Below are positions 1 through 64,000 of a stretch of DNA of 64,000 nucleotides, piece by piece. The notes beneath the pieces are model-generated. The model saw nothing but the letters and a program-made list of their open reading frames with translations, did no database searches and had not been told where the DNA came from. The position numbers and the translations under genes were made by a program. The stretch is from Sulfobacillus thermosulfidooxidans (GTDB taxonomy: Bacteria > Bacillota > Sulfobacillia > Sulfobacillales > Sulfobacillaceae). The number at the start of each line of letters is the position of its first letter. Position 1 is the first letter of the stretch. The stretch lies in assembly GCF_001280565.1 (NCBI RefSeq), contig NZ_LGRO01000001.1:124001-188000 (forward strand), given 5' to 3'.

Positions 1-1
1 A

Positions 2-97
2 TCATCGGCCACAATTTCACGGGTGAAGCGGGCTTTAGCGTTTGGGGCTGATGGATATCGGCGGGTCCTCGACAAGCTGAATTCGGCAGACCAATAA
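2..97 (+). CDS. C-terminal end of a YerC/YecD-type TrpR-like regulator (partial)
   Basis: An open frame enters from the left edge and stops with TAA at 95-97, giving the last 31 residues of a protein. The residues include TISRVKRALAFGADGYRRVL, which closely resembles the C-terminal part of YerC/YecD, a small TrpR-superfamily helix-turn-helix protein. In Bacillus subtilis yerC lies just before pcrB-pcrA-ligA, and pcrA and ligA follow here, so the synteny supports the call. The start and the DNA-binding part lie outside the window. The target of YerC-type proteins is unknown to me. Confidence 0.6.
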   Translation, partial: SSATISRVKRALAFGADGYRRVLDKLNSADQ

Positions 98-146
98 TTT
101 TTTGCATGCGCTCTTTAATACGGTAATGCGTCAGGAGGGTAATGCG

Positions 147-446
147 GTGAATTCTCTGCAGTTGCTGACCGAGTCGGGATTCTTTTGGCAAGACCGCATC
201 AAGGGCTTTGCCCGGAGGAATGACCATGTTCTGACTTTATGGTACCGATTGCCCAATGAACTTGTGGCCGAGAAAGAATTGGTTCAAATAGCTAAATCCT
301 TGCTCCGCATTGTGTCTTCAAAAGCAGACGGCGGCGGGTTTTTCACGGTGGAGAAAGATCACCATCCTCTTGCGGTGCATGTGCATTTTAACCAATGGCC
401 CCATGATCTGAAGCCGATGTTTATGCGAGAAGAAAGCGTGCACTAA
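147..446 (+). CDS. Small protein of unknown function
   Basis: A 99-residue open frame. I chose GTG at 147 because an AGGAGGG site at 133-139 ends seven bases upstream; an in-frame TTG at 102 has no such site. I do not recognise the family. The protein is soluble-looking, with no signal peptide or membrane segment, and its middle and C-terminal parts are rich in His, Phe and charged residues (for example EKDHHPLAVHVHFNQWPHDL). It lies 50 bases after the yerC-like gene in the same direction and ahead of pcrA, so it may belong to the yerC transcript. No regulatory signal is visible between it and yerC. Confidence 0.55.
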   Translation: MNSLQLLTESGFFWQDRIKGFARRNDHVLTLWYRLPNELVAEKELVQIAKSLLRIVSSKADGGGFFTVEKDHHPLAVHVHFNQWPHDLKPMFMREESVH

Positions 447-565
447 GTCGCGGGTCCAATGATCAAGAGCTCTACGGATTGAGAAGGGACTTCAAGCTGA
501 TCTGGTGGCCTAACAATCAAAGACGTGGATAAAGAACTGCTGAAGAGGCCCTTATACTCCCGTGA

Positions 566-571
566 TATAAT
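566..571 (+). promoter_or_regulatory. Candidate -10 box for pcrA-ligA
   Basis: TATAAT lies about 30 bases before the chosen pcrA start, a sensible distance for a short leader with the GGGAGG site at 591-596. No convincing -35 box is seen 17 bases upstream, so this is a weak promoter call. Confidence 0.35.
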
Positions 572-600
572 AGATAATGAGGACATCACGGGAGGCTATC

Positions 601-4784
<4,184 letters not shown>

Positions 4785-4825
4785 TCCAAATGGGGGAGGC
4801 GACATTGGATAATTGTCCAAACTTC

Positions 4826-4843
4826 GTCGCAGGAAGCTGCGAC
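4826..4843 (+). other. Perfect hairpin after ligA
   Basis: A 7 bp perfect stem with a four-base GAAG loop lies 40 bases after ligA. No run of T follows, so an intrinsic terminator is not assured; it may be a weak terminator or an mRNA 3' end structure. Confidence 0.35.
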
Positions 4844-4958
4844 CATTGCAGCAGTTTCTATCAGACCTTATAATGATTGAGATTAGTTAATTGTCGGATT
4901 ATGTCGTCATTATTACCATTAGTTTGATAACCGCGTGAGCGAGGAAGGAGCGAACGGA

Positions 4959-5969
4959 GTGCCGCAGAGAGTATTGGATGTCCGGAATTTAAGCACCCAT
5001 TTTTTCACCGAAGATGGAGCGGTGAAATCCGTCGATCAAGTCAGCTTTTACATTAATGCGGAAGAGACGCTCTGCGTTGTGGGGGAATCAGGGTGTGGCA
5101 AGAGTGTGACATCGCTCTCAATTATGCAATTGATTCCCAGCCCGCCTGGTAAAATTGTGGGAGGAGAAATTCTCTTCAATGGGGAAGATCTGTTAAAGAA
5201 GTCTCCTGAAGAGATGCGAAAGATCCGGGGTAATGATATTGCCATGATCTTTCAGGAGCCTATGACCTCTCTTAACCCGGTCTATACCGTGGGGGACCAA
5301 ATTGCAGAAGCTGTCATTTTACATCAAAAGGTTGATAAGAAAGAGGCATGGAAACGCGCTGTTGACATGCTGCGTGAAGTTGGTATTCCTTCACCGGAAA
5401 AACGGGCGCGAGAATATCCCCATCAAATGTCTGGAGGTATGCGTCAACGGGTCATGATTGCTATGGCGATGTCGTGTAATCCGCAGTTGCTGATTGCTGA
5501 TGAACCGACCACAGCGCTTGACGTGACAATCCAGGCTCAGATTCTCGATTTAATGCGGAAGCTGAAACGGGAATTTCATACCGCCATTATGTTGATTACG
5601 CATGACCTGGGTGTGGTAGCGGAAATGGCGGACCGGGTCGTGGTTATGTATGCGGGAAAAATTGTGGAAGAGAGTGCGACAGCGGAACTATTCCGGGAGC
5701 CTCTTCATCCATACACTCAGGGCTTGTTAGATTCGATTCCTCGCTTGGATCAACCGACGACGGAAAAATTACATGTTATTGAAGGCACGGTTCCGAACCC
5801 CTTGCATTTGCCTAAGGGATGCACTTTTGCTCCCCGTTGTCCCAAGGCTATGGATATTTGTCGTGAGAAAGCTCCGGTGTTAACAGAGGTATCTGAAGGT
5901 CGCAAAGTGAGTTGCTGGTTACATGTAGATCCCCAAAAACAACCGAGTGGTAAGGAGGCGGCTTCATGA
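4959..5969 (+). CDS. Oligopeptide/dipeptide ABC transporter ATPase, OppD/DppD type
   Basis: An ATP-binding subunit that would power peptide or nickel-type import. It has Walker A GESGCGKS near residues 42-49, the signature MSGGMRQR, Walker [13 protein letters not shown], and the C-terminal oligopeptide-type cysteine motif [14 protein letters not shown]. Such C-terminal cysteines are typical of OppD/DppD and can bind an Fe-S cluster. GTG at 4959 follows AGGAAGGAG by eight bases; an in-frame GTG at 4935 has no good site. It overlaps the next ATPase by four bases. No permease or substrate-binding protein gene lies nearby, so the substrate cannot be inferred. Confidence 0.9.
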
Positions 5970-6958
5970 GCGCCGTTTTACAAGATCAAAAGGCTAACGA
6001 CATCTTGATGGAAGTACGGGATCTCACCAAGTATTTCCCTATTACGGGTGGATTGTTTTCCCGCGTTGTCGGGCAAGTTAAGGCCGTCGACGGGGTTAGC
6101 TTTGATTTGCGCCGGGGAGAAACCTTAGGATTGGTGGGTGAATCGGGCTGTGGAAAAACGACCACAGGTCGTGCCGTGTTGCGACTCATTGAACCCACCT
6201 CAGGCACCATAAAATTTGAGGGCCGAGATATCACGCGGCTCGGCAAAAAAGAAATGCGTGCCCTACGCAAAGAAATGCAAATCATTTTTCAAGATCCCTT
6301 TGGGTCCCTAAATCCTCGCATGTCTGTTGGGGAAATTATTGAAGAACCGTTAGTTATTCACCACATTGGCAACCGCAAGGAACGGGAAGAGCGTGTTCGG
6401 AAGTTGCTTGAGGTTGTGGGGTTGGCGTCCTATCACAAAAGACGGTATCCCCATGAATTTTCTGGCGGTCAGCGTCAGCGTATCGGGATCGCCAGAGCCT
6501 TGGCCTTGAATCCTAAATTAATCGTGGCTGATGAACCGGTATCGGCTTTGGATGTATCGATTCAGTCACAGATTTTGAATCTCCTTGAGGATTTGCAGAA
6601 GGAATTTGGCCTGACCTATTTATTTATTGCCCATGGGCTGAATGTTATCCGTCACATTTCAGATCGTGTGGGTGTGATGTATTTAGGCGCAATGGTCGAA
6701 ATTGCAACCTCTGAAGAAATTTATCATAAACCGTTACATCCCTATACCGAAGCCTTATTCTCAGCTATACCTATTCCCAATCCGGATATCAAGCGGGAAC
6801 GGATTATCTTACAAGGGGATGTGCCAAGCCCAGTCAATCCTCCTTCAGGATGCCGGTTTCACACGCGTTGCCCAATCGCTCAGGAAAAATGCAAAGTGGA
6901 TCGTCCTATTCTTAAAGAGTCGGCTCCAGGTCACTGGGTGGCCTGCCATTATCGGTAA
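5966..6958 (+). CDS. Oligopeptide/dipeptide ABC transporter ATPase, OppF/DppF type
   Basis: This is the second ATPase of the OppD-OppF heterodimer. In the 330 residues are Walker A GESGCGKT, the signature FSGGQRQR, Walker [13 protein letters not shown], and the C-terminal oligopeptide motif [14 protein letters not shown]. Position 5966 gives an ATGA overlap with the preceding gene, which means translational coupling. The switch-histidine region reads [11 protein letters not shown] rather than the usual ITHDL, a small deviation (Gly for Asp after His). A strong terminator follows at once, so the pair forms a two-gene transcript without membrane partners. Confidence 0.9.
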
Positions 6959-6972
6959 GGGGACATCACCTG

Positions 6973-7013
6973 AAAAAACACAGGACGGATTATATCGCTG
7001 TCCTGTGTTTTTT
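6973..7013 (+). terminator. Strong rho-independent terminator after the opp-like pair
   Basis: A perfect 14 bp stem (AAAAAACACAGGAC with its complement) closes a 13-base loop and ends in six T. The A-run on the other arm makes it potentially bidirectional. It starts 15 bases after the second ATPase gene. Confidence 0.9.
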
Positions 7014-7017
7014 ATCG

Positions 7018-7422
7018 AAATACAACCGTCAGGTCAGTAAGGCACTCGTGAACCCGTATGGTGCCCAGACGCTGTTCGTGCTCGAGGATCTGACGGGGAT
7101 TCGCGGGGCGACGGAGCGAGTTCGGCGACGCGATCGGTATGGGTCCGTGTCGTGGGGGTTTTACCCGCTTCGTCAGATGATCGAATATAAGGCCGCCTTG
7201 CAGCAAGCGCGCACGGTGGCCGTGGATCCGCGCTAGACCTCGCAAACCTGTCCACAGTGCGGACACGTGGGCCGAAGCCATCGCGATAAGCGCCGACACC
7301 GCTTTACGTGTCAACAATGCCAGTACCGGCCGAACGATGACCGCATTGGCGCCATGAACCTGCACCGTCTGGGAATCGAGTACCGGGGGACAGGCACGAC
7401 CGGGGCAAGCTCCCGATCGTAA
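7018..7422 (+). pseudogene. Truncated, nonsense-mutated TnpB (IS200/IS605 or IS1341 type)
   Basis: This frame encodes the C-terminal third of TnpB, the RNA-guided nuclease ancestor of Cas12. It shows the RuvC-II segment FVLEDLTGIRG, then a TAG stop at 7234-7236 where the family has a Tyr (DPR-stop-TSQTCPQCGH). After the stop the same frame continues with the zinc ribbon (CPQCGH and CQQCQY) and the RuvC-III region NDDRIGAMNL, ending at TAA 7420-7422. The N-terminal two thirds, including RuvC-I, are missing: homology starts about five bases after the preceding terminator. It is therefore a dead remnant whose left junction lies at about 7014-7018. No tnpA is present. Confidence 0.85.
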
Positions 7423-7537
7423 GGGTGGGGTCAACCACTCTACGATGCGACCCCAATGCAAGGAAGGAGAGGGCTTCGGCTGTCGCTTGCACTTCCGGGG
7501 AGTCGCAAGCTCCGGCCTTTAGGCCGGGGTAGTTGAC
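7423..7537 (+). mobile_element. Right end of the tnpB element with probable guide-RNA (omega/re-RNA) scaffold
   Basis: After the tnpB stop comes a GC-rich, structured stretch that ends in a perfect hairpin, CCGGCCT (7512-7518) with AGGCCGG (7521-7527), followed by GGTAGTTGAC ending at 7537. This hairpin plus GTAGTTGAC ending is the usual right end of IS605/IS1341 elements. In such elements the 3' region encodes the RNA that guides TnpB, with the guide being the flanking DNA after the end. Here the guide would start near 7538. Whether any RNA is still made cannot be told from sequence. Confidence 0.6.
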
Positions 7538-7553
7538 TTGGCCCTTCGTCTCT

Positions 7554-7913
7554 TCAGTGCGTAAGGCTTTTTATCGCGGTCAATGTCACGACGTGGGGAG
7601 GAGCGGGACGATAAAATGTCCACCAAGGCACCTTGGCAACCCACTTGCCAGAGGCCCTCACATATTGCCCAATATGCAGATGAGGCGGCAAGGTGACCAT
7701 CAAATTTGAGGGAGTATTAATAACGGGATTATCAAAAATAGTCGAACCGACCTTAATTTCCATGAATCCACCATCAAATCCTTGTCCTATATAACTAATC
7801 GTGCCAGTTTTCGTAATGTGATATTCACGGGTTTTTTGCGGATACACGAGCAAAAGTGCCAATACCATCAATATGCCCACGATCCAAAATTTTCGCTTGG
7901 AGACTGAGATCAT
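7554..7913 (-). CDS. Small membrane-anchored or secreted protein of unknown function
   Basis: A 119-residue minus-strand protein with a short basic N-terminus followed by one hydrophobic segment (WIVGILMVLALLLVYP, residues 10-25). The remainder is polar and looks like a small beta-rich extracytoplasmic domain (YIGQGFDGGFMEIKVGSTIF). The ATG at 7913 follows an AAAGGTGGG site. I do not recognise the family. It lies alone between the tnpB right end and gatC, transcribed away from gatC. Its 3' end is only 16 bases from the element end, so the element may have cut its downstream sequence. Confidence 0.6.
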   Translation of the reverse strand: MISVSKRKFWIVGILMVLALLLVYPQKTREYHITKTGTISYIGQGFDGGFMEIKVGSTIFDNPVINTPSNLMVTLPPHLHIGQYVRASGKWVAKVPWWTFYRPAPPHVVTLTAIKSLTH

Positions 7914-8084
7914 TGTTTCCCACCTTTAGTCATCGTGTTCAAATGCTGTAGAATCCAAAGCGTCAATACCGTTATTTTCCGTTTTCCCGCTAATGACGTA
8001 GCCTATTCCGTATTGTTGCGATTTCTTTGGGAACCGGCAAGAGGGAGATGACCACGACATTTTTAAAAGCGCATTGAGCCATGT

Positions 8085-8090
8085 TATAAT
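8085..8090 (+). promoter_or_regulatory. Candidate -10 box for gatCAB
   Basis: TATAAT lies 25 bases before the gatC start, and GGAGGGG follows at 8102-8108. A -35 match at the expected spacing (TTTAAA at 8062-8067) is poor. Confidence 0.35.
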
Positions 8091-8114
8091 TGGTAGGTTA
8101 TGGAGGGGTGAAAT

Positions 8115-8414
8115 GTGTCTTTATCTGAAGAACAAGTGAAGCATGTGGCGCGTCTTGCTCGAATTCAGCTAAAACCGGAAGAGGTTGCGCAAATGACGGT
8201 TCATTTAGGCGCAGTTCTCGAATATATGTCTCAACTCAATGAATTAAATACCGATCAAGTTGAACCCACAATGCACGTTATACCGATGACTATGCCTTTG
8301 CGGGAGGATATTGTCCGTCCTTCTTTGCCCGTGGAAGAGGCTTTGAAAAACGCCCCCGATCCCCGCGACAACATGTTCGGTGTGCCGAGGATCATGGATG
8401 GAGGCGAGGAATAA
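8115..8414 (+). CDS. gatC: Aspartyl/glutamyl-tRNA amidotransferase subunit C
   Basis: The small subunit that links GatA and GatB in the enzyme converting Glu-tRNA(Gln) and Asp-tRNA(Asn) to the amide forms. The 99 residues are the usual size and show the family start LSEEQVKHVARLARIQL and the C-terminal region PLREDIVRPSLP..NAPDPRDNMFGVPRI. GTG at 8115 follows GGAGGGG by six bases; the ATG at 8113 is in another frame and stops quickly. The stop overlaps gatA by one base. Confidence 0.95.
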   Translation: MSLSEEQVKHVARLARIQLKPEEVAQMTVHLGAVLEYMSQLNELNTDQVEPTMHVIPMTMPLREDIVRPSLPVEEALKNAPDPRDNMFGVPRIMDGGEE

Positions 8415-9874
8415 TGGTGATTCATGAATTAGGGGTCAATGAGCTCGCCTACCGCATTCGCGATAAAGAATTATCGGCAAGCGATGTGGTCGCGGCGATT
8501 AGTGACCGTATAGAGGACGTCGAGCCGCAAGTTCAAGCATTTTTACACATCGACTTGGAATACGCCAAGGCCCAGGCAAAGAGAATTGATCAGTTGCCTG
8601 CACACGAATTAGAACGGTTGCCCTTAGCCGGTGTTCCTATAGCCATCAAAGACAATATGACAACGACGATCATGCCGACAACCGCCGGATCCAAGATTCT
8701 AGAAGGGTTCATGGCGCCTTATAATGCGACTGTCGTTAACCGGCTGGAAGCTGCCGGGGCTATCATCATCGGAAAAACCAATTTGGATGAGTTCGCCATG
8801 GGTTCGTCGACAGAGCATTCGGCCTACCATGTGACACGTAATCCGTGGGACCTGGAGAGGGTGCCGGGCGGCTCTAGTGGGGGATCGGCCGCAGCAGTTG
8901 CCGCACAAATGGTTCCAGCCGCTTTGGGTTCGGATACCGGAGGTTCTATTCGCCAGCCAGCTAGTTATTGCGGGGTCACAGGCTTTAAGCCCACATACGG
9001 GCGTGTGTCCCGCTACGGTTTAATTGCTTTTGCTTCTAGTTTGGATCAAATTGGTCCATTGACGCGGAGTGTGGATGATGCCTGGTTATTATATCAAGTC
9101 ATCGCTGGGCATGATCCTTTGGATGCCACATCTTTGACACAACCCATAGAGCCACGAAGTGCCGAACCGGTTCAGTGGAATCAATTACGGATAGGGATTC
9201 CTAAAGAATATGACGGAGAGGGCCTGGATCCCCGTGTTCAGGAGCGCTACCATCAAGTTTTGTCAACATTGGAGGCGCAAGGAGCGAAACTGGTCGAAAT
9301 TTCCTTGCCTCACACGCATTATGCCATTGCCACCTACTATTTAGTGGCCCCTGCAGAAGCATCGAGTAATTTATCGCGCTTTGACGGGGTTCGTTATGGA
9401 TTCCGGGCCCAGGGAAACGACTTACTAGAAATGTATGAGCGGACTCGAGCTGAAGGATTTGGTCCCGAAGTCATTCGCCGTATTCTACTGGGTACGCATG
9501 CTCTGTCGGCTGGTTATTATGATGCTTACTACCTTAAAGCGCAAAAAGTTCGGACGCTCATCCGCCAAGATTTTGAATTGGCCTTCGGTCAAGTGGATGT
9601 GATTTTGACCCCGACAACCCCCGACATTGCATTTAAATTTGGGGAAAAGAGCGAAGATCCCCTCCAAATGTATCTCTCTGATGTATTCACGGTGACGGCC
9701 AACTTAGCGGGGATTCCCGGGATTTCCACGCCGGCCGGTTTGATTTCAGGGATTCCTGTCGGAGTCCAGTGGCTTGGACCTGCCTTACAAGAGAGTCGGT
9801 TATTGCAAATTGCCCGTGGATTTGAAGAACTTTGGCCATCAGGGCCTTGGCCGTCTTTAGGAGGCGACTTATGA
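8414..9874 (+). CDS. gatA: Glutamyl-tRNA(Gln) amidotransferase subunit A
   Basis: The amidase subunit that releases ammonia from glutamine. It is an amidase-signature protein with the Ser-Ser-Lys triad visible: the Lys in VPIAIKDNM near residue 79, the cis-Ser in the segment [14 protein letters not shown], and the nucleophilic Ser in [11 protein letters not shown]. The length of 486 residues is normal. It overlaps gatC by one base and gatB by four, so all three subunits are coupled. Confidence 0.96.
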
Positions 9875-11346
9875 ACAACAATTATGAGGTTATCATCGGA
9901 TTAGAGGTGCACGTTGAACTCAAGACCCAGTCAAAACTTTTCTGTAGTTGTTCTACGGAATTTGGTGCAGAACCTAACACCCATACCTGTCCTATTTGTT
10001 TAGGGATGCCTGGGGTATTGCCAGTTTTGAATCAACAAGCAGTGGTATATGCAACCAAAGCAGCATTGGCTCTTCAGTGCACGGTACATCCGTACTCGAA
10101 GTTTGATCGCAAACAGTACTTTTATCCCGATTTACCCAAAGCCTACCAAATTTCACAATATGATCAGCCTTTAGCCGAACATGGGTCTGTGCCCATTGTT
10201 GAGAATGGCGAAGTCGTCAAGACGATCGGGGTACGGCGTATTCATCTGGAAGAAGATGCCGGGAAATTAAATCACATGGGTCAACGACTTGGGGACGCAA
10301 AAGGTTCTCTAGTCGATCTCAACCGGGCCGGAGTTCCCCTCATTGAAATCGTATCGGAGCCTGATATGCGCTCAGCCGAGGAAGCGAGACTCTATCTCAC
10401 GGAATTACGCAATATCTTAAGTTATCTAGATATATCTGATTTGCGCATGGAAGAGGGTTCGATGCGGTGTGATGCTAACGTATCCCTACGCCCGAAAGAC
10501 TACACAGGATCGTTAGAAGATTTGCCGCGTGTTGAAATCAAAAACGTCAATTCCATTCGCAATGTGCAACGGGGCATTGAATATGAGGTGGAACGCCAGG
10601 CGGAATTGTTGGCTCGTGGCGAACGTATTGTGAAAGAAACGCGCGGATTTGACGATCAAAGTGGCAGAACCTATTCTCAGCGTAGCAAAGAAGAAGCGAA
10701 CGATTATCGCTATTTTCCCGAACCGGATTTGCCTCCCTTGGTATTAGATGAGGCATTTATCCAAGAGATAGCTGATAGGTTGCCGCCATCCACGATGAGT
10801 ATTCGTGAAGAATTAAAGGCGCAAGGAGTCCAGCCCAAGGATATCGAGATCATTTTAGCCGATCAAGGAGCACTGGCTTTTTGGCAGGATGCAACATCGC
10901 AATACGGTGGTGATGCGCGGCAAATCACAAACTGGATGCTGTCGGATTTGTCACGCTTGCTGAATGCCCATGGCGATAGTTTTGCGACATCCCCCGTATC
11001 TCCAACGAATCTTGTGGAGTTACTGAAATTAATCGATGAAGGTACCCTGTCAGGACGCATGGCCAAAGAAGTTCTTGACCATATGTACCAAAGCAAACAA
11101 CCAGCACGCACGGTAGTTAAGGACTTGGGCTTGAGTCAAATTACGGACCACAATGCGATTACGCAGGTCGTCGAAGAAACCGTGGCTCACCATCCCCAAG
11201 TTGTTCAAGATTACCTTAGTGGAAAAGAAAAAGCCTTGGGCTTCTTAGTGGGTCAAGTCATGAAAAAGACCAATGGACAGGCTAAACCCGATATGGTCAA
11301 CGCGATTTTGAAAGAAGTTATTCAGGCCTATGCGGAAAAAGCCTAA
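9871..11346 (+). CDS. gatB: Aspartyl/glutamyl-tRNA amidotransferase subunit B
   Basis: The kinase-like subunit that activates the misacylated tRNA and receives ammonia from GatA. It begins with the hallmark VIIGLEVHVELKTQSKLFC, contains the zinc-type cysteines (CSC..CPICLGMPG) and ends in a YqeY-like tail domain (KEKALGFLVGQVMKKTNGQA). I chose the ATG at 9871, which makes ATGA with the gatA stop and follows GGAGG by six bases; the longer frame from 9832 is inside gatA. Length 491 residues. Its 3' end overlaps the next gene by 17 bases. Confidence 0.96.
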   Translation: MNNNYEVIIGLEVHVELKTQSKLFCSCSTEFGAEPNTHTCPICLGMPGVLPVLNQQAVVYATKAALALQCTVHPYSKFDRKQYFYPDLPKAYQISQYDQPLAEHGSVPIVENGEVVKTIGVRRIHLEEDAGKLNHMGQRLGDAKGSLVDLNRAGVPLIEIVSEPDMRSAEEARLYLTELRNILSYLDISDLRMEEGSMRCDANVSLRPKDYTGSLEDLPRVEIKNVNSIRNVQRGIEYEVERQAELLARGERIVKETRGFDDQSGRTYSQRSKEEANDYRYFPEPDLPPLVLDEAFIQEIADRLPPSTMSIREELKAQGVQPKDIEIILADQGALAFWQDATSQYGGDARQITNWMLSDLSRLLNAHGDSFATSPVSPTNLVELLKLIDEGTLSGRMAKEVLDHMYQSKQPARTVVKDLGLSQITDHNAITQVVEETVAHHPQVVQDYLSGKEKALGFLVGQVMKKTNGQAKPDMVNAILKEVIQAYAEKA

Positions 11347-12223
11347 ACCATTAAAGCCTGGCGCTCACATTCGCATTGTTGCTCCTGCGGGCATAGTGAA
11401 TCCAAAGAACTTGCAGATCACTCAAGATTTCTTGACTCACCGTGGATATACGGTGAGTCAAGGTGCCCATGTCTTGGACCAACATGAAATATTTGCGGGC
11501 AAAGAAACCGACCGGGTCCAAGATTTGGTGGACGCCTTATCCGATCCTCACGTGGATGCTGTGATTACTGCACGGGGAGGTTATGGAAGTGTTCGCCTTT
11601 TACCGTTGTTAGATCAGATTGATCTTTCTCATCTTAATCCCAAGTGCTTGCTAGGCTATAGCGATATTACCGCTTTGCATGCCTATTTTTTTACACGTTA
11701 TGGATGGGTTACATATCATGGCCCCGTCATGGAATCCGATTGGACCCATGAGAATGGGCAAATAGCACTTGATGTCCTCGCTGGGACAAAGACATGTTGG
11801 CCAACACGGGCGATGGAGGTGTTAAACCCATCTCACGCCCCGATTACGGCTCCTTGGCATGGGGGTAACTTAACGGTATTAACCTCCCTGGTTGGGACAC
11901 CATATTTTCCCAGTCTGAATGACGCGGTTCTTTTTGTCGAAGACGTAAATGAAGCTCCTTACCGCGTCGACCGGATGTTTCACCAGCTCCTATTATCGGG
12001 TTGTCTGGAAGGAATTCGGGGTATTGTATGGGGAGAAGGGGTGGGATGCGGCAATGATACGGACCCTTTGACAGTGAAACAGATTGTATACCAGATGGCG
12101 TTAGAATGTGGAGTTCCGGCATGGTATAACTTTCCCGCTGGCCATGGTGTGAATAATTGGACTGTCCCTTTGGGAGAGCCGTTGACAATATCTGATAATC
12201 ACGTCTTATTAGCAGGTGAATAA
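11330..12223 (+). CDS. LD-carboxypeptidase-like peptidase (family S66)
   Basis: Peptidases of this family remove the terminal D-Ala from murein tetrapeptides in the cytoplasm, or cleave microcin-like substrates. The 297 residues show the S66 pattern: GAHIRIVAPAG at the start, TARGGYGSVRLLP, the nucleophile Ser in LLGYSDITALH, a Glu-containing segment in the C-terminal half, and the catalytic His in PAGHGVNNWTVPLG. The ATG lies inside the end of gatB (17-base overlap), so it is co-translated with the gat operon. Functional link with tRNA amidation is not obvious. Confidence 0.88.
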   Translation: MRKKPKPLKPGAHIRIVAPAGIVNPKNLQITQDFLTHRGYTVSQGAHVLDQHEIFAGKETDRVQDLVDALSDPHVDAVITARGGYGSVRLLPLLDQIDLSHLNPKCLLGYSDITALHAYFFTRYGWVTYHGPVMESDWTHENGQIALDVLAGTKTCWPTRAMEVLNPSHAPITAPWHGGNLTVLTSLVGTPYFPSLNDAVLFVEDVNEAPYRVDRMFHQLLLSGCLEGIRGIVWGEGVGCGNDTDPLTVKQIVYQMALECGVPAWYNFPAGHGVNNWTVPLGEPLTISDNHVLLAGE

Positions 12224-12227
12224 ACGG

Positions 12228-13577
12228 ATGGACGTAACTTTACCGAAGCAGATTGAGGTTCACATTGAGCGAATGGGACAAAATGGTCAAGGTATCGCAT
12301 ACCTGCCTGATGGGCGCATTTTCTTTGTAGACGGCGCATTACCGGGGGAACGGGTTCTTGCTCAGCTGACTCAAGTAAAATCACAATATGCCCGGGGAAC
12401 ATTAAATCAGGTGATTCAAGCGAGCTCCAGTCGGATTGAGCCTAGTTGTGCTTATTTTGAACAGTGCGGCGGCTGCGCCTTTCAACACTGGGATTATCAA
12501 CAAGAATTGCAGTACAAGGAAAACTGGGTGAAACAAGCCCTGAAACGGATTGGCAAACTGGAGAGCCCACCGGTGGAACCAATAGTGGCGGCACCTTCAG
12601 CCGATCATTACCGGAATAAAGGGCAATTTCCCTGGGGATATGTTGACGGCAAACTCCAGTTAGGTCTTTATCAATCGCGCAGTCATCACCTCGTTCCTTT
12701 GGACAATTGCCTGATCCAAGACCAGGCTATTAGTGATATGTTGGAAGATTTGCCCAGAGTAGTTGCGCCGTACCGTTTATCCGCGTACGATGAGTCCACG
12801 GGCAAAGGATTGTTGCGGCATGTGCTTATCCGCACGTCAAAATGGTCCCGGGATATGCTGGTACTCTTTGTCGCGACAAACCAAGATCCCCGACTCAAAA
12901 ACATTGCCGAGGAATTAATGCGGCAATACCCGCATATCGCTGGCGTCGGAATAAATATTAACCCTGAACGGACTAATCGAATTCTCGGAACCCATACCGA
13001 GTTATTGGCTGGGACGTCAACCATCATCGATAAAATCCTGGACATGTCGTTTTACGTGTCTTTTGAATCGTTTTTCCAGGTCAATCCCGAACAAGTCAGC
13101 ACATTATACCAGCTAGCGTTAAAGCATGTGCCCGAGAAGGCTAAAATTGTATGGGATCTTTATGCCGGGGTAGGTACTCTTGCCACATTGATGAGTCCGA
13201 AAAGCCAAGCCGTTTATGCCATTGAAATTAATGCGCAAGCAGTCGCGGATGCTAAGAAAAATTTTGCTCTTAACCATTTGAACAATGTATCGGCTATCGC
13301 CGCCCCTGTCGAAGAGATTGCGACACACCACCAGCTTCCCGATCCAGAAGTGGTCGTGATGGATCCTCCACGAAAAGGTGTTGATGCCAGCGTATTGTAT
13401 ACCTTGAAGCAGTTGGCACCTGAACGGATTATTTATGTCAGTTGTAATCCTGATACATTGGCTCGGGATATTGCCTTATTACGTCCCGATTATGAACTCC
13501 AAAGCGTCACACCCGTCGATATGTTTCCGCGAACTGACCATGTAGAGTCCTGCTCGCTGCTCATTAAAACACGTTAA
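12228..13577 (+). CDS. RNA (uracil-5-)-methyltransferase, RlmD/RumA-TrmA family
   Basis: A SAM-dependent enzyme that methylates C5 of a uridine in rRNA (or tRNA). The order is an N-terminal TRAM domain (MGQNGQGIAYLPDGRIFFV), the Fe-S cysteines CAYFEQCGGCAFQHW, a SAM-binding segment DLYAGVGTLA, and the catalytic cysteine in YVSCNPDTLARD near the C-terminus. The ATG at 12228 follows AGGTGA by ten bases; an in-frame GTG at 12216 overlaps the previous stop. Length of 449 residues fits the RlmCD-type enzymes of Firmicutes. The exact site modified cannot be told from sequence. Confidence 0.92.
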   Translation: MDVTLPKQIEVHIERMGQNGQGIAYLPDGRIFFVDGALPGERVLAQLTQVKSQYARGTLNQVIQASSSRIEPSCAYFEQCGGCAFQHWDYQQELQYKENWVKQALKRIGKLESPPVEPIVAAPSADHYRNKGQFPWGYVDGKLQLGLYQSRSHHLVPLDNCLIQDQAISDMLEDLPRVVAPYRLSAYDESTGKGLLRHVLIRTSKWSRDMLVLFVATNQDPRLKNIAEELMRQYPHIAGVGININPERTNRILGTHTELLAGTSTIIDKILDMSFYVSFESFFQVNPEQVSTLYQLALKHVPEKAKIVWDLYAGVGTLATLMSPKSQAVYAIEINAQAVADAKKNFALNHLNNVSAIAAPVEEIATHHQLPDPEVVVMDPPRKGVDASVLYTLKQLAPERIIYVSCNPDTLARDIALLRPDYELQSVTPVDMFPRTDHVESCSLLIKTR

Positions 13578-13647
13578 AGAGGGCATGACCTGCCGCTATT
13601 CAAACGGATTTTGGCAAAAAACTATTTGCCGTACTTGTGGCAGAAGT

Positions 13648-13673
13648 CTCCCGTTTCTAAGCGAAGACGGGAG
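13648..13673. terminator. Probable hairpin between convergent genes
   Basis: CTCCCGT pairs perfectly with ACGGGAG over a 12-base loop in the space between the methyltransferase (+) and the permease (-). The T-run is poor on both sides, so it is a weak terminator. A second small stem (GGCAAA/TTTGCC) precedes it at about 13613-13630. Confidence 0.4.
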
Positions 13674-13758
13674 CGGTTCACGACTTATGCAAAAATCACA
13701 TAGCTAAGGTTGTACGCAATGAATATTGAACACCGTCCATCTTGAAGCAATTTCGTGC

Positions 13759-15180
13759 TTACTCGTTCATCGCCTCTTTGAGGCGATGACGTAAGAACAG
13801 CCAAGCGATCCAGGCCACCAGAATGCCAGCAAAGCCGACGATAGCCCCCATCGCTTCCCCCTGAGCGAATGGGGAAGCCAAAAGACCAATGAAAATGATG
13901 GCAATGACCAAATACGTGGTATATGGAAAACCCCACAATGTATAGGTGAGACGCTCGGGATGGTGTCGCTTCAGATACGGCCGGTAATAGAGCTGGGTAA
14001 GGAGAACCATAAACCAGATAAACATGGCTTGAAATCCCGTTGCGGTGACTAAATAGCCATAGGCTTTGGCTGGTAATACATAAGCAAGAACAATTGTTAA
14101 GGCAAGCAGTCCCGCACTCATCCAAATGGCATTGGCAGGCACCCCTTTTTTGTTTAACTTTCCTAAGAGTTTAGGCGCTTGGTTAGCATGGGCCAACCCA
14201 TATAATACGCGTACGTTGGAATAAAGGGCGGCGTTCATCGTTGACAATACGGCGAACAGTAAGACGAGATTCATAATTGCCGCGCCATAAGGTATATGCG
14301 TTGCTCGAATGGCTAACACGAAAGGAGAGACGGATGATGACATGTGATTCCATGGTACCAAATTTAAAATCAGTATCATGGATCCCAAGTACATGACAAA
14401 CACGAGCCCAATGGTCCAGCGAATGGTACGGGCAATGGTTTTTCCAGGATTTTTGGTTTCTGCAGCCGCTAACCCAATAACTCCGGTTCCAGCATAAGCA
14501 AATAATACTAGTAAAAACGCTGGGGCTGCACCAAGCCATCCATGAGGTATCCAACCTCCATAGTGCGTGAAGCTGGAAAAACCGCATGGAGCAATGTGGT
14601 GAGGGGTGAGGGGAAGAATGTGAGTTACCGCTAAAGCTCCAACGCCAACAAAAAGTAGCACAGCAATGGATTTCACGCCGGCCATGACCCCTTCGATCGT
14701 GCCAAATCCACGGACACTAATGAAGTTGATTGAGACGATAAATATTGAGTAAGATAACGACCAAATCCATAACGCTACCTGGGGAAACCATAGTCGTGAG
14801 AAAAGACTCGCGGCCGTGACTTCGCTGGACATGGTTAAAACACTGGAAAACCAAAAAATCCAACCGGCCACAAATGTCCACCCGGGACCTAAGACCACTT
14901 TGGTGTAGTTTAAGAATGACCCAGGAGTGGGGGAGGCAATAGACATTTCGCCAAGAGCGGAAATTTCGAGGTACATAGCAATCCATCCAATGGCATAAAG
15001 GACGAGAATGCTAGGACCGGCCCGTTTAATCGCGAGACCACTGGCCATAAAAAGTCCCGAACCCATAATGCCGCCGATCGTCAAAAGGGTCAGTGTAAAC
15101 GTTCCGAGATCTTTTTGAAAACTCTGGTGAATTTTGGAAACATTTTGCCGAAGGTGAATCCGTCCCGACTTAATACTCAC
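13759..15180 (-). CDS. Amino-acid permease, APC superfamily (AAT-like)
   Basis: An integral membrane protein of about 12 segments that should carry an amino acid with protons. Family features are GGIMGSGLFMASG in the first segment, the loop SPTPGSFLNYTKVVLGPGW, AGTGVIGLAAAETKNPGKTI, and the late segment STMNAALYSNVRVLYGLA followed by NKKGVPANAIW. The start is GTG at 15180, after AAGGAGGG; the longer frame to 15231 has no site. Length 473 residues. It is divergent from the thioesterase, sharing a 136-base upstream region. Substrate is not determinable. Confidence 0.9.
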   Translation of the reverse strand: MSIKSGRIHLRQNVSKIHQSFQKDLGTFTLTLLTIGGIMGSGLFMASGLAIKRAGPSILVLYAIGWIAMYLEISALGEMSIASPTPGSFLNYTKVVLGPGWTFVAGWIFWFSSVLTMSSEVTAASLFSRLWFPQVALWIWSLSYSIFIVSINFISVRGFGTIEGVMAGVKSIAVLLFVGVGALAVTHILPLTPHHIAPCGFSSFTHYGGWIPHGWLGAAPAFLLVLFAYAGTGVIGLAAAETKNPGKTIARTIRWTIGLVFVMYLGSMILILNLVPWNHMSSSVSPFVLAIRATHIPYGAAIMNLVLLFAVLSTMNAALYSNVRVLYGLAHANQAPKLLGKLNKKGVPANAIWMSAGLLALTIVLAYVLPAKAYGYLVTATGFQAMFIWFMVLLTQLYYRPYLKRHHPERLTYTLWGFPYTTYLVIAIIFIGLLASPFAQGEAMGAIVGFAGILVAWIAWLFLRHRLKEAMNE

Positions 15181-15316
15181 ACAATTTCCCTCCTTACCAA
15201 TCCTGATGGTAGGATGTTGATTTGAGGACACGCTTATACCATCTGGTTATCACCCCATAACGGTCGCGCATACGCGGACAAGAGGGCAAGAGGACAAAAG
15301 GAAAGGAACGATTGAA

Positions 15317-15796
15317 TTGGATAAGGGACGCACGCCATCGTTTTCTCGAACAGAAATGACCGAATTGGTCCTGCCCGGAGATTCCAATCAACTGGGAAAT
15401 ATTTTAGGTGGGCGCCTCATGCACTGGATTGATTTGGCAGCTGCTATTACTGCAGCTCGTCATGCAGGCCATGTGGCTGTTACTGCGTCAATGGATTCGT
15501 TGGAATTTATACACCCGGTAAAAGTCGGTCAAGTGGTTCGGCTGATTGCTCAAGTCAATTGGGTAGGACGAACATCTATGGAAATTGGCGTGGATGTGTA
15601 CCGGGAAGACATGCATGATGATGACATCAAAAAAACCAGCACAGCCTATCTCACTTTTGTGGCGTTAGATGATCACGGTAAACCCATTGAGGTACCGCGC
15701 TTGATTCTCGAAACGCCCGAAGAAATTGAGCGTTTTCATCAAGCCGAGCAAAGGCGACAAGAACGACTCAAACACCGTCAACGTGCTAAAGAATAA
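15317..15796 (+). CDS. Acyl-CoA thioesterase, hotdog fold (YciA/BACH type)
   Basis: Hydrolyses acyl-CoA to free acid and CoA. The 159 residues contain the family segment LPGDSNQLGNILGGRLMHWI, followed by DLAAAITAARHAG, with the acidic residue of the active site, then the strand SMDSLEFIHPVKVG. The C-terminal 25 residues are a charged helix rich in Arg, Gln and Glu. The start is TTG at 15317, after AAAGGA about nine bases upstream. A good terminator follows, so it is a single-gene transcript. Confidence 0.9.
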   Translation: MDKGRTPSFSRTEMTELVLPGDSNQLGNILGGRLMHWIDLAAAITAARHAGHVAVTASMDSLEFIHPVKVGQVVRLIAQVNWVGRTSMEIGVDVYREDMHDDDIKKTSTAYLTFVALDDHGKPIEVPRLILETPEEIERFHQAEQRRQERLKHRQRAKE

Positions 15797-15806
15797 GATA
15801 TGACAC

Positions 15807-15842
15807 GAGGCTGGGTTATCACCGACCCAGCCTCATTTTTTG
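15807..15842 (+). terminator. Rho-independent terminator after the thioesterase gene
   Basis: A perfect 10 bp stem, GAGGCTGGGT with ACCCAGCCTC, closes an eight-base loop and is followed by ATTTTTT. Confidence 0.9.
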
Positions 15843-16122
15843 GTTAACTCAAACTGCTTGGATCCCTGAGAATGCTTCAAGTCTGTTTTAATGGGCATCC
15901 CCATGGATTACCCCCCGTCCGACTAGTATTGTTTCATCACAAATGGACTTGGCATTCGCTAAATACAATTTGCCCTTTACGCCCCATGAAGTTCTACAGG
16001 AAATCTGAAAGAGTTCTTCGCTATGATAATCCCAAGTCTTACAGCATCATCAGTCCACCTCATTGTTAAAGCCGGAGCAGCCGGGCCGCCTAATTCGGTA
16101 CGACCAGACGGGAGGATCTCAC

Positions 16123-16356
16123 ATGCCTACAGCACATGTATTGTCGTTAATAACCAAACTGACCACGCTTTTAGTTGATATCGCTGGGGGATTATTTTCC
16201 CTGGTAATGGTATATGGAGGGATTCGTTTCATGATTGCCCAAAGTCCTCGTAGTGTTCAAGCGGCGAAAGAACTGATGACTCGTGCAGCTACAGGTCTCG
16301 TCCTGATTTTACTGGTCGATGTGATTCGTCAGGTTCTTCAATATGCTGCCAGCTAA
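16123..16356 (+). CDS. VirB2/TrbC-like small membrane protein
   Basis: A 77-residue protein with two hydrophobic segments (about residues 12-36 and 54-72) joined by a short basic loop, FMIAQSPRSVQAAKEL. This is the layout of VirB2/TrbC pilin-type proteins and of the small membrane proteins that open Gram-positive type IV secretion loci. The ATG at 16123 follows GGGAGG; the longer frame from 16063 has none. Its end overlaps the VirB6-like gene by 14 bases. About 280 bases upstream hold no gene or clear promoter. Identity rests on topology and context more than on motifs. Confidence 0.6.
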   Translation: MPTAHVLSLITKLTTLLVDIAGGLFSLVMVYGGIRFMIAQSPRSVQAAKELMTRAATGLVLILLVDVIRQVLQYAAS

Positions 16357-17137
16357 TATCCATCCTGTACCCTCATCGTCATTTAGCCCCTTACAGTCGT
16401 TGTTAGTATGGGCGGGTAATGGATTAAATCATAGTTTGATTAAATTTAGTCAAATCGTGCTCACACACAGTGTGTTTTACCCCTTTGTGTTATCCGCATC
16501 GGCTTATCAGTTATTTGATTTGAGTCGAAATTTAGCGATCATGGCAAGTACTGCGTTTATTGTTATCGCATTGATCCAGTCCCAGTGGCCAGAATTGCAT
16601 GCAAAAGGCTTGGGATTGTCACCGGTGGTGATATTGCACCGGAGCCTGACACAAATTATTTGGGCTATCTTGTCGGTGCCATTCATCAATGCACTTCTCG
16701 CATTCAATAATGCGATTGTGCAAGCATTACGGGTGCCCGTGGTGCTCTCGTTTCATCTGTCATCTCACCTGGCATCTTTAACCGATCCGATAACCATTGT
16801 CGTGCTAACGATTGCTATTGTCGCGTTATTAGCCATCTTAGGAGCCTATTATGTGATTCGTAACGTGGAAATCGTGGTATTATTAGCACTTCTGCCATGG
16901 TTTGGATTATTTGGGATGACACAAGTGAGTATGTCATCGCTTCTCAAGTTAATGAAAGAGCTTTTGATAGCCATCTTTATTCAAAGCATTCAGGCTATGG
17001 TGTTTTATTTATTTGTTCATATGGTTGCTGCTAGTTCTGATACTCTCATGGGCCAAATCGAAGAAATCGGGTTGCTCTATTACATGATTAAATTGCCCCA
17101 ACAATTACGCCGTTTAGTAGGCACGGCCGGACCATAG
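16343..17137 (+). CDS. VirB6/TrbL-like polytopic membrane protein
   Basis: A 264-residue protein with about six hydrophobic segments. The C-terminal third, from WFGLFGMTQVSMSSLLKLMK to the FIQSIQAMVFYLFVHM helix, resembles the TrbL/VirB6 channel subunit of type IV secretion systems. It starts inside the VirB2-like gene (14-base overlap), so the two are coupled. VirB6 proteins form the inner-membrane part of the channel and work with VirB3 and VirB4, which follow here. Sequence identity to described families is likely low. Confidence 0.6.
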   Translation: MLPANIHPVPSSSFSPLQSLLVWAGNGLNHSLIKFSQIVLTHSVFYPFVLSASAYQLFDLSRNLAIMASTAFIVIALIQSQWPELHAKGLGLSPVVILHRSLTQIIWAILSVPFINALLAFNNAIVQALRVPVVLSFHLSSHLASLTDPITIVVLTIAIVALLAILGAYYVIRNVEIVVLLALLPWFGLFGMTQVSMSSLLKLMKELLIAIFIQSIQAMVFYLFVHMVAASSDTLMGQIEEIGLLYYMIKLPQQLRRLVGTAGP

Positions 17138-17223
17138 AGCCTTTCCAATAGGGTCTTGCGTGTTAAGGCAACTTGAAAGTTCGTATAAGGCGTGCTGAGT
17201 GCGGGGCACGAAAGGATTTCAAA

Positions 17224-17511
17224 ATGTCTAAAGAACCTTACCGGATTGTTGCTATTCCTTTACAGGCTGATCCTCCAATTATGGCCGGAATGCGGCTTCA
17301 GGATTTGATTTGGCCCGCCGCATCCATTGCCCTTGACATTTTATTATCGCGGCACGGGAAATGGTCTGAGGCGGCACTGGACATGGAACGGGCATTAATT
17401 TTCATCGGAGGGATTTCACTCGCAATGGTGCGCATTCAATCTCGGACCCTGCCGGTGTGGTTGATGGTGATTGGTCTCTTTCTTTGCCGGCCCCGGCGTT
17501 ATTTGCCATAA
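17224..17511 (+). CDS. PrgI/VirB3-like small membrane protein
   Basis: A 95-residue protein with a conserved-looking N-terminal segment (MSKEPYRIVAIPLQADPPIM) and one or two hydrophobic helices (about 25-40 and 60-85). Size, topology and position directly before a TraC-N and a VirB4-type gene match PrgI/VirB3. The ATG at 17224 follows AAAGGA by about eight bases; an upstream in-frame start at 17173 lacks a site. The strongest evidence is the gene order. Confidence 0.5.
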   Translation: MSKEPYRIVAIPLQADPPIMAGMRLQDLIWPAASIALDILLSRHGKWSEAALDMERALIFIGGISLAMVRIQSRTLPVWLMVIGLFLCRPRRYLP

Positions 17512-17539
17512 CAAGAATAATTCGAGGAGGAAAAAGGGG

Positions 17540-18115
17540 ATGGATATTTACCTGAATCGGTTATTTCCTATTCGGGCCATTGGGCCAGGCATCTGTCTGG
17601 TGCATAAAGATCGGTATGTGGCGATTTTGGAAGCGATTCCCATAAATTTTGCTTTGCGCGCCCCCCAAGAGCAAGAACGGTTAATAAAGGGATATGCTAA
17701 TTTCCTTAATGGACTCAACTTTCCTGTTCAGCTCTTTGTCCGTTCCGATTTTTTACGCGTGGATGAATATCTTGCCGACCTCAAAAGTCATGAAGACGCC
17801 ATTGAAGCGCATCTTCGCCCATCCCTCGGCGATTATATTCAATTTTTACGGGAGACAGTCAGTGTCAACCGATTAGTTAAACGTCGATTTTATATTGTGA
17901 TGGCGTGGCAAGGGCATGAATCGCGAAAAATACCACGCATTCGTGGGGAAATACTCTGGGACGAAGCGGAACAAGAATTGATCCGGCGACGGGAAATCCT
18001 CATTCAAGGATTAAGACCGTTAGGTATCCGGCTGCAAACACTTGACCAAGTGAATACCTTGCACTTTTTGCAATCCAGTTTTGGTCAAGGCCAAACTGCC
18101 AATGAAGGGTCCTGA
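17540..18115 (+). CDS. TraC-like N-terminal domain protein of a type IV secretion system
   Basis: A 191-residue soluble protein resembling the N-terminal TraC domain that in many Firmicutes precedes the VirB4 ATPase domain, as a separate protein or fused. The start region YLNRLFPIRAIGPGICLVHK and the segment FLNGLNFPVQLFVRSDFL are the recognisable parts. The ATG at 17540 follows GAGGAGG by nine bases. It is separated from the ATPase by about 300 bases that hold a possible micro-gene. Function is presumably to dock the ATPase to the channel. Confidence 0.6.
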   Translation: MDIYLNRLFPIRAIGPGICLVHKDRYVAILEAIPINFALRAPQEQERLIKGYANFLNGLNFPVQLFVRSDFLRVDEYLADLKSHEDAIEAHLRPSLGDYIQFLRETVSVNRLVKRRFYIVMAWQGHESRKIPRIRGEILWDEAEQELIRRREILIQGLRPLGIRLQTLDQVNTLHFLQSSFGQGQTANEGS

Positions 18116-18229
18116 ACTCTGAATGTTCCCAGGTCTTTTCTTTCCTGGTCGAATACTCTCTGGCTTGTAACGGGTGTTTCAAACCCAGAGCCGAAATAAG
18201 AAGAACTCTGAGAAAGGAGGGCACCTGGT

Positions 18230-18349
18230 GTGCCGAATCCTCGCGCAAAATGGCGTTATACCCTCGTGATGGCTCGCTGGACAGTAGTTTGGCGTCTCAC
18301 TAACGGCGTGCGTCTTGGGATAATACAAAAGGTCATTGCAAAGGCATAA
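18230..18349 (+). CDS. Possible 39-residue basic peptide gene
   Basis: In the 303 bases between the TraC-N and VirB4-like genes, GTG at 18230 lies nine bases after a near-perfect AAAGGAGG (18213-18220) and opens a frame that ends with TAA at 18347. The peptide is Arg/Lys/Trp-rich (begins VPNPRAKWRYTLVMARWTVV) and could form an amphipathic membrane helix. The strong ribosome site is the main support; no family is recognised. The rest of the gap holds imperfect stems near 18130-18150 and 18162-18200 but no other gene. Confidence 0.45.
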   Translation: MPNPRAKWRYTLVMARWTVVWRLTNGVRLGIIQKVIAKA

Positions 18350-18418
18350 GGACCGGCCGCGAACCTATTGAATTCATCCGAAATCGAATTCATGGGAATC
18401 TAAACCAGGGAAAAACTA

Positions 18419-20107
18419 TTGCAGTTAAGACGTTTATACCGCCGTCGCCGCGTGATTCAAGATATTGACATTATTTGGCCAGATTTTATTGAAGTGGGAC
18501 CACGAGAGCTTCGCGTCGGCAATCGTTTTACACGTTCCTTTATGGCGGTAAGTTATCCCCGCCAAGTTTATCCCGGATGGTTTGACTCACTCTTACGGTT
18601 TCCCTATCCACTTACTATTGCTTTTTATCAAGGCCCTTTACCGCCACAGATAGTTTTGCGCTCGATGAAGCGTCATCTTTTGTGGAGCCGAGGCTTAGAC
18701 AATGCAGGAAAAGCCCAAGGGCATTTGAGTGATCCCTCCAGAGAAACGGCGATTGAAGATGCCGAACGTATTCGACAAAAGCTTGCCCGGGGGGATGCAC
18801 GCATTCTGGAAACCTCATTATTTATGACGTTATGGGCGGCAACACGGGATGAATTAAACGAAGCGACGGCCATGTTACAAAACCTGTGCGAGAGTATGCT
18901 TATAACGATTCGCCCGTTACATTTTCAGCATTTGCAAGGTTTTAAGTGGACATGGCCACTTGGAGAGCATCCTTCATTGGTTCGGGAAATGGAAAGTGAC
19001 ACCTGGGCGACATTTTTTCCCTTGGTCTCGGAAGAGATTATTCACAACCAAGGAATATTATGGGGGACAAATCCCCAAAACCATTCCCTGATTTTGGTCA
19101 ACCGATTTCTTATGCCCGCGCCTCATTCGATTACGATTGCATGGTCCGGAGCGGGCAAAAGTTACGCGGCAAAATTGGAGGTTTTGCGTGCGCGCTATCA
19201 GGAATTGCCTGTCTATATCATTGATCCGGAAGGAGAATACACGGTATTCCGCGAGGTAGGGGCGGATGTATGGTCCATAGGCCAGGGGCACGATAACCGC
19301 TTTCCTTTCGATCCGTTATCGATGTCTCGAGAAACGCACGATTTCGAGCATGACAGCGATTTTCTGATCCGTTTCTTGTCCCGGTTGTTGCCCCATTTAG
19401 AGAATCGGTTGAAAATGATTTTACCGCCCATTTTGTGGTCACATTGGAAATCGGCATCTTCTCCCACGTGGTCTGTCACACCCTTGACAGTGGACATTTC
19501 CGACGTTCTCGAAGAGATTTTAAGCCGTGATAAAGAACTTGCTGAACAACTCGATATGGCGATTACCCGGTGGCGTACGTTAGTGGGGACTGAAGCACGG
19601 GAATCGATTAATCCCCACTTTCAAGTCTTCGACTTAAGTCATCTCACAACGTCTATGAAAAATGCCGCATATCTGGCGATCAGTGAATGGCTCACACGTC
19701 AAACATTTTCAGGTTCCAGACGGCTCATTATCTTTGATGAAGCATGGCATCTGCTAACGGATCAAGAATCGGCCAAATATCTTGAATCCCTATTTCGACG
19801 AGCTCGAAAATGGGGAACAGCCTTGTCATTGATTACGCAGGATATGAATGACTTTGTTCGGTCTCAAACTGCAGAAGTATGTCTACGAAATGCCCCGATA
19901 GTGTTGCTGCTCAAACAACATCCCGAAAGCCTGCAGCAACTGGCCGCGTCTTTACGATTACATGAAGGAGAGGTTAGCCGGATTGCCCAAGCCGGGGTGG
20001 GAGAAGGGGTGTTGATGGTGGGCGAGGACCATGTGCCCATTCGAATTATGGGTGCGCCATCTGAAACCCGACTTCTTCATACAGCATATCGGAAGGAAAC
20101 AGTTTAA
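18419..20107 (+). CDS. VirB4-family type IV secretion ATPase
   Basis: A 562-residue ATPase with Walker A AWSGAGKSYAAK near residues 243-254, followed by YIIDPEGEYTVFREVGADVW and Walker B LIIFDEAWHLL, then the arginine-rich FRRARKWGTALSLITQDMND. These are the diagnostic VirB4/TraC/TrbE motifs. It is shorter than full VirB4 because the N-terminal TraC part is encoded separately upstream. The start is TTG at 18419, after AGGGA. It would power assembly or substrate passage through the VirB2/3/6-like membrane parts. Confidence 0.88.
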   Translation: MQLRRLYRRRRVIQDIDIIWPDFIEVGPRELRVGNRFTRSFMAVSYPRQVYPGWFDSLLRFPYPLTIAFYQGPLPPQIVLRSMKRHLLWSRGLDNAGKAQGHLSDPSRETAIEDAERIRQKLARGDARILETSLFMTLWAATRDELNEATAMLQNLCESMLITIRPLHFQHLQGFKWTWPLGEHPSLVREMESDTWATFFPLVSEEIIHNQGILWGTNPQNHSLILVNRFLMPAPHSITIAWSGAGKSYAAKLEVLRARYQELPVYIIDPEGEYTVFREVGADVWSIGQGHDNRFPFDPLSMSRETHDFEHDSDFLIRFLSRLLPHLENRLKMILPPILWSHWKSASSPTWSVTPLTVDISDVLEEILSRDKELAEQLDMAITRWRTLVGTEARESINPHFQVFDLSHLTTSMKNAAYLAISEWLTRQTFSGSRRLIIFDEAWHLLTDQESAKYLESLFRRARKWGTALSLITQDMNDFVRSQTAEVCLRNAPIVLLLKQHPESLQQLAASLRLHEGEVSRIAQAGVGEGVLMVGEDHVPIRIMGAPSETRLLHTAYRKETV

Positions 20108-20163
20108 AAATTCTGAAGACATTTTGGGATATAACGTAGCGTAAGCCAATAGGAGGTATTGCC

Positions 20164-20700
20164 TTGAAATCTGTCTTATCCGTTAAATCGTCGGCTTTGT
20201 GGGGAATGTTAGTGGCTGGACTTGTCTATGGGGGACTCAGTGTGCTGCCCTGGTTACGTCCTTTACCTCGGGTACCGGTGGTGGAACAATCTTATGCACA
20301 GGGCACTTTTTTACGGCCATCTGATATCCATTGGATACCGATGAACCGGCATATGGAGAACCTATCCCCCGGATATTTAAAAATTGCGCTGAGTCCCGGT
20401 GAAATTGTGTCACCGGCTATGTTCTCGCGCCAACCCCAATCATCGCGAGGAATTTTAGTCGATATTCCCTCATCCTCGACATTCGCGCAGGATGGACAAA
20501 AGGTGCGCATTTTAGTAATCAGTGCATCGGGACATTTGTGGTCTTCGGGTCCTGTAACCGTCATTGATGCTCCTCATGGCAATGGATTGATGGGGACGGG
20601 AGGAGGATCTTTACTCGTGGAAATGTCATGGTCCCAGGCACTAACATTTGAAAAGCTCAGTGTTCACGGAAGTGTTTCAGTGGTGGGGATTCAATCGTGA
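20164..20700 (+). CDS. SAF-domain protein, CpaB/RcpC-like
   Basis: A 178-residue protein with an N-terminal membrane helix (ALWGMLVAGLVYGGLSVLPW) and then a SAF/beta-clip domain: YAQGTFLRPSDIHWIPM and LSPGEIVSPAMFS are the usual SAF segments. CpaB/RcpC proteins of Tad pili have this layout and act in the periplasm or cell wall space. TTG at 20164 lies after AGGAGGT. It overlaps the CpaE-like gene by four bases. A compound role with the VirB-like genes is suggested by order alone. Confidence 0.75.
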   Translation: MKSVLSVKSSALWGMLVAGLVYGGLSVLPWLRPLPRVPVVEQSYAQGTFLRPSDIHWIPMNRHMENLSPGYLKIALSPGEIVSPAMFSRQPQSSRGILVDIPSSSTFAQDGQKVRILVISASGHLWSSGPVTVIDAPHGNGLMGTGGGSLLVEMSWSQALTFEKLSVHGSVSVVGIQS

Positions 20701-21656
20701 TTATCGTGGCGGTGGAACACGCTGGTCTTGAACATTTTATACAAGAGGAAATTGTGAATCATGAGGACTTTGACCGGGTGACTATCGTCCATTCCTGGGA
20801 GGAAGTTCGGAAACTGGCCAGGCGGGCCCAAAAAGTTTTATTGGGAGAACGCGTTATTCGGCACGTGTCTGCCGAGCAACTTGTCAAACTGATTGAACAG
20901 GAACCAATGATACAGTGGGTTGTGTGGACGAGTGATGCGGAATATTGGCGCACCCTTTTGGGTGAACATGTGGAAGTGTGGGAACAAACTTTAGGTCCTG
21001 ATGACTTAAAAAAATGGCTTAAAGTGATACCCACAGCCCCACGCATTCACATTCCGCGCCGGTGGTTCTTATGGTCGACTTCTGGAACTTTTCATCGCCA
21101 GCTCCTATGGCGCGATCTTCTTGAGCAGATGAAAACTCAATATCAAGAGGGGATGCTGATAGACTATGATTGGGAACAAGCTCTTGTCACCCGGCTATGG
21201 GAATCGCGAAATTTTTCCAATGACAATTTTCCTTATGCCAAGCTTACGCCTCAAGTTGCAACGTGGGGATGGATTGTACCCGCTCCGATGCCGTGGATGC
21301 CTATTTTTTATAGGCCTGAGATTACCGATGTGAAACGGACATTAGCGCAAACCAAGTCATGGATGGCATGGGACCTAGGAATGAATTTGCGCGATCCTCT
21401 TGCCAGCCTTGTCATTTCGGCGTTGCCAACAGGTTTGATCTTTACCAGTGAAGAGGGTTCTGGCGACGTATTTCGTCACGGACTATTGATGATCAAAGAA
21501 CTCAATCCTCAATGTGAAATCATACTGGTCGGAGATCAAGCTTCTCGAATGGGACGCCAATATGGATTGCCGTCCTTAACCTCTTCACAATCTCCTATGG
21601 TTGCTTCTGGCTTGCTGAGACGGTGGCTGCGTCGTCAGCCGAGGATAAACCGGTAA
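20697..21656 (+). CDS. Degenerate CpaE/TadZ-like protein
   Basis: A 319-residue protein coupled to the SAF gene by a GTGA overlap. The first 110 residues look like a receiver-type fold (IIVAVEHAGLEHFIQEEIV), and a segment FLWSTSGTFHRQLLWRDLL sits where CpaE/TadZ proteins have their deviant Walker A, followed by MLIDYDWEQALVT where they have the Asp of switch II. The phosphate-binding Gly-Lys is missing, so ATP binding is doubtful. TadZ-like proteins mark the pole or site for Tad assembly. The assignment rests on position after a CpaB-like gene and on these weak matches. Its last 62 bases overlap the PadR gene on the other strand. Confidence 0.5.
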   Translation: MIIVAVEHAGLEHFIQEEIVNHEDFDRVTIVHSWEEVRKLARRAQKVLLGERVIRHVSAEQLVKLIEQEPMIQWVVWTSDAEYWRTLLGEHVEVWEQTLGPDDLKKWLKVIPTAPRIHIPRRWFLWSTSGTFHRQLLWRDLLEQMKTQYQEGMLIDYDWEQALVTRLWESRNFSNDNFPYAKLTPQVATWGWIVPAPMPWMPIFYRPEITDVKRTLAQTKSWMAWDLGMNLRDPLASLVISALPTGLIFTSEEGSGDVFRHGLLMIKELNPQCEIILVGDQASRMGRQYGLPSLTSSQSPMVASGLLRRWLRRQPRINR

Positions 21657-21993
21657 TTTCATGATATTTGGCTAAAAACGTTGCCAAAGAGGCTTGTTTG
21701 ACTTCCATCTCTTGAGCCCACGCGTCCAATCGGGATTTTCCGTCTGGGGTAATTTGATATTGACGCGTGGGGGCCCCATTATCTTCTGTAACCCACGATG
21801 ACGTGAGACAACCATCTTCTTCCAGCTCGCGTAATAACCGGTAGATGCGTCCGCTATCGACGGTCCATTCTTTTGGCAACATGGTACTCAGACGGGAAAG
21901 AAGATGGCCACCATGATCCGGTTGTTGATATAGCAGTAAAAGAACAAAAGCTTCAAGATGTTTTCCGGTCTGATAGCGTTTTAGATTCGGCAT
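21595..21993 (-). CDS. PadR-family transcriptional regulator
   Basis: A 132-residue winged-helix regulator. It shows the PadR N-terminal helix-turn-helix (HLEAFVLLLLYQQPDHGGHLLSRL), the wing VDSGRIYRLLRELEEDG, and YQITPDGKSRLDAW. PadR proteins usually repress genes for detoxification or transport, often in response to phenolics. ATG at 21993 follows GGAGGTGAT by seven bases. It lies downstream of a CMD-like and an aldolase gene on the same strand but is separated from them by a terminator. Its 3' end overlaps the CpaE-like gene convergently. Confidence 0.85.
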   Translation of the reverse strand: MPNLKRYQTGKHLEAFVLLLLYQQPDHGGHLLSRLSTMLPKEWTVDSGRIYRLLRELEEDGCLTSSWVTEDNGAPTRQYQITPDGKSRLDAWAQEMEVKQASLATFLAKYHEITGLSSADDAATVSASQKQP

Positions 21994-22015
21994 GGGTATC
22001 ACCTCCTGAATCCGC

Positions 22016-22044
22016 AAAAAGGAGGCAGTAGTTGCCTCCTTTTT
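22016..22044 (-). terminator. Terminator after the CMD-like gene
   Basis: A perfect 12 bp inverted repeat, AAAAAGGAGGCA with its complement around a five-base loop, runs into five T on each side. It closes the minus-strand aldolase-CMD transcript before the PadR gene and could work in both directions. Confidence 0.85.
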
Positions 22045-22054
22045 TGGGTGCTTG

Positions 22055-22432
22055 TTAAGCTTGCTGTTCTTGCAAAATGGTTTCGAGTCCTTCTAAGGAG
22101 GCTGAAAAGACGGCGGTCCCAGCAATAAATTGGGCATGGGCCATCACCGCACCGATCTCTTCGTGTGTTACTCCGGCATTTAAAGCGGCTTGCATGTTAT
22201 TGCGAATGCACATCGGCACACGAGTAACTAAAGCCGCAGCCAAATTGACCATGGCGATTGTTTTGGCATCAAGAGGATTGTCTTCCCGGTATAGTTTACT
22301 AACTGTTGCCTGGGCCTCTGCAATGTTCGGGTTTACTTCAGCCAAATAACGTCGTAACTTAATGGGACGGCCCAATTTGATTTCTTCTTGACGAATTTGT
22401 TCCAAAATGCGTTGTTTCTTTTCGAGATTCAC
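22055..22432 (-). CDS. Carboxymuconolactone decarboxylase family protein
   Basis: A 125-residue all-helical AhpD/CMD-fold protein. The family part is KTIAMVNLAAALVTRVPMCIRNNMQ and the following GVTHEEIGAVMAHAQFIAGT. Only one cysteine is seen in the region where AhpD has CxxC, so a peroxidase role by the AhpD mechanism is unlikely. The start is GTG at 22432, with GGAGG nine bases before; a longer frame to 22492 lacks a site. It follows the class II aldolase by 43 bases, which suggests one operon for degradation of a small hydroxy acid or sugar acid (inference). Confidence 0.8.
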   Translation of the reverse strand: MNLEKKQRILEQIRQEEIKLGRPIKLRRYLAEVNPNIAEAQATVSKLYREDNPLDAKTIAMVNLAAALVTRVPMCIRNNMQAALNAGVTHEEIGAVMAHAQFIAGTAVFSASLEGLETILQEQQA

Positions 22433-22475
22433 GATATGATTCCTCCATTTGTCAGACACTTTGTTTACGATAAAA

Positions 22476-23147
22476 TTAGTGCTTGCTCCCAAAAGCCATC
22501 ATCCGTTCGCGGACTTGCTCGATAGCAAGCTCTGGCAATACTTTGGCCCCACCTAACGATTCGGCCAGAATATAAAGCTCGGCAGCTTCATCCAAAGTTC
22601 CTAACAGACTGGCGGTGGACATGGGATTGTCGGCGAAGACTAATACTCCATGGTTAGCCATAAGCACCGCGGGAAGGCCCGGATGGTTCTTCGCAATATC
22701 AACAATAGCATCGACTGACGCTTTGGATCCACGAGGTGCCCACGGAACAACGGGAACGGGTTCGCTGACGCCAAAGCGCAGCAACGGCTCATACACTAAT
22801 GGGATAGCTTTTTGCGCTACCGAAAATGCAGTAACGTGAGGGGCATGCGTATGAATAACTGATCCCACCGATGGGCGAACATTGTAAATCCCAACGTGCA
22901 TGTCAATGATTTCTTGCATCGTCGGTTCCATGTCGCCTTCTAGAACCTTCCCATTCAACCCGACAATCGCAAAATCGTTCACAGAAAGATTAGCAATGCT
23001 TCCGCCCTTTGTCATGACAATTTGGTCGTCGCTAATTCGAGCAGATAAATTGGCATGATTACCCCGAAATAAGAGACCGTGAGATGCTAAGTAATGTGCC
23101 GCTTGAACTAATTGTTCTTTGGCTGTTTCTTTTGTTAACTGAGCCAT
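22476..23147 (-). CDS. Class II aldolase/adducin-family protein
   Basis: A 223-residue zinc enzyme of the L-fuculose-phosphate aldolase family, which splits phosphorylated sugars or decarboxylates related substrates. The zinc ligands are visible in VIHTHAPHVTAF and in LMANHGVLVFA, and the N-terminal GNHANLSARIS segment binds phosphate. ATG at 23147 follows AAGGAGGG. It heads the minus-strand operon with the CMD-like gene. The true substrate is not predictable from sequence. Confidence 0.88.
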   Translation of the reverse strand: MAQLTKETAKEQLVQAAHYLASHGLLFRGNHANLSARISDDQIVMTKGGSIANLSVNDFAIVGLNGKVLEGDMEPTMQEIIDMHVGIYNVRPSVGSVIHTHAPHVTAFSVAQKAIPLVYEPLLRFGVSEPVPVVPWAPRGSKASVDAIVDIAKNHPGLPAVLMANHGVLVFADNPMSTASLLGTLDEAAELYILAESLGGAKVLPELAIEQVRERMMAFGSKH

Positions 23148-23162
23148 AATAATACCCTCCTT

Positions 23163-23176
23163 TTCTAGTTCTAGAA
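23163..23176. promoter_or_regulatory. Palindrome TTCTAG-TT-CTAGAA before the aldolase gene
   Basis: A perfect 6+6 inverted repeat lies just upstream of the aldolase ribosome site, in the 214-base divergent space with crcB. It could be an operator, but nothing ties it to a given regulator. Confidence 0.3.
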
Positions 23177-23361
23177 TCGTAATGTTTTTTTATGAAATCA
23201 CGTTTTTCCCCAAAACGATAGTCATACCTTCCCTTGCAACTGAGGAACTTATGCATGAGATATTTACCAACCATCTAGATACATCATACAACAATATTAA
23301 CTATAGTGCAAGATTCAGTATATGACGACGCCAAAAAAGTTTTCCCGTTATGGTATAAAAG

Positions 23362-23739
23362 ATGTTAGGAAAGGAGCGAACTGCGCTGAACGACATCATT
23401 ATTTTTATCGGCGGATTTTTGGGAGCGGTGGCGCGATTTCAGGTTGGACAATGGGTTGGACAGCGCACGAGCGGGGGCTTTCCGTATGGCACGTTAGTCA
23501 TTAATACGCTGGGTTGTCTCTTCATTGGGCTCATTGTGTCCCGATTTTCCTCAGGAGCCGTCTTTAATTTCTTGGATGTGGGCTTTACTGCCGCTTTTAC
23601 CACGTTTTCAACCTTTAGCTATGAAACCTGGCGGCTTATCGAAGAAAAATTACTGGGTTTGGCGTTTTTGAATGTTTTTTTCAATGTCGGTCTCGGGCTG
23701 GCGGGAGTCGAAATCGGTCTCCTGCTGGGGAGGGTTTAA
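23362..23739 (+). CDS. crcB: Fluoride exporter CrcB/Fluc, first copy
   Basis: A four-helix membrane protein of the Fluc family that lets fluoride leave the cell. GGFLGAVARFQVGQWVG, NTLGCLFIGLI and the phenylalanine-rich TAAFTTFSTFSYETW are the family motifs. The ATG at 23362 has no ribosome site and lies just after a TATAAA (23354-23359). A strong AAAGGAG (23371-23377) sits inside the frame and points to CTG at 23386 as the more likely real start. Two crcB genes in tandem suggest a heterodimeric channel. Confidence 0.88.
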   Translation: MLGKERTALNDIIIFIGGFLGAVARFQVGQWVGQRTSGGFPYGTLVINTLGCLFIGLIVSRFSSGAVFNFLDVGFTAAFTTFSTFSYETWRLIEEKLLGLAFLNVFFNVGLGLAGVEIGLLLGRV

Positions 23740-23743
23740 GCCC

Positions 23744-24157
23744 ATGAAAAATTGGATCTGGGTAGGCCTAGGCGGCGGTCTCGGCGCGTTAGCGCGGACG
23801 GGTCTGGAGCTAATCGGAACGTATCATCAACTGCCCGTCAATTTCTTTCTCATTAATGTCTTGGGCAGCTTCTTCATTGGGATCATCATGGCCCTCAGTG
23901 CGGAACTGGGTGTCTTAGCCAATCAATGGCGTTTGTTTTGGGGCGTGGGCGTCTTAGGGGGATTTACGACGTTTTCGACGTTTATGTTAGGAGTGCATAC
24001 GTTATGGCAGGGCACGAAAGGCTTGGCGGTGCTGTATTTGACCGGGACGCTTTTCACCGGCTTGGCGGCAGCGTTTGCGGGCTTGGTGGTGATTCGCGAA
24101 GTAGCTCGCATCGCGGCATCGCGAACTCAATTAGAAGATACTGAGGATGAGGTATGA
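23744..24157 (+). CDS. crcB: Fluoride exporter CrcB/Fluc, second copy
   Basis: The 137-residue partner of the preceding gene, with VGLGGGLGALARTGLELIG, NVLGSFFIGIIMA and GVLGGFTTFSTFMLG, the Phe box lining the fluoride path. The ATG at 23744 follows GGGAGGG by eight bases; the two stops and starts are four bases apart. It overlaps the cobT-bluB start by four bases (ATGA), so fluoride export and lower-ligand synthesis are translationally coupled. No fluoride riboswitch motif was seen upstream of the pair. Confidence 0.9.
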   Translation: MKNWIWVGLGGGLGALARTGLELIGTYHQLPVNFFLINVLGSFFIGIIMALSAELGVLANQWRLFWGVGVLGGFTTFSTFMLGVHTLWQGTKGLAVLYLTGTLFTGLAAAFAGLVVIREVARIAASRTQLEDTEDEV

Positions 24158-25911
24158 ACCGTCAAGAAATTGAAACTATACTCAATAAAGTCACACCGCC
24201 TTCAATGCCCTTTCGCCAAAGAGCCCAAGAACGCATGGACAATCTGACCAAACCCTTAGGAAGTCTTGGCCTATTAGAACAGCTCGTTGTGCAATTGGCT
24301 GCTATTCAAGGCAAAATTATCCCCGAATTACGTAAACCGCACGCGCTGATTTTTGCAGCGGATCACGGCGTCTCCAACGAGCATGTGTCGCGATATGACG
24401 TGCACGTGACCGAAGAAATGGCCGTCAATATTGCCATGGAAACGGCTGTGAGCAGTGTTTTAGCGCGTTATAACCAGATTCCTTTGGAAATTGTCGATGT
24501 GGGCGTTAAGAGCCTTGTACGCCATCCCAAAGTCATCGTTCAAAAGATCCGAGCGGGTACGCATAATATTGTTAACGGACCAGCCATGACCTTGGAAGAC
24601 GTCGACCAAGCTCTTCATGTCGGTTATGAAATAGCTAGTGCGCTCATCTCGCAGGGAATGGATGTATTGATTGCAGGGGAGCTTGGCATTAGTAATACCA
24701 CCGCGTCTACGGCTATGACTTGTGCTTTGTTACAACGTGATCCAGACGAGATGACGGGAATGGGCAGTGGTATTGATGATCACCACCGGATACACAAAGT
24801 GCATATAATCGCCCAAGCGTTAGCGGTAAACCATCCTAATCCGGAGGATTATTGGGATGTTCTGACCAAGTTAGGCGGCCTCGAAATTGCTGCTCTAGTG
24901 GGAGCTTATACCAAAGCGGTGGAATCCGGAATTCCTATTATATTAGATGGTCTCATCACTACCGTGGCGGCATTGGGGCTTGTTCGTGTTAATACCGATT
25001 GCCGGCAATATTTTATTGCGGCACATGAATCCCACGAGCCCTCACATCATGCATTATTGGCGGCAATGGATCTCAAACCATTATTAAAATGGGATATGGG
25101 TCTCGGAGAAGCGTCAGCGGCGTTATTGGTATTTCCCTTGCTACAACAAGGGTGCGTGATTTTAAAAGAAACGGCAACATTTGCCGACGCACGAGTATCA
25201 AATCCTCATGCCAAGGAATCATTAATACCGAAGCCTTTGCCGCTTGAACAACCCGTACGTGGCGATTTTTCTGAGAGCGAGCGTGAGAGTTTTTACCGCG
25301 TAATTGAGGGCAGGCGTGATATTCGCGTCTATTTGCCGGATCCCATTCCTCAGGTCGTGCTGCAACGTGTTCTTATGGCAGCTCATCATGCCCCGTCCGT
25401 TGGATTTATGCAACCCTGGAATTTTATTGTTATTGACAATCCCGACATTAAAAAGAGATTGCACGAGGTTGTCGAGCAACAACGGTTGGTTGCGGCTCAA
25501 AATTACAGCGATATGCGTCAATTACATTATTTACGGCTAAAAGTGGAAGGTTTATTAGACGCGCCCGTTACAATCTGTGTGACTAACGACTCTCAGCGGG
25601 GCGGACCACATGTTCTTGGCCGGAATACGATTCCTGAAACGGATCTGATGTCGACAGCGTGTGCGATTGAAAATATGTGGTTGGCAGCTCGGGTTGAAGG
25701 ACTGGGTATGGGCTGGGTCAGCATTTTCCGCAAGGAAGATGTTCGTGAGATTTTAGGGATTCCTGAGAGTATCGATCCAATTGCCTTAATGACTGTAGGC
25801 TATACGCCCTATTTTCCTGAGATACCATTATTAGAACGCGTCGGATGGGAACAACGACGACCATTTGACGACATGGTTTATTTTAATCGGTGGTCGTGTT
25901 CGGATCATTAA
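24154..25911 (+). CDS. CobT-BluB fusion: DMB phosphoribosyltransferase and 5,6-dimethylbenzimidazole synthase
   Basis: A 585-residue bifunctional protein of lower-ligand assembly for cobalamin. Residues about 1-350 are CobT, with LTKPLGSLGLLEQL, HALIFAADHGVSNE, GELGISNTTASTAM and the catalytic Glu in MGLGEASAALL. Residues about 370-580 are BluB, an FMN-dependent oxygenase-like enzyme, with VIEGRRDIRVYLPDPIP, PSVGFMQPWNFIVI and AIENMWLAARVEGLGMGWVS. CobT uses the DMB that BluB makes, so the fusion couples product to user. BluB needs oxygen, which fits an aerobic host. It lies just before the cobalamin riboswitch and so is not under its control as a downstream gene. Confidence 0.93.
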   Translation: MNRQEIETILNKVTPPSMPFRQRAQERMDNLTKPLGSLGLLEQLVVQLAAIQGKIIPELRKPHALIFAADHGVSNEHVSRYDVHVTEEMAVNIAMETAVSSVLARYNQIPLEIVDVGVKSLVRHPKVIVQKIRAGTHNIVNGPAMTLEDVDQALHVGYEIASALISQGMDVLIAGELGISNTTASTAMTCALLQRDPDEMTGMGSGIDDHHRIHKVHIIAQALAVNHPNPEDYWDVLTKLGGLEIAALVGAYTKAVESGIPIILDGLITTVAALGLVRVNTDCRQYFIAAHESHEPSHHALLAAMDLKPLLKWDMGLGEASAALLVFPLLQQGCVILKETATFADARVSNPHAKESLIPKPLPLEQPVRGDFSESERESFYRVIEGRRDIRVYLPDPIPQVVLQRVLMAAHHAPSVGFMQPWNFIVIDNPDIKKRLHEVVEQQRLVAAQNYSDMRQLHYLRLKVEGLLDAPVTICVTNDSQRGGPHVLGRNTIPETDLMSTACAIENMWLAARVEGLGMGWVSIFRKEDVREILGIPESIDPIALMTVGYTPYFPEIPLLERVGWEQRRPFDDMVYFNRWSCSDH

Positions 25912-25944
25912 TTCCATGATATGATAGGCACAATCAGGTAACGG

Positions 25945-26100
25945 TTTACATGCTCAATCTAGCCTCAGAGGTGCTTGCCGCCGGCAAGAGAATAGGGAAT
26001 CAGGTGAAAGGCCTGAACGGTCCCGCCACTGTAATTCCATCAGCGCTGTTGATGGAAGAGTCAGGAGACCTGCCTTTGGGGTTGAGACATCTTCTGTTCG
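25945..26100 (+). promoter_or_regulatory. Cobalamin riboswitch aptamer
   Basis: The conserved core is clear: GAGGTGC at 25958-25964, AGAATAGGGAA at about 25989-25999, AGGTGAAAGGCCTGA, the B12-box region GGTCCCGCCACTGT ending at 26032, and GTCAGGAGACCTGCC at 26060-26074. It binds cobalamin and represses downstream genes. It sits in the leader of the sirC-initiated corrin operon. Confidence 0.93.
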
Positions 26101-26138
26101 CGGAAACGGGAGATGGTGCTCTAGTTTACTAGAGATCC

Positions 26139-26168
26139 ATCCTCTCGTGCTGTTGAGAGGATTTTTTA
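26139..26168 (+). terminator. Riboswitch expression-platform terminator
   Basis: ATCCTCTC pairs with GAGAGGAT around an eight-base loop and is followed by six T. Just before it, CTCTAGT (26119-26125) pairs with ACTAGAG (26128-26134). The arrangement suggests transcription attenuation, with the terminator formed when cobalamin is bound. Confidence 0.85.
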
Positions 26169-26185
26169 TTAGGTGGGAGACTGAT

Positions 26186-26854
26186 ATGGGCTATGTGCCT
26201 ATTTTGCTGGACGTGAACAATTTGCGGGTTTTATTCGTAGGCGGGGGACAGTCAGCATATCGCAAACTGCCGGAGTTCCTCGATAACGGAGCCATTATTA
26301 CCATTGTCAGTCCCACTGTGCACGAGGCGATATATCCATATATCGAGGCGGGGCAGGTGAAATGGCGGAATAGAACTTATCACTCTCATGATTTGCAAGG
26401 CATACAATGTGTGATGGCTTGCACGAATGATCCGGCATTGAATCAGCAAATCGTGTTGGAAGCCCGCCGTCAAGGAATTCTTGCCGGCAATGTCTCTCCC
26501 CAGGGACCAAGAGATTTTCAAATGATGGCGGTTCTGCGCCGTGAGTCTTTCCTGCTCGCGGCATCGACGATGGGTCAGGCTCCCCTTTTAGCTCCCATTT
26601 TATTGGAACAACTCAGTGCGTCTGTTAATCCTCAGTGGTCGCGTTTAATTGCCGGGATGCACCGAATGCGCCAGGACATCCTTGACCGTTATTCTTTGGA
26701 AGAGCGATCGCGGTTGTGGGGGTATATCAGCACATTACCATTGTGGACGTGGTTAGAGCGGGGGAACCGTGAAGGATGGACGCAAGAGACGTGGGATGAA
26801 AAAATTCAAGAAGCCTTAGAATCGTGGAGAGCCGAGCAGGAGGGCAAATTGTGA
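26186..26854 (+). CDS. sirC: Precorrin-2 dehydrogenase (SirC/CysG N-terminal type)
   Basis: An NAD-dependent enzyme converting precorrin-2 to sirohydrochlorin. It begins YVPILLDVNNLRVLFVGGGQ, with the GGG of the nucleotide-binding loop and an Arg-Lys after it, and includes VMACTNDPALNQQI and the NVSPQGPRDFQMMAVLRR segment. The 222 residues fit the single-domain enzyme. ATG at 26186 follows AGGTGGGA; the upstream in-frame start at 26147 lies inside the terminator. It is the first gene of the riboswitch operon and feeds the early-cobalt pathway (CbiX) and siroheme. Confidence 0.92.
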   Translation: MGYVPILLDVNNLRVLFVGGGQSAYRKLPEFLDNGAIITIVSPTVHEAIYPYIEAGQVKWRNRTYHSHDLQGIQCVMACTNDPALNQQIVLEARRQGILAGNVSPQGPRDFQMMAVLRRESFLLAASTMGQAPLLAPILLEQLSASVNPQWSRLIAGMHRMRQDILDRYSLEERSRLWGYISTLPLWTWLERGNREGWTQETWDEKIQEALESWRAEQEGKL

Positions 26855-28278
26855 GAGCAGATCCGGGAAGAGTGTACCTGGTAGGTGCAGGACCTGGTGA
26901 TCCCAGGTTATTAACTATTCACGCCGTAAGCGTATTAAAGAAGGCAGACGTGGTCGTTTATGACCGTTTAATTCATCCCAATATTTTGGACTTGTGCGCA
27001 GAAGATGCTGAAAGAATCTATGTAGGTAAGGAACATCAGAAAATTTCGACCAGTCAAGACGCCATCAATCAACTCCTCGTGCAGCATGCCTTAGCGGGCC
27101 GAGATGTGGTGCGGCTCAAAGGGGGTGATCCTCTATTATTTGGACGGGGTGGCGAAGAAGCCGAAGTGTTAGCCGCTCAAAATATTCCGTTTGAGATTAT
27201 TCCCGGGCTAAGTTCATCATTGGCATCATTAGCCTATGCGGGAATACCTGTGACGCATCGTCAAATAGTGCAAGGCGTGAGCATTGTCGGCGGATTTCGT
27301 GGCGAATTTGATTACCCGTGGAGGGACAAGCATGCATGGATTGTCTTAATGGGACTAGAACATGTTCAACAAATTGTTGATACCGCGCTGTCCCAGGGAT
27401 TTCCGGCCACGCTTCCGGCCTGTGCGATTGAATGGGGAACATGGGGACATCAGCGTACGGTACAGGCTTTGTTACAAGATCTTCCCGACGCGATTCATCA
27501 CCATGGCTTGCAATCGCCCTGTCTTTTAGTTTTTGGTGAAAATGTGAATGTAGGCACGAAATTGTCGTGGTTTGAATCTGAGCCTCATTATGGTCAACGC
27601 GTTTTAATTGTCAGCACTTACCCGTTGCCATGGTCGCAATTGATGAACCTGCGCGAGCACGGTGCGGAAGTGTTTAATTGGTCTGTCCATCTCAAACCCG
27701 TAGCAGACGATCCGCTTTTGCAGGAGCTGTCTTCTAATGCTCAAGTATATCTTGATGAAGCTTCGTTGCTAGAACCCCTTCTTGCAGGGTGGAAGAAAAT
27801 TGGCAGGGATATTAGACATTTGCCCTCCTTGATGTGTCCCACTGAGATACGTCCATTACTACAGGCCAAAGGATTTACCGAAGTGAAAGCGGTCGACATT
27901 GAAGAATTATGGCATTCACCAGCGATCGGAAATCTTGTCGATTTATACGTGCCTTGGGAATTATCTCAGGAACTTTCGACCACCAAGGTGCCCCAAAAAG
28001 GATGCTGGACCCGAGCTGCTAAAAAGCGCGTGATGGATCCGCTCTGGGATTATCACCTGCAGACAGATTTCGATGTCGCGTTGATTTTGTCGCAGCAGGC
28101 CGCCAACTGGTATATGGAACGCGGTCTCTGTGCTCAGAGCATACTCATTGCGCCCCACTTGCAAGCATTCTTTGAGAGCCTGTCAGTACCCTGTGGAAAA
28201 GTTTCGGTGCTTAACACAGATTATTGGACCGACCTACTGGGTACCTATCACCTAATGGCAATAGATTGTGAGGATTGA
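26851..28278 (+). CDS. Uroporphyrinogen-III C-methyltransferase fused to uroporphyrinogen-III synthase (SUMT-HemD)
   Basis: A 475-residue fusion. Residues 1-245 are SUMT (CobA), with VYLVGAGPGDPRLLT, VVVYDRLI, RLKGGDPLLFGRGGEE and the SAM-site TGIPVTHR-like segment; it makes precorrin-2. The rest (from about residue 255) is the HemD-like two-lobed domain that closes the tetrapyrrole ring. GTG at 26851 overlaps the sirC stop (GTGA) and follows CAGGAGGG. The HemD half is less typical and could be degenerate. CobA-HemD fusions occur in several Firmicutes. Confidence 0.88.
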   Translation: MRADPGRVYLVGAGPGDPRLLTIHAVSVLKKADVVVYDRLIHPNILDLCAEDAERIYVGKEHQKISTSQDAINQLLVQHALAGRDVVRLKGGDPLLFGRGGEEAEVLAAQNIPFEIIPGLSSSLASLAYAGIPVTHRQIVQGVSIVGGFRGEFDYPWRDKHAWIVLMGLEHVQQIVDTALSQGFPATLPACAIEWGTWGHQRTVQALLQDLPDAIHHHGLQSPCLLVFGENVNVGTKLSWFESEPHYGQRVLIVSTYPLPWSQLMNLREHGAEVFNWSVHLKPVADDPLLQELSSNAQVYLDEASLLEPLLAGWKKIGRDIRHLPSLMCPTEIRPLLQAKGFTEVKAVDIEELWHSPAIGNLVDLYVPWELSQELSTTKVPQKGCWTRAAKKRVMDPLWDYHLQTDFDVALILSQQAANWYMERGLCAQSILIAPHLQAFFESLSVPCGKVSVLNTDYWTDLLGTYHLMAIDCED

Positions 28279-28287
28279 GAATAACGC

Positions 28288-31200
28288 ATGATCATTTATT
28301 TAACGACTGCTGAGACCGATTTGCTAAGTTTATCGAAAGCCTGTGAACGTGACTCATCACGTCCCTGGGACGTCATGGCCGTCAATTTGACCGAAGTCGT
28401 CAATGAGGATGATATTCTGCATCACATTGCTCATCACGGGGAACTGGTCATTATGCGTCTTTTGGGGGGACGGAAGGCGTGTCCTCATCTGTTTGATAAC
28501 ATTGTGCAACTTTGTTGGCAGAACAAGATTCCCCTGATGGCATGGCCTGGAGATCTTGAACCCAGCGAAGAATTGCAAAGCGTTACCAATGTGGATTTTG
28601 TGTTGTCCGATCAAGCTATGCGTTATGCAGCACTCGGAGGAGAGCGCAATTTTTATCATCTTCTATGTTTTGTGTCCGATCATTTTCTTGGCACGCACTA
28701 TGGATATGAACCTCCTTATGAAGAGGCATGGACAGGGATTTATTGGCCTGCCATGGATGAAGCCTTGACGCGAGAACAGTGGCAGGAGGTCACTCAAGAA
28801 TATGATAGCCATCCTACTGTCGCAATTTTATTTTACCGTGCTCACTGGTTAAGCCGAAATCTCTCGTTTATCGATGCGATTATCACCGAACTGATTCACC
28901 GCGATATGCGCCCCTTGCCCGTTTTTACCCAATCCCTCAAAACGGACCAACAAGTAGCAGCATGGTTAGACGGGGTTGATGCTGTGATTATTACAATGAG
29001 TTTTGCGACGGTGGGACTCCAAGAAGAGATGCAGGGGGTGTCCGGACGATTGGCACTTCAGGGTGAGCCCAACTTATTGATGCAATGGGACGTACCAGTC
29101 TTTCAAGCACTGATTTCTTTGGGATCGGAGAAAACATGGCGCGCCAGTGCTTTGGGCCTTGGACCTCTTGAAACGGCTATGAACGTTGCTATTCCCGAAT
29201 TTGATGGCCGAATTATTACGATTCCGGTTTCATTCCGGGAAGAGGAGCCATCGACATCTCATGGGATTCGAAGCCGGCGTTACGTACCAATTTTGGACCG
29301 GGTTAACCGGTTGTGTGATATGGTAGCTAAAGCGGTCAGGCTGCGACGAACACCTTTACCCCAACGGCGTGTCGCATTTGTTTTAACGAACTACCCCTCG
29401 AAAAATTCACGTATCGGCAATGCTGTTGGCCTAGACACGCCAAAGTCTTTAGTGAAGTTGTTGCACTTGATGGCGGAAAGCGGATATGATGTAGGCCCGC
29501 GTGAATTACTTCCAGCGAATGGTGATGAGCTAATGAAAACACTCATTGCCCGGGGAACACACGATGAGGATTACCTCACTGAAGAACAATGGCTACAAAT
29601 GGCTGAATTGCCGGTTTCCATGTATTCAAAGAAATACCAGACTCTCAATCCCGGAGTGCGGGAACAGGTGGAAAAACACTGGGGAGTTGCCCCGGGACAA
29701 GGGGAGCATGGACATATATCGATGAAGATTCCTGGGTGTGTTTTTGGCAACATTTTCGTGGGCATTCAGCCACCCCGGGGTAATGGTGAGGATGAGGTGG
29801 GAATTTACCATAGCCCGGAATTACCGCCTTCGCACCATTATATGGCCTATTATCAGTGGATCCGAGAGAAATTTCAGGCACATGCCGTGATTCATTTAGG
29901 AAAACACGGAACCTTGGAATGGTTACCAGGAAAAGGGATTGGATTGTCCCAAGACTGTTTTCCCGACATTGTCTTAGAGGATTTACCTAACTTTTACCCG
30001 TTCATCGTCGACGACCCCGGGGAAGGAACCCAGGCCAAACGGCGGAGTCATGCGGTGTTAATTGATCACATGGTGCCTCCCGTCACGGCGGCTGGTCTTT
30101 ACGACGACCTGGTGAAAATGCAGCAACTGCTTGATCAATATTATCAAGCAGAAACGCTGGACCCGAGTAAATTGCCTATAATTCAAGAGGCAATTTGGGA
30201 ATTGGCGGAATCCATTCACTTAAACCGTGATCTTAATCAATCTGATCGGCCTCAGGATTTTCCGCAATATCTTCTCGATATTGACGGCTATCTCTGCGAA
30301 TTGGAAGCACGGCAAATTCGTGACGGGTTGCACATTTTAGGGGAAGGTCCAAAGACCCCGGAGAATTGGGGAGAACTTCTTTATGCCATGGCACGTCTGC
30401 CATTTTCCAATAAGGTTCCTTCTATGCCCGAGGCACTGTGTCAAGATTTGGGCCTTAATTGGGCGGATTTTCAGGAAAATTTAGGACGTCCTTATTGGGG
30501 CGTGGTTCCTTCCTTGATCGAGCTTCATTTGCCTAAGAGCGTCAGGCGAACTTATGGGGACGTGAAGATGGCCGTAGAACGTCTTGCAAAAACTTTATTA
30601 GCTGAGAGTGTGGAGGGTAACAGGCCAGAGCAGTTACCTCAAACCACCTCAGTAATAGAAGTCGTGCACACCCGGATCGTTCCCTTTCTGAAGGACCTTC
30701 GAACCGAAACTGCGGCGCTGTTACACGGTTTAGATGGAGGATATGTCCCTCCTGGGCCCAGCGGCGCGCCAACTAGGGGAATGATTGACGTTTTACCGAC
30801 TGGGCGTAATTTTTATTCGGTAGATCCGCGAAGCATTCCCTCCATTCCGGCATGGCAAGTTGGGCAGCGCCTAGCCAAAGAATTGATAGAGAAATATCAA
30901 AAAGATCACGGGCAGATGCCGAAGTCTGTTGGCATTGTGGTTTGGGGTACCGCTGCTATGCGAACAGGGGGAGACGACATTGCCGAGATTTTAGCCTTAT
31001 TGGGAGTCCGTCCTATATGGGAACAAGCGAACGGGCGTATCCAATCCCTCGCAATTATCCCCTTAGAAGAATTGGGACGCCCTCGTGTGGATGTCACGGT
31101 ACGTATTAGCGGGTTCTTTCGCGATGCATTTCGCAATGTCATCGATTTGATTCATCAGGCGGTCACTATAGTGGCTCAAGCCGACGAACCCCTTGAGTTC

Positions 31201-32022
31201 AATCCCGTTCGGGCCCATTGGCTTAGTGATACGAAAAAGGCTATGGCCCAAGGACAATCTGCTGAGCGAGCGGCTCATCAAGCGTTGTGGCGCGTGTTTG
31301 GCAGTAAACCGGGAAGTTATGGGTCGGGGATTCTTCCTGCTTTAAACACGGGACAGTGGCAAAATCCTGATGACTTAGCCCAGTTATATTTAACCTGGTC
31401 AAGTTATGCCTATAGCGATACGGATTATGGCACATTTGCTTACCCGGAATTGTCTGCACGCCTAATGCGTGTTCAGATTGCAACCAAAAATCAGGACAAC
31501 CGGGAACATGACATTTTTGATAGTGATGACTATCTCCAAGACCATGGGGGCATGGCGGCCTCTATTCGTTCTCTCACGGGGTCGATGCCTGATTTGTATT
31601 TTGGAGATTCCTCGGATCCAACCCGGTCGACGGTACGATCTTTTCAAGATGAGGCTTACCGTGTGTTTCGTAGTCGTGTTGTCAATCCTAAATGGATTCA
31701 AGCGGCAATGCGTCATGATTATAAAGGGGCGCTGGAAATGGCTAACACCATGGACTTCTTATTTGGCTATGATGCTACAGCGGATTTGTTGGAAGACTGG
31801 ATGTATGACGAAGTGGCTAAGGCTTATGTTGTCAATCAAGACGTACGTCAATTTTTCCAAAAATCCAATCCTTGGGCCTTAAAAGACATTGCTGAACGGC
31901 TTATTGAAGCACATCAACGTGGTATGTGGGAACACCCTGATCCCACCATCTATGAAAACGTTGTAGACGCGTTAATGGAAACCGAAAGTACGTTAGAGGA
32001 GTGGGGAGAAGACGATGACTGA
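28288..32022 (+). CDS. cobN: Cobaltochelatase subunit CobN
   Basis: The large 1244-residue subunit of an ATP-dependent metal chelatase that inserts cobalt into hydrogenobyrinate diamide in the aerobic pathway; homologous to magnesium chelatase ChlH/BchH. Markers are [34 protein letters not shown], and [18 protein letters not shown]. It needs a CobS/CobT or ChlI/ChlD-type motor, and the next gene supplies one. The ATG at 28288 has only a weak site (GAGGATTGAG). Its stop overlaps the motor gene by eight bases. A diverged fragment of a second cobN lies at about 63.0 kb. Confidence 0.95.
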   Translation: [1244 protein letters not shown]

Positions 32023-33952
32023 TTATGTAATGCCTCTTGACGCGATTGTGGGCCAAGACGAACTAAAATTAGCTCTGGCCCTTACAGCCATATCTCCACG
32101 CATTGGCGGGGTCTTGATACAAGGCGAACGCGGCAATGCCAAATCCACCACGGTGCGATCTTTTGCCCAAATCCTCCCGCAAATTGCCTTGCGCAAAGAT
32201 TGTCCCTACCATTGCGATCCGATCCACCCGTTTTCCTTTTGTCCGGTGTGCGAACATGGCACATCGGAAACGGTCATGGGACAAGCTCCTTTTATTGAAT
32301 TGCCCCTGGGAGCCACGGAAGACCGGGTTTTAGGCCATTTGGATTTGGAGGAAGTGCTCAGGCGATCCCATACCCGTTTTGTTCCGGGGCTGCTTGCGCA
32401 GGCACACCGGGGGATCTTATACATTGATGAAGTCAATCTCTTAGACGATCAATTGATTGATTTGTTATTGGATGCTGCCAGTTCCGGTATGGCCCACATT
32501 GAACGAGATGGATTTTCATTGGCTTATCCGGCGCAGTTTGTGCTAGTGGGCACAATGAATCCTGAAGAGGGTGAAATTCGTCCCCAACTCTTAGACCGCT
32601 TTGGGCTCTCGGTTGAGATTACCACCCCTCAAAACATTGAGGAGCGCGTATTAATTACAGAACGGCGGCTCGCATTTGATCAACAGCCGGAGTTGTTTAT
32701 CGAACAATGGGAGACATCCATACAAAATTGGCGGCAACGCCTTCTCAACGCCCGACAGCTGTTGCCGGAAATTTCAATGCCGACCGCAATTTTACGCTAT
32801 ATTGCAGAACGCGCAGTACAAGCTCATGTTGAAGGTTTGCGAGCCGATATTGTCATGGCCGAGGCGAGCCGAGCCTACGCCGCCTTGAATGGCAAGACAT
32901 GGGTCGATACGATGGATGTCGATGTGGTAGCACCATTAGTGTTGGGTCACCGAACCCGGCCCTCGTCCCCTCCGCCGCCCCGCGGCCATCAAAATAGCGG
33001 CAGCCAAGACCGATCCCGGCAAGAGGGACTCCATTCGCCTGCGTCGTCGATGCCATCAGAGCCCCACTCTTCCGGTGGCAGTGCTCATCATCAAGACATC
33101 GACAATCCTGGTGATGGCGGAGAAGCCGAGCGGATTATCCCTATGAATTTGTTCCATCATTTTATGGTATCTAAGGATTTCGGACCATGGCGGTATAGTC
33201 TCGGGATGAAGAAGGAGACGGGAACGCGTCTTCTAATCTCACGCCGGCTAGGCCAACCATCCCTATCTTATTTACGGGGGAAGAACCGGAAACAGTTTGC
33301 TCATGAACCCCATGCCGTATTTATTGACTGGCCCGGAACAATAACGGCAAAAATTAAACGGCAACATGGGACCGCCCACACTCAAGCATGGTGTCGTAAG
33401 GATTTGATTTTTCGCAAATCGAAACATCCCCGTCCGGTTGCAGTGGTCTTTGTCGTGGATACCAGTGCGTCGATGGGAAGTATTAAGCGCTTGGGACGGG
33501 TGAAAGGTACCATCATGAAGATTGCACAAAAAGCGTATCGTAAGCGCGCATATTTTGCGTTGTTAACCTTTGGTCATCATCAAGCGCGGGTTGTTTTGGC
33601 TCCTACCAATAAACTGGGACGGCTGCGGTCCATTCTTGAGAGGATGCCAGCTCGGGGCAATACCCCGTTGTGGGAGGGATTGCAGGAGACGGCTCTTCAA
33701 TTAAAGAAGTGGAATGCAAAGACTCCATGGGTCTTTCAACTTTATCTGATGACAGATGGTAAAGTTCCGGGGATTACAAGCCATTGGGATGAGCATGTCC
33801 TACGGGCTAGGGAGTGCAAAGAAGCGTTAGACCAAAGTCCGGTGCATATCCAGGTTATTGATGCAGATACGAGTCGGATTGCGATGCATTGGGCAAAGAA
33901 AATTGCCCAGATTCTTCATGCTGACTATGGCACATTAGAAGAGGGGGCCTAG
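32015..33952 (+). CDS. Fused ChlI/ChlD-type AAA+ chelatase motor with VWA domain
   Basis: A 645-residue protein combining the ATPase and integrin-like subunits of a metal chelatase. The N-terminal AAA+ part has Walker A GERGNAKST (the usual GTGKST is altered), the cysteine segment CPYHCDP..FCPVC and Walker B GILYIDEVNLLDD. A Pro/Ser/His-rich linker follows at about 310-360. The C-terminal VWA domain has the MIDAS motif VVDTSASMGS. Overlap with cobN and the absence of CobS/CobT argue that it drives CobN. Confidence 0.92.
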   Translation: MTDYVMPLDAIVGQDELKLALALTAISPRIGGVLIQGERGNAKSTTVRSFAQILPQIALRKDCPYHCDPIHPFSFCPVCEHGTSETVMGQAPFIELPLGATEDRVLGHLDLEEVLRRSHTRFVPGLLAQAHRGILYIDEVNLLDDQLIDLLLDAASSGMAHIERDGFSLAYPAQFVLVGTMNPEEGEIRPQLLDRFGLSVEITTPQNIEERVLITERRLAFDQQPELFIEQWETSIQNWRQRLLNARQLLPEISMPTAILRYIAERAVQAHVEGLRADIVMAEASRAYAALNGKTWVDTMDVDVVAPLVLGHRTRPSSPPPPRGHQNSGSQDRSRQEGLHSPASSMPSEPHSSGGSAHHQDIDNPGDGGEAERIIPMNLFHHFMVSKDFGPWRYSLGMKKETGTRLLISRRLGQPSLSYLRGKNRKQFAHEPHAVFIDWPGTITAKIKRQHGTAHTQAWCRKDLIFRKSKHPRPVAVVFVVDTSASMGSIKRLGRVKGTIMKIAQKAYRKRAYFALLTFGHHQARVVLAPTNKLGRLRSILERMPARGNTPLWEGLQETALQLKKWNAKTPWVFQLYLMTDGKVPGITSHWDEHVLRARECKEALDQSPVHIQVIDADTSRIAMHWAKKIAQILHADYGTLEEGA

Positions 33953-33954
33953 AT

Positions 33955-34590
33955 GTGACGCCCATGACACCTCAACAAATCTATGAGCAGTCTTTCCGGC
34001 AAATTCGTCAGGGATTAACTACCTTAAACTGCTCGGATGAAGAACGTCATATCATTGAGCGGGTTATTCATGCGACAGCAGATTGGGAATATCGGGATAC
34101 GATGCAATTTCACCCCCAGGCTTTAAATGCAGGGATCGAGGCGATAACGCGCAATATACCGATTATTACTGATGTCCATATGGTACAGGTAGGCTTTAAT
34201 CGGACGATGATGACGAGTTTGGGGCTGAAGAGCTTTTGTTATGTGGATCATACCCATGCAGATACTATGGCACAAAAATTTGGGATTACACGCTCAGCAT
34301 GGGGTATTCGACACGCATTTGATGTGCACGGTAATGCGGCCATCGTGGTCATTGCCAACGCTCCCACCGCATTATTAGAAACTTTGCGGCTGATTGACGA
34401 AAAGGGGTGGACCCCTCATCTGGTTATCGGCGTTCCGGTGGGATTTGTCATGGCCAAGGAATCTAAAGAGCTATTGGCACAGCAGCAGAAAATTCCCTTT
34501 GTGACCAATTTGTCGCTGAAAGGAGGAAGTCCCGTGGGGGCTGCAATTGTCAACGCCTTCATGACACTGGTGGACAAGAAGGGCCTATGA
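33955..34590 (+). CDS. cbiC: Precorrin-8X methylmutase (CbiC/CobH)
   Basis: Moves a methyl group from C11 to C12 to form (cobyrinate) hydrogenobyrinate. The 211 residues contain ERVIHATADWEYRDTMQFHP, with the catalytic His, and the C-terminal TNLSLKGGSPVGAAIVNA typical of CbiC. GTG at 33955 follows GAGGGGG by eight bases. ATG at 33964 is an alternative. It overlaps cbiET by four bases. Confidence 0.94.
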   Translation: MTPMTPQQIYEQSFRQIRQGLTTLNCSDEERHIIERVIHATADWEYRDTMQFHPQALNAGIEAITRNIPIITDVHMVQVGFNRTMMTSLGLKSFCYVDHTHADTMAQKFGITRSAWGIRHAFDVHGNAAIVVIANAPTALLETLRLIDEKGWTPHLVIGVPVGFVMAKESKELLAQQQKIPFVTNLSLKGGSPVGAAIVNAFMTLVDKKGL

Positions 34591-35849
34591 TAGCCAATCC
34601 GATTTATATTTTGGGCCTGCCACCCCAAGGTTTAGATCAATTGGATGAAAATGGACAGCGTCTTATACAAACAGCTGATATTGTTTATGGCAGTCGTTTT
34701 ATATTGCGACACGTTCCGGGTGACGCTGAAAAGTATGCCATCACAGCGCCTCTTGAACAAATGGCCACGCATTTGAAGACACATTATGATCAAAAACGTG
34801 TCGTGCTGGCGACGGGAGACCCAAATTTTTTTGGCATTGCAGAGTTTTTATACCGGTCTTTGGGTGCTGAACAGCTGGTCGTGATTCCCCATGTCTCCTC
34901 CATCCAACGCGCTTTTGCCAAAATAAAAATGTCATGGCACGATGCATTTTTTGGAAGCGTTCATGGACGCCCATTAGAACCGGTGATTGGTTGGATCGTC
35001 CGCTATCCCAAAGTGGTAGTGCTGACTGATCCCGACCATCACGCCGGGAAAATCGCTCAAACTCTCGTCGCGGCCGATTTGCCTTGGGTGTCTATGTATG
35101 TTTGTGAAAACCTCGATAGGGATAATGAACACATTAGCGTGGGGACTGCTGAGGACTTTCAAAATCAACGTCTAGGAGAATATGCGGTCGTGATTTTGAT
35201 TAATAACCGTGCCGGATTTCAGCCTTTTGGCATGGAGGATGATACATTTCAACATCGGCCCGAGCAACCCGGTATGATTACCAAAAAGCCAGTTAGGGCA
35301 ATCAGTATTGCCCAACTTGGATTACATCAGCACAGTATTCTGTGGGATATCGGTGCGGGAACCGGATCGGTGGCGATCGATTCCAGCCGTATTGTTGGTG
35401 TCACCGGAAAAGTTTTTGCTATTGAAGGAAACGCTCGCGATTATCAGATTTTATGCGAAAATATCCGGAGCCATCAGGCGGCCGTTACGCCCATTTATGG
35501 GGAAGCACCTGAGATTCTTGATCCTCTCCCTGATCCCGATGCGGTATTTGTGGGTGGATCAGGAGGACGGCTCACCGACATTATTGAAACGGTCAGCCAG
35601 CGGTTAAAGCCCGGGGGCGTGATGGTCTTGAATGTCGTGCGTTTTGATCATCTATCTCTAATATCACAGCTGTTTCCGCAGGGATATTCATGGAACGTGC
35701 GCATGGTGCAAACGGCCTTGCTGGATGATAAGATGACAATTCCACGATTTCTTCCCGATAATCCGGTCTTTGTTGTTTCGGCAAAAAAACCTGTTCAGCC
35801 ACTTCCTGCTAATAGTATGGCGAACGAAAGAAGCATGCAAGCTGAGTAG
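34587..35849 (+). CDS. cbiET: Precorrin-6Y C5,15-methyltransferase (decarboxylating), CbiET/CobL
   Basis: The 420 residues join the C5-methyltransferase CbiE and the decarboxylating C15-methyltransferase CbiT. The CbiE half starts YILGLPPQGLDQLDENGQRL and has ATGDPNFFG. The CbiT half begins near residue 225 and has the SAM-site LWDIGAGTGSVAIDSSR and the later PDAVFVGGSGGRL. The gene is coupled to cbiC by an ATGA overlap. In the anaerobic route CbiE and CbiT are often separate, so the fused form resembles CobL. Confidence 0.93.
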   Translation: MIANPIYILGLPPQGLDQLDENGQRLIQTADIVYGSRFILRHVPGDAEKYAITAPLEQMATHLKTHYDQKRVVLATGDPNFFGIAEFLYRSLGAEQLVVIPHVSSIQRAFAKIKMSWHDAFFGSVHGRPLEPVIGWIVRYPKVVVLTDPDHHAGKIAQTLVAADLPWVSMYVCENLDRDNEHISVGTAEDFQNQRLGEYAVVILINNRAGFQPFGMEDDTFQHRPEQPGMITKKPVRAISIAQLGLHQHSILWDIGAGTGSVAIDSSRIVGVTGKVFAIEGNARDYQILCENIRSHQAAVTPIYGEAPEILDPLPDPDAVFVGGSGGRLTDIIETVSQRLKPGGVMVLNVVRFDHLSLISQLFPQGYSWNVRMVQTALLDDKMTIPRFLPDNPVFVVSAKKPVQPLPANSMANERSMQAE

Positions 35850-35880
35850 CTTAGAATTTTACGCGTGATGGGGATATCCA

Positions 35881-35970
35881 GTGAGAGAATACGGAATCCG
35901 GCCAGCGCGGACAAAATGGACCGCTCGACCGGACAATCCTGTTATGGCAATAGAACACGCGGAAAAGTAA
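35881..35970 (+). other. Possible 29-residue ORF in the cbiET-cbiL gap
   Basis: The 168 bases between cbiET and cbiL hold a short frame from GTG at 35881 to TAA at 35970. A GGGGA lies about ten bases before it. The peptide is basic and Pro-rich (REYGIRPARTKWTARPDNP). Nothing else is seen in the gap. It may be chance. Confidence 0.2.
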
Positions 35971-36017
35971 GATGATGAAATTATGCCTTCAGAACTATAG
36001 AAAGGTTGAAAAGTGTA

Positions 36018-36758
36018 ATGAAATTATGTGGCACCCTATACGGATTAGGAGCCGGTGCTGGCAATCGCGAATGGTTGACGTTGGAAGCAGATAGGATTTT
36101 GCGAGAGGCTCCCATTATTGCCCTGCCTTACGGTGCAGATGGTCATCCTGGCCGCGCTGAACAGATTATTGCACCTTATTTAGGTCCGGAGAAAACATTA
36201 TTGCGATTACAATTTCCCATGACCCGTAATCCTGAATTATTGCATCAGGCGTGGGAAGATGCGGCTGACGAAACCCTGTCGTACTTGCGAAAACCGGTGG
36301 ATGTCGTGTTTGTGACTGAAGGGGATCCGTCCCTCTATTCCACCTTTTCCTATCTCGCGGAGGCTGTTGAAACCAAATGTCCTGAGATCAAGATCCGTGT
36401 AGTGCCTGGCATTTCATCAATTCTTGCCGGTCCAGCCCGGTGGGGACATGCGCTGACAAAGTCTCATCAGTCCCTTGCTATTATTCCAGCTTCCCATAAT
36501 CTCGAGAAAGTTGCCAAAGCGCTTGATCTGTGTGACACCGTCGTGATTTTGAAGGTAGCGCAGGTATTTGATGAGATTTATAATTTATTGGCGTCACGCC
36601 AGTTGTTGACCAATACCGTTTATTTATCTCATATTGGGTTGAATGATGAAGAAATGATCGCGGATATTACCATGTTAAAAGAAAGGCCCTTACCCTATAT
36701 GTCACTTCTCATCGTATCGTCCAACGGTCAAAAACCTACGAAGGCAGGGAACCCATGA
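36018..36758 (+). CDS. cbiL: Precorrin-2 C20-methyltransferase (CbiL/CobI)
   Basis: Methylates C20 of (cobalt-)precorrin-2. The 246 residues have the tetrapyrrole methylase fold: GTLYGLGAGAGNREWLTLEA, where the usual GDPELLT is altered to GNREWLT, then VVFVTEGDPSLYSTFSYL and RVVPGISSILAG. The Asp of the first motif is replaced, which is unusual. I chose ATG 36018 after GAAAGG; TTG at 36006 is in frame but abuts that site. It overlaps cbiF by four bases. Confidence 0.9.
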   Translation: MKLCGTLYGLGAGAGNREWLTLEADRILREAPIIALPYGADGHPGRAEQIIAPYLGPEKTLLRLQFPMTRNPELLHQAWEDAADETLSYLRKPVDVVFVTEGDPSLYSTFSYLAEAVETKCPEIKIRVVPGISSILAGPARWGHALTKSHQSLAIIPASHNLEKVAKALDLCDTVVILKVAQVFDEIYNLLASRQLLTNTVYLSHIGLNDEEMIADITMLKERPLPYMSLLIVSSNGQKPTKAGNP

Positions 36759-37561
36759 AAGAGATTAAAGCGGGAATGGTTTACATCATCGGGGCAGGTC
36801 CTGGAGATCCGGAGTTGTTAACCGTTCGAGGAATGCACATTCTTCAACAGGCCGATACGGTCATTTACGCAGATTCGCTTATTGACACGCAAATTCTTTC
36901 GTATTGTCGCGCATCGACTCACATTGTGACCAGTAGTGATCACCATTTGGATGAAATCATCGCGGTGATGGTGCAAGCTGTCCAGCAAAATCATGTTGTG
37001 GCCCGCTTACATTCGGGAGATCCCGCCGTTTATGGCGCGATTGCCGAACAAATGCGGGCATTAGCGAACTATCACATTCCCTTTGAAATCATTCCTGGGG
37101 TAAGTTCGGTGTTCGCCGCAGCAAGCACTTTGAAAAAAGAATTAACCATACCCGGAAAATCACAGACGCTAATATTGACACGGGTCGAGGGGCGAGCCAG
37201 TGAACTGCCTCAAGGCGCGTCCTTATCTCATTTGGCTCGTTTTCCGGCAACCTTGGCGATTTTCTTAAGTGCAGCACTAGCGGGGAAGGTAACGCGTGAG
37301 CTCCTTGATGCGGGATTTAAAGAGTCTGATCCTCTAGTTGTGGCGTATAAAGTCACATGGCCTGACGAGAAGATTATTTGGAGCACGGTGAAAACATTAT
37401 CAGAAGATTTGCGTCATCACCGCATTCATCGGCATGCCTTGATTTTGGCGGGTCCAGCGATTGAAGAGTATGCTCAGGATATTCGTTCACGTTTGTATGA
37501 TCCCGCCTTTTCTCATTTATTTCGACAACCCCAGGAGGATAAACGAGGAACGACGACATGA
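36755..37561 (+). CDS. cbiF: Precorrin-4 C11-methyltransferase (CbiF/CobM)
   Basis: A SAM-dependent methylase of 268 residues with MVYIIGAGPGDPELLTVRG, YADSLI, VARLHSGDPAVYGAIAEQM and FEIIPGVSSVFAAAS. These are the CbiF/CobM signatures. The ATGA overlaps on both sides, with cbiL before and cbiG after, show tight coupling. Coming just before CbiG fits the anaerobic order C11 methylation then ring contraction opening. Confidence 0.94.
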   Translation: MKEIKAGMVYIIGAGPGDPELLTVRGMHILQQADTVIYADSLIDTQILSYCRASTHIVTSSDHHLDEIIAVMVQAVQQNHVVARLHSGDPAVYGAIAEQMRALANYHIPFEIIPGVSSVFAAASTLKKELTIPGKSQTLILTRVEGRASELPQGASLSHLARFPATLAIFLSAALAGKVTRELLDAGFKESDPLVVAYKVTWPDEKIIWSTVKTLSEDLRHHRIHRHALILAGPAIEEYAQDIRSRLYDPAFSHLFRQPQEDKRGTTT

Positions 37562-38655
37562 GGAAAGAAACATGGGCAGCGGTATTGATTTCGCGAGCGG
37601 GATTACGGCTTATCGAGCGTTTGCGTCCCCATAAAGTGTTCGATCTTTGGGTTCCGGATCGCCTCAGTGATGCGGTCCTTCGCTCAATTGGCCCCACCTA
37701 CACCTATAACGGGCCGCTAAAAGACGTTGTAAGAGAGAAATTTCATGCCTATGACCACTGGATATTTGTGATGTCCCTGGGAGCTGTCGTCCGGCTCATC
37801 GCTCCTATTCTTCGCGATAAGTATTCCGATCCGAGTGTGACCGTCCTAGATGATGCAGGACAATATGCGATTTGTCTTTTGTCTTGCCATGTCCGGGGCG
37901 GAAACCAAGCGACTTATGACGTGGCTAAGATATTACAGGCCATTCCAGTCATGACAACCGGATCCGAGAGTTTAGGAGTGCCGGCCTTAGATATGATTGG
38001 AAAGGAATGGGAATGGTCCCTTGACTCTTCCGCCATGATCCCCGTTATGTCGCGTATGATGTTGGATAACGAACCGATAGGTGTGATTCAAGAAAGCGGG
38101 CCCATGCACTGGAATTATCGTGATTATTTTGCCTCCCGGATCTACCATAGTTGGACAGCCGTTCCCCAAAGCGTCATGGATGAAATGAAAGGGTGGATAT
38201 GGATTACCCATCGTCAAGTTTCTCCGCCTCATGCCACGTTGAACAAACCGATTCTCATTTATCATCCTAAGGTCTTGACAGTAGGTATAGGTTTTAGCCG
38301 TAATACCCCACTAGAGGATTTTGAACAGCTCCTGGTCCAAATATTTAGGGAACATCATCTCGCCGTGGACAGTGTGGCGCAGGTGGCAACCATTGATATT
38401 AAGCAAGGAGATTTGACCTTTAAGATATTTGCCACGTCGCATGGTTGGCCCATTGTATATTATTCGGCAGCGGAATTAAATGCGATTGTTTTCGATCAGG
38501 CCACGCACAATCCCCATGTTTTTCGTGCCACCGGTGCCATGGCGGTGGCTGAGCCGGCCGCCATTTTAGGGGCACAAGGAGGGAATTTAATTGTGCGAAA
38601 GGTCAAGTCAGACCGGGTGACAATGGCTGTTGGCCTGGTGCGCGCATTTGGCTAA
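37558..38655 (+). CDS. cbiG: Cobalt-precorrin-5A hydrolase (CbiG)
   Basis: CbiG opens the delta-lactone and releases acetaldehyde in the anaerobic (early cobalt) pathway; it has no counterpart in the aerobic one. The 365 residues have HAYDHWIFVMSLGAVVRLIAP, the conserved DDAGQYAICLLSCHVRGGN, and the C-terminal CbiG domain starting LTVGIGFSRNTPLEDFEQLL. It is coupled to cbiF by an ATGA overlap. Its presence shows that the host uses at least the early-cobalt ring contraction chemistry. Confidence 0.94.
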   Translation: MRKETWAAVLISRAGLRLIERLRPHKVFDLWVPDRLSDAVLRSIGPTYTYNGPLKDVVREKFHAYDHWIFVMSLGAVVRLIAPILRDKYSDPSVTVLDDAGQYAICLLSCHVRGGNQATYDVAKILQAIPVMTTGSESLGVPALDMIGKEWEWSLDSSAMIPVMSRMMLDNEPIGVIQESGPMHWNYRDYFASRIYHSWTAVPQSVMDEMKGWIWITHRQVSPPHATLNKPILIYHPKVLTVGIGFSRNTPLEDFEQLLVQIFREHHLAVDSVAQVATIDIKQGDLTFKIFATSHGWPIVYYSAAELNAIVFDQATHNPHVFRATGAMAVAEPAAILGAQGGNLIVRKVKSDRVTMAVGLVRAFG

Positions 38656-38699
38656 GGCCTATTGCCCGATATTTCAAAAGGAGAAAAGAGGAATGGATA

Positions 38700-39563
38700 A
38701 TGAGTGAAGCAACCGACGCAATATTGCTGATAGGGCATGGCAGTCGAGATGAAGAAGGCTCCCGACAATTTGATGAAATGGTAAAACAGGTGGAGGACGT
38801 GTTAAAGCCGTCTTTGACAATTCCCGTGTACCGGGCATTTTTGGAATTTGCCCGGCCCAGCATTGACGAGACCATTCACGAGCTGGTCACAAACGGCATC
38901 AGAAATCTGGCGGCCATACCGGTGATGTTACTAGATGCCGGACACAAAATGCAGGATATTCCCCATGAATTAGCGCATGCGGCGGAGACTTATCCTGATC
39001 TTCATATTCGGTATGGCGATCATTTGGGATTTCACCCCGATATTATGACGGTAATCTTAAAGCGTTTAGCGTCTTTTGCGGCGGAGCCCTATACAGGGAT
39101 TCTATTTGTCGGCCGAGGAAGTTCCGATCCCGTAGCGAATGCGCATTTTTATCAAATGTCCCGCATGCTTTGGGAACGCACGGAATATGCCCTGGTAGAA
39201 AATGCATTTATTGGAATTACCTTTCCTTCTTTGCCTCAAGGACTTCAACGGATTTACCAATTAGGCGCGCGCAAGATTATTGTTGTTCCCTATTTTTTGT
39301 TTACGGGCGCCTTATTTAAAAAAATTGAACGCGTTTCATACGAGTTTGCTGCACAACATCCAGATGTGATGGTGTCCGTGACCCAATATTTTGGTCTGGA
39401 AGAAGAAATTATTCAGGTTGTTGCCCAAAGAGTGCACGAAGTGCTTCGGGGAGAACATACCGCTTACAATGTTGAATGGATGCGTGATTTGGCCGGGCAC
39501 CGTTATCCTAGTTCTCATCATCATCTTCATGACCATCACCATGGACATGCTCATCATCATTAG
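38700..39563 (+). CDS. cbiX: Sirohydrochlorin cobaltochelatase CbiX, long form with His-rich tail
   Basis: Inserts cobalt into sirohydrochlorin without ATP. The 287 residues hold two CbiX repeats: the first starts DAILLIGHGSRDEEGSRQF, with catalytic His, and the second GILFVGRGSSDPVANAHFY, where the His is replaced by Arg. The C-terminus is very rich in histidine (SSHHHLHDHHHGHAHHH), a feature of metal-storing CbiX/CbiX-L. ATG at 38700 follows GAGGA; an overlapping ATG at 38693 is out of frame. It could also serve as a ferrochelatase for siroheme. Confidence 0.92.
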   Translation: MSEATDAILLIGHGSRDEEGSRQFDEMVKQVEDVLKPSLTIPVYRAFLEFARPSIDETIHELVTNGIRNLAAIPVMLLDAGHKMQDIPHELAHAAETYPDLHIRYGDHLGFHPDIMTVILKRLASFAAEPYTGILFVGRGSSDPVANAHFYQMSRMLWERTEYALVENAFIGITFPSLPQGLQRIYQLGARKIIVVPYFLFTGALFKKIERVSYEFAAQHPDVMVSVTQYFGLEEEIIQVVAQRVHEVLRGEHTAYNVEWMRDLAGHRYPSSHHHLHDHHHGHAHHH

Positions 39564-39576
39564 GAGGACAAGAAAA

Positions 39577-41151
39577 ATGACAGGAACCCTTTATATTGTT
39601 GGCATGGGGCCTGGTGATCTTCAGTTAATGACACCGATCGCGACACGAATTTTAGGGCAAGTTCATGTCGTGATTGGTTATCATGGTTACTTACAGCTAT
39701 TGAAGTCGGTTTTGGATCCACAGCGTCAAATCATTGTCGCAAGAGAGCTGTCACAAGAAGTTGACCGTGCAGCCATCGCTGTGCAATATGCCGTAGATGG
39801 ATATGATGTTGCGGTGGTGTCAAGTGGCGACGCGGGGATCTACGGGATGGCCGGTGTTATTTTTGAGTATTTAAGCCAACGTGATCCAATAAACCCGCCT
39901 CCCATCGAAATGATCCCAGGAATTTCTGCCGTGCAGGCGGCTGCAGCTCGTGTGGGTGCACCCCTTATGCATGATTTTGCGGTATTAAGTTTGAGTGATT
40001 TAATGACGCCGTGGAACACAATTAGACAGCGCCTTGAGCATGCAGCCCAGGGGGATTTTGTGATGGCTTTATATAATCCCAGGAGTGCTAAGCGTCAGCA
40101 TCAGATTGAAGAAGCCAGAGATATCTTTCTTCGCTACCGTAGTCCTAAAACGCCCGCAGCTATTGTCCGAAACGTTTCTCGGGCTGATGAATCGGTGGTT
40201 TTGACAGATTTGGAACATCTATTGACACATCCTATTGACATGTTTAGCCTTGTCCTCATTGGGAATTCGCAAACTTTCGTGTGGCAGGAGCGTCTCATTA
40301 CGCCACGGGGCTACTACTCCTCACCGGATCTTCGGGTTTTGATACTGGGCGGCACGATTGAGGGTCGACAAGTTGCCGAACGCCTTGCCGCTCGCCGGAT
40401 ACCCGTGACGCTGTCCTATCAGAATGCTCCGAGCTCCCATCATTGGCCCATTGGCGTCGATGTGCATTACGGCAGCTTTGATTATCACAGCTTAGTTGAA
40501 TTTATCCAGCAACACCGTGTGAACTATATTGTCGATGCGGCTCATCCTGATGCACAGATCATTCATCAACTTGCTAAGACAGTTAGTGAGACACTGCATG
40601 TTGATTATGTGAGATATGTCCGAACCTCATCACTTCCTGAGCATTCGTTGATTTCATTCGTAAAAAGCCATGAGGACGCAGCCAAGATTGCAGCGACGAT
40701 GTCTGGGACCGTTTTATTAATGGTTGGGAGCAAATTTCTTGATGTGTATGCGCAGTTCCTCTTGCCAAGACCCCAAGTGAATCCCGTGATCCGGATTTTG
40801 CCAAAATCATCATCTATTCACAAGGCGGAAACGCTAGGTTTCGCACCGCAGCAAATCATCGCCATGGTTGGTCCTTTTTCGCAGTCTGTGAATGGGGCAT
40901 TATATGATCAATTCCATCCTCAGCTAGTCGTTACCAAGGCGGGAAGTTATGATTTATCTGACAAAGTGCAGCCAGCATTAGACCGGGGAATTCCCGTAGT
41001 GGTCGTTCGCCGGGCACTTGAATTAGGCGAGTCTGAAGAGGTGGGGGAAGACCGGGTCTATTCATTAGATGCGTTGGAGCAGCGCATTTTGAGCAAAATG
41101 CTCGTGCAGCCTCCTCATACTCCTATCCCGACCGAAACTAAGAAAAGTTGA
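39577..41151 (+). CDS. Precorrin-3B C17-methyltransferase fused to precorrin-6A reductase (CbiH-CbiJ / CobJ-CobK)
   Basis: A 524-residue fusion. Residues 1-245 are the C17-methylase and ring-contraction enzyme, with YIVGMGPGDLQLMTP, VVSSGDAGIYGMAG and EMIPGISAVQAAAARVGAP. Residues about 250-520 are the NAD(P)H-dependent reductase, with VLILGGTIEGRQVAERL and the dinucleotide-binding Gly pattern, VDAAHPDAQ and the late segment VTKAGSYDLSDKVQPAL. ATG at 39577 follows AGGAGG; the longer frame from 39391 overlaps cbiX. The fusion joins steps that are not adjacent in the pathway. Confidence 0.92.
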   Translation: MTGTLYIVGMGPGDLQLMTPIATRILGQVHVVIGYHGYLQLLKSVLDPQRQIIVARELSQEVDRAAIAVQYAVDGYDVAVVSSGDAGIYGMAGVIFEYLSQRDPINPPPIEMIPGISAVQAAAARVGAPLMHDFAVLSLSDLMTPWNTIRQRLEHAAQGDFVMALYNPRSAKRQHQIEEARDIFLRYRSPKTPAAIVRNVSRADESVVLTDLEHLLTHPIDMFSLVLIGNSQTFVWQERLITPRGYYSSPDLRVLILGGTIEGRQVAERLAARRIPVTLSYQNAPSSHHWPIGVDVHYGSFDYHSLVEFIQQHRVNYIVDAAHPDAQIIHQLAKTVSETLHVDYVRYVRTSSLPEHSLISFVKSHEDAAKIAATMSGTVLLMVGSKFLDVYAQFLLPRPQVNPVIRILPKSSSIHKAETLGFAPQQIIAMVGPFSQSVNGALYDQFHPQLVVTKAGSYDLSDKVQPALDRGIPVVVVRRALELGESEEVGEDRVYSLDALEQRILSKMLVQPPHTPIPTETKKS

Positions 41152-41266
41152 CACGAATTAAAGGGGCGTGTAAATTCTTTTTCTCCTGTATAGTAACATG
41201 AGGGTGGTGTATAGGCCGTTCAGATCTTTTTGAGTTTGTATCGGACGGAACAGGAGGTAAAGCCTA

Positions 41267-42406
41267 GTGGACGACTTATATCTCGGGGCGATTTATGAGG
41301 ACGTTGATGTCGATGGCGTTAAAAAGCGTCTAAGGCAGGGCTTTACCACTGGCACATGTGCTGCAGCGGCAACACAAGGAGCTTTATGGTTGCTTGCAGG
41401 ACACGTCCTTCCTCCGGATTTGACTATCACGTTGCCTATTGGCAAAAGAGCGCATCTCCCGGTGTATTCTGCATCGGTTCATGGAGAGCGTGCGTATTGC
41501 ACGATTCAAAAAGATGGCGGAGATGATCCAGACGTTACACATGGGGCATTAATCACGGTGACAGTGCAAGGAAATTCCCTTCCTGGCATTGTTGTGGAGG
41601 GAGGTGAGGGGGTAGGACGTGTGACCAAACCGGGATTGGGTTTACGTCTTGGGTCTCCTGCGATTAACCGTATCCCACAAAAAATGATTTTGCATGAAGC
41701 CCAGCAGATGATGGAAACGGTATTCGATAAATCATGGTTTTCGTCATACGCCGGTCTTAAGATTTCGGTCGCAGTAGAAAATGGCGAAGACATTGCTAAA
41801 AATACATGCAATCCGCGCTTGGGCATTTTAGGTGGGATTTCCATTTTGGGCACAACCGGTTTGGTTCGGCCGTATTCATTGTCTTCGTGGAAAGCGTCCG
41901 TGGTGTTAGCGACCAAAGTGGCCTGCGAGAATCACGATCAAGTAGTTTTAGTTCCCGGAACCCGTTCGAAACAGTGGGCTGAGCAATATTTTACATCTTT
42001 TGCCCCTGAGTCTATCGTGGAGATAGGCCGCTTTCTGGGACATGCTTTACATGTTATTAATATCCGACCGAAGGTGGCACGCGTCATTTTTGCGGCCATG
42101 CCCGGGAAATTAACTAAAGTCGCGCTAGGCGCAATGGATCTTCATGCCTATGAATCTTCCGTGGACATAACGTGGTTACTGAACTTAGCGCAAGACAGCG
42201 GAGTGAAGCCTTCGGTTATGGAAGACATTAAGCAGTTAACCACGGCGGGAGGCATAGTCAATCGCGCACGCGATTATCCTCATTTTCTTAAGAAATTGAC
42301 ACTTTGCGCCCGGAATCAAATTCTCACAAAGGTGCGCGATGGTGTTGTCGTCGATGTGTATCTACTGGATGGTGACGGACATATTTTATCTTCCAGCGTC
42401 TCATAA
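41267..42406 (+). CDS. cbiD: Cobalt-precorrin-5B C1-methyltransferase (CbiD)
   Basis: The C1-methylase of the early-cobalt pathway. The 379 residues have the hallmark RQGFTTGTCAAAATQGAL, GDDPDVTHGALI, GEGVGRVTKPGLGL and LGILGGISILGTTGLVRP. GTG at 41267 follows GGAGGT about ten bases away. It is separated from cbiH-cbiJ by 115 bases with a TATAGT-like box at about 41190, so it may have its own promoter, but no second riboswitch is present. It is the last corrin gene of the block. Confidence 0.94.
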   Translation: MDDLYLGAIYEDVDVDGVKKRLRQGFTTGTCAAAATQGALWLLAGHVLPPDLTITLPIGKRAHLPVYSASVHGERAYCTIQKDGGDDPDVTHGALITVTVQGNSLPGIVVEGGEGVGRVTKPGLGLRLGSPAINRIPQKMILHEAQQMMETVFDKSWFSSYAGLKISVAVENGEDIAKNTCNPRLGILGGISILGTTGLVRPYSLSSWKASVVLATKVACENHDQVVLVPGTRSKQWAEQYFTSFAPESIVEIGRFLGHALHVINIRPKVARVIFAAMPGKLTKVALGAMDLHAYESSVDITWLLNLAQDSGVKPSVMEDIKQLTTAGGIVNRARDYPHFLKKLTLCARNQILTKVRDGVVVDVYLLDGDGHILSSSVS

Positions 42407-42511
42407 TCTCCCTTAAGTTCCCTGTCCCATGTGTCTTAGTCTGACAGGATATATGGAATAAACCTTCGTTATGCTGAATGCTGAAAACACATGACGGAGG
42501 AGTGTAAAGGC

Positions 42512-43729
42512 ATGAACCAGTACTCATGGAAACCTACAGATGCGAGCCGGTCATCATCGACAGTCTGGGAAACGCATGCTCAGGAAGAAGCCACCTCAAT
42601 GGGAGTGCGTGTAGACCGCTGGCAGCAAGCCATACAATCCCGGTATCCGGAATTGCTGAGACATTTGGTCTGGGACCGCGAACGGCTGAGGAAATTGGAA
42701 GATGCCATTAATCAGGTGATTGCCGAAGAGGGATTGGACATTGCGTCCATGACCCTGTATCGCCGTTCACTGCTAAATCGGCTTACAGGATTAGGCCCCT
42801 TGGATACATTGTTAACTGACGATCGGGTGACCGAAATTATGGTCAATGGACCGGAAGAGATTTTTTGTGAACGTGCGGGGCATATTGAACAGGTCGACCA
42901 AAAATTTCTCAGTCAAGAAGATATTACGCTTTTGGCCCAACGCTTAGCGAGTCGTGCGGGCCGGGTATTGAACACGGAATCTCCAGTGTGTGATGCGCAA
43001 TTGGTGGATGGATCCCGAATTCACTGTGTGCTTCCTCCTATATCGGAACAAGTAGCCATAACTATTCGCCGAGCGCGTCATAAACCTTTAACGTTAGATG
43101 ATTATTTGTTAGGGGGAACATTAACTGCAGAAATATGGGAGGAACTGGCGACCTTTATTCGGGAACGCCGCAACATTGTGGTGGCGGGAGGGGCTGGTTC
43201 TGGAAAAACATCGTTGTTACGCCTTCTCACGTCTGTCGTGGATGATAGGGAACGCTTAATTACTATTGAAGACGTGCGGGAACTGAACCTCCGCCATGCC
43301 AATACGGTAAGTTTGGAAGCGCACCGAAATTATTCCATTCATGATTTGATGATTAACGCATTGCGTATGCGTCCTGACCGCATTATTGTAGGAGAAGTAC
43401 GCGGTGAGGAAGCCATGGAACTCATTGAAGCGATGTCAACAGGACATCCCGGGAGCTTGTCTACTGTGCACAGTCAGTCGGGTGGCGTGGCTACGATTTT
43501 TCGCCTAGCTCGCATGTGTTCAAGACGTCAATTAGGTATCCCGTTTGATCAGTTAGTGCAGCAGATTCGAGAAACTTTAGACGTGATCATTTATGTTCGC
43601 CGTTACCCGGATGGTGTTCGCCGTGTGGAATCCATTCAACAACCGCTTCAAGATACTATGAATATTATTTGGCAATATCAACAAGGACCGCAACCCGGAT
43701 TCGTTAAGGTAGGGGCATTTGATGCATAG
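42512..43729 (+). CDS. CpaF/TadA-type secretion ATPase
   Basis: A hexameric ATPase that powers Tad/type II/IV pilus assembly. The 405 residues show the N-terminal domain GPLDTLLTDDRVTEIMVNGP, Walker A GGAGSGKTSLL, the Asp box LITIEDVRELNL, Walker B IIVGEVRGEEAMELIEA and the His box STGHPGSLSTVHS. ATG at 42512 follows GGAGG eleven bases upstream; an in-frame ATG at 42491 precedes that site. It starts the tadA-tadB-tadC unit, whose usual upstream partners, CpaB- and CpaE-like genes, lie 21 kb away. Confidence 0.93.
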   Translation: MNQYSWKPTDASRSSSTVWETHAQEEATSMGVRVDRWQQAIQSRYPELLRHLVWDRERLRKLEDAINQVIAEEGLDIASMTLYRRSLLNRLTGLGPLDTLLTDDRVTEIMVNGPEEIFCERAGHIEQVDQKFLSQEDITLLAQRLASRAGRVLNTESPVCDAQLVDGSRIHCVLPPISEQVAITIRRARHKPLTLDDYLLGGTLTAEIWEELATFIRERRNIVVAGGAGSGKTSLLRLLTSVVDDRERLITIEDVRELNLRHANTVSLEAHRNYSIHDLMINALRMRPDRIIVGEVRGEEAMELIEAMSTGHPGSLSTVHSQSGGVATIFRLARMCSRRQLGIPFDQLVQQIRETLDVIIYVRRYPDGVRRVESIQQPLQDTMNIIWQYQQGPQPGFVKVGAFDA

Positions 43730-44429
43730 TTCTATTCTATTGAGTGCCGGGTTGTTGGGTCTTAGTATCACAGGCTTTTTATCCTCCTATCGACCGGTTT
43801 TGCTATCCATAGGTAGTCTTATATCCTTAATACTTCCCAATCATATTGTGGCAGTATCCACCTTGTTAATGCTTTGGGGATTAGATACATTTTGGACAAG
43901 TCGTCTCAGCCGTCGGCGACAAGAATTGAATGAACAGGAAACTGAACTGTTCTTGCGACGTCTCAACCGCATGTTAAAAGCGCGGGGAAGTTTGGCCTAT
44001 GCTTTAGATGACCTGGGACGGGCGGATTCGCGAATTCATCTATATGCGGAGCCGGATCGTGTGCTCGACGAATTGTCATTACAGTGGTCGACCGATGCAA
44101 TACGGGTTGTGGCGAGTTCTGCTAAATGGGCCGATCGTTATGGAGGATCCTTAGAGAACATTGTAGAACATGTGATAAAACACATGGCGCTCACGCGACG
44201 GTGGCGTTTTCAACGACGGTTGGAAGAAATGACGTTAGAATCAACAGTTGTCATCCTCACGCTGGCTCCTTATGCCGTTCTTCTCTTATTGAAAATTGCT
44301 ATTCCGACATTTTATGAAGTATTCATCGCGACGGGATTAGGACATGTCATGCTGATCTTATCCGGGCTCATTAGTTTTTTGGTGTTACACATTTTTGCTT
44401 GGCATATTCGCAACGAGGTGCGACAATGA
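43722..44429 (+). CDS. TadB-like inner-membrane platform protein (type II secretion F family)
   Basis: A 235-residue protein with two hydrophobic N-terminal segments, a central cytoplasmic domain (LNRMLKARGSLAYALDDLGR) and two C-terminal helices, the layout of TadB/PilC-type platform proteins. It overlaps the cpaF gene by eight bases and the TadC-like gene by four. It should form the membrane platform for pilin extraction with TadC. ATG 43722 is preferred over TTG 43719. Confidence 0.8.
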   Translation: MHSSILLSAGLLGLSITGFLSSYRPVLLSIGSLISLILPNHIVAVSTLLMLWGLDTFWTSRLSRRRQELNEQETELFLRRLNRMLKARGSLAYALDDLGRADSRIHLYAEPDRVLDELSLQWSTDAIRVVASSAKWADRYGGSLENIVEHVIKHMALTRRWRFQRRLEEMTLESTVVILTLAPYAVLLLLKIAIPTFYEVFIATGLGHVMLILSGLISFLVLHIFAWHIRNEVRQ

Positions 44430-45088
44430 CCGCGATGATTTCGGCTTTATTCTTAGGAATTGTGACCATGGTGTGGTATTCGCGCACATTGCGGTGGACA
44501 TCACTGATATGGGTGGCTGTCGGTTTGTTTGTCCCATGGTTATGGCACCCGACTATCGCTGGTGCGATGTTACTCACGGTGATAAGCCTATTAGGTGTCT
44601 TGGGCGGACGGAAGGCACCTCTAAGCCGGAAAATGATACGCCAAAAGCGTTGGAACCTTGTCCGATTCTGGCGGACTACGGCGTTTTTCTTAACGGCAGG
44701 AATGACTTTTTGGCAAGCGGTTGACCAAGCTGTGTTAGCGGTTCCAGAAGTGGCTTTCGATATTCGTTACTTGGCGAAATTGATTGGAGCACAGCGATCG
44801 GATTCATCTGCTCTTCTGACGTTTCGGACCCAATATCCGGGACCGGAAGGAGATTTGGTAGCTACGATGATGGCCTACGGTTATCAAAATGGTATTCAAG
44901 CTGAAGATGCGATTTCTCAAGCATGGGATATGGAAGAACAACTCGCATTGGAAGAAGCCCTACAAAAGCAATCAGATCCCTTATGGTTGACGCTTTTGCC
45001 CGCGCTATTGCTTCTCAATGTGCTGATGATGTTTGTTGGTCCGATGATTTTAATGGCTATAAAAAATTGGTCAGTCTTAGCTCATTAA
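44426..45088 (+). CDS. TadC-like inner-membrane platform protein
   Basis: A 220-residue partner of TadB with three hydrophobic N-terminal segments, a cytoplasmic segment (FFLTAGMTFWQAVDQAVLAV) and a C-terminal helix (LLPALLLLNVLMMFVGPMIL). The segment TMMAYGYQNGIQAEDAISQA resembles the GF-type platform repeats. ATG at 44426 overlaps the preceding stop. No pilin, prepilin peptidase or secretin gene follows, so the pilin subunits must come from elsewhere, perhaps the VirB2-like protein at 16 kb. Confidence 0.75.
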   Translation: MTAMISALFLGIVTMVWYSRTLRWTSLIWVAVGLFVPWLWHPTIAGAMLLTVISLLGVLGGRKAPLSRKMIRQKRWNLVRFWRTTAFFLTAGMTFWQAVDQAVLAVPEVAFDIRYLAKLIGAQRSDSSALLTFRTQYPGPEGDLVATMMAYGYQNGIQAEDAISQAWDMEEQLALEEALQKQSDPLWLTLLPALLLLNVLMMFVGPMILMAIKNWSVLAH

Positions 45089-45170
45089 GATCATTCAAAG
45101 TCCATATACCCGTTGATGGGGACGGCTTCTCGGAAGTCAAAATTGAAAAACACTGGGAAAATTCCAACCT

Positions 45171-45220
45171 TAAGAGACAACAAGAGACAACAAGAGACAA
45201 CAAGAGACAACAAGAGCAAA
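45171..45220 (+). repeat. Tandem repeat of a 10 bp unit, about five copies
   Basis: Five consecutive units of CAAGAGACAA, the first with T for C and the last ending AGCAAA, lie in the space between tadC and the methyltransferase gene. No gene is needed to explain them. The repeat is in a 270-base gap that holds no other clear signal. Confidence 0.9.
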
Positions 45221-45359
45221 CATCCGTGAATGTCATGAACTCTTTCATAGAGACTTCATGGTCTTCTCATTTCACTCGTCATGGTGGTGACCGTGCACGT
45301 TTTACCGGTACCAACGTATGTGTAAAGAACACGTCGAGGAATCGGTCTTGGAAAGGGGA

Positions 45360-46328
45360 ATGACATTGATAGCGGAATGGGCATTAATGGAACAAGAATT
45401 TTACATTGATGCGGTCTTGTATGCCGCGGTTGCATCCGGACTCTACCAGGCTTTACAGGATGGTGCCAGATACGAGGATTTAGACAGACTGCAGGGCCAT
45501 CTCACAATCTCTTGGCAATCCTTGTTTTCAATTCTCAACAATTTAGGCTATGTCCGGAAATTGGCAGATAAATGGTATTGGGTCGGCACATCAGGGCATG
45601 CACGCCGGATCCATCGTATGGATACGATGAGACGATGGCTTAACTTGGCGAGTCATGATTCACATCCGGCAATCACATCGTGTATTCAATCCTCAGAAAA
45701 TGACCGTTTGCGAGAGTCGAGCTGGCCAATCAATATGTATGTTTTGAAGTATGTGCCGATATCCAATCCCATGAGGTGGATGGACGTTGGCGGCGGCAGT
45801 GGGACATTAGCAGAGACTTTAGCCAATTCCGGGGTCGAAGTGACGATGGCCGATACGCCTGATACCATTGCGCGCGTTGCCAAGCACTTAAAACATCCCC
45901 ATATTACCTTATGGGCCGGAGATATTGTCCAGTCTTTGCCGAATGGCACATTTGATGTCATTAGTCTGATTCGGTTGATTGAAAATTTTTCGGTTGAAAC
46001 AACCTTAACGCTTTTGAAGCGGTTAAGGCACGCTAGCCATAAATCCACCCGGATGGTGTTGGTGACCACCGACGCTGATTTAGATCTCTGGGCCCAGTTA
46101 TTTAGCATTGAAGTACAGATGACGACTCATCACGGACGATTATATTCTTTGCGTCTATTGAAAATCCTGGCTACTAAAGCATGTTGGCGCATTAAACAAG
46201 TTCATCAGGTTGATTCATTCCGTATTACGATTTTGGAGCCTGTTCCTGTGCCCAATCTGTCCCGTAGAAGACGTGCCATATCAGCGCGCTCAAAAATCCT
46301 ATCCACCAAAGTCCCGCAATTACTGTAA
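45360..46328 (+). CDS. SAM-dependent methyltransferase, O-methyltransferase-like
   Basis: A 322-residue protein. The N-terminal 90 residues look like a winged-helix dimerisation domain (YIDAVLYAAVASGLYQAL), as in plant- and antibiotic-type O-methyltransferases. The catalytic part has the SAM motif WMDVGGGSGTLAETLANSG and then ITLWAGDIVQSLP. ATG at 45360 follows AAAGGGGA. The last 35 residues are basic and lie on the strand opposite the MFS gene, overlapping it by 104 bases; the true end may have been extended by loss of an earlier stop. Substrate unknown. Confidence 0.75.
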   Translation: MTLIAEWALMEQEFYIDAVLYAAVASGLYQALQDGARYEDLDRLQGHLTISWQSLFSILNNLGYVRKLADKWYWVGTSGHARRIHRMDTMRRWLNLASHDSHPAITSCIQSSENDRLRESSWPINMYVLKYVPISNPMRWMDVGGGSGTLAETLANSGVEVTMADTPDTIARVAKHLKHPHITLWAGDIVQSLPNGTFDVISLIRLIENFSVETTLTLLKRLRHASHKSTRMVLVTTDADLDLWAQLFSIEVQMTTHHGRLYSLRLLKILATKACWRIKQVHQVDSFRITILEPVPVPNLSRRRRAISARSKILSTKVPQLL

Positions 46329-47385
46329 GAAAGATATTCAGCGCTTGGCGGTTTAAAGCCCAAAGAATCAAGGTATAGCCGCTGAGACCGATGATGCGAG
46401 AAATCGCGGTAAAGCGGCTCCGGTAAAAATCGGGCCAATGGGCAGATTTAAATGTGTCCTCTCCGAGATAACTCAAAGACGTTCCCGCGCTTAATGTGAT
46501 GATGACAAACCAAAAGAGCCCACCCTTCGGATAAGGGTGAAGACGTAGGACGGTAGCAGACACAGCAGATAATAGATAGGCATAGACGAGAAACCGGTTT
46601 ACGGGCCATTTGGCCACTACCGGTGCGCTTAGGCCAATCACCACCGCAGTACCTGTACTGATTAGGAGGAAGACAGGAAAAATGTGCGGGAAAAAGACCG
46701 TGCCAAAAGCATACGTCAATAATGAAAAGCCTGACGTGTTGGTGAGAGAAAACGCGGATGACACCAGCAAACGAGGGAAAAATTTGACCCATTGTGCATA
46801 GGTAATGCTTTGACCTCGGTGACGCTTCCACGCGGCGGACTCAACGAGTTGTGATCTCACGATCCAAGAGAGTACGGACAACAAAAGTGGCACAATGGCC
46901 ACCGCATTTTGACGGAAAGACGCCGGTAATTTGGGCGCAATCCAGGTATAAATAGCTAGCACAAATCCCCCCAAATTGACGAAATTGAGCTCCGTGTATA
47001 GTGCCTGGACGCGTAAGCCGGGCGTGATTAATTCTTGGGCGTAAGTTAACAGCGTATTACTTTCTATTCCCCCAGCAATTAAGAGGAGGGAAGATCCGAT
47101 TAAAAGGCCGATGATATGGGGACGCCATAAAATTAGTAAAGATCCGCTGAAATACAGCACAGGTGTTCCCATTAATAATTTTAAGCGGCCCAGATAGTCG
47201 GCTAACACGCCTCCTAGGCCAATACCCAATGCGAGAAGAAGTGGGCCCCAAGCTAAAAGAAGGACGGTGTGGCTTTTAAGCCACACCGCTTGAGAGGCGG
47301 CCACACCGTAAATATACGAATTGAGAAAAAGACCAAGGGATAATGCCCAAAACGGCGTCGACTGCCAAAGTTTTGACTGTGTCAT
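46225..47385 (-). CDS. MFS transporter
   Basis: A 386-residue membrane protein with about 11-12 hydrophobic segments and the MFS loop GLGGVLADYLGRLKLLMG between segments 2 and 3. It follows the sulfhydrylase gene by only 29 bases on the same strand, so it shares the SAM riboswitch; a role in moving methionine or a related sulfur compound is inferred. No strong ribosome site precedes the ATG at 47385. Its last 104 bases are antisense to the methyltransferase gene. Confidence 0.82.
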   Translation of the reverse strand: MTQSKLWQSTPFWALSLGLFLNSYIYGVAASQAVWLKSHTVLLLAWGPLLLALGIGLGGVLADYLGRLKLLMGTPVLYFSGSLLILWRPHIIGLLIGSSLLLIAGGIESNTLLTYAQELITPGLRVQALYTELNFVNLGGFVLAIYTWIAPKLPASFRQNAVAIVPLLLSVLSWIVRSQLVESAAWKRHRGQSITYAQWVKFFPRLLVSSAFSLTNTSGFSLLTYAFGTVFFPHIFPVFLLISTGTAVVIGLSAPVVAKWPVNRFLVYAYLLSAVSATVLRLHPYPKGGLFWFVIITLSAGTSLSYLGEDTFKSAHWPDFYRSRFTAISRIIGLSGYTLILWALNRQALNIFLTVIAGLWWIGFLSALIWHVFYGTDWAQEQAPKS

Positions 47386-47414
47386 GCCGTTATTCTCGTG
47401 CCGAAGTTTACAAC

Positions 47415-48722
47415 TTATGCGTGAGGGATTGGGTTTGCAGGAACTGAAATGGAATATAGCGCTTGATCAAGGTCATGCCATAAATCTTCGGCACTTTCTA
47501 ACCCGACAGATAGACGAATCAAGTCACCACCTGCTCCGGCGAGTTCTTGCTCTTCAGCAGACAACTGTTGATGAGTGGTGGAGGCGGGATGGATGGCCAT
47601 GGAACGAACGTCGCCGACATTGGCTACAAGGAGCCATAATTTGAGGGCATTGATGACGGCTTCAGCATTTTGCCGTCCGCCGACTACACCAAAATTTAGC
47701 ATAGTTCCGAAATAACCGGAGCGAAGGTATTTTTGCGCTAACGGATAAGACGGGTTACCAGGTAAACCTGGGTAGTTTACCCAACTTACCATGGGATGTT
47801 TTTGTAGCTGTGTGGCCAAATAATAGGCGGATTGCGATGCTGCTTTCATGCGAACAGGAAGGGTTTCCAGACCCACTAATATCAAAAATGCGCTAAGTGG
47901 GGAGAGTGCTGCGCCGGTATCCCGGAGTAATTTAGTCCGTAACCGTGTGGCGTAACTATTAGGCTGGTCTCCAAAGACGAGTCCATGATAACTTTGGTCC
48001 GGGCGCGAAAACTGCGGAAATTTCTCCGTGTTAAAATTAAAGCGGCCGCCATCGACTACAATGCCACCAAGAGATGTGCCGTGACCTCCAATCCATTTGG
48101 TTAAAGAATGAATAACAATGTCTGCACCATACTCGAGGGGACGTTCTAAATAGGGGGTGGCGAAGGTATTATCGACCAGTAAAGGAATATTGTGCCGATG
48201 GGCGAATTCTGCCCATGCCTGGATATCCGTGACATTTAATGCGGGATTGCCAATGGATTCCACATATACCCCACGGGTTCGGTCATTAATCAAGCGATCA
48301 GCGTCCTGCAATTGATCTTCCGAAATAAAGTGCACCGTGACGCCAAAATCCACCAGAGTTGAGGTAAATAATGTCCAAGTGCCTCCATATAACGACGTGG
48401 AGGCAATGAGTTCATCACCTGCTCGGCATAAATTGAGTACTGCTGCGGTTATGGCTGCCATTCCGGAAGAAAAAGCCACAGCGGCCTTGCCGCCCTCTAA
48501 CAGGGCAATACGTTTTTCTAAAACATCGGTGGTCGGATTCATGATGCGAGTGTAAATATTGCCGGGTTCATCAAGATTAAATAATCGTGCCGCGTGGGAA
48601 GCATCGTGAAAAGCATAGCCCACGGTTTGATAAATCGGCACGGCAATAGCGGAGGTCTCTTGGTCCGGGCGGTATCCTGCGCGAATTGCCATCGTTTCAA
48701 TATCCCATTGCTGCTCATCCAT
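47415..48722 (-). CDS. metY: O-acetylhomoserine sulfhydrylase-like PLP enzyme (MetY/CysK-type Cys/Met metabolism)
   Basis: Makes homocysteine from O-acetylhomoserine and sulfide. The 435 residues start ETMAIRAGYRPDQETSA and have FSSGMAAITAAVLNL, the Asp/Thr region VDNTFATPYL, and the PLP lysine in IVIHSLTKWIGGHG near residue 208. The long sequence and inserted segment after the PLP site fit MetY rather than cystathionine enzymes. ATG at 48722 follows a weak AAGGGGG; the longer frame to 48830 runs through the riboswitch. The SAM-I riboswitch upstream agrees with a methionine role. Confidence 0.9.
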   Translation of the reverse strand: MDEQQWDIETMAIRAGYRPDQETSAIAVPIYQTVGYAFHDASHAARLFNLDEPGNIYTRIMNPTTDVLEKRIALLEGGKAAVAFSSGMAAITAAVLNLCRAGDELIASTSLYGGTWTLFTSTLVDFGVTVHFISEDQLQDADRLINDRTRGVYVESIGNPALNVTDIQAWAEFAHRHNIPLLVDNTFATPYLERPLEYGADIVIHSLTKWIGGHGTSLGGIVVDGGRFNFNTEKFPQFSRPDQSYHGLVFGDQPNSYATRLRTKLLRDTGAALSPLSAFLILVGLETLPVRMKAASQSAYYLATQLQKHPMVSWVNYPGLPGNPSYPLAQKYLRSGYFGTMLNFGVVGGRQNAEAVINALKLWLLVANVGDVRSMAIHPASTTHQQLSAEEQELAGAGGDLIRLSVGLESAEDLWHDLDQALYSISVPANPIPHA

Positions 48723-48770
48723 GTGTTCTCTGGCCCCCTTAATGGTTAAAGAGTTGGGTAAATCCCATAT

Positions 48771-48800
48771 GGTGTAAAAAAAATAGCCGGCAAAGCCGGC
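48771..48800 (-). terminator. Expression-platform terminator of the SAM riboswitch
   Basis: On the minus strand GCCGGC-TTT-GCCGGC is followed by T-A-TTTTTTTT. It lies between the aptamer and the metY start, so it should attenuate transcription when SAM is high. Confidence 0.85.
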
Positions 48801-48812
48801 AATGCGTGTCGG

Positions 48813-48915
48813 CCTCTCATTTCTCAGCAAATTGCTGCAGGAATTGGCACCATAACCATCTAGGCCGGTTGCCGGGCATCATTGGGCCAGTCCCTCCGCC
48901 ACTCTCCATAAGAGG
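48813..48915 (-). promoter_or_regulatory. SAM-I (S-box) riboswitch aptamer
   Basis: Read on the minus strand the conserved S-box parts are present: CTCTTATGGAGAGTGG, GAGGGACTGGCCC, GATGCCCGGCAACCGG, GGTGCCAATTCCTGCAG and the closing TGAGAAATGAGAGG. It binds SAM and controls the sulfhydrylase-MFS transcript. Confidence 0.95.
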
Positions 48916-48931
48916 TGAATAATTGATAATT

Positions 48932-48960
48932 AGAATAGGAAATATGAATAAATTAGTCAA
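48932..48960 (-). promoter_or_regulatory. Promoter for the SAM-riboswitch transcript
   Basis: On the minus strand TTGACT (48960-48955) and TATTCT (48937-48932) are separated by exactly 17 bases and lie about 20 bases before the aptamer. The -35 box is next to the stop of the response-regulator gene. Confidence 0.8.
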
Positions 48961-48962
48961 GA

Positions 48963-49631
48963 TTAATTCGAATTTTGTTCGGTTGTTTCCTGAGCGATAT
49001 AACGGGCATAATGAGCCGCGGCCTCTGAACGCCGCGTATACCCTAATTTGCTCAAAATATTGCTCACATAATGTTTTACGGTTTTGTCGCTGAGAAAAAC
49101 TAATTGGCCGATTTCCTTGTTGGTCCGCCCTTGGGCAATCAATTCTAATACCTTTTGTTCCTGAGCGGTAAGTGTCGCCACAGGATCGACTGTTGTTTTG
49201 GGATTACGGAGGCGATCAAGCAATTGAGACGTGACTTCCGGGCCAAATAATGCTCCACCTTGAGCAACTGTGCGAATTCCGTCGATAACCGCTCGGCCGC
49301 GGCTTTCTTTGAGCAAATAACCTGAGGCCCCAGCATTGACCGCATCCACCACCAAATCCTGTCCGCCGAATGATGTCAGCATAATAATTTGAAGGTGCGG
49401 ATCCTTAGTCTTAAGAATTCGACAAACTTCTAGACCATTAACGTCGGGTAACCGGACATCGAGCACGACGACATCGACTTGGCCGGGAATATGCTCAATC
49501 GCGTCCTTTCCCGAATCCCATTCTTGTACGAGTTTCATATCGTCCTGGCGCTCAATCATATTGCGTAAGCCAATGCGGACCACTTCGTGATCATCGACAA
49601 TTGCTACGCGTATCGCGTTATCATTGGCCAT
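48963..49631 (-). CDS. NarL/FixJ-family response regulator
   Basis: A 222-residue DNA-binding regulator. The receiver domain has VAIVDDHEVVRIGLRNM, the phosphoacceptor Asp in VVVLDVRLPDVNG near residue 57, and the Lys in LLKESRGRA. The C-terminal LuxR-type helix-turn-helix has LTAQEQKVLELIAQGRTNKE and VKHYVSNILSKLG. ATG at 49631 follows AAAGGAGG by eleven bases. It is 48 bases after the histidine kinase gene and is presumably its partner. Confidence 0.93.
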   Translation of the reverse strand: MANDNAIRVAIVDDHEVVRIGLRNMIERQDDMKLVQEWDSGKDAIEHIPGQVDVVVLDVRLPDVNGLEVCRILKTKDPHLQIIMLTSFGGQDLVVDAVNAGASGYLLKESRGRAVIDGIRTVAQGGALFGPEVTSQLLDRLRNPKTTVDPVATLTAQEQKVLELIAQGRTNKEIGQLVFLSDKTVKHYVSNILSKLGYTRRSEAAAHYARYIAQETTEQNSN

Positions 49632-49679
49632 AGGTCATGGGCCTCCTTTAATCAGTCATGAAACCCTAATTAATTATCA

Positions 49680-51047
49680 TTATAGCCATGGAATCTGGAG
49701 GGTGACAGTTGTCCCGACATGCCGCTGGCTATCAATGTGAACTTGTCCATGCCATCGCTCGATCCGTTTGGTCATATTGCGGATGCCAAAATGCGTGTGG
49801 GTTGTGTCGGGATGATAAACAAAACCTTCTCCATCATCCTTAATGGTAACCTGATAAAATTCCTCTGTACTCGTCCATTCAATCACAATGTGATGGGAAT
49901 GTCCGTGAATGCGGGCATTGGAAACGGCTTCTTGGATGCTTAAGAGCAAATCATGAATTCTATCTGGATGTAATTCCAAATAGCGTTCGTCGTTGAATGT
50001 CATGGTGATATCATCCATGGGCCCAAGCCGGCGTAGCATATCGGCCAGAGCAATGCGAAAGTCAATCGAGGTGGACTCCAAACTTTGAATAAAGAAGCGG
50101 ATCTCTGTCATTAATAATCCTAAGGTCTCGCTAATGCGATTTAATTCGGTGGCAGTAGCCTCATCCAGTGTATCGTGGCTATCGACAAGATTGTCCAAAG
50201 ACAGCGTGATGCCATAAAGCGTTTGAAGGACGCCATCATGCAAATCTCGTCCAATGCGTTCCCGTTCCTTAAGGGTTGCGAACACTTCTCGTTCCTGATA
50301 GAAACGGGCATTCGCAATAACGGCGGCTGCTTGTCTAGCAAATAACTCCACAATGGCCTGATCGTCTGCGGTGAAACCATCCGCCTTTTCTGTGAGATAT
50401 AAATGCCCCATAACTTGACTCTGATACAATAAGGGCAATCCCAAGAAGTTTTCCATGTGTGGATGATGGGGAGGAAATCCGATGGATGCCGGATGGTCTT
50501 GTAGACGCTGCAAGCGAATAGGGCGCCTGTGGCGAATGACTTCTCCTAAGAGGCCGCGACCAGTAGGATATTGTCCAATCTGGTGAATTTGATCTGCACT
50601 AACCCCGGATGTAAAAAATTGCCGGATTGTATAGGTCTCGTCATCTTCGAGAACGGCTAATGCGGCATATTTTGCCCCGGTTAGCCGTCGTGCCACATCC
50701 ACTACATTCTGCACAATATCCGTCCAGTCACCAACCGTCGTCATGGCATAGGACGCTTCGCGCAGCGCGTTAAGACCATCACGCTGTTTTTCTAAACGCT
50801 GATTGGCTTCCAAAACAGCTGTCTGTTGCTGGGATAACATGCCAAACACTAAATACGAAAAAAACCCTGTCCCAATGAGGAGAATAATGGCCAATGCTGG
50901 ATCGTGCCATTTCGCCGGTAAATGGGGCGAGAGAAATTGATGAAACAACAGGATAGTAATGGCAACACCAGCCATGGCAAAAAGAGTGGCTGTCCATCGC
51001 CAAGGCCTTGGGGACAGACTCAATGTTCGATAAGATGATTTACGCAT
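49680..51047 (-). CDS. GAF-domain sensor histidine kinase (NarX/DesK-type, HisKA_3)
   Basis: A 455-residue membrane sensor. Two hydrophobic segments (about 17-35 and 46-68) enclose a very short outside loop; a GAF domain covers about 90-250. The H-box RIGRDLHDGVLQTLYG, N-box EAVSNARIHGHSHH and G-box IKDDGEGFVY are all present. ATG at 51047 follows AAGAGGT by seven bases; the longer frame from 51119 runs into the kdp promoter region. It is divergent from kdpFABC, a place where KdpD-KdpE often lies, but it lacks the KdpD and USP domains. Confidence 0.9.
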   Translation of the reverse strand: MRKSSYRTLSLSPRPWRWTATLFAMAGVAITILLFHQFLSPHLPAKWHDPALAIILLIGTGFFSYLVFGMLSQQQTAVLEANQRLEKQRDGLNALREASYAMTTVGDWTDIVQNVVDVARRLTGAKYAALAVLEDDETYTIRQFFTSGVSADQIHQIGQYPTGRGLLGEVIRHRRPIRLQRLQDHPASIGFPPHHPHMENFLGLPLLYQSQVMGHLYLTEKADGFTADDQAIVELFARQAAAVIANARFYQEREVFATLKERERIGRDLHDGVLQTLYGITLSLDNLVDSHDTLDEATATELNRISETLGLLMTEIRFFIQSLESTSIDFRIALADMLRRLGPMDDITMTFNDERYLELHPDRIHDLLLSIQEAVSNARIHGHSHHIVIEWTSTEEFYQVTIKDDGEGFVYHPDTTHTHFGIRNMTKRIERWHGQVHIDSQRHVGTTVTLQIPWL

Positions 51048-51170
51048 ATTAGGACCTCTTAGATGTTCAGCTAGAATATCTTTGACTATACCATGGATAT
51101 CGGCAATTTTTTTACGCATTTTTTATGCTGCATCCCCGAGTTTTTACGGATTTCTTTATGATGGGGCTGC

Positions 51171-51176
51171 TATACT
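51171..51176 (+). promoter_or_regulatory. Candidate -10 box for the kdp operon
   Basis: TATACT lies 43 bases before the first micro-gene of the kdp leader. A TTACGG-type -35 lies 21 bases upstream, which is too far for sigma-A, so an activator-dependent promoter is possible. Confidence 0.3.
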
Positions 51177-51218
51177 AAGGCAACCCCAGCGCTGATAGCA
51201 AAGAAAGGGGCATTTAGC

Positions 51219-51302
51219 GTGTTGGACATCGAAATGATCGGGCTAAGTATTATCCTATTTGCCGGATTGGTATTGCTGACCCAATTTTTGAGCAAATTGT
51301 AA
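51219..51302 (+). CDS. 27-residue single-helix peptide at the head of the kdp operon
   Basis: GTG at 51219 follows AAGAAAGGGG by eight bases and opens a 27-residue frame ending TAA at 51302. The peptide (VLDIEMIGLSIILFAGLVLL then TQFLSKL) is one predicted membrane helix. The stop is 17 bases before kdpF. It is like kdpF in size and topology but lacks the HPERF tail. An extra small gene ahead of kdpF has, from memory, been described in Alicyclobacillus; I cannot confirm homology. Confidence 0.6.
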   Translation: MLDIEMIGLSIILFAGLVLLTQFLSKL

Positions 51303-51319
51303 GGTCAGGAGGATATTTT

Positions 51320-51400
51320 ATGGATTGGATTCTTTTGGGTATTTCTGTGGCGTTGATGATTTACTTGCTGTATGTCATTGTTCATCCCGAACGTTTTTAA
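51320..51400 (+). CDS. kdpF: Potassium-transporting ATPase subunit KdpF
   Basis: A 26-residue peptide with one membrane helix and the hallmark ending YVIVHPERF. ATG at 51320 follows AGGAGGA by six bases. KdpF stabilises the KdpABC complex in the membrane. It is immediately followed by kdpA. Confidence 0.9.
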   Translation: MDWILLGISVALMIYLLYVIVHPERF

Positions 51401-51427
51401 TAAGGTCATCATTTAGGAGGGTGTTTT

Positions 51428-53122
51428 TTGTCTATTCAGACAGTGATGACGTGGGTTGTGATCTTTGCAGTCTTTGCCCTAACGGTCAAACCTGTAGGAA
51501 ACTATATTGTTAAAGTCTTTACTTTTGAACCGACATGGTTGGATAAACCCTTGAAACCCATTGAAAATGCTCTATTTCGCGTGATGGGGATTCAAAGAGA
51601 TAGTACTATGACGGCAAAGGATTATGCCATTGCCTTATTGCTGACGAACTTTGCCTGGTTAATTGGGGCATATTTGTTGCTACGCATGCAAGGGGCATTA
51701 CCATTTAATCCCCAACATTTTCCGGATATCAATCCCCGATTGGCATTTAACACCGCCGCGAGTTTTACAACCAATACCAACTGGCAGGCCTATTCCGGCG
51801 AAAATACCATGTCCTATTTTTCGCAGTTCGCGGTGCTATCTTATTTGCAATTCGTCACGCCCGCAACAGGTGGGGCGGCTGGCATTGCATTTATTCGCAT
51901 GCTGAGTGGGCGAAAAATTGGGAATTTTTTCGTGGATCTCACGTTAATGGTGACCAGGCTGTTATTGCCCTTATCGGTGATAGTGACCTTAATATTAGTT
52001 GGTCAAGGGGTACCGGAATCCCTAGGACCGTATCTTCATATCCACACGATTACCGGCCAAACTCAAACCGTTCCGCAAGGACCTATTGCATCATGGGAAG
52101 CTATTGAACATCTAGGCCAAAATGGCGGAGGATATACCAACGCTAACAGTGCCAATCCGTTGGAAAATCCGACTGCTTTCTCTAATGTCATTGAAGTCAT
52201 TTCGATGGGCCTGTTGCCCATAGGATTCTTTTATGCTTTTGGCGCAATGACCAAAAGAAAGCGTCTTGCCTGGACATTAATTGGGGTGTCTGCCAGCTTC
52301 TATGTCATCATGTTAGCGCTTATTTATTTTCCGGAAATGGCAGGAAACCCGGTGATTAATGCCCTGGGCCTTCATTCGCATGCGAATATGGTCGGCAAAG
52401 AGTTGCGATTTGGCATTGGTGGCACCAGTATTTTTGAAACGTCGACCATGGCATTTACCACGGGCTCGGTCGCCAGTGCCCACGACAGCTATTTGCCTTT
52501 GTCCTCGCTTAGCTTCTTTTTGGGCATGTTTCTCAATATGGTTTTTGGTGGCAAGGGTGTTGGGCTCCTGAATATGTTGATGTTTGTCATTATTACCATT
52601 TTCTTAATGGGATTGATGGTTGGACGCACGCCCGAGTTCTTAGGCAAAAAAATTGAAACCCGGGAAGTATCTTTGGCGTCTATCGCGTTTTTACTTCATC
52701 CCCTACTTATTTTGGTGGGGAGTGCCATTGCTGTGGCAACTCCTCAAGGGTTGCACGGGGTCTTTAATCCAGGTCCCCAAGGGTTATCAGAGATTCTTTA
52801 TGGTTTTACCTCAGCAGCAGCCAATAATGGTTCGGCTTTTGGGGGATTAGGTGCCTCGCTACCCTTTTACGAGATCGCGCTGGGAATTGTCGTGATTATT
52901 GGCCGTTACGCATCTGTCATTGCAATGCTTCTTATCGGCGAATCCTTACTAAACAAACGCTCAGTTCCAGAAACGTCGGGTACCATGCATACGGATACCC
53001 CGTTGTTTGGTGGCATTTTATTTGGCGCCATTATTATTTTGAATGCCCTGACGTTCTTCCCCGTCATGGCACTCGGTCCGATCGCCGAACAATATCTCAT
53101 GTTAGCCCATCATTTATTCTGA
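51428..53122 (+). CDS. kdpA: Potassium-transporting ATPase subunit KdpA
   Basis: The potassium channel-like subunit of the Kdp P-type ATPase complex, 564 residues with about ten helices. It has FTTNTNWQAYSGENTMSYF of the first selectivity loop, NGGGYTNANSANPLENPTAF, the third-loop TTGSVASAHD and NNGSAFGGLGASLPFYE of the fourth. TTG at 51428 follows AGGAGGGT. The operon order F-A-B-C is standard. It is used when outside potassium is very low. Confidence 0.96.
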   Translation: MSIQTVMTWVVIFAVFALTVKPVGNYIVKVFTFEPTWLDKPLKPIENALFRVMGIQRDSTMTAKDYAIALLLTNFAWLIGAYLLLRMQGALPFNPQHFPDINPRLAFNTAASFTTNTNWQAYSGENTMSYFSQFAVLSYLQFVTPATGGAAGIAFIRMLSGRKIGNFFVDLTLMVTRLLLPLSVIVTLILVGQGVPESLGPYLHIHTITGQTQTVPQGPIASWEAIEHLGQNGGGYTNANSANPLENPTAFSNVIEVISMGLLPIGFFYAFGAMTKRKRLAWTLIGVSASFYVIMLALIYFPEMAGNPVINALGLHSHANMVGKELRFGIGGTSIFETSTMAFTTGSVASAHDSYLPLSSLSFFLGMFLNMVFGGKGVGLLNMLMFVIITIFLMGLMVGRTPEFLGKKIETREVSLASIAFLLHPLLILVGSAIAVATPQGLHGVFNPGPQGLSEILYGFTSAAANNGSAFGGLGASLPFYEIALGIVVIIGRYASVIAMLLIGESLLNKRSVPETSGTMHTDTPLFGGILFGAIIILNALTFFPVMALGPIAEQYLMLAHHLF

Positions 53123-53150
53123 GCGTGTGTGAAGAGAGGAGTTTGATATC

Positions 53151-55163
53151 TTGGCAGTTCAAGACGCCCCGGTTTCACAGAATTATGTGGGCAGTGTTCT
53201 AAAAGATACTTTCCGGAAACTTGATCCGCGTGAAATGATTCACAATCCTGTTATGTTTGTGGTTGAAGTGGGAACTGCGGTTGTGATTTGGCTTGACGTG
53301 GTGGCTAAAAATGCATCAGACCGGAGTTATGACACACTGGTGGCTGTGATTTTGTTGATGACGATTCTTTTTGCAACCTTTGCCGAAGCCTATGCGGAGG
53401 CGCGTGGGCGAGCTCAGGCCGACTTTTTGCGACGGACAAAATCGTCGACCCGGGCTAAAGTATTGCAACCTGATGGGAGTATGACTTTGGTCGATTCCTC
53501 GCAGCTGACGAGAGGGAGCAAAGTTGTGGTGGAAGCGGGGGATATGATTCCGGGTGATGGAGTTGTGCTGGAAGGTGTGGGCTCGGTTGATGAATCGGCT
53601 ATTACGGGTGAATCCGCTCCTGTAGTCAAAGCTAAGGAAGATGCGGTGACTGGCGGCACGGTGCTGTTATCCGATCGGCTCGTCCTTGAAATTACCGTAA
53701 ATCCCGGAGAGACGTTTTTAGATCGCATGATTGCGTTGGTCGAGGGAGCGGAACGGCAAAAAACCCCCAATGAGATCGCCTTATCGGCATTGCTTGGAGT
53801 GCTCACATTGATTTTCGTTCTGGTGGTTGTAACCTTGGTTCCTATTGCCCGATATTTTGGACCGCATGCGGCCAATATTACCACCATGGTAGCTTTACTG
53901 GTTTGTTTAATCCCGACAACTATTGGAGCGTTGCTCTCGGCGATTGGAATTGCTGGGATGAACCGTGTCTCACTGGTGAACGTTGTGGCCAAAAGTGGCC
54001 GCGCCGTCGAAGCGGCAGGGGATATTGATACCATTATTCTTGATAAGACCGGTACGATTACCATTGGTAATCGAATGGCAACGGAATTTTTGCCGGTACC
54101 AGGAGTCAGTGTGGAAGAATTAGCGGAGGCCTCATTGATCTCCTCTCTAGCGGATACGACCCCAGAAGGTCGATCGGTGGTCGAGTTGGCTCAAAAAATT
54201 CTCCATTTGGATACCCTGCCCGAATACACAGGAGAACCTGTCCCATTTTCTGCGCACACGCGGATGAGCGGAATTGATTTAGCTGATGGTCGCCAGGTGC
54301 GTAAAGGAGCGGTCAGCGCAATTCGTGCCATTGTCCAGGATGCTCCCAGTGAGTTAGAAGTCAATGCGGAAGTGGTGGCTAAAGATGGTGGCACACCGTT
54401 GGCAGTAGAAGTCGATGGACGGGCGCTCGGCATTATCCGTCTCAAAGACATTGTGAAATCGGGATTAAAGGAACGCTTTGCCGATTTTCGTGCCATGGGA
54501 ATACGTACCGTCATGGCCACAGGCGATAACCGGATTACGGCTGCCGTGATTGCTCAAGAGGCTGGAGTTGACGATTTTATTGCAGAGGCCAAACCAGAAG
54601 ACAAGATAGCTCTTATCAAAAAGGAACAGGCAGAAGGAAAACTTGTCGCCATGACAGGAGACGGGACAAATGATGCGCCCGCTCTGGCTCAAGCCGATGT
54701 GGGACTGGCAATGAATAGCGGAACTATGGCTGCAAAAGAAGCGGGGAATATGATTGATTTAGATTCGAATCCCACCAAATTATTAGATGTTGTCATGGTG
54801 GGGAAGCAGCTCTTGATTACTCGTGGGGCCTTGACGACATTCTCGATTGCTAATGACGTCGCAAAATACTTTGCGATTATTCCTGCGATGTTTGCTGCGG
54901 TACCTGAACTTTCGGGCTTACGAGCCTTAAACATCATGGGACTAAAAACACCCCATGGAGCAATTTTATCGGCTTTGATTTTTAATGCCCTGATTATTCC
55001 CGCACTCATTCCCTTTGCGATTAAGGGAGTAAAATACCGCGCGGAAAGTGCGGACAAAATGTTGGCAAGAAATATTTTTAACTGGGGAATTCTTGGCGTG
55101 ATTATCCCCTTTATTGGAATTTGGGGCATTGACCGAATCTTAGGCTTATTTGGGCTGGCATAA
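53151..55163 (+). CDS. kdpB: Potassium-transporting ATPase subunit KdpB
   Basis: The P-type ATPase subunit, 670 residues. Motifs are [10 protein letters not shown] in the actuator domain, the phosphorylated Asp298 in [24 protein letters not shown] and [23 protein letters not shown] at 53151 follows AGAGGAG by about ten bases. It lies 28 bases after kdpA and shares its transcript. It hydrolyses ATP to drive potassium through KdpA. Confidence 0.97.
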
Positions 55164-55177
55164 AGGAGATGCGTGTG

Positions 55178-55765
55178 ATGAAATGGTTGCGACCGATTGT
55201 TGGCGTGACATTGGGAACATGGTTGCTAGTAGGATTAGGATATCCGCTGGTGATGACCGGTATCAGTCAGATTCTGTTTCCCTATCAGGCGAACGGATCT
55301 CCGATTAAAGTGAATGGCCAAGTTGTGGCATCGCAGCATGTGGGGCAGTATTTTAATCAACCACAATATTTTTGGGGCAGACCGTCTGCGACTACGCCGC
55401 CCTATAATCCCGAAGCTTCTGGCCCGAGTAATTTAGGTCCCACGAACAAATTACTTCTGGAACATGTCAAGGCGCGCATCAAGGTCCTGCAGGAGAGTAT
55501 TCCGGGACTTAAAGTGTCTCAAATTCCGATAAGTCTGGTAGAGAGTTCGGGATCCGGATTAGATCCCGATATTACCGTCCAGTCCGCTCTCATTCAAATT
55601 CCACGGGTTGCCAAAGCTACAGGATTGAGTGAAGGATTTTTGACCCGCCTTGTCGATCAACATGTTCTGGGACCCCAGTTCGGCATTTTCGGAAAAGACC
55701 GGGTCAATGTCGTTGAATTAAATTTAGCGGTTTACGAAGCCCTGCATGCGCACAAATCCAGTTAG
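55178..55765 (+). CDS. kdpC: Potassium-transporting ATPase subunit KdpC
   Basis: The single-helix catalytic chaperone subunit, 195 residues. The N-terminal helix (VGVTLGTWLLVGLGYPLVMT) is followed by the KdpC segments YFWGRPSATTPPYNPEASG and VTVQSALIQIPRVAKATGL-like DITVQSALIQIPRVAKATGL. ATG 55178 has AAAGGAG nine bases upstream; an in-frame ATG at 55169 abuts that site. It ends the operon before a long perfect terminator. Confidence 0.95.
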   Translation: MKWLRPIVGVTLGTWLLVGLGYPLVMTGISQILFPYQANGSPIKVNGQVVASQHVGQYFNQPQYFWGRPSATTPPYNPEASGPSNLGPTNKLLLEHVKARIKVLQESIPGLKVSQIPISLVESSGSGLDPDITVQSALIQIPRVAKATGLSEGFLTRLVDQHVLGPQFGIFGKDRVNVVELNLAVYEALHAHKSS

Positions 55766-55780
55766 GTATAACACGCGACC

Positions 55781-55819
55781 AAGTCAAAGCGGCTAGATAA
55801 CCTCTAGCCGCTTTGACTT
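55781..55819. terminator. Long perfect hairpin between kdpC and the rhodanese gene
   Basis: A 17 bp perfect inverted repeat with a five-base loop (AAGTCAAAGCGGCTAGA on the first arm) lies between the convergent genes. It is probably a bidirectional terminator, though T-runs are short. Confidence 0.85.
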
Positions 55820-55834
55820 GAACCTGGTATACGC

Positions 55835-56455
55835 TTATGGGCGCTCTACCGGGTGCCCTCCGCCAAGCCACAATGACATTCCACCGACCACATTGGCCAC
55901 ATTGTAACCTTGTTGGGACATCCAAGCGGCGACAGATGAGCTCCGACCACCGGATGCGCATACGATAGCATAGGTCTTGTCTTTGTCGAGTTCATTGATA
56001 CGATTTTGAATTTGTCCCATGGGAATGTGCAAGGCACCAGGAATCTTGCCAGTACGCAATTCGTAAGCTTCACGGACATCGATAACTACGTACTTGTCGA
56101 GATTTTGGCGCAATTCATCGACGGTGAGATCAATGACGCGTTCGACAGGCAATTTGGCATCTTGCCATGCTTGAAGTCCTTTATCCCACGTAAATACGAC
56201 ATTTAAACCGGCCTGTTCCAAACTTTCGACTGCGGCTTGAATTACAGCCGGATTGTCGGCATAAAGGCCAATAGGAGGATTTTGGCCGTTTAAGGCTCGT
56301 TTGACCTCTTCACCCCAAGCACGGCGGTGAAACGGAAAGTTATAGGTGCCAGCTGGGTGACCCTTACTGTAAATTTGAGGCGGATTAATATCCAAAAATA
56401 GCGCCATGCCCCGTTCGACCTGAGACACAAATTCTTCGGCTGTTAAAATTGCCAT
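55835..56455 (-). CDS. Double rhodanese-domain sulfurtransferase
   Basis: A 206-residue protein with two rhodanese-like domains. The second has the active-site loop with Cys in YAIVCASGGRSSSVA near residue 168 and the FxDVREAYELRTGKIPGA-like VIDVREAYELRTGKIPGALH. The first, from residue 1 to 95, has DINPPQIYSKGHPAGTYN but no catalytic cysteine, so it is inactive or regulatory. ATG at 56455 follows AAGGAG by eight bases. A CstR/CsoR-like palindrome lies about 90 bases upstream, which suggests control by persulfides. Confidence 0.88.
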   Translation of the reverse strand: MAILTAEEFVSQVERGMALFLDINPPQIYSKGHPAGTYNFPFHRRAWGEEVKRALNGQNPPIGLYADNPAVIQAAVESLEQAGLNVVFTWDKGLQAWQDAKLPVERVIDLTVDELRQNLDKYVVIDVREAYELRTGKIPGALHIPMGQIQNRINELDKDKTYAIVCASGGRSSSVAAWMSQQGYNVANVVGGMSLWLGGGHPVERP

Positions 56456-56540
56456 GGTCGATCACTCCTTGAAAATTTGATTTGATACCCTGCCCGTGCA
56501 CAAGAAAGGGATCCGAAAGCTAGCATGAAACGGCTTACTT

Positions 56541-56601
56541 ACATTGTCACAGGGCACAATATACCTCATAGGGTATATTGTGAAGGATTTTATGACAATG
56601 T
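56541..56601 (-). promoter_or_regulatory. Nested palindrome upstream of the rhodanese gene, CstR/CsoR-like
   Basis: The inner perfect inverted repeat CACAATATACC (56555-56565) and GGTATATTGTG (56572-56582) has a six-base spacer, and an outer pair ACATTGTCA (56541-56549) and TGACAATGT (56593-56601) encloses it. On the minus strand the core reads ATACC-CTATGA-GGTAT, like operators of CsoR/CstR regulators. A TTGACA (56602-56597 read on minus) overlaps the outer arm and could be the -35 box. Confidence 0.55.
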
Positions 56602-58067
56602 CAACCATACCCTGGGACAATTTATCCTGAACTTTTTGGCCGTTCTGTCCTATGTCGTAGCATGCCCAGTTGGCTGGAAGACAATCGAAGAGAGCCGAAA
56701 TGATGCGGGCGGCATACAAACAACCCGGAGAAACATAATGCCTCTCCGAGTGACTTAGGTCTTCATCGTGAGATCGGTCTACCAGGGTGGAGGATTCGGC
56801 TACAGGAAGGCGAAGGATAGTACCTGAATGGATGTATGAGGCAATTTCTCGGCCAACAAGAGTTGAAATTGTCTACCTGCTATCTAAAAAGCGTGAGAAT
56901 CTCTTTGGACCAGGGCTTGCAGGGCACTTTGCGCCTGATGGGGGAGTGGACCAAAACAGGTATCGAAAAGTTAACGATACGGTCACGACGTCTAATGAGT
57001 CTTGCTACGTATAGGCGCTCCCGGGCAACGGTGAGGAGAATATCTTTCCACTTAGAGAGCCTGACCGATGTCATTCCGTGCCAGGAGGAGATTGCCTGTT
57101 GTGGTCCCCTTAGGCAGATGGTCGGCCGCATAACTGTCCTGCGCTCATAAAAAGATGCTAAGACTCTTCATAATCACAAGGAAAATGAGTCGGTCGATGC
57201 GTGCTCCACAATCTTATCGCGCCGAGAATCATGGCGTCATAAGTCGCGGCGGTCACCACAAAAATCCGCACAAATGCGGCGAACGTAGTGGCGTCGGCCA
57301 ATCCCAACGCTCCGATGATCCACAGTCCCACCATGATCGCCCTAAACCTAATGCCTACCAAGCGCCTTCACCATGGTCCGGGACTATGCGGTCCAATCCC
57401 TGCGACCCCGTCAATGAGTCGCGGGCCTGCTTGCGATAAAATCGTGCAGGTGGTGTCGCAGCTGTGACGGATTGGGCGTTGGCAAGGCCAGACCAAACAA
57501 CAAAACTTATAGTAACGAGCAATCTTAACTCCCTGTTTGAGGGTTAATTTCCGAAATCATTGGTTAAGATTTAATCTGCCATAAAAATCCTGTGACGGTA
57601 GATTATTCGTTGACTAATCCACTTGCTCCAAGTATCGGGGGAAGATCAGGACTCTAATCTGTTTTGATCGAGGAACTCGCTATGGGAAAAGAGTCGTTAT
57701 CCAGCTCGAACGAACCAGAACACGGAATTAAGCGGATTGACGATTTCACAAATGTTGTAGGATCGCTTCTGGTGATCCTCTGGTTCAACGATTGCACATC
57801 GCGGAGCAAAAAGAAGATGTGTAATACCCAAAAAGATGATGAAGACAAGGGAATATATTAAGAAATATCCTTAACACTTCCGCAACACATCCACGGGCAA
57901 GACGCGATTCCGCATGACAAGATGCCGAATCGAAAAGGTGTTCCGTATATACTGTTGGCAACCTTGTAACTACCCGCTTTTATGCCTGTTGTAACCCTAA
58001 GAGTCCCATTATGGTTATTAAATTCGATTTATTATTCCATTCTATGTTTTCGTCTGGAGGAATCCTC
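56602..58067. other. Gene-poor stretch with no supported coding sequence
   Basis: About 1.47 kb without a frame that I can support. Several short frames exist on both strands, most with no ribosome site. The minus-strand frame at 57158-57361 is hydrophobic and could be the tail of a lost membrane protein (for example FVRIFVVTAATYDAMILGAI). A plus-strand frame near 56836 starts like an ArsR-type helix-turn-helix (ISRPTRVEIVYLLSKK) but loses the family pattern at once. Decayed genes are the simplest reading. Confidence 0.5.
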
Positions 58068-58739
58068 ATGAGACATTACATTGTCTACACGTTGGGCGTA
58101 GTATTGGTAATGTGTGCTTTGGCAGGGTATGATGTCTACCAACATCACCGTTCAACCGATGGGAAAAAATCTCACCATGTAACGCGCCCTCTTCCGAGTC
58201 ATAAGACATCTGTCTCTGACCAGACAATGTCACTGAATCCTCCTTTGACTATTCCCTGGATATTACCGAGCCATTTGCCCCCCGCTGCTTTGGCTAGCCA
58301 TCCATGGCCTCTTTATGGCCAGTCGTCCTTAAACCAATTCCCTGCATCGTGGCATGGGCAAGATTCCTTTAATCATTGGCGTGTGCCCCCTGGATGGATT
58401 CCCTATCTCTATAAAAATGAGAAGATTAAAATTGCCTCAGATGTTCAAACCCATTCCGGACAAAACGTTCCGCTAACGTTATACATTACTTTGCAAGGAA
58501 CGGTGTTTTTGTATCCGCAGACGTTTAGCGGCACCCAGTGGCCGGGTCCTGACGGGGACATTGCGGATATTCCGCCAACGACGATTGTGGCCGAATTCGT
58601 ACCCTTAAAACCTGCTGTTCTTGCGGGCGTCATCCCAGTAAGTAACAATGAACCATCAGGCATCGGTGGCTACACTGCACCGGTGTGGGAAAAGGTTCTA
58701 CATATGTCATCTATCCAAATTAATCGGGCTGTTCAATAA
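58068..58739 (+). CDS. Exported protein of unknown function
   Basis: A 223-residue protein with an N-terminal hydrophobic segment (YIVYTLGVVLVMCALAGYDV) that should be a signal anchor. A Pro/His/Ser-rich linker follows, then a region with many Trp and Pro residues and a beta-rich C-terminal domain (LTLYITLQGTVFLYPQTFSG). ATG at 58068 follows TGGAGGA by six bases; the longer frame from 58011 has no site. Its C-terminal layout recalls the secreted protein at 61.3 kb (both carry a run around 'tvfLYP' and 'vyTdqIhw'-like strands) but I claim no homology. Confidence 0.65.
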   Translation: MRHYIVYTLGVVLVMCALAGYDVYQHHRSTDGKKSHHVTRPLPSHKTSVSDQTMSLNPPLTIPWILPSHLPPAALASHPWPLYGQSSLNQFPASWHGQDSFNHWRVPPGWIPYLYKNEKIKIASDVQTHSGQNVPLTLYITLQGTVFLYPQTFSGTQWPGPDGDIADIPPTTIVAEFVPLKPAVLAGVIPVSNNEPSGIGGYTAPVWEKVLHMSSIQINRAVQ

Positions 58740-59206
58740 CGCAACTATTGTTGGGATTCCGGGTCGGGAACATCACAAAAATTGTACGCGGTCAAGGTCA
58801 TGTGATCAGTGTATGAAAATGATAATCAGCGAGATGATTAACCATGATGATAGCATCAATCCACAGCGACAAGAGAAAACATGTCGCAGCTCCTGAGGAT
58901 TAAATCCTTCGACTACACCAGGGTGATCTCGTAAGACAGGGAGAATCTTAAAATTGCAATTACAAAATCACGACCCGTTTCGTAATCTAACACAATGTCG
59001 TATTTTATGAACGGAACGTGAAGATGGTTCAGCAAATGTTTGAGCAATTTGCAAATGCGGACACAGGATTGCGTAAACAATTCCCCTGTTTGGCTGGGTG
59101 GTTACACTTTTCAAACCCCTGGAGCATTGTCCCTGAATGTCGATCTTTGGTTATTAGCTCTTAAGCCCCTTTCATTCATCGTTTGTATCTGTGAGGTCTA
59201 ACCGTC
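58740..59206. other. Intergenic stretch, nothing supported
   Basis: About 470 bases. A frame from ATG near 59027 (MVQQMFEQFANADTGLRKQF) runs about 48 codons to a stop near 59163. It has no good ribosome site. No terminator or palindrome of note was seen. Confidence 0.4.
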
Positions 59207-59617
59207 ATGGCAGAGGCTTTGCGCACACAGCAACCACAACCCGATGTGGTGACTTTGGCATTTGACGAGCGATTGAGCTTTTTTATGGACGGGGAATGGG
59301 CTGACCGGCGTCTTGCATCAGGCCGATCGCGAGAGCCAATACGGCGCTCTCGCGTACTACGACCAGAACTAATGGGTACCTGCTCTTTCATGGTTGATAC
59401 TAATTCCAAACGTGTCCCGTCATCTCAAATATTTCCTGCGTTGTATGGAGTGGGCCCGTATTTAGAAGCCGACTCTGAGATACTGACAATAATTATGCGA
59501 CCGTTAGTCGATCGGATATGCATAGCGAACGGGCTATACACGCAAAATGTCAGCGACCTTCATTTTGAACGCGAATGTGGGGGTGTGATGCCTATATGGG
59601 CGAATAGTTACCTGGAT

Positions 59618-59848
59618 CTATGTGACTTTCCTCGGAATGCAGGGCACTATAGACCGCACTTCCTCATTATTCTCCGCTGCCTCTCCGCCATGGTAGAGCG
59701 TTCCCAAATCATCTTTAATCTCAATATCCCATTTAACCCTTTCCCATTTTCCGATTTCTTTTCGCGTAGGGTGATTGATCGGACAAACAGGCGAAATCGT
59801 GCACTTTATTCGTGTGGCAAATTGATCACATCCCACCATGCGCTTCAT
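59618..59848 (-). CDS. Small protein of unknown function, coupled to the upstream secreted-protein gene
   Basis: A 76-residue frame whose ATG overlaps the stop of the preceding minus-strand gene (ATGA at 59845-59848). The C-terminal half WDIEIKDDLGTLYHGGEAAE is soluble and looks natural; the DDLGT motif is seen in several bacterial beta-sandwich-type hypothetical proteins. The N-terminal 30 residues are basic and Cys-containing. Either a small real partner or the end of a larger lost gene. Confidence 0.4.
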   Translation of the reverse strand: MKRMVGCDQFATRIKCTISPVCPINHPTRKEIGKWERVKWDIEIKDDLGTLYHGGEAAENNEEVRSIVPCIPRKVT

Positions 59849-60159
59849 TGTGGGGGAGGTGGATCGCTCACTCCTTTGACTTCGTGAAACACGGGAGTAA
59901 TCGGAGTTTTAGCGGCTGTCACAGCTTGAGCCCAGGCTTTGTACTGGGGCGATCCTACTGGGGTTGGTCGAGGTGGCAAGCCATATTTAGCTAACTGCGC
60001 GTCTGTTGCAGTCAACGGATTAAAGCCCTTGGGTGGAGCCGGAATCGACGAAACCACCGGTGAAGTCGGTTGTAGAGTCGTTTGAAGATGCCTCTTTATG
60101 AAGATGCTTGGCAATGCGATAACAGCTACCCCGAGGACCACCTTGATTACAGAGGTCAT
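59845..60159 (-). CDS. Exported protein resembling the propeptide of glutamic (G1-type) peptidases
   Basis: A 104-residue protein with an N-terminal hydrophobic segment (VIKVVLGVAVIALPSIFI) and then a Pro-rich region with FNPLTATDAQLAKYGLPPRP, Tyr/Trp spacing (QYKAWAQAVTAAKTPITPVF) and a proline end. This pattern resembles the propeptide that precedes the catalytic domain in bacterial G1-like peptidases. Here the protein ends at SDPPPPQ, before the Asn-Trp-Ser/Ala-Gly start of the mature enzyme, so it is either truncated or a free inhibitor-like propeptide. Assignment is from memory of the family. Confidence 0.4.
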   Translation of the reverse strand: MTSVIKVVLGVAVIALPSIFIKRHLQTTLQPTSPVVSSIPAPPKGFNPLTATDAQLAKYGLPPRPTPVGSPQYKAWAQAVTAAKTPITPVFHEVKGVSDPPPPQ

Positions 60160-60209
60160 AGTATCCTTTTCCTCCTTATTTGTTAATTTCAGTGGTGGAT
60201 CACTGTGTG

Positions 60210-60530
60210 TTAAAAATTTGTGACGAGCCCTTGGATCTCTTCGAACCGTTCATCCATGAGAGGTGACAATCTTTTAGCGAGGGAAGCAGCACTCGGTAAA
60301 TCACGTATGCAGTTTGGCGAGTTCGCCTCTATTTTTCTCAAGAGGATCTTTTCTCCCTCAATTAAAAATCGGAAGTCAGGGGCGGGTAGTTTTCCTCCAT
60401 ATCCGAAAAACACGAATGCTGGCAATTTAACGGTTACGCAATAGTACTGTGGTGGGCGATTCAAATGCATTACCATTCTCATATCGTAATGGTTTTGGTT
60501 ATTCTTATGTCTTTGACTGGCTTCTTGCAA
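60210..60530 (-). CDS. Hypothetical ORF, low support
   Basis: A 106-codon minus-strand frame with a plausible soluble composition (LPAFVFFGYGGKLPAPDFRF). No good ribosome site precedes the TTG at 60530 or the internal ATGs near 60482 and 60470. The nearest neighbour on the same strand is the propeptide-like gene 50 bases downstream. It could be a decayed gene. Confidence 0.3.
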   Translation of the reverse strand: MQEASQRHKNNQNHYDMRMVMHLNRPPQYYCVTVKLPAFVFFGYGGKLPAPDFRFLIEGEKILLRKIEANSPNCIRDLPSAASLAKRLSPLMDERFEEIQGLVTNF

Positions 60531-60819
60531 TAGTGATGATTTTAACGACTACTATAGCACCTATTCCGTGGTTAAATCCCAGTTTGTGACGTTCTTTGTG
60601 TTCAGTAATCGATTTTCGGGGTATAAGTATCTGCAATGCAACCAGGTGCAATCGGAACCTATGTGAAAGGTCGATGCTTTGTTGATCGCGTCGGATAATC
60701 AAGTTGAAAATTGTGGGTTGAATAATTACGGATTGAATATTTCTTTGGTTGAACATCGTGGCCCACCTTTCAGGAGGAAACCATGCATATCTGGAGGGTG
60801 ACGTTGATTTCGAATCCCA
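60531..60819. other. AT-rich gap, nothing supported
   Basis: About 290 bases with a minus-strand frame of 83 codons (60505-60756) of unusual composition (many Ile and Gln) and no ribosome site, which I do not accept as a gene. Confidence 0.4.
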
Positions 60820-61230
60820 ATGGCCAGTCAGTCAAACGCAAACGCCTTCGATAAAGCCATGAATACGTTTGTCGCCAATTCTGGCTTCTACCTTCAGATA
60901 TATGGTTTCGGAAATGCCGTTCTCGGCTATTCGTCGGGTCAAGCCATCTACAATATGGCATGGGGGAACACATATTCTTACGCCTTTCCTGAGATTTATG
61001 CGAAAATGATGACGATAATAATTATGATGATATTACAGGAATGGCAACCGTTCAGCTTATGGGGCGTTAACAATGGGCAATCATCGATTTATTTCTCGGG
61101 TGCCCAGGATAAGTACCGGTATGCCGCACATATTTCTCCGGTATCCGAAGTATGGCAAAATTTTCTTAACGACTTCGATAGCAATTCGACAACAAGTCAA
61201 AGTGACATTAATTGGCTTGATAACATTTAA
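60820..61230 (+). pseudogene. Fragment of a secreted-type protein, probably frameshifted
   Basis: A 136-codon frame that starts after a TGA at 60805 and has no ribosome site, so the N-terminus is missing. The first part reads like a folded domain (NSGFYLQIYGFGNAVLGYSS then GQAIYNMAWGNTYSYAF). Near 61007-61030 the run KMMTIIIMMILQEW is out of character; adding one base to the A-run at 61003-61006 would give AKNDDDNNYDDITGMATVQL, which fits the flanking composition better. Likely a decayed gene. Confidence 0.4.
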
Positions 61231-61257
61231 AATTTTTATGAGAGGTGGATGATGTTC

Positions 61258-61794
61258 ATGCGAATGGGATGGGGGATTCCGGGTACAGTCATCGCATTGA
61301 CGGTTCTTTCCGTAGGTTCGATCCACCTCTTATACGCTCAAAAATTAACACCGACTTCTTTCCTGCAGATGAAACAACAAATTATTCGTAATGACATCGC
61401 TCGTCACAACCACACCAATGGCGCGCCTTATATTCCGGGCCAGATCCCAGAGGGCATGGAATGGACTGGGCCAAAAATGACTCCGACTCCTCAGCTGGTT
61501 CCAACAATTCCTCAACCTGGATCCGTGACGATTTATTATAAATTAAGCTCCCCGGTCTATACCGATCAAATTCATTGGGCCGTTTTAACGGGCAGTGTAG
61601 CTAATTCCCCTCAGACTGGGATTATCATTCGGGAAAATTATCGGAATAATCTTTACCCAAATTTTCTAGCCATTCCTAATGCGGGTCAGATAACTATTAC
61701 CGGTTTTAAGGGGAATATGATTTCCCTCCAAGGTAGCCTGGGAGGAACAGGAGTATATGACATCACTACAAATACCCTCTCCTGGCATAACTAG
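61258..61794 (+). CDS. Exported protein of unknown function
   Basis: A 178-residue protein with an N-terminal hydrophobic helix (IPGTVIALTVLSVGSIHLLY), then a Pro/Thr-rich stretch, and a beta-rich C-terminal domain (SVTIYYKLSSPVYTDQIHWA and GQITITGFKGNMISLQGSLG). ATG 61258 follows GAGAGGTGG by about ten bases; the ATG at 61249 abuts that site. It may be a wall- or membrane-anchored protein. No family recognised. Confidence 0.6.
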   Translation: MRMGWGIPGTVIALTVLSVGSIHLLYAQKLTPTSFLQMKQQIIRNDIARHNHTNGAPYIPGQIPEGMEWTGPKMTPTPQLVPTIPQPGSVTIYYKLSSPVYTDQIHWAVLTGSVANSPQTGIIIRENYRNNLYPNFLAIPNAGQITITGFKGNMISLQGSLGGTGVYDITTNTLSWHN

Positions 61795-61924
61795 TGGGAT
61801 TATCCGACTTATCTGGAGTGGGCTACACCTGGGTGGCGATGGCCCGGAGGCAAGGAGCTGTCCCAAAAGTCACCCGTACGAGTGACGGTTCAGCCGCGAC
61901 TTGATACCACGGCTTTCGGCTGCA

Positions 61925-62413
61925 TTACGCGACGCAAGGGTTGATCGTGTCAGAAGGTGATGCGCGATACTCCGATACCTTACCTGGTGAGAAGGTTATG
62001 AGGCATCGCGGCGAGCGTCGCCAGTAGGCCGATCCGTCGACGTAGATACAGATGGTCTTTCCATAGCTCCTGTCGTCGGCTATAGCAAGAACCACATAGA
62101 CCCGCTTCGATCGCACAAACGCGGGATAAATTCCGGACCAGGAAAAGCATCCGTTTTGAATTTCTGCGACTCCGAACAGAACGGCGCCAAAATTGGTGTA
62201 TCGTTCGACATCGACATCGACATCCGTCCGCCACGCATGACCATTTAGACCTTCTGGCGCATGGGTGAAATACAAGGTAACTTGGCGATATGGAGACCAG
62301 TTGCCGACGGAATTAATTGTCAAAGGTCTCGCGTTGATAAACGCGGCCTGAGTTTTGAAATTCTGCTCGGAATGAGGGCACCATTCCTGTCCATTGATAA
62401 TAATGCGTTCCAT
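61925..62413 (-). CDS. Hypothetical protein
   Basis: A 162-codon minus-strand frame. Its residues (FINARPLTINSVGNWSPYRQ, GHAWRTDVDVDVERYTNFGA) look like a folded beta-rich protein. No signal peptide. The ATG at 62413 has AAGGGGG about 15 bases upstream, a poor spacing. It follows the peptidase-like fragment by 18 bases on the same strand. I do not recognise the family. Confidence 0.4.
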   Translation of the reverse strand: MERIIINGQEWCPHSEQNFKTQAAFINARPLTINSVGNWSPYRQVTLYFTHAPEGLNGHAWRTDVDVDVERYTNFGAVLFGVAEIQNGCFSWSGIYPAFVRSKRVYVVLAIADDRSYGKTICIYVDGSAYWRRSPRCLITFSPGKVSEYRASPSDTINPCVA

Positions 62414-62431
62414 TAATAACAGTTTACCCCC

Positions 62432-62943
62432 TTAAGAGTAAACGATCCGCCGTTGATGATCGTACTGTATTGGTCGTGGGTTCTGCCAAAATATCTCCCG
62501 TAATGTCGTTGATTTAAATATTCTGACGGTAATTTTCAGCATACCAATATTGAGAGTTGTTTTGGTTGTTCCATTCGTCCGCTCAATAAGAAAAATCGGA
62601 TTGGAAGTACTAAAGGAATCGCCCAAGACAGCCGGAACAGTCCACTGGGCACTAGTAGAATCATACGTCACATTCCCGTTGTCGGAAGCATTCGCATGAA
62701 AGCCGCGCCAGTTATTCCCGTCAGTTCTTACTAAGCCCAAAGTGTAATTACATGCGTATCTAGTTCGCTAAGATGGTCTTTAGCTAAGCTTTCCGCGTCG
62801 CGGCGGAAACTCACTGGTTCCCGTGATCGAATCGATGACTGGTCTAGATCTGCCCAATCGCGCCAATGTCCCTTAGACCGGGGGAATGAAGTCCCAATCA
62901 CAAGAATTTTAAGTCTCTCGATTTCATTGGAATATTTTTTCAA
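62432..62943 (-). pseudogene. Fragments resembling a G1-type peptidase, broken by frameshift
   Basis: Two minus-strand frames join with a ten-base overlap at 62731-62740. The downstream one carries GNNWRGFHANAS, followed by YDSTSAQWTVPAVLGDSFST and NGTTKTTLNIGMLK. This resembles the Asn-Trp-Ser-Gly start, the QWTVP strand and the IGIDG..TLQIG segment of bacterial glutamic (G1/eqolisin-type) peptidases, but the Trp-Ile-Gly-Ile part is changed to FLIER and the catalytic region is missing. The upstream frame (from 62943) is basic and unrelated-looking. I read it as a decayed peptidase. Confidence 0.4.
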
Positions 62944-62961
62944 AAGTTTGTGTGCATTAGT

Positions 62962-63090
62962 CGCGTCGCATTTGTGTTAACGAACTACCCCTCAAAACGT
63001 TGGGGTAAAGGCGTTCGGCGCAGCTTAACCGCCTTAGCTACCATATCACACAAATGGTTAATGCGGTCCATCATCGGTACCTAACGCCGA
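62962..63090 (-). pseudogene. Rearranged fragment of a diverged cobN
   Basis: On the minus strand 63090-62998 matches cobN 29271-29366: the frame reads VPMMDRINHLCDMVAKAVKL then RRTPLPQ, against VPILDRVNRLCDMVAKAVRL in the intact gene, with a TAG in place of Tyr in the first codons. The immediately following cobN stretch (29368-29404, RVAFVLTNYPSK) is present at 62962-62997 but inverted, on the plus strand. Nucleotide differences are mostly at third positions, so the source was a once-functional diverged cobN. There is no coding continuity. Confidence 0.85.
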
Positions 63091-63142
63091 CGGAATGCGA
63101 CGCCCACGGATGTCTCCAAAATATTCCAAAAGTGTTGTGAGA

Positions 63143-63391
63143 TCACATAATGCCTTGCAAGTCCCGGGGACCATAAGCAACTACATCGGCACCAAAACGA
63201 AGCGCAGCTACAGTGAAGGCAGTTCGGGTCCTCGTTGAGGTCTCAAGAAAGCATGTGCCAATAATCGTGCCATTAAGAAGTTTCCCAGATATCGTGCGTT
63301 CTTTCTTCAATTCGACGGCACGCGACGCAATTTGAATGATGTCGTTCGATGACATGTCTGTCAGCGATAGAATGTTCTTGCGAATTGCCAT
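63143..63391 (-). pseudogene. Truncated ornithine/aspartate-type carbamoyltransferase
   Basis: An 82-codon minus-strand frame with the N-terminal carbamoyl-phosphate binding domain: NILSLTDMSSNDIIQIASRA, CFLETSTRTRTAFTVAALRF with the STRTRT phosphate loop, and GADVVAYGPRDLQ. After DLQ the family continues (for example TNTGES), but here GIM and a stop follow, so the gene is cut at about 63150, next to the cobN fragment. It follows the ornithine-cyclodeaminase-like gene by 26 bases. The knotted YgeW/SOTCase-type transferases are the nearest by eye. Confidence 0.8.
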
Positions 63392-63417
63392 TAATCAGAT
63401 CCCGCTTCTACAGTGTT

Positions 63418-64000
63418 CTACCGAGGAACTCTGTGTCCCAATGACGGCATGGTTTTGGCTATGTCGTGTACATGGTGTGCTATCGCTACGTCATGCAGGG
63501 ACATGCCGAATGGATTGACCAATATAATGTCCTCCGGGCTCGTTCGCAGGGATTGTCCCCGTAGTAAGAGGCCCCCCCAATTCACCATCGACTCGCCGGG
63601 TGCCAGGGGGAACATTTTCGTCGTAGGGAACAGCAACCTTCCCCGCACGAAATAGTCTGGCGAGCAACCGTTTGTCATCAGCTTTGACAAAACTCCAATC
63701 ATCGACCACTACTTTTTCAGCCCGAAAGACAACATCGGGCAAAACGTCATCCCATGACACGTTTATAACAACCGAACCTGGACGCAACCAGTCGAATTGG
63801 ATGTAACCTTCGGTGACCGTTGTCAACGGGATAACCAGCGTAGACAGTTCCACTGCCTCACGAGCAGACTGCGAAATGGTAATGTCAATGACCCCTGACA
63901 TTTGTTTCCTGAGACTGTCCGATCTTTGAGGGTCCACATCATAGATGTATGCCCTTTTAAGGGTTGGCATCGTGCAAGCGAAAACTTGCAATTGCATGGC
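63418..64000 (-). pseudogene. Ornithine cyclodeaminase/mu-crystallin-like gene with homopolymer frameshift (partial)
   Basis: The gene enters from the right edge. One frame (to about 63573) has TMPTLKRAYIYDVDPQRSDS, VIPLTTVTEGYIQFDWLRPG and VDDWSFVKADDKRLLARLFR. The family's C-terminus lies in another frame: LRTSPEDIILVNPFGMSLHD and AHHVHDIAKTMPSLG. The frames join if one base is removed from the seven-C run (G on the coding strand) at 63572-63578. These enzymes act on ornithine, or use a similar NAD(P)-dependent chemistry on other amino acids. It could be a pseudogene, phase variable, or a sequencing error. Confidence 0.85.

Follow-up and report, generated by a model that had tools for sequence, protein, structure and literature searches.

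A conserved palindrome at a Sulfobacillus rhodanese promoter as a probable operator for a CsoR-family regulator of sulfur genes

A rhodanese gene with a palindrome at its promoter

The window, by which we mean the whole stretch of 64,000 nucleotides analysed here, contains on its minus strand an open reading frame (55835–56455) encoding a two-domain rhodanese of 206 amino acids (PF00581, E = 4.2e-26), whose C-terminal domain has an active-site-like loop, CASGGRS. The gene is preceded on the same strand by a TTGACA −35 element (56599–56604) and, after a 16-base spacer, a CACAAT −10 element (56577–56582), which together constitute a promoter-like match (10/12). The ~1.4 kb upstream of this promoter (56600–58000) contains short open reading frames only, none of them convincing, and there is no Rfam match at E≤0.1 between 56400 and 58000. 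On the other side of the gene, a perfect 18-bp inverted repeat with a 5-base loop (55780–55820) lies between convergent stop codons; it separates the rhodanese gene from a convergent upstream operon, whose reading frames we take to be kdpA, kdpB and kdpC, and resembles a two-way terminator.

The sequences CACAATATACC (56555–56565) and GGTATATTGTG (56572–56582) are perfect reverse complements separated by the six bases TCATAG, forming an extended inner palindrome, CACAATATACC-N6-GGTATATTGTG, with perfect 11-bp arms (56555–56582), as originally predicted. Within it is the candidate core operator, ATACCCTATGAGGTAT (ATACC-N6-GGTAT; 56561–56576, minus strand), which begins directly after the rhodanese −10 element and is delimited by its conservation in the genus and by the presence of the same pattern before a DUF156 gene. 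A second pair of perfect arms, ACATTGTCA (56541–56549) and TGACAATGT (56593–56601), lies outside, and its right arm overlaps the −35 element (minus strand, 56604–56599), also as anticipated. The description of the whole as a nested palindrome needs qualifying: both pairs of arms are perfect, but their centres do not coincide (56568.5 for the inner and 56571 for the outer) and the outer part is not a conserved operator.

Perfect inverted repeats with arms of at least 11 bp and loops of at most 10 number 10 in the window, compared with 0–2 in 10 Markov simulations, and the palindrome at 56555–56582 ranks 13th of the 14 inverted repeats listed for the window. Length does not set this palindrome apart, since 11-bp inverted repeats are nothing unusual in the window; what gives it weight is comparison, through its conservation and its reappearance at related genes. 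A terminator or RNA element was considered and rejected, there being no terminator-like site within 56440–56700 and the site lying at the start of the promoter.

Conservation among Sulfobacillus rhodanese promoters

We compared eight Sulfobacillus genomes, including that of the window (G000, three contigs). The core is kept in all eight promoters of stand-alone, full-length rhodanese genes, which come from seven of the genomes, and all eight share one layout, with TTGACA exactly 22 bases before the ATACC of ATACCCTAT-N2-GGTAT. Across the genus the −10 element reads CAMAAT, and the conserved TTGACA-N16-CAMAAT directly before the core bears out the suggestion that the operator lies over a promoter; this position would cover the rhodanese transcription start site. 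The right-arm flanks of the inner palindrome vary among these promoters, and its outer part is not conserved. In one genome (G002) the full-length rhodanese gene follows a metallo-beta-lactamase-fold gene, and the site is before that gene; of two further matches in G002, one is a partial rhodanese copy with no exact site upstream and the other lies at a contig end without upstream sequence.

The same comparison bears on the outer arms, which could mark another operator overlapping the first, or a double site that loops, given that both 9-bp arms are perfect and that an outer arm of such length is reached in 32 of 20,000 shuffles of the flanks. However, the arm on the right in the gene direction, TGACAA, is found downstream of the site only in G000 and the near-identical G006, whose rhodanese proteins are identical, and is absent from the six more divergent promoters of the eight; the other arm is the −35 region. 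We find such a second site very improbable and have rejected the outer arms as operator parts because they are not conserved among the eight genus promoters; the outer left arm at 56541–56549 is probably not part of the operator.

Looking for other copies of the palindrome, as the original prediction had proposed, we found ATACC-N6-GGTAT at eight places in the window genome, compared with four for a reversed control; several are inside reading frames, and the eight include one before the rhodanese gene and one before a DUF156 gene. Taken alone, the pattern of 5-bp arms is weak. Across the eight genus genomes it occurs at 62 places, not all of which we count as operators because many are inside reading frames. 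A stricter form, ATACCCTANNNGGTAT, is present at ten places in these genomes, eight before rhodanese genes and two before the gene for a DUF156 protein of 97 residues.

A DUF156 gene with the same site at its promoter

Identification of the palindrome as a CsoR/CstR operator had been staked on the genome encoding a DUF156 protein, and two such genes are present. The product of the first, at G000:C2:483080–483370, is the 97-residue protein; it matches PF02583 at 69.5 bits against a curated cut-off of 22.8, which places it in the DUF156/CsoR-RcnR family, and its two invariant cysteines are C42 and C66. ATACC-N6-GGTAT is located 95 bp before its start codon and, among the orthologues, 92–106 bp before the start codon in all eight genus genomes; TATAAT is abutted by the site at seven of the eight orthologue promoters, and in G007 by a further GGTAT. 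The gene is unlinked from rhodanese in Sulfobacillus. An AlphaFold monomer of the protein (mean pLDDT 80.8, pTM 0.59) has a helical CsoR-like fold, and its best Foldseek matches in the PDB are InrS, CsoR, FrmR and CstR, all at E-values above 0.001; as a monomer, the model cannot place C66 relative to C42 of the neighbouring subunit. The second DUF156 protein of the window genome (G000:C1:2284691–2284927) is of the C-H-C type. Of the other DUF156 genes in the genus, the 11 examined all encode C-H-C copper-type residues, and none of them has ATACC-N6-GGTAT within 700 bp upstream.

Spacing of the candidate operator

As a yardstick we used 12 plasmid loci from the 40 matches listed (451 records), eight of them CstR-type, defined by a cysteine at +29 from the first and no histidine at +25, and four copper-type; for two of the 12, which the script pattern missed, the type was assigned by eye. 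TAC-X8-GTA is present at seven of the eight CstR-type loci, either at the operon start or in the shared intergenic region, and the CstR-type loci of S. saprophyticus, E. casseliflavus and P. polymyxa have ATACC-N6-GGTAT itself. Two copper-type loci have X9 and two have none, with X8 in none of the four; chance matches at other spacings occur in some of the plasmid loci. The type 2 sites of copper CsoR in S. lividans are reported as TAC-X9-GTA with G-tracts (PMC3902906), and TTHA1953 of Thermus thermophilus is reported to have the site TACNNTACNNNNGTANNGTA, with a TAC-X4-GTA core (PMC10318464). With its X8 spacing, the window site belongs with CstR and not with copper CsoR. If the distinction between X8 (sulfur) and X9 (copper) is upheld in a larger sample, it would permit operators to be assigned by sequence.

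These spacings speak to the possibility that the other DUF156 protein of the genome, the C-H-C copper sensor, binds the site and that rhodanese is copper-regulated. The two proteins are of the same family, and the S. lividans type 2 sites carry TAC/GTA dyads too (PMC3902906), but copper-type sites have X9, both as published and as seen here, the site is absent from the 700 bp upstream of all 11 other DUF156 genes examined in the genus, and in sister genera the operator is shared with a DUF156 protein whose second cysteine is at +24 (see below). Given the spacing and the absence of the site at copper-type genes, we regard regulation by copper CsoR as highly unlikely.

Recurrence of the site across the family

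We extended the comparison to 34 genomes of the family, in which there are 39 rhodanese matches at E≤1e-30, in 32 of the genomes. The exact site lies within 1.5 kb upstream of 33 of the 39; five of the 38 with upstream sequence have no site, and one further match is without upstream sequence. By genome, 31 of the 32 have at least one rhodanese match with the site, the exception being G023. Within the 53,109 upstream bases, arm pairs occur 39 times at a spacer of 6 and once at a spacer of 7, with none at spacers of 2–5 or 8–11 and none for the reversed control. The expectation is ~0.1 sites, from the genus density of 62 in ~31 Mb (genome sizes rounded), although the rows share ancestry and a Poisson probability computed from them should not be read at face value.

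In five genomes of two sister genera (G014, G015, G029, G030 and G031), a DUF156 gene and a divergent metallo-hydrolase/rhodanese operon have one site between them, and the protein sharing the operator there is of the +24-cysteine kind, not the copper type. The Sulfobacillus layout looks like the split operon of the sister genera, with each piece keeping its operator. Elsewhere, sites in such neighbourhoods also precede TauE-family exporters and single-domain rhodaneses. Among 47 family DUF156 homologues, the 300 bp upstream contain the exact site for 23 and lack it for 24; some of the latter are paralogues with other sites or targets. Separately, G022 (L192, G022:C55, 1–6000) has a further DUF156 paralogue with the +24 cysteine; it lacks the operator, and by visual inspection its neighbours resemble a sulfur oxidation cluster of the heterodisulfide-reductase-like kind.

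Many regulator families use palindromic operators, and an unrelated repressor (ArsR-type SqrR/BigR, MarR or TetR) might be imagined to bind the palindrome, with the DUF156 gene as a target and not the regulator. We give this little credence: the site is at the DUF156 gene's own promoter throughout the genus (8/8 genomes) and at almost half of the family homologues (23/47), and the CstR-type loci of other lineages share ATACC/TACC-N6-GGTA(T).

Cysteine arrangement and clade of the probable regulator

Typing covered the best 47 of 85 family DUF156 matches (all at E≤6e-16), together with five of the 38 weaker matches, which are copper-type. All 47 have cysteines at 0 and +24, one has a cysteine also at +29, and residue +25 is always G, S, Q or R, never histidine. 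The regulator therefore shares with CstR the lack of a histidine at +25, but has neither the CstR cysteine pair (0 and +29) nor the C-H-C ligand set of copper CsoR (0, +25 and +29); in the CstR-type plasmid proteins the second cysteine is at +29. In a gapless alignment to a solved CstR chain, C66 aligns with a glutamate that is five residues ahead of the CstR cysteine. For S. aureus CstR, an interprotomer di- or polysulfide is reported to join C31 of one subunit to C60 of its neighbour, at the +29 spacing (PMC9774590, PMC5480029). With the second cysteine displaced from the CstR position, the chemistry of sensing may be different.

A tree of 67 proteins, built on only 79 columns and with long branches, has one branch (100/99) that sets off 46 rows with the +24 cysteine and a different one (99/97) that sets off eight CstR rows, and the regulator does not group with CstR. 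A +24-cysteine profile applied to 299 genomes of the phylum at E≤1e-20, a search that probes distant homologues poorly, gave matches only in the two of these genomes that belong to the family. On its sequence, the regulator is CstR-like in its operator and putative targets but is not a CstR orthologue as judged by its cysteines and its place in the tree. The proposal of a CsoR/CstR operator is thus sustained by the DUF156 gene with its own site, the recurrence at rhodanese and the X8 spacing; it does not extend to a CstR orthologue as the regulator.

Genes associated with the site and the likely signal

Intergenic sites of the genus precede a gene for a CoA-disulfide reductase-rhodanese fusion in G001 and G003, and in G004, where the frame is broken. 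For the metallo-hydrolase, domain searches support only a hydroxyacylglutathione hydrolase/Blh-like fold, and the enzyme is a putative persulfide dioxygenase. A protein of ~345 residues (G000:C2:68420–69460; L008:1593–2633) has the operator ~80 bp upstream in six of the eight genus genomes; it has weak similarity to PRK06851 (P-loop) and no Pfam match. In sister genera, an apparent homologue of this protein follows the rhodanese operon.

What the regulator senses has to be judged from these genes and from its cysteines. Conceivably the +24-cysteine protein responds to disulfide or electrophile stress, formaldehyde or a metal, the sulfur genes being part of a thiol-stress regulon; such a signal would fit the position of the second cysteine at +24 and not +29, the presence of an uncharacterised P-loop-like protein in the genus regulon, and the reported loss of DNA binding by TTHA1953 on disulfide formation (PMC10318464). 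The sites at rhodanese, metallo-hydrolase, TauE sulfite exporter and CoA-disulfide reductase-rhodanese genes argue against it, being at gene kinds reported for CstR (PMC10318464, PMC5480029, PMC9405070), and we consider a signal other than sulfane sulfur unlikely, if worth keeping in view.

Proposed regulation and relation to known systems

We consider it very probable that the palindrome is where a small CsoR-family repressor docks to switch genes for sulfur detoxification on and off. We propose that the 97-residue repressor, probably tetrameric as its relatives are, occupies ATACC-N6-GGTAT at the beginning of the rhodanese promoter, where it would keep RNA polymerase off and block initiation. 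It would also bind its own promoter, at the site abutting or overlapping the TATAAT box, and so hold down the amount of repressor made. On a build-up of persulfides or other sulfane sulfur, C42 and C66 would react and the modified repressor would leave the DNA, allowing expression of rhodanese and other sulfur-handling genes. The site, the promoter layout, the genes that the site accompanies and the cysteine pair are read directly from sequence. We infer binding by the 97-residue protein, repression and the persulfide signal from CsoR/CstR biology, and are confident of the reading as a whole, in which the site is the operator of this DUF156 repressor, released by sulfane sulfur and controlling both rhodanese and its own gene. 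We lean, by a small measure, towards the further view that the proteins with cysteines 24 apart are a separate CsoR-family clade of persulfide sensors, with the operator and regulon of CstR and a different inter-subunit sulfur bridge. The second sensing cysteine would then have moved by more than one helical turn, and the regulon would bring the ~345-residue P-loop-like protein, together with DUF302 proteins, into sulfur handling.

Like CstR (Staphylococcus, Enterococcus, Streptococcus) and YrkD (Bacillus), the regulator is a two-cysteine DUF156 protein without the copper-ligand histidine; with CstR it also shares the operator ATACC-N6-GGTAT and the kinds of gene at which sites occur, namely rhodanese, a putative persulfide dioxygenase-like metallo-hydrolase, TauE, CoA-disulfide reductase-rhodanese and the regulator's own gene, where autoregulation is predicted. 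It differs from CstR in its second cysteine (+24 and not +29) and its separate clade, and in that the Sulfobacillus regulator gene is unlinked from rhodanese. TTHA1953 is likewise a CsoR-family protein that controls sulfur oxidation genes unlinked from it and binds DNA in a thiol-dependent manner, but its cysteines are C39 and C68 (+29) and its site is TAC-X4-GTA, according to the account of that system (PMC10318464). Copper CsoR of S. lividans and B. subtilis has in common the family and the TAC/GTA dyad, and is set apart by its C-H-C copper ligands and its TAC-X9-GTA sites with G-tracts (PMC3902906).

The operator class and the kind of regulon appear to be those known from CstR, the cysteine arrangement and clade being a variant. 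In the open-licence literature we found no description of this regulator or operator for Sulfobacillus, or of a persulfide regulator for the family; the S. thermotolerans genome paper, in its accessible text, mentions CsoR only as a copper regulator (PMC6803676). From sequence, the site defines a candidate regulon for sulfur stress in a family of acidophiles active in bioleaching, and ties uncharacterised genes to sulfane-sulfur handling. The combination of a CstR-like operator and targets with a differently placed cysteine pair offers a natural test of how the sensing site of CsoR-family proteins can change.

Other intergenic occurrences

In G000, G001 and G006 (L005, L093 and L118) an intergenic site lies between the gene for an FAD-binding dehydrogenase subunit and a divergent gene for a GAF-type sensor, and may represent another target or another regulator. 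A recurrent site in seven of the eight genus genomes was set aside, as it is just behind a strong promoter and apparently inside a transcribed structured RNA. Here, at L123:5059–5272 (G000:C1, ~3166058–3166271) and at the equivalents in six other genomes, a TTGACG-N17-TATACT promoter is followed by ~200 conserved bases, for which there is no Rfam match. This stretch has a multi-stem fold of 53 pairs, three of them with changes on both sides, and is possibly an undescribed structured RNA with its ATACC-N6-GGTAT inside the transcript.
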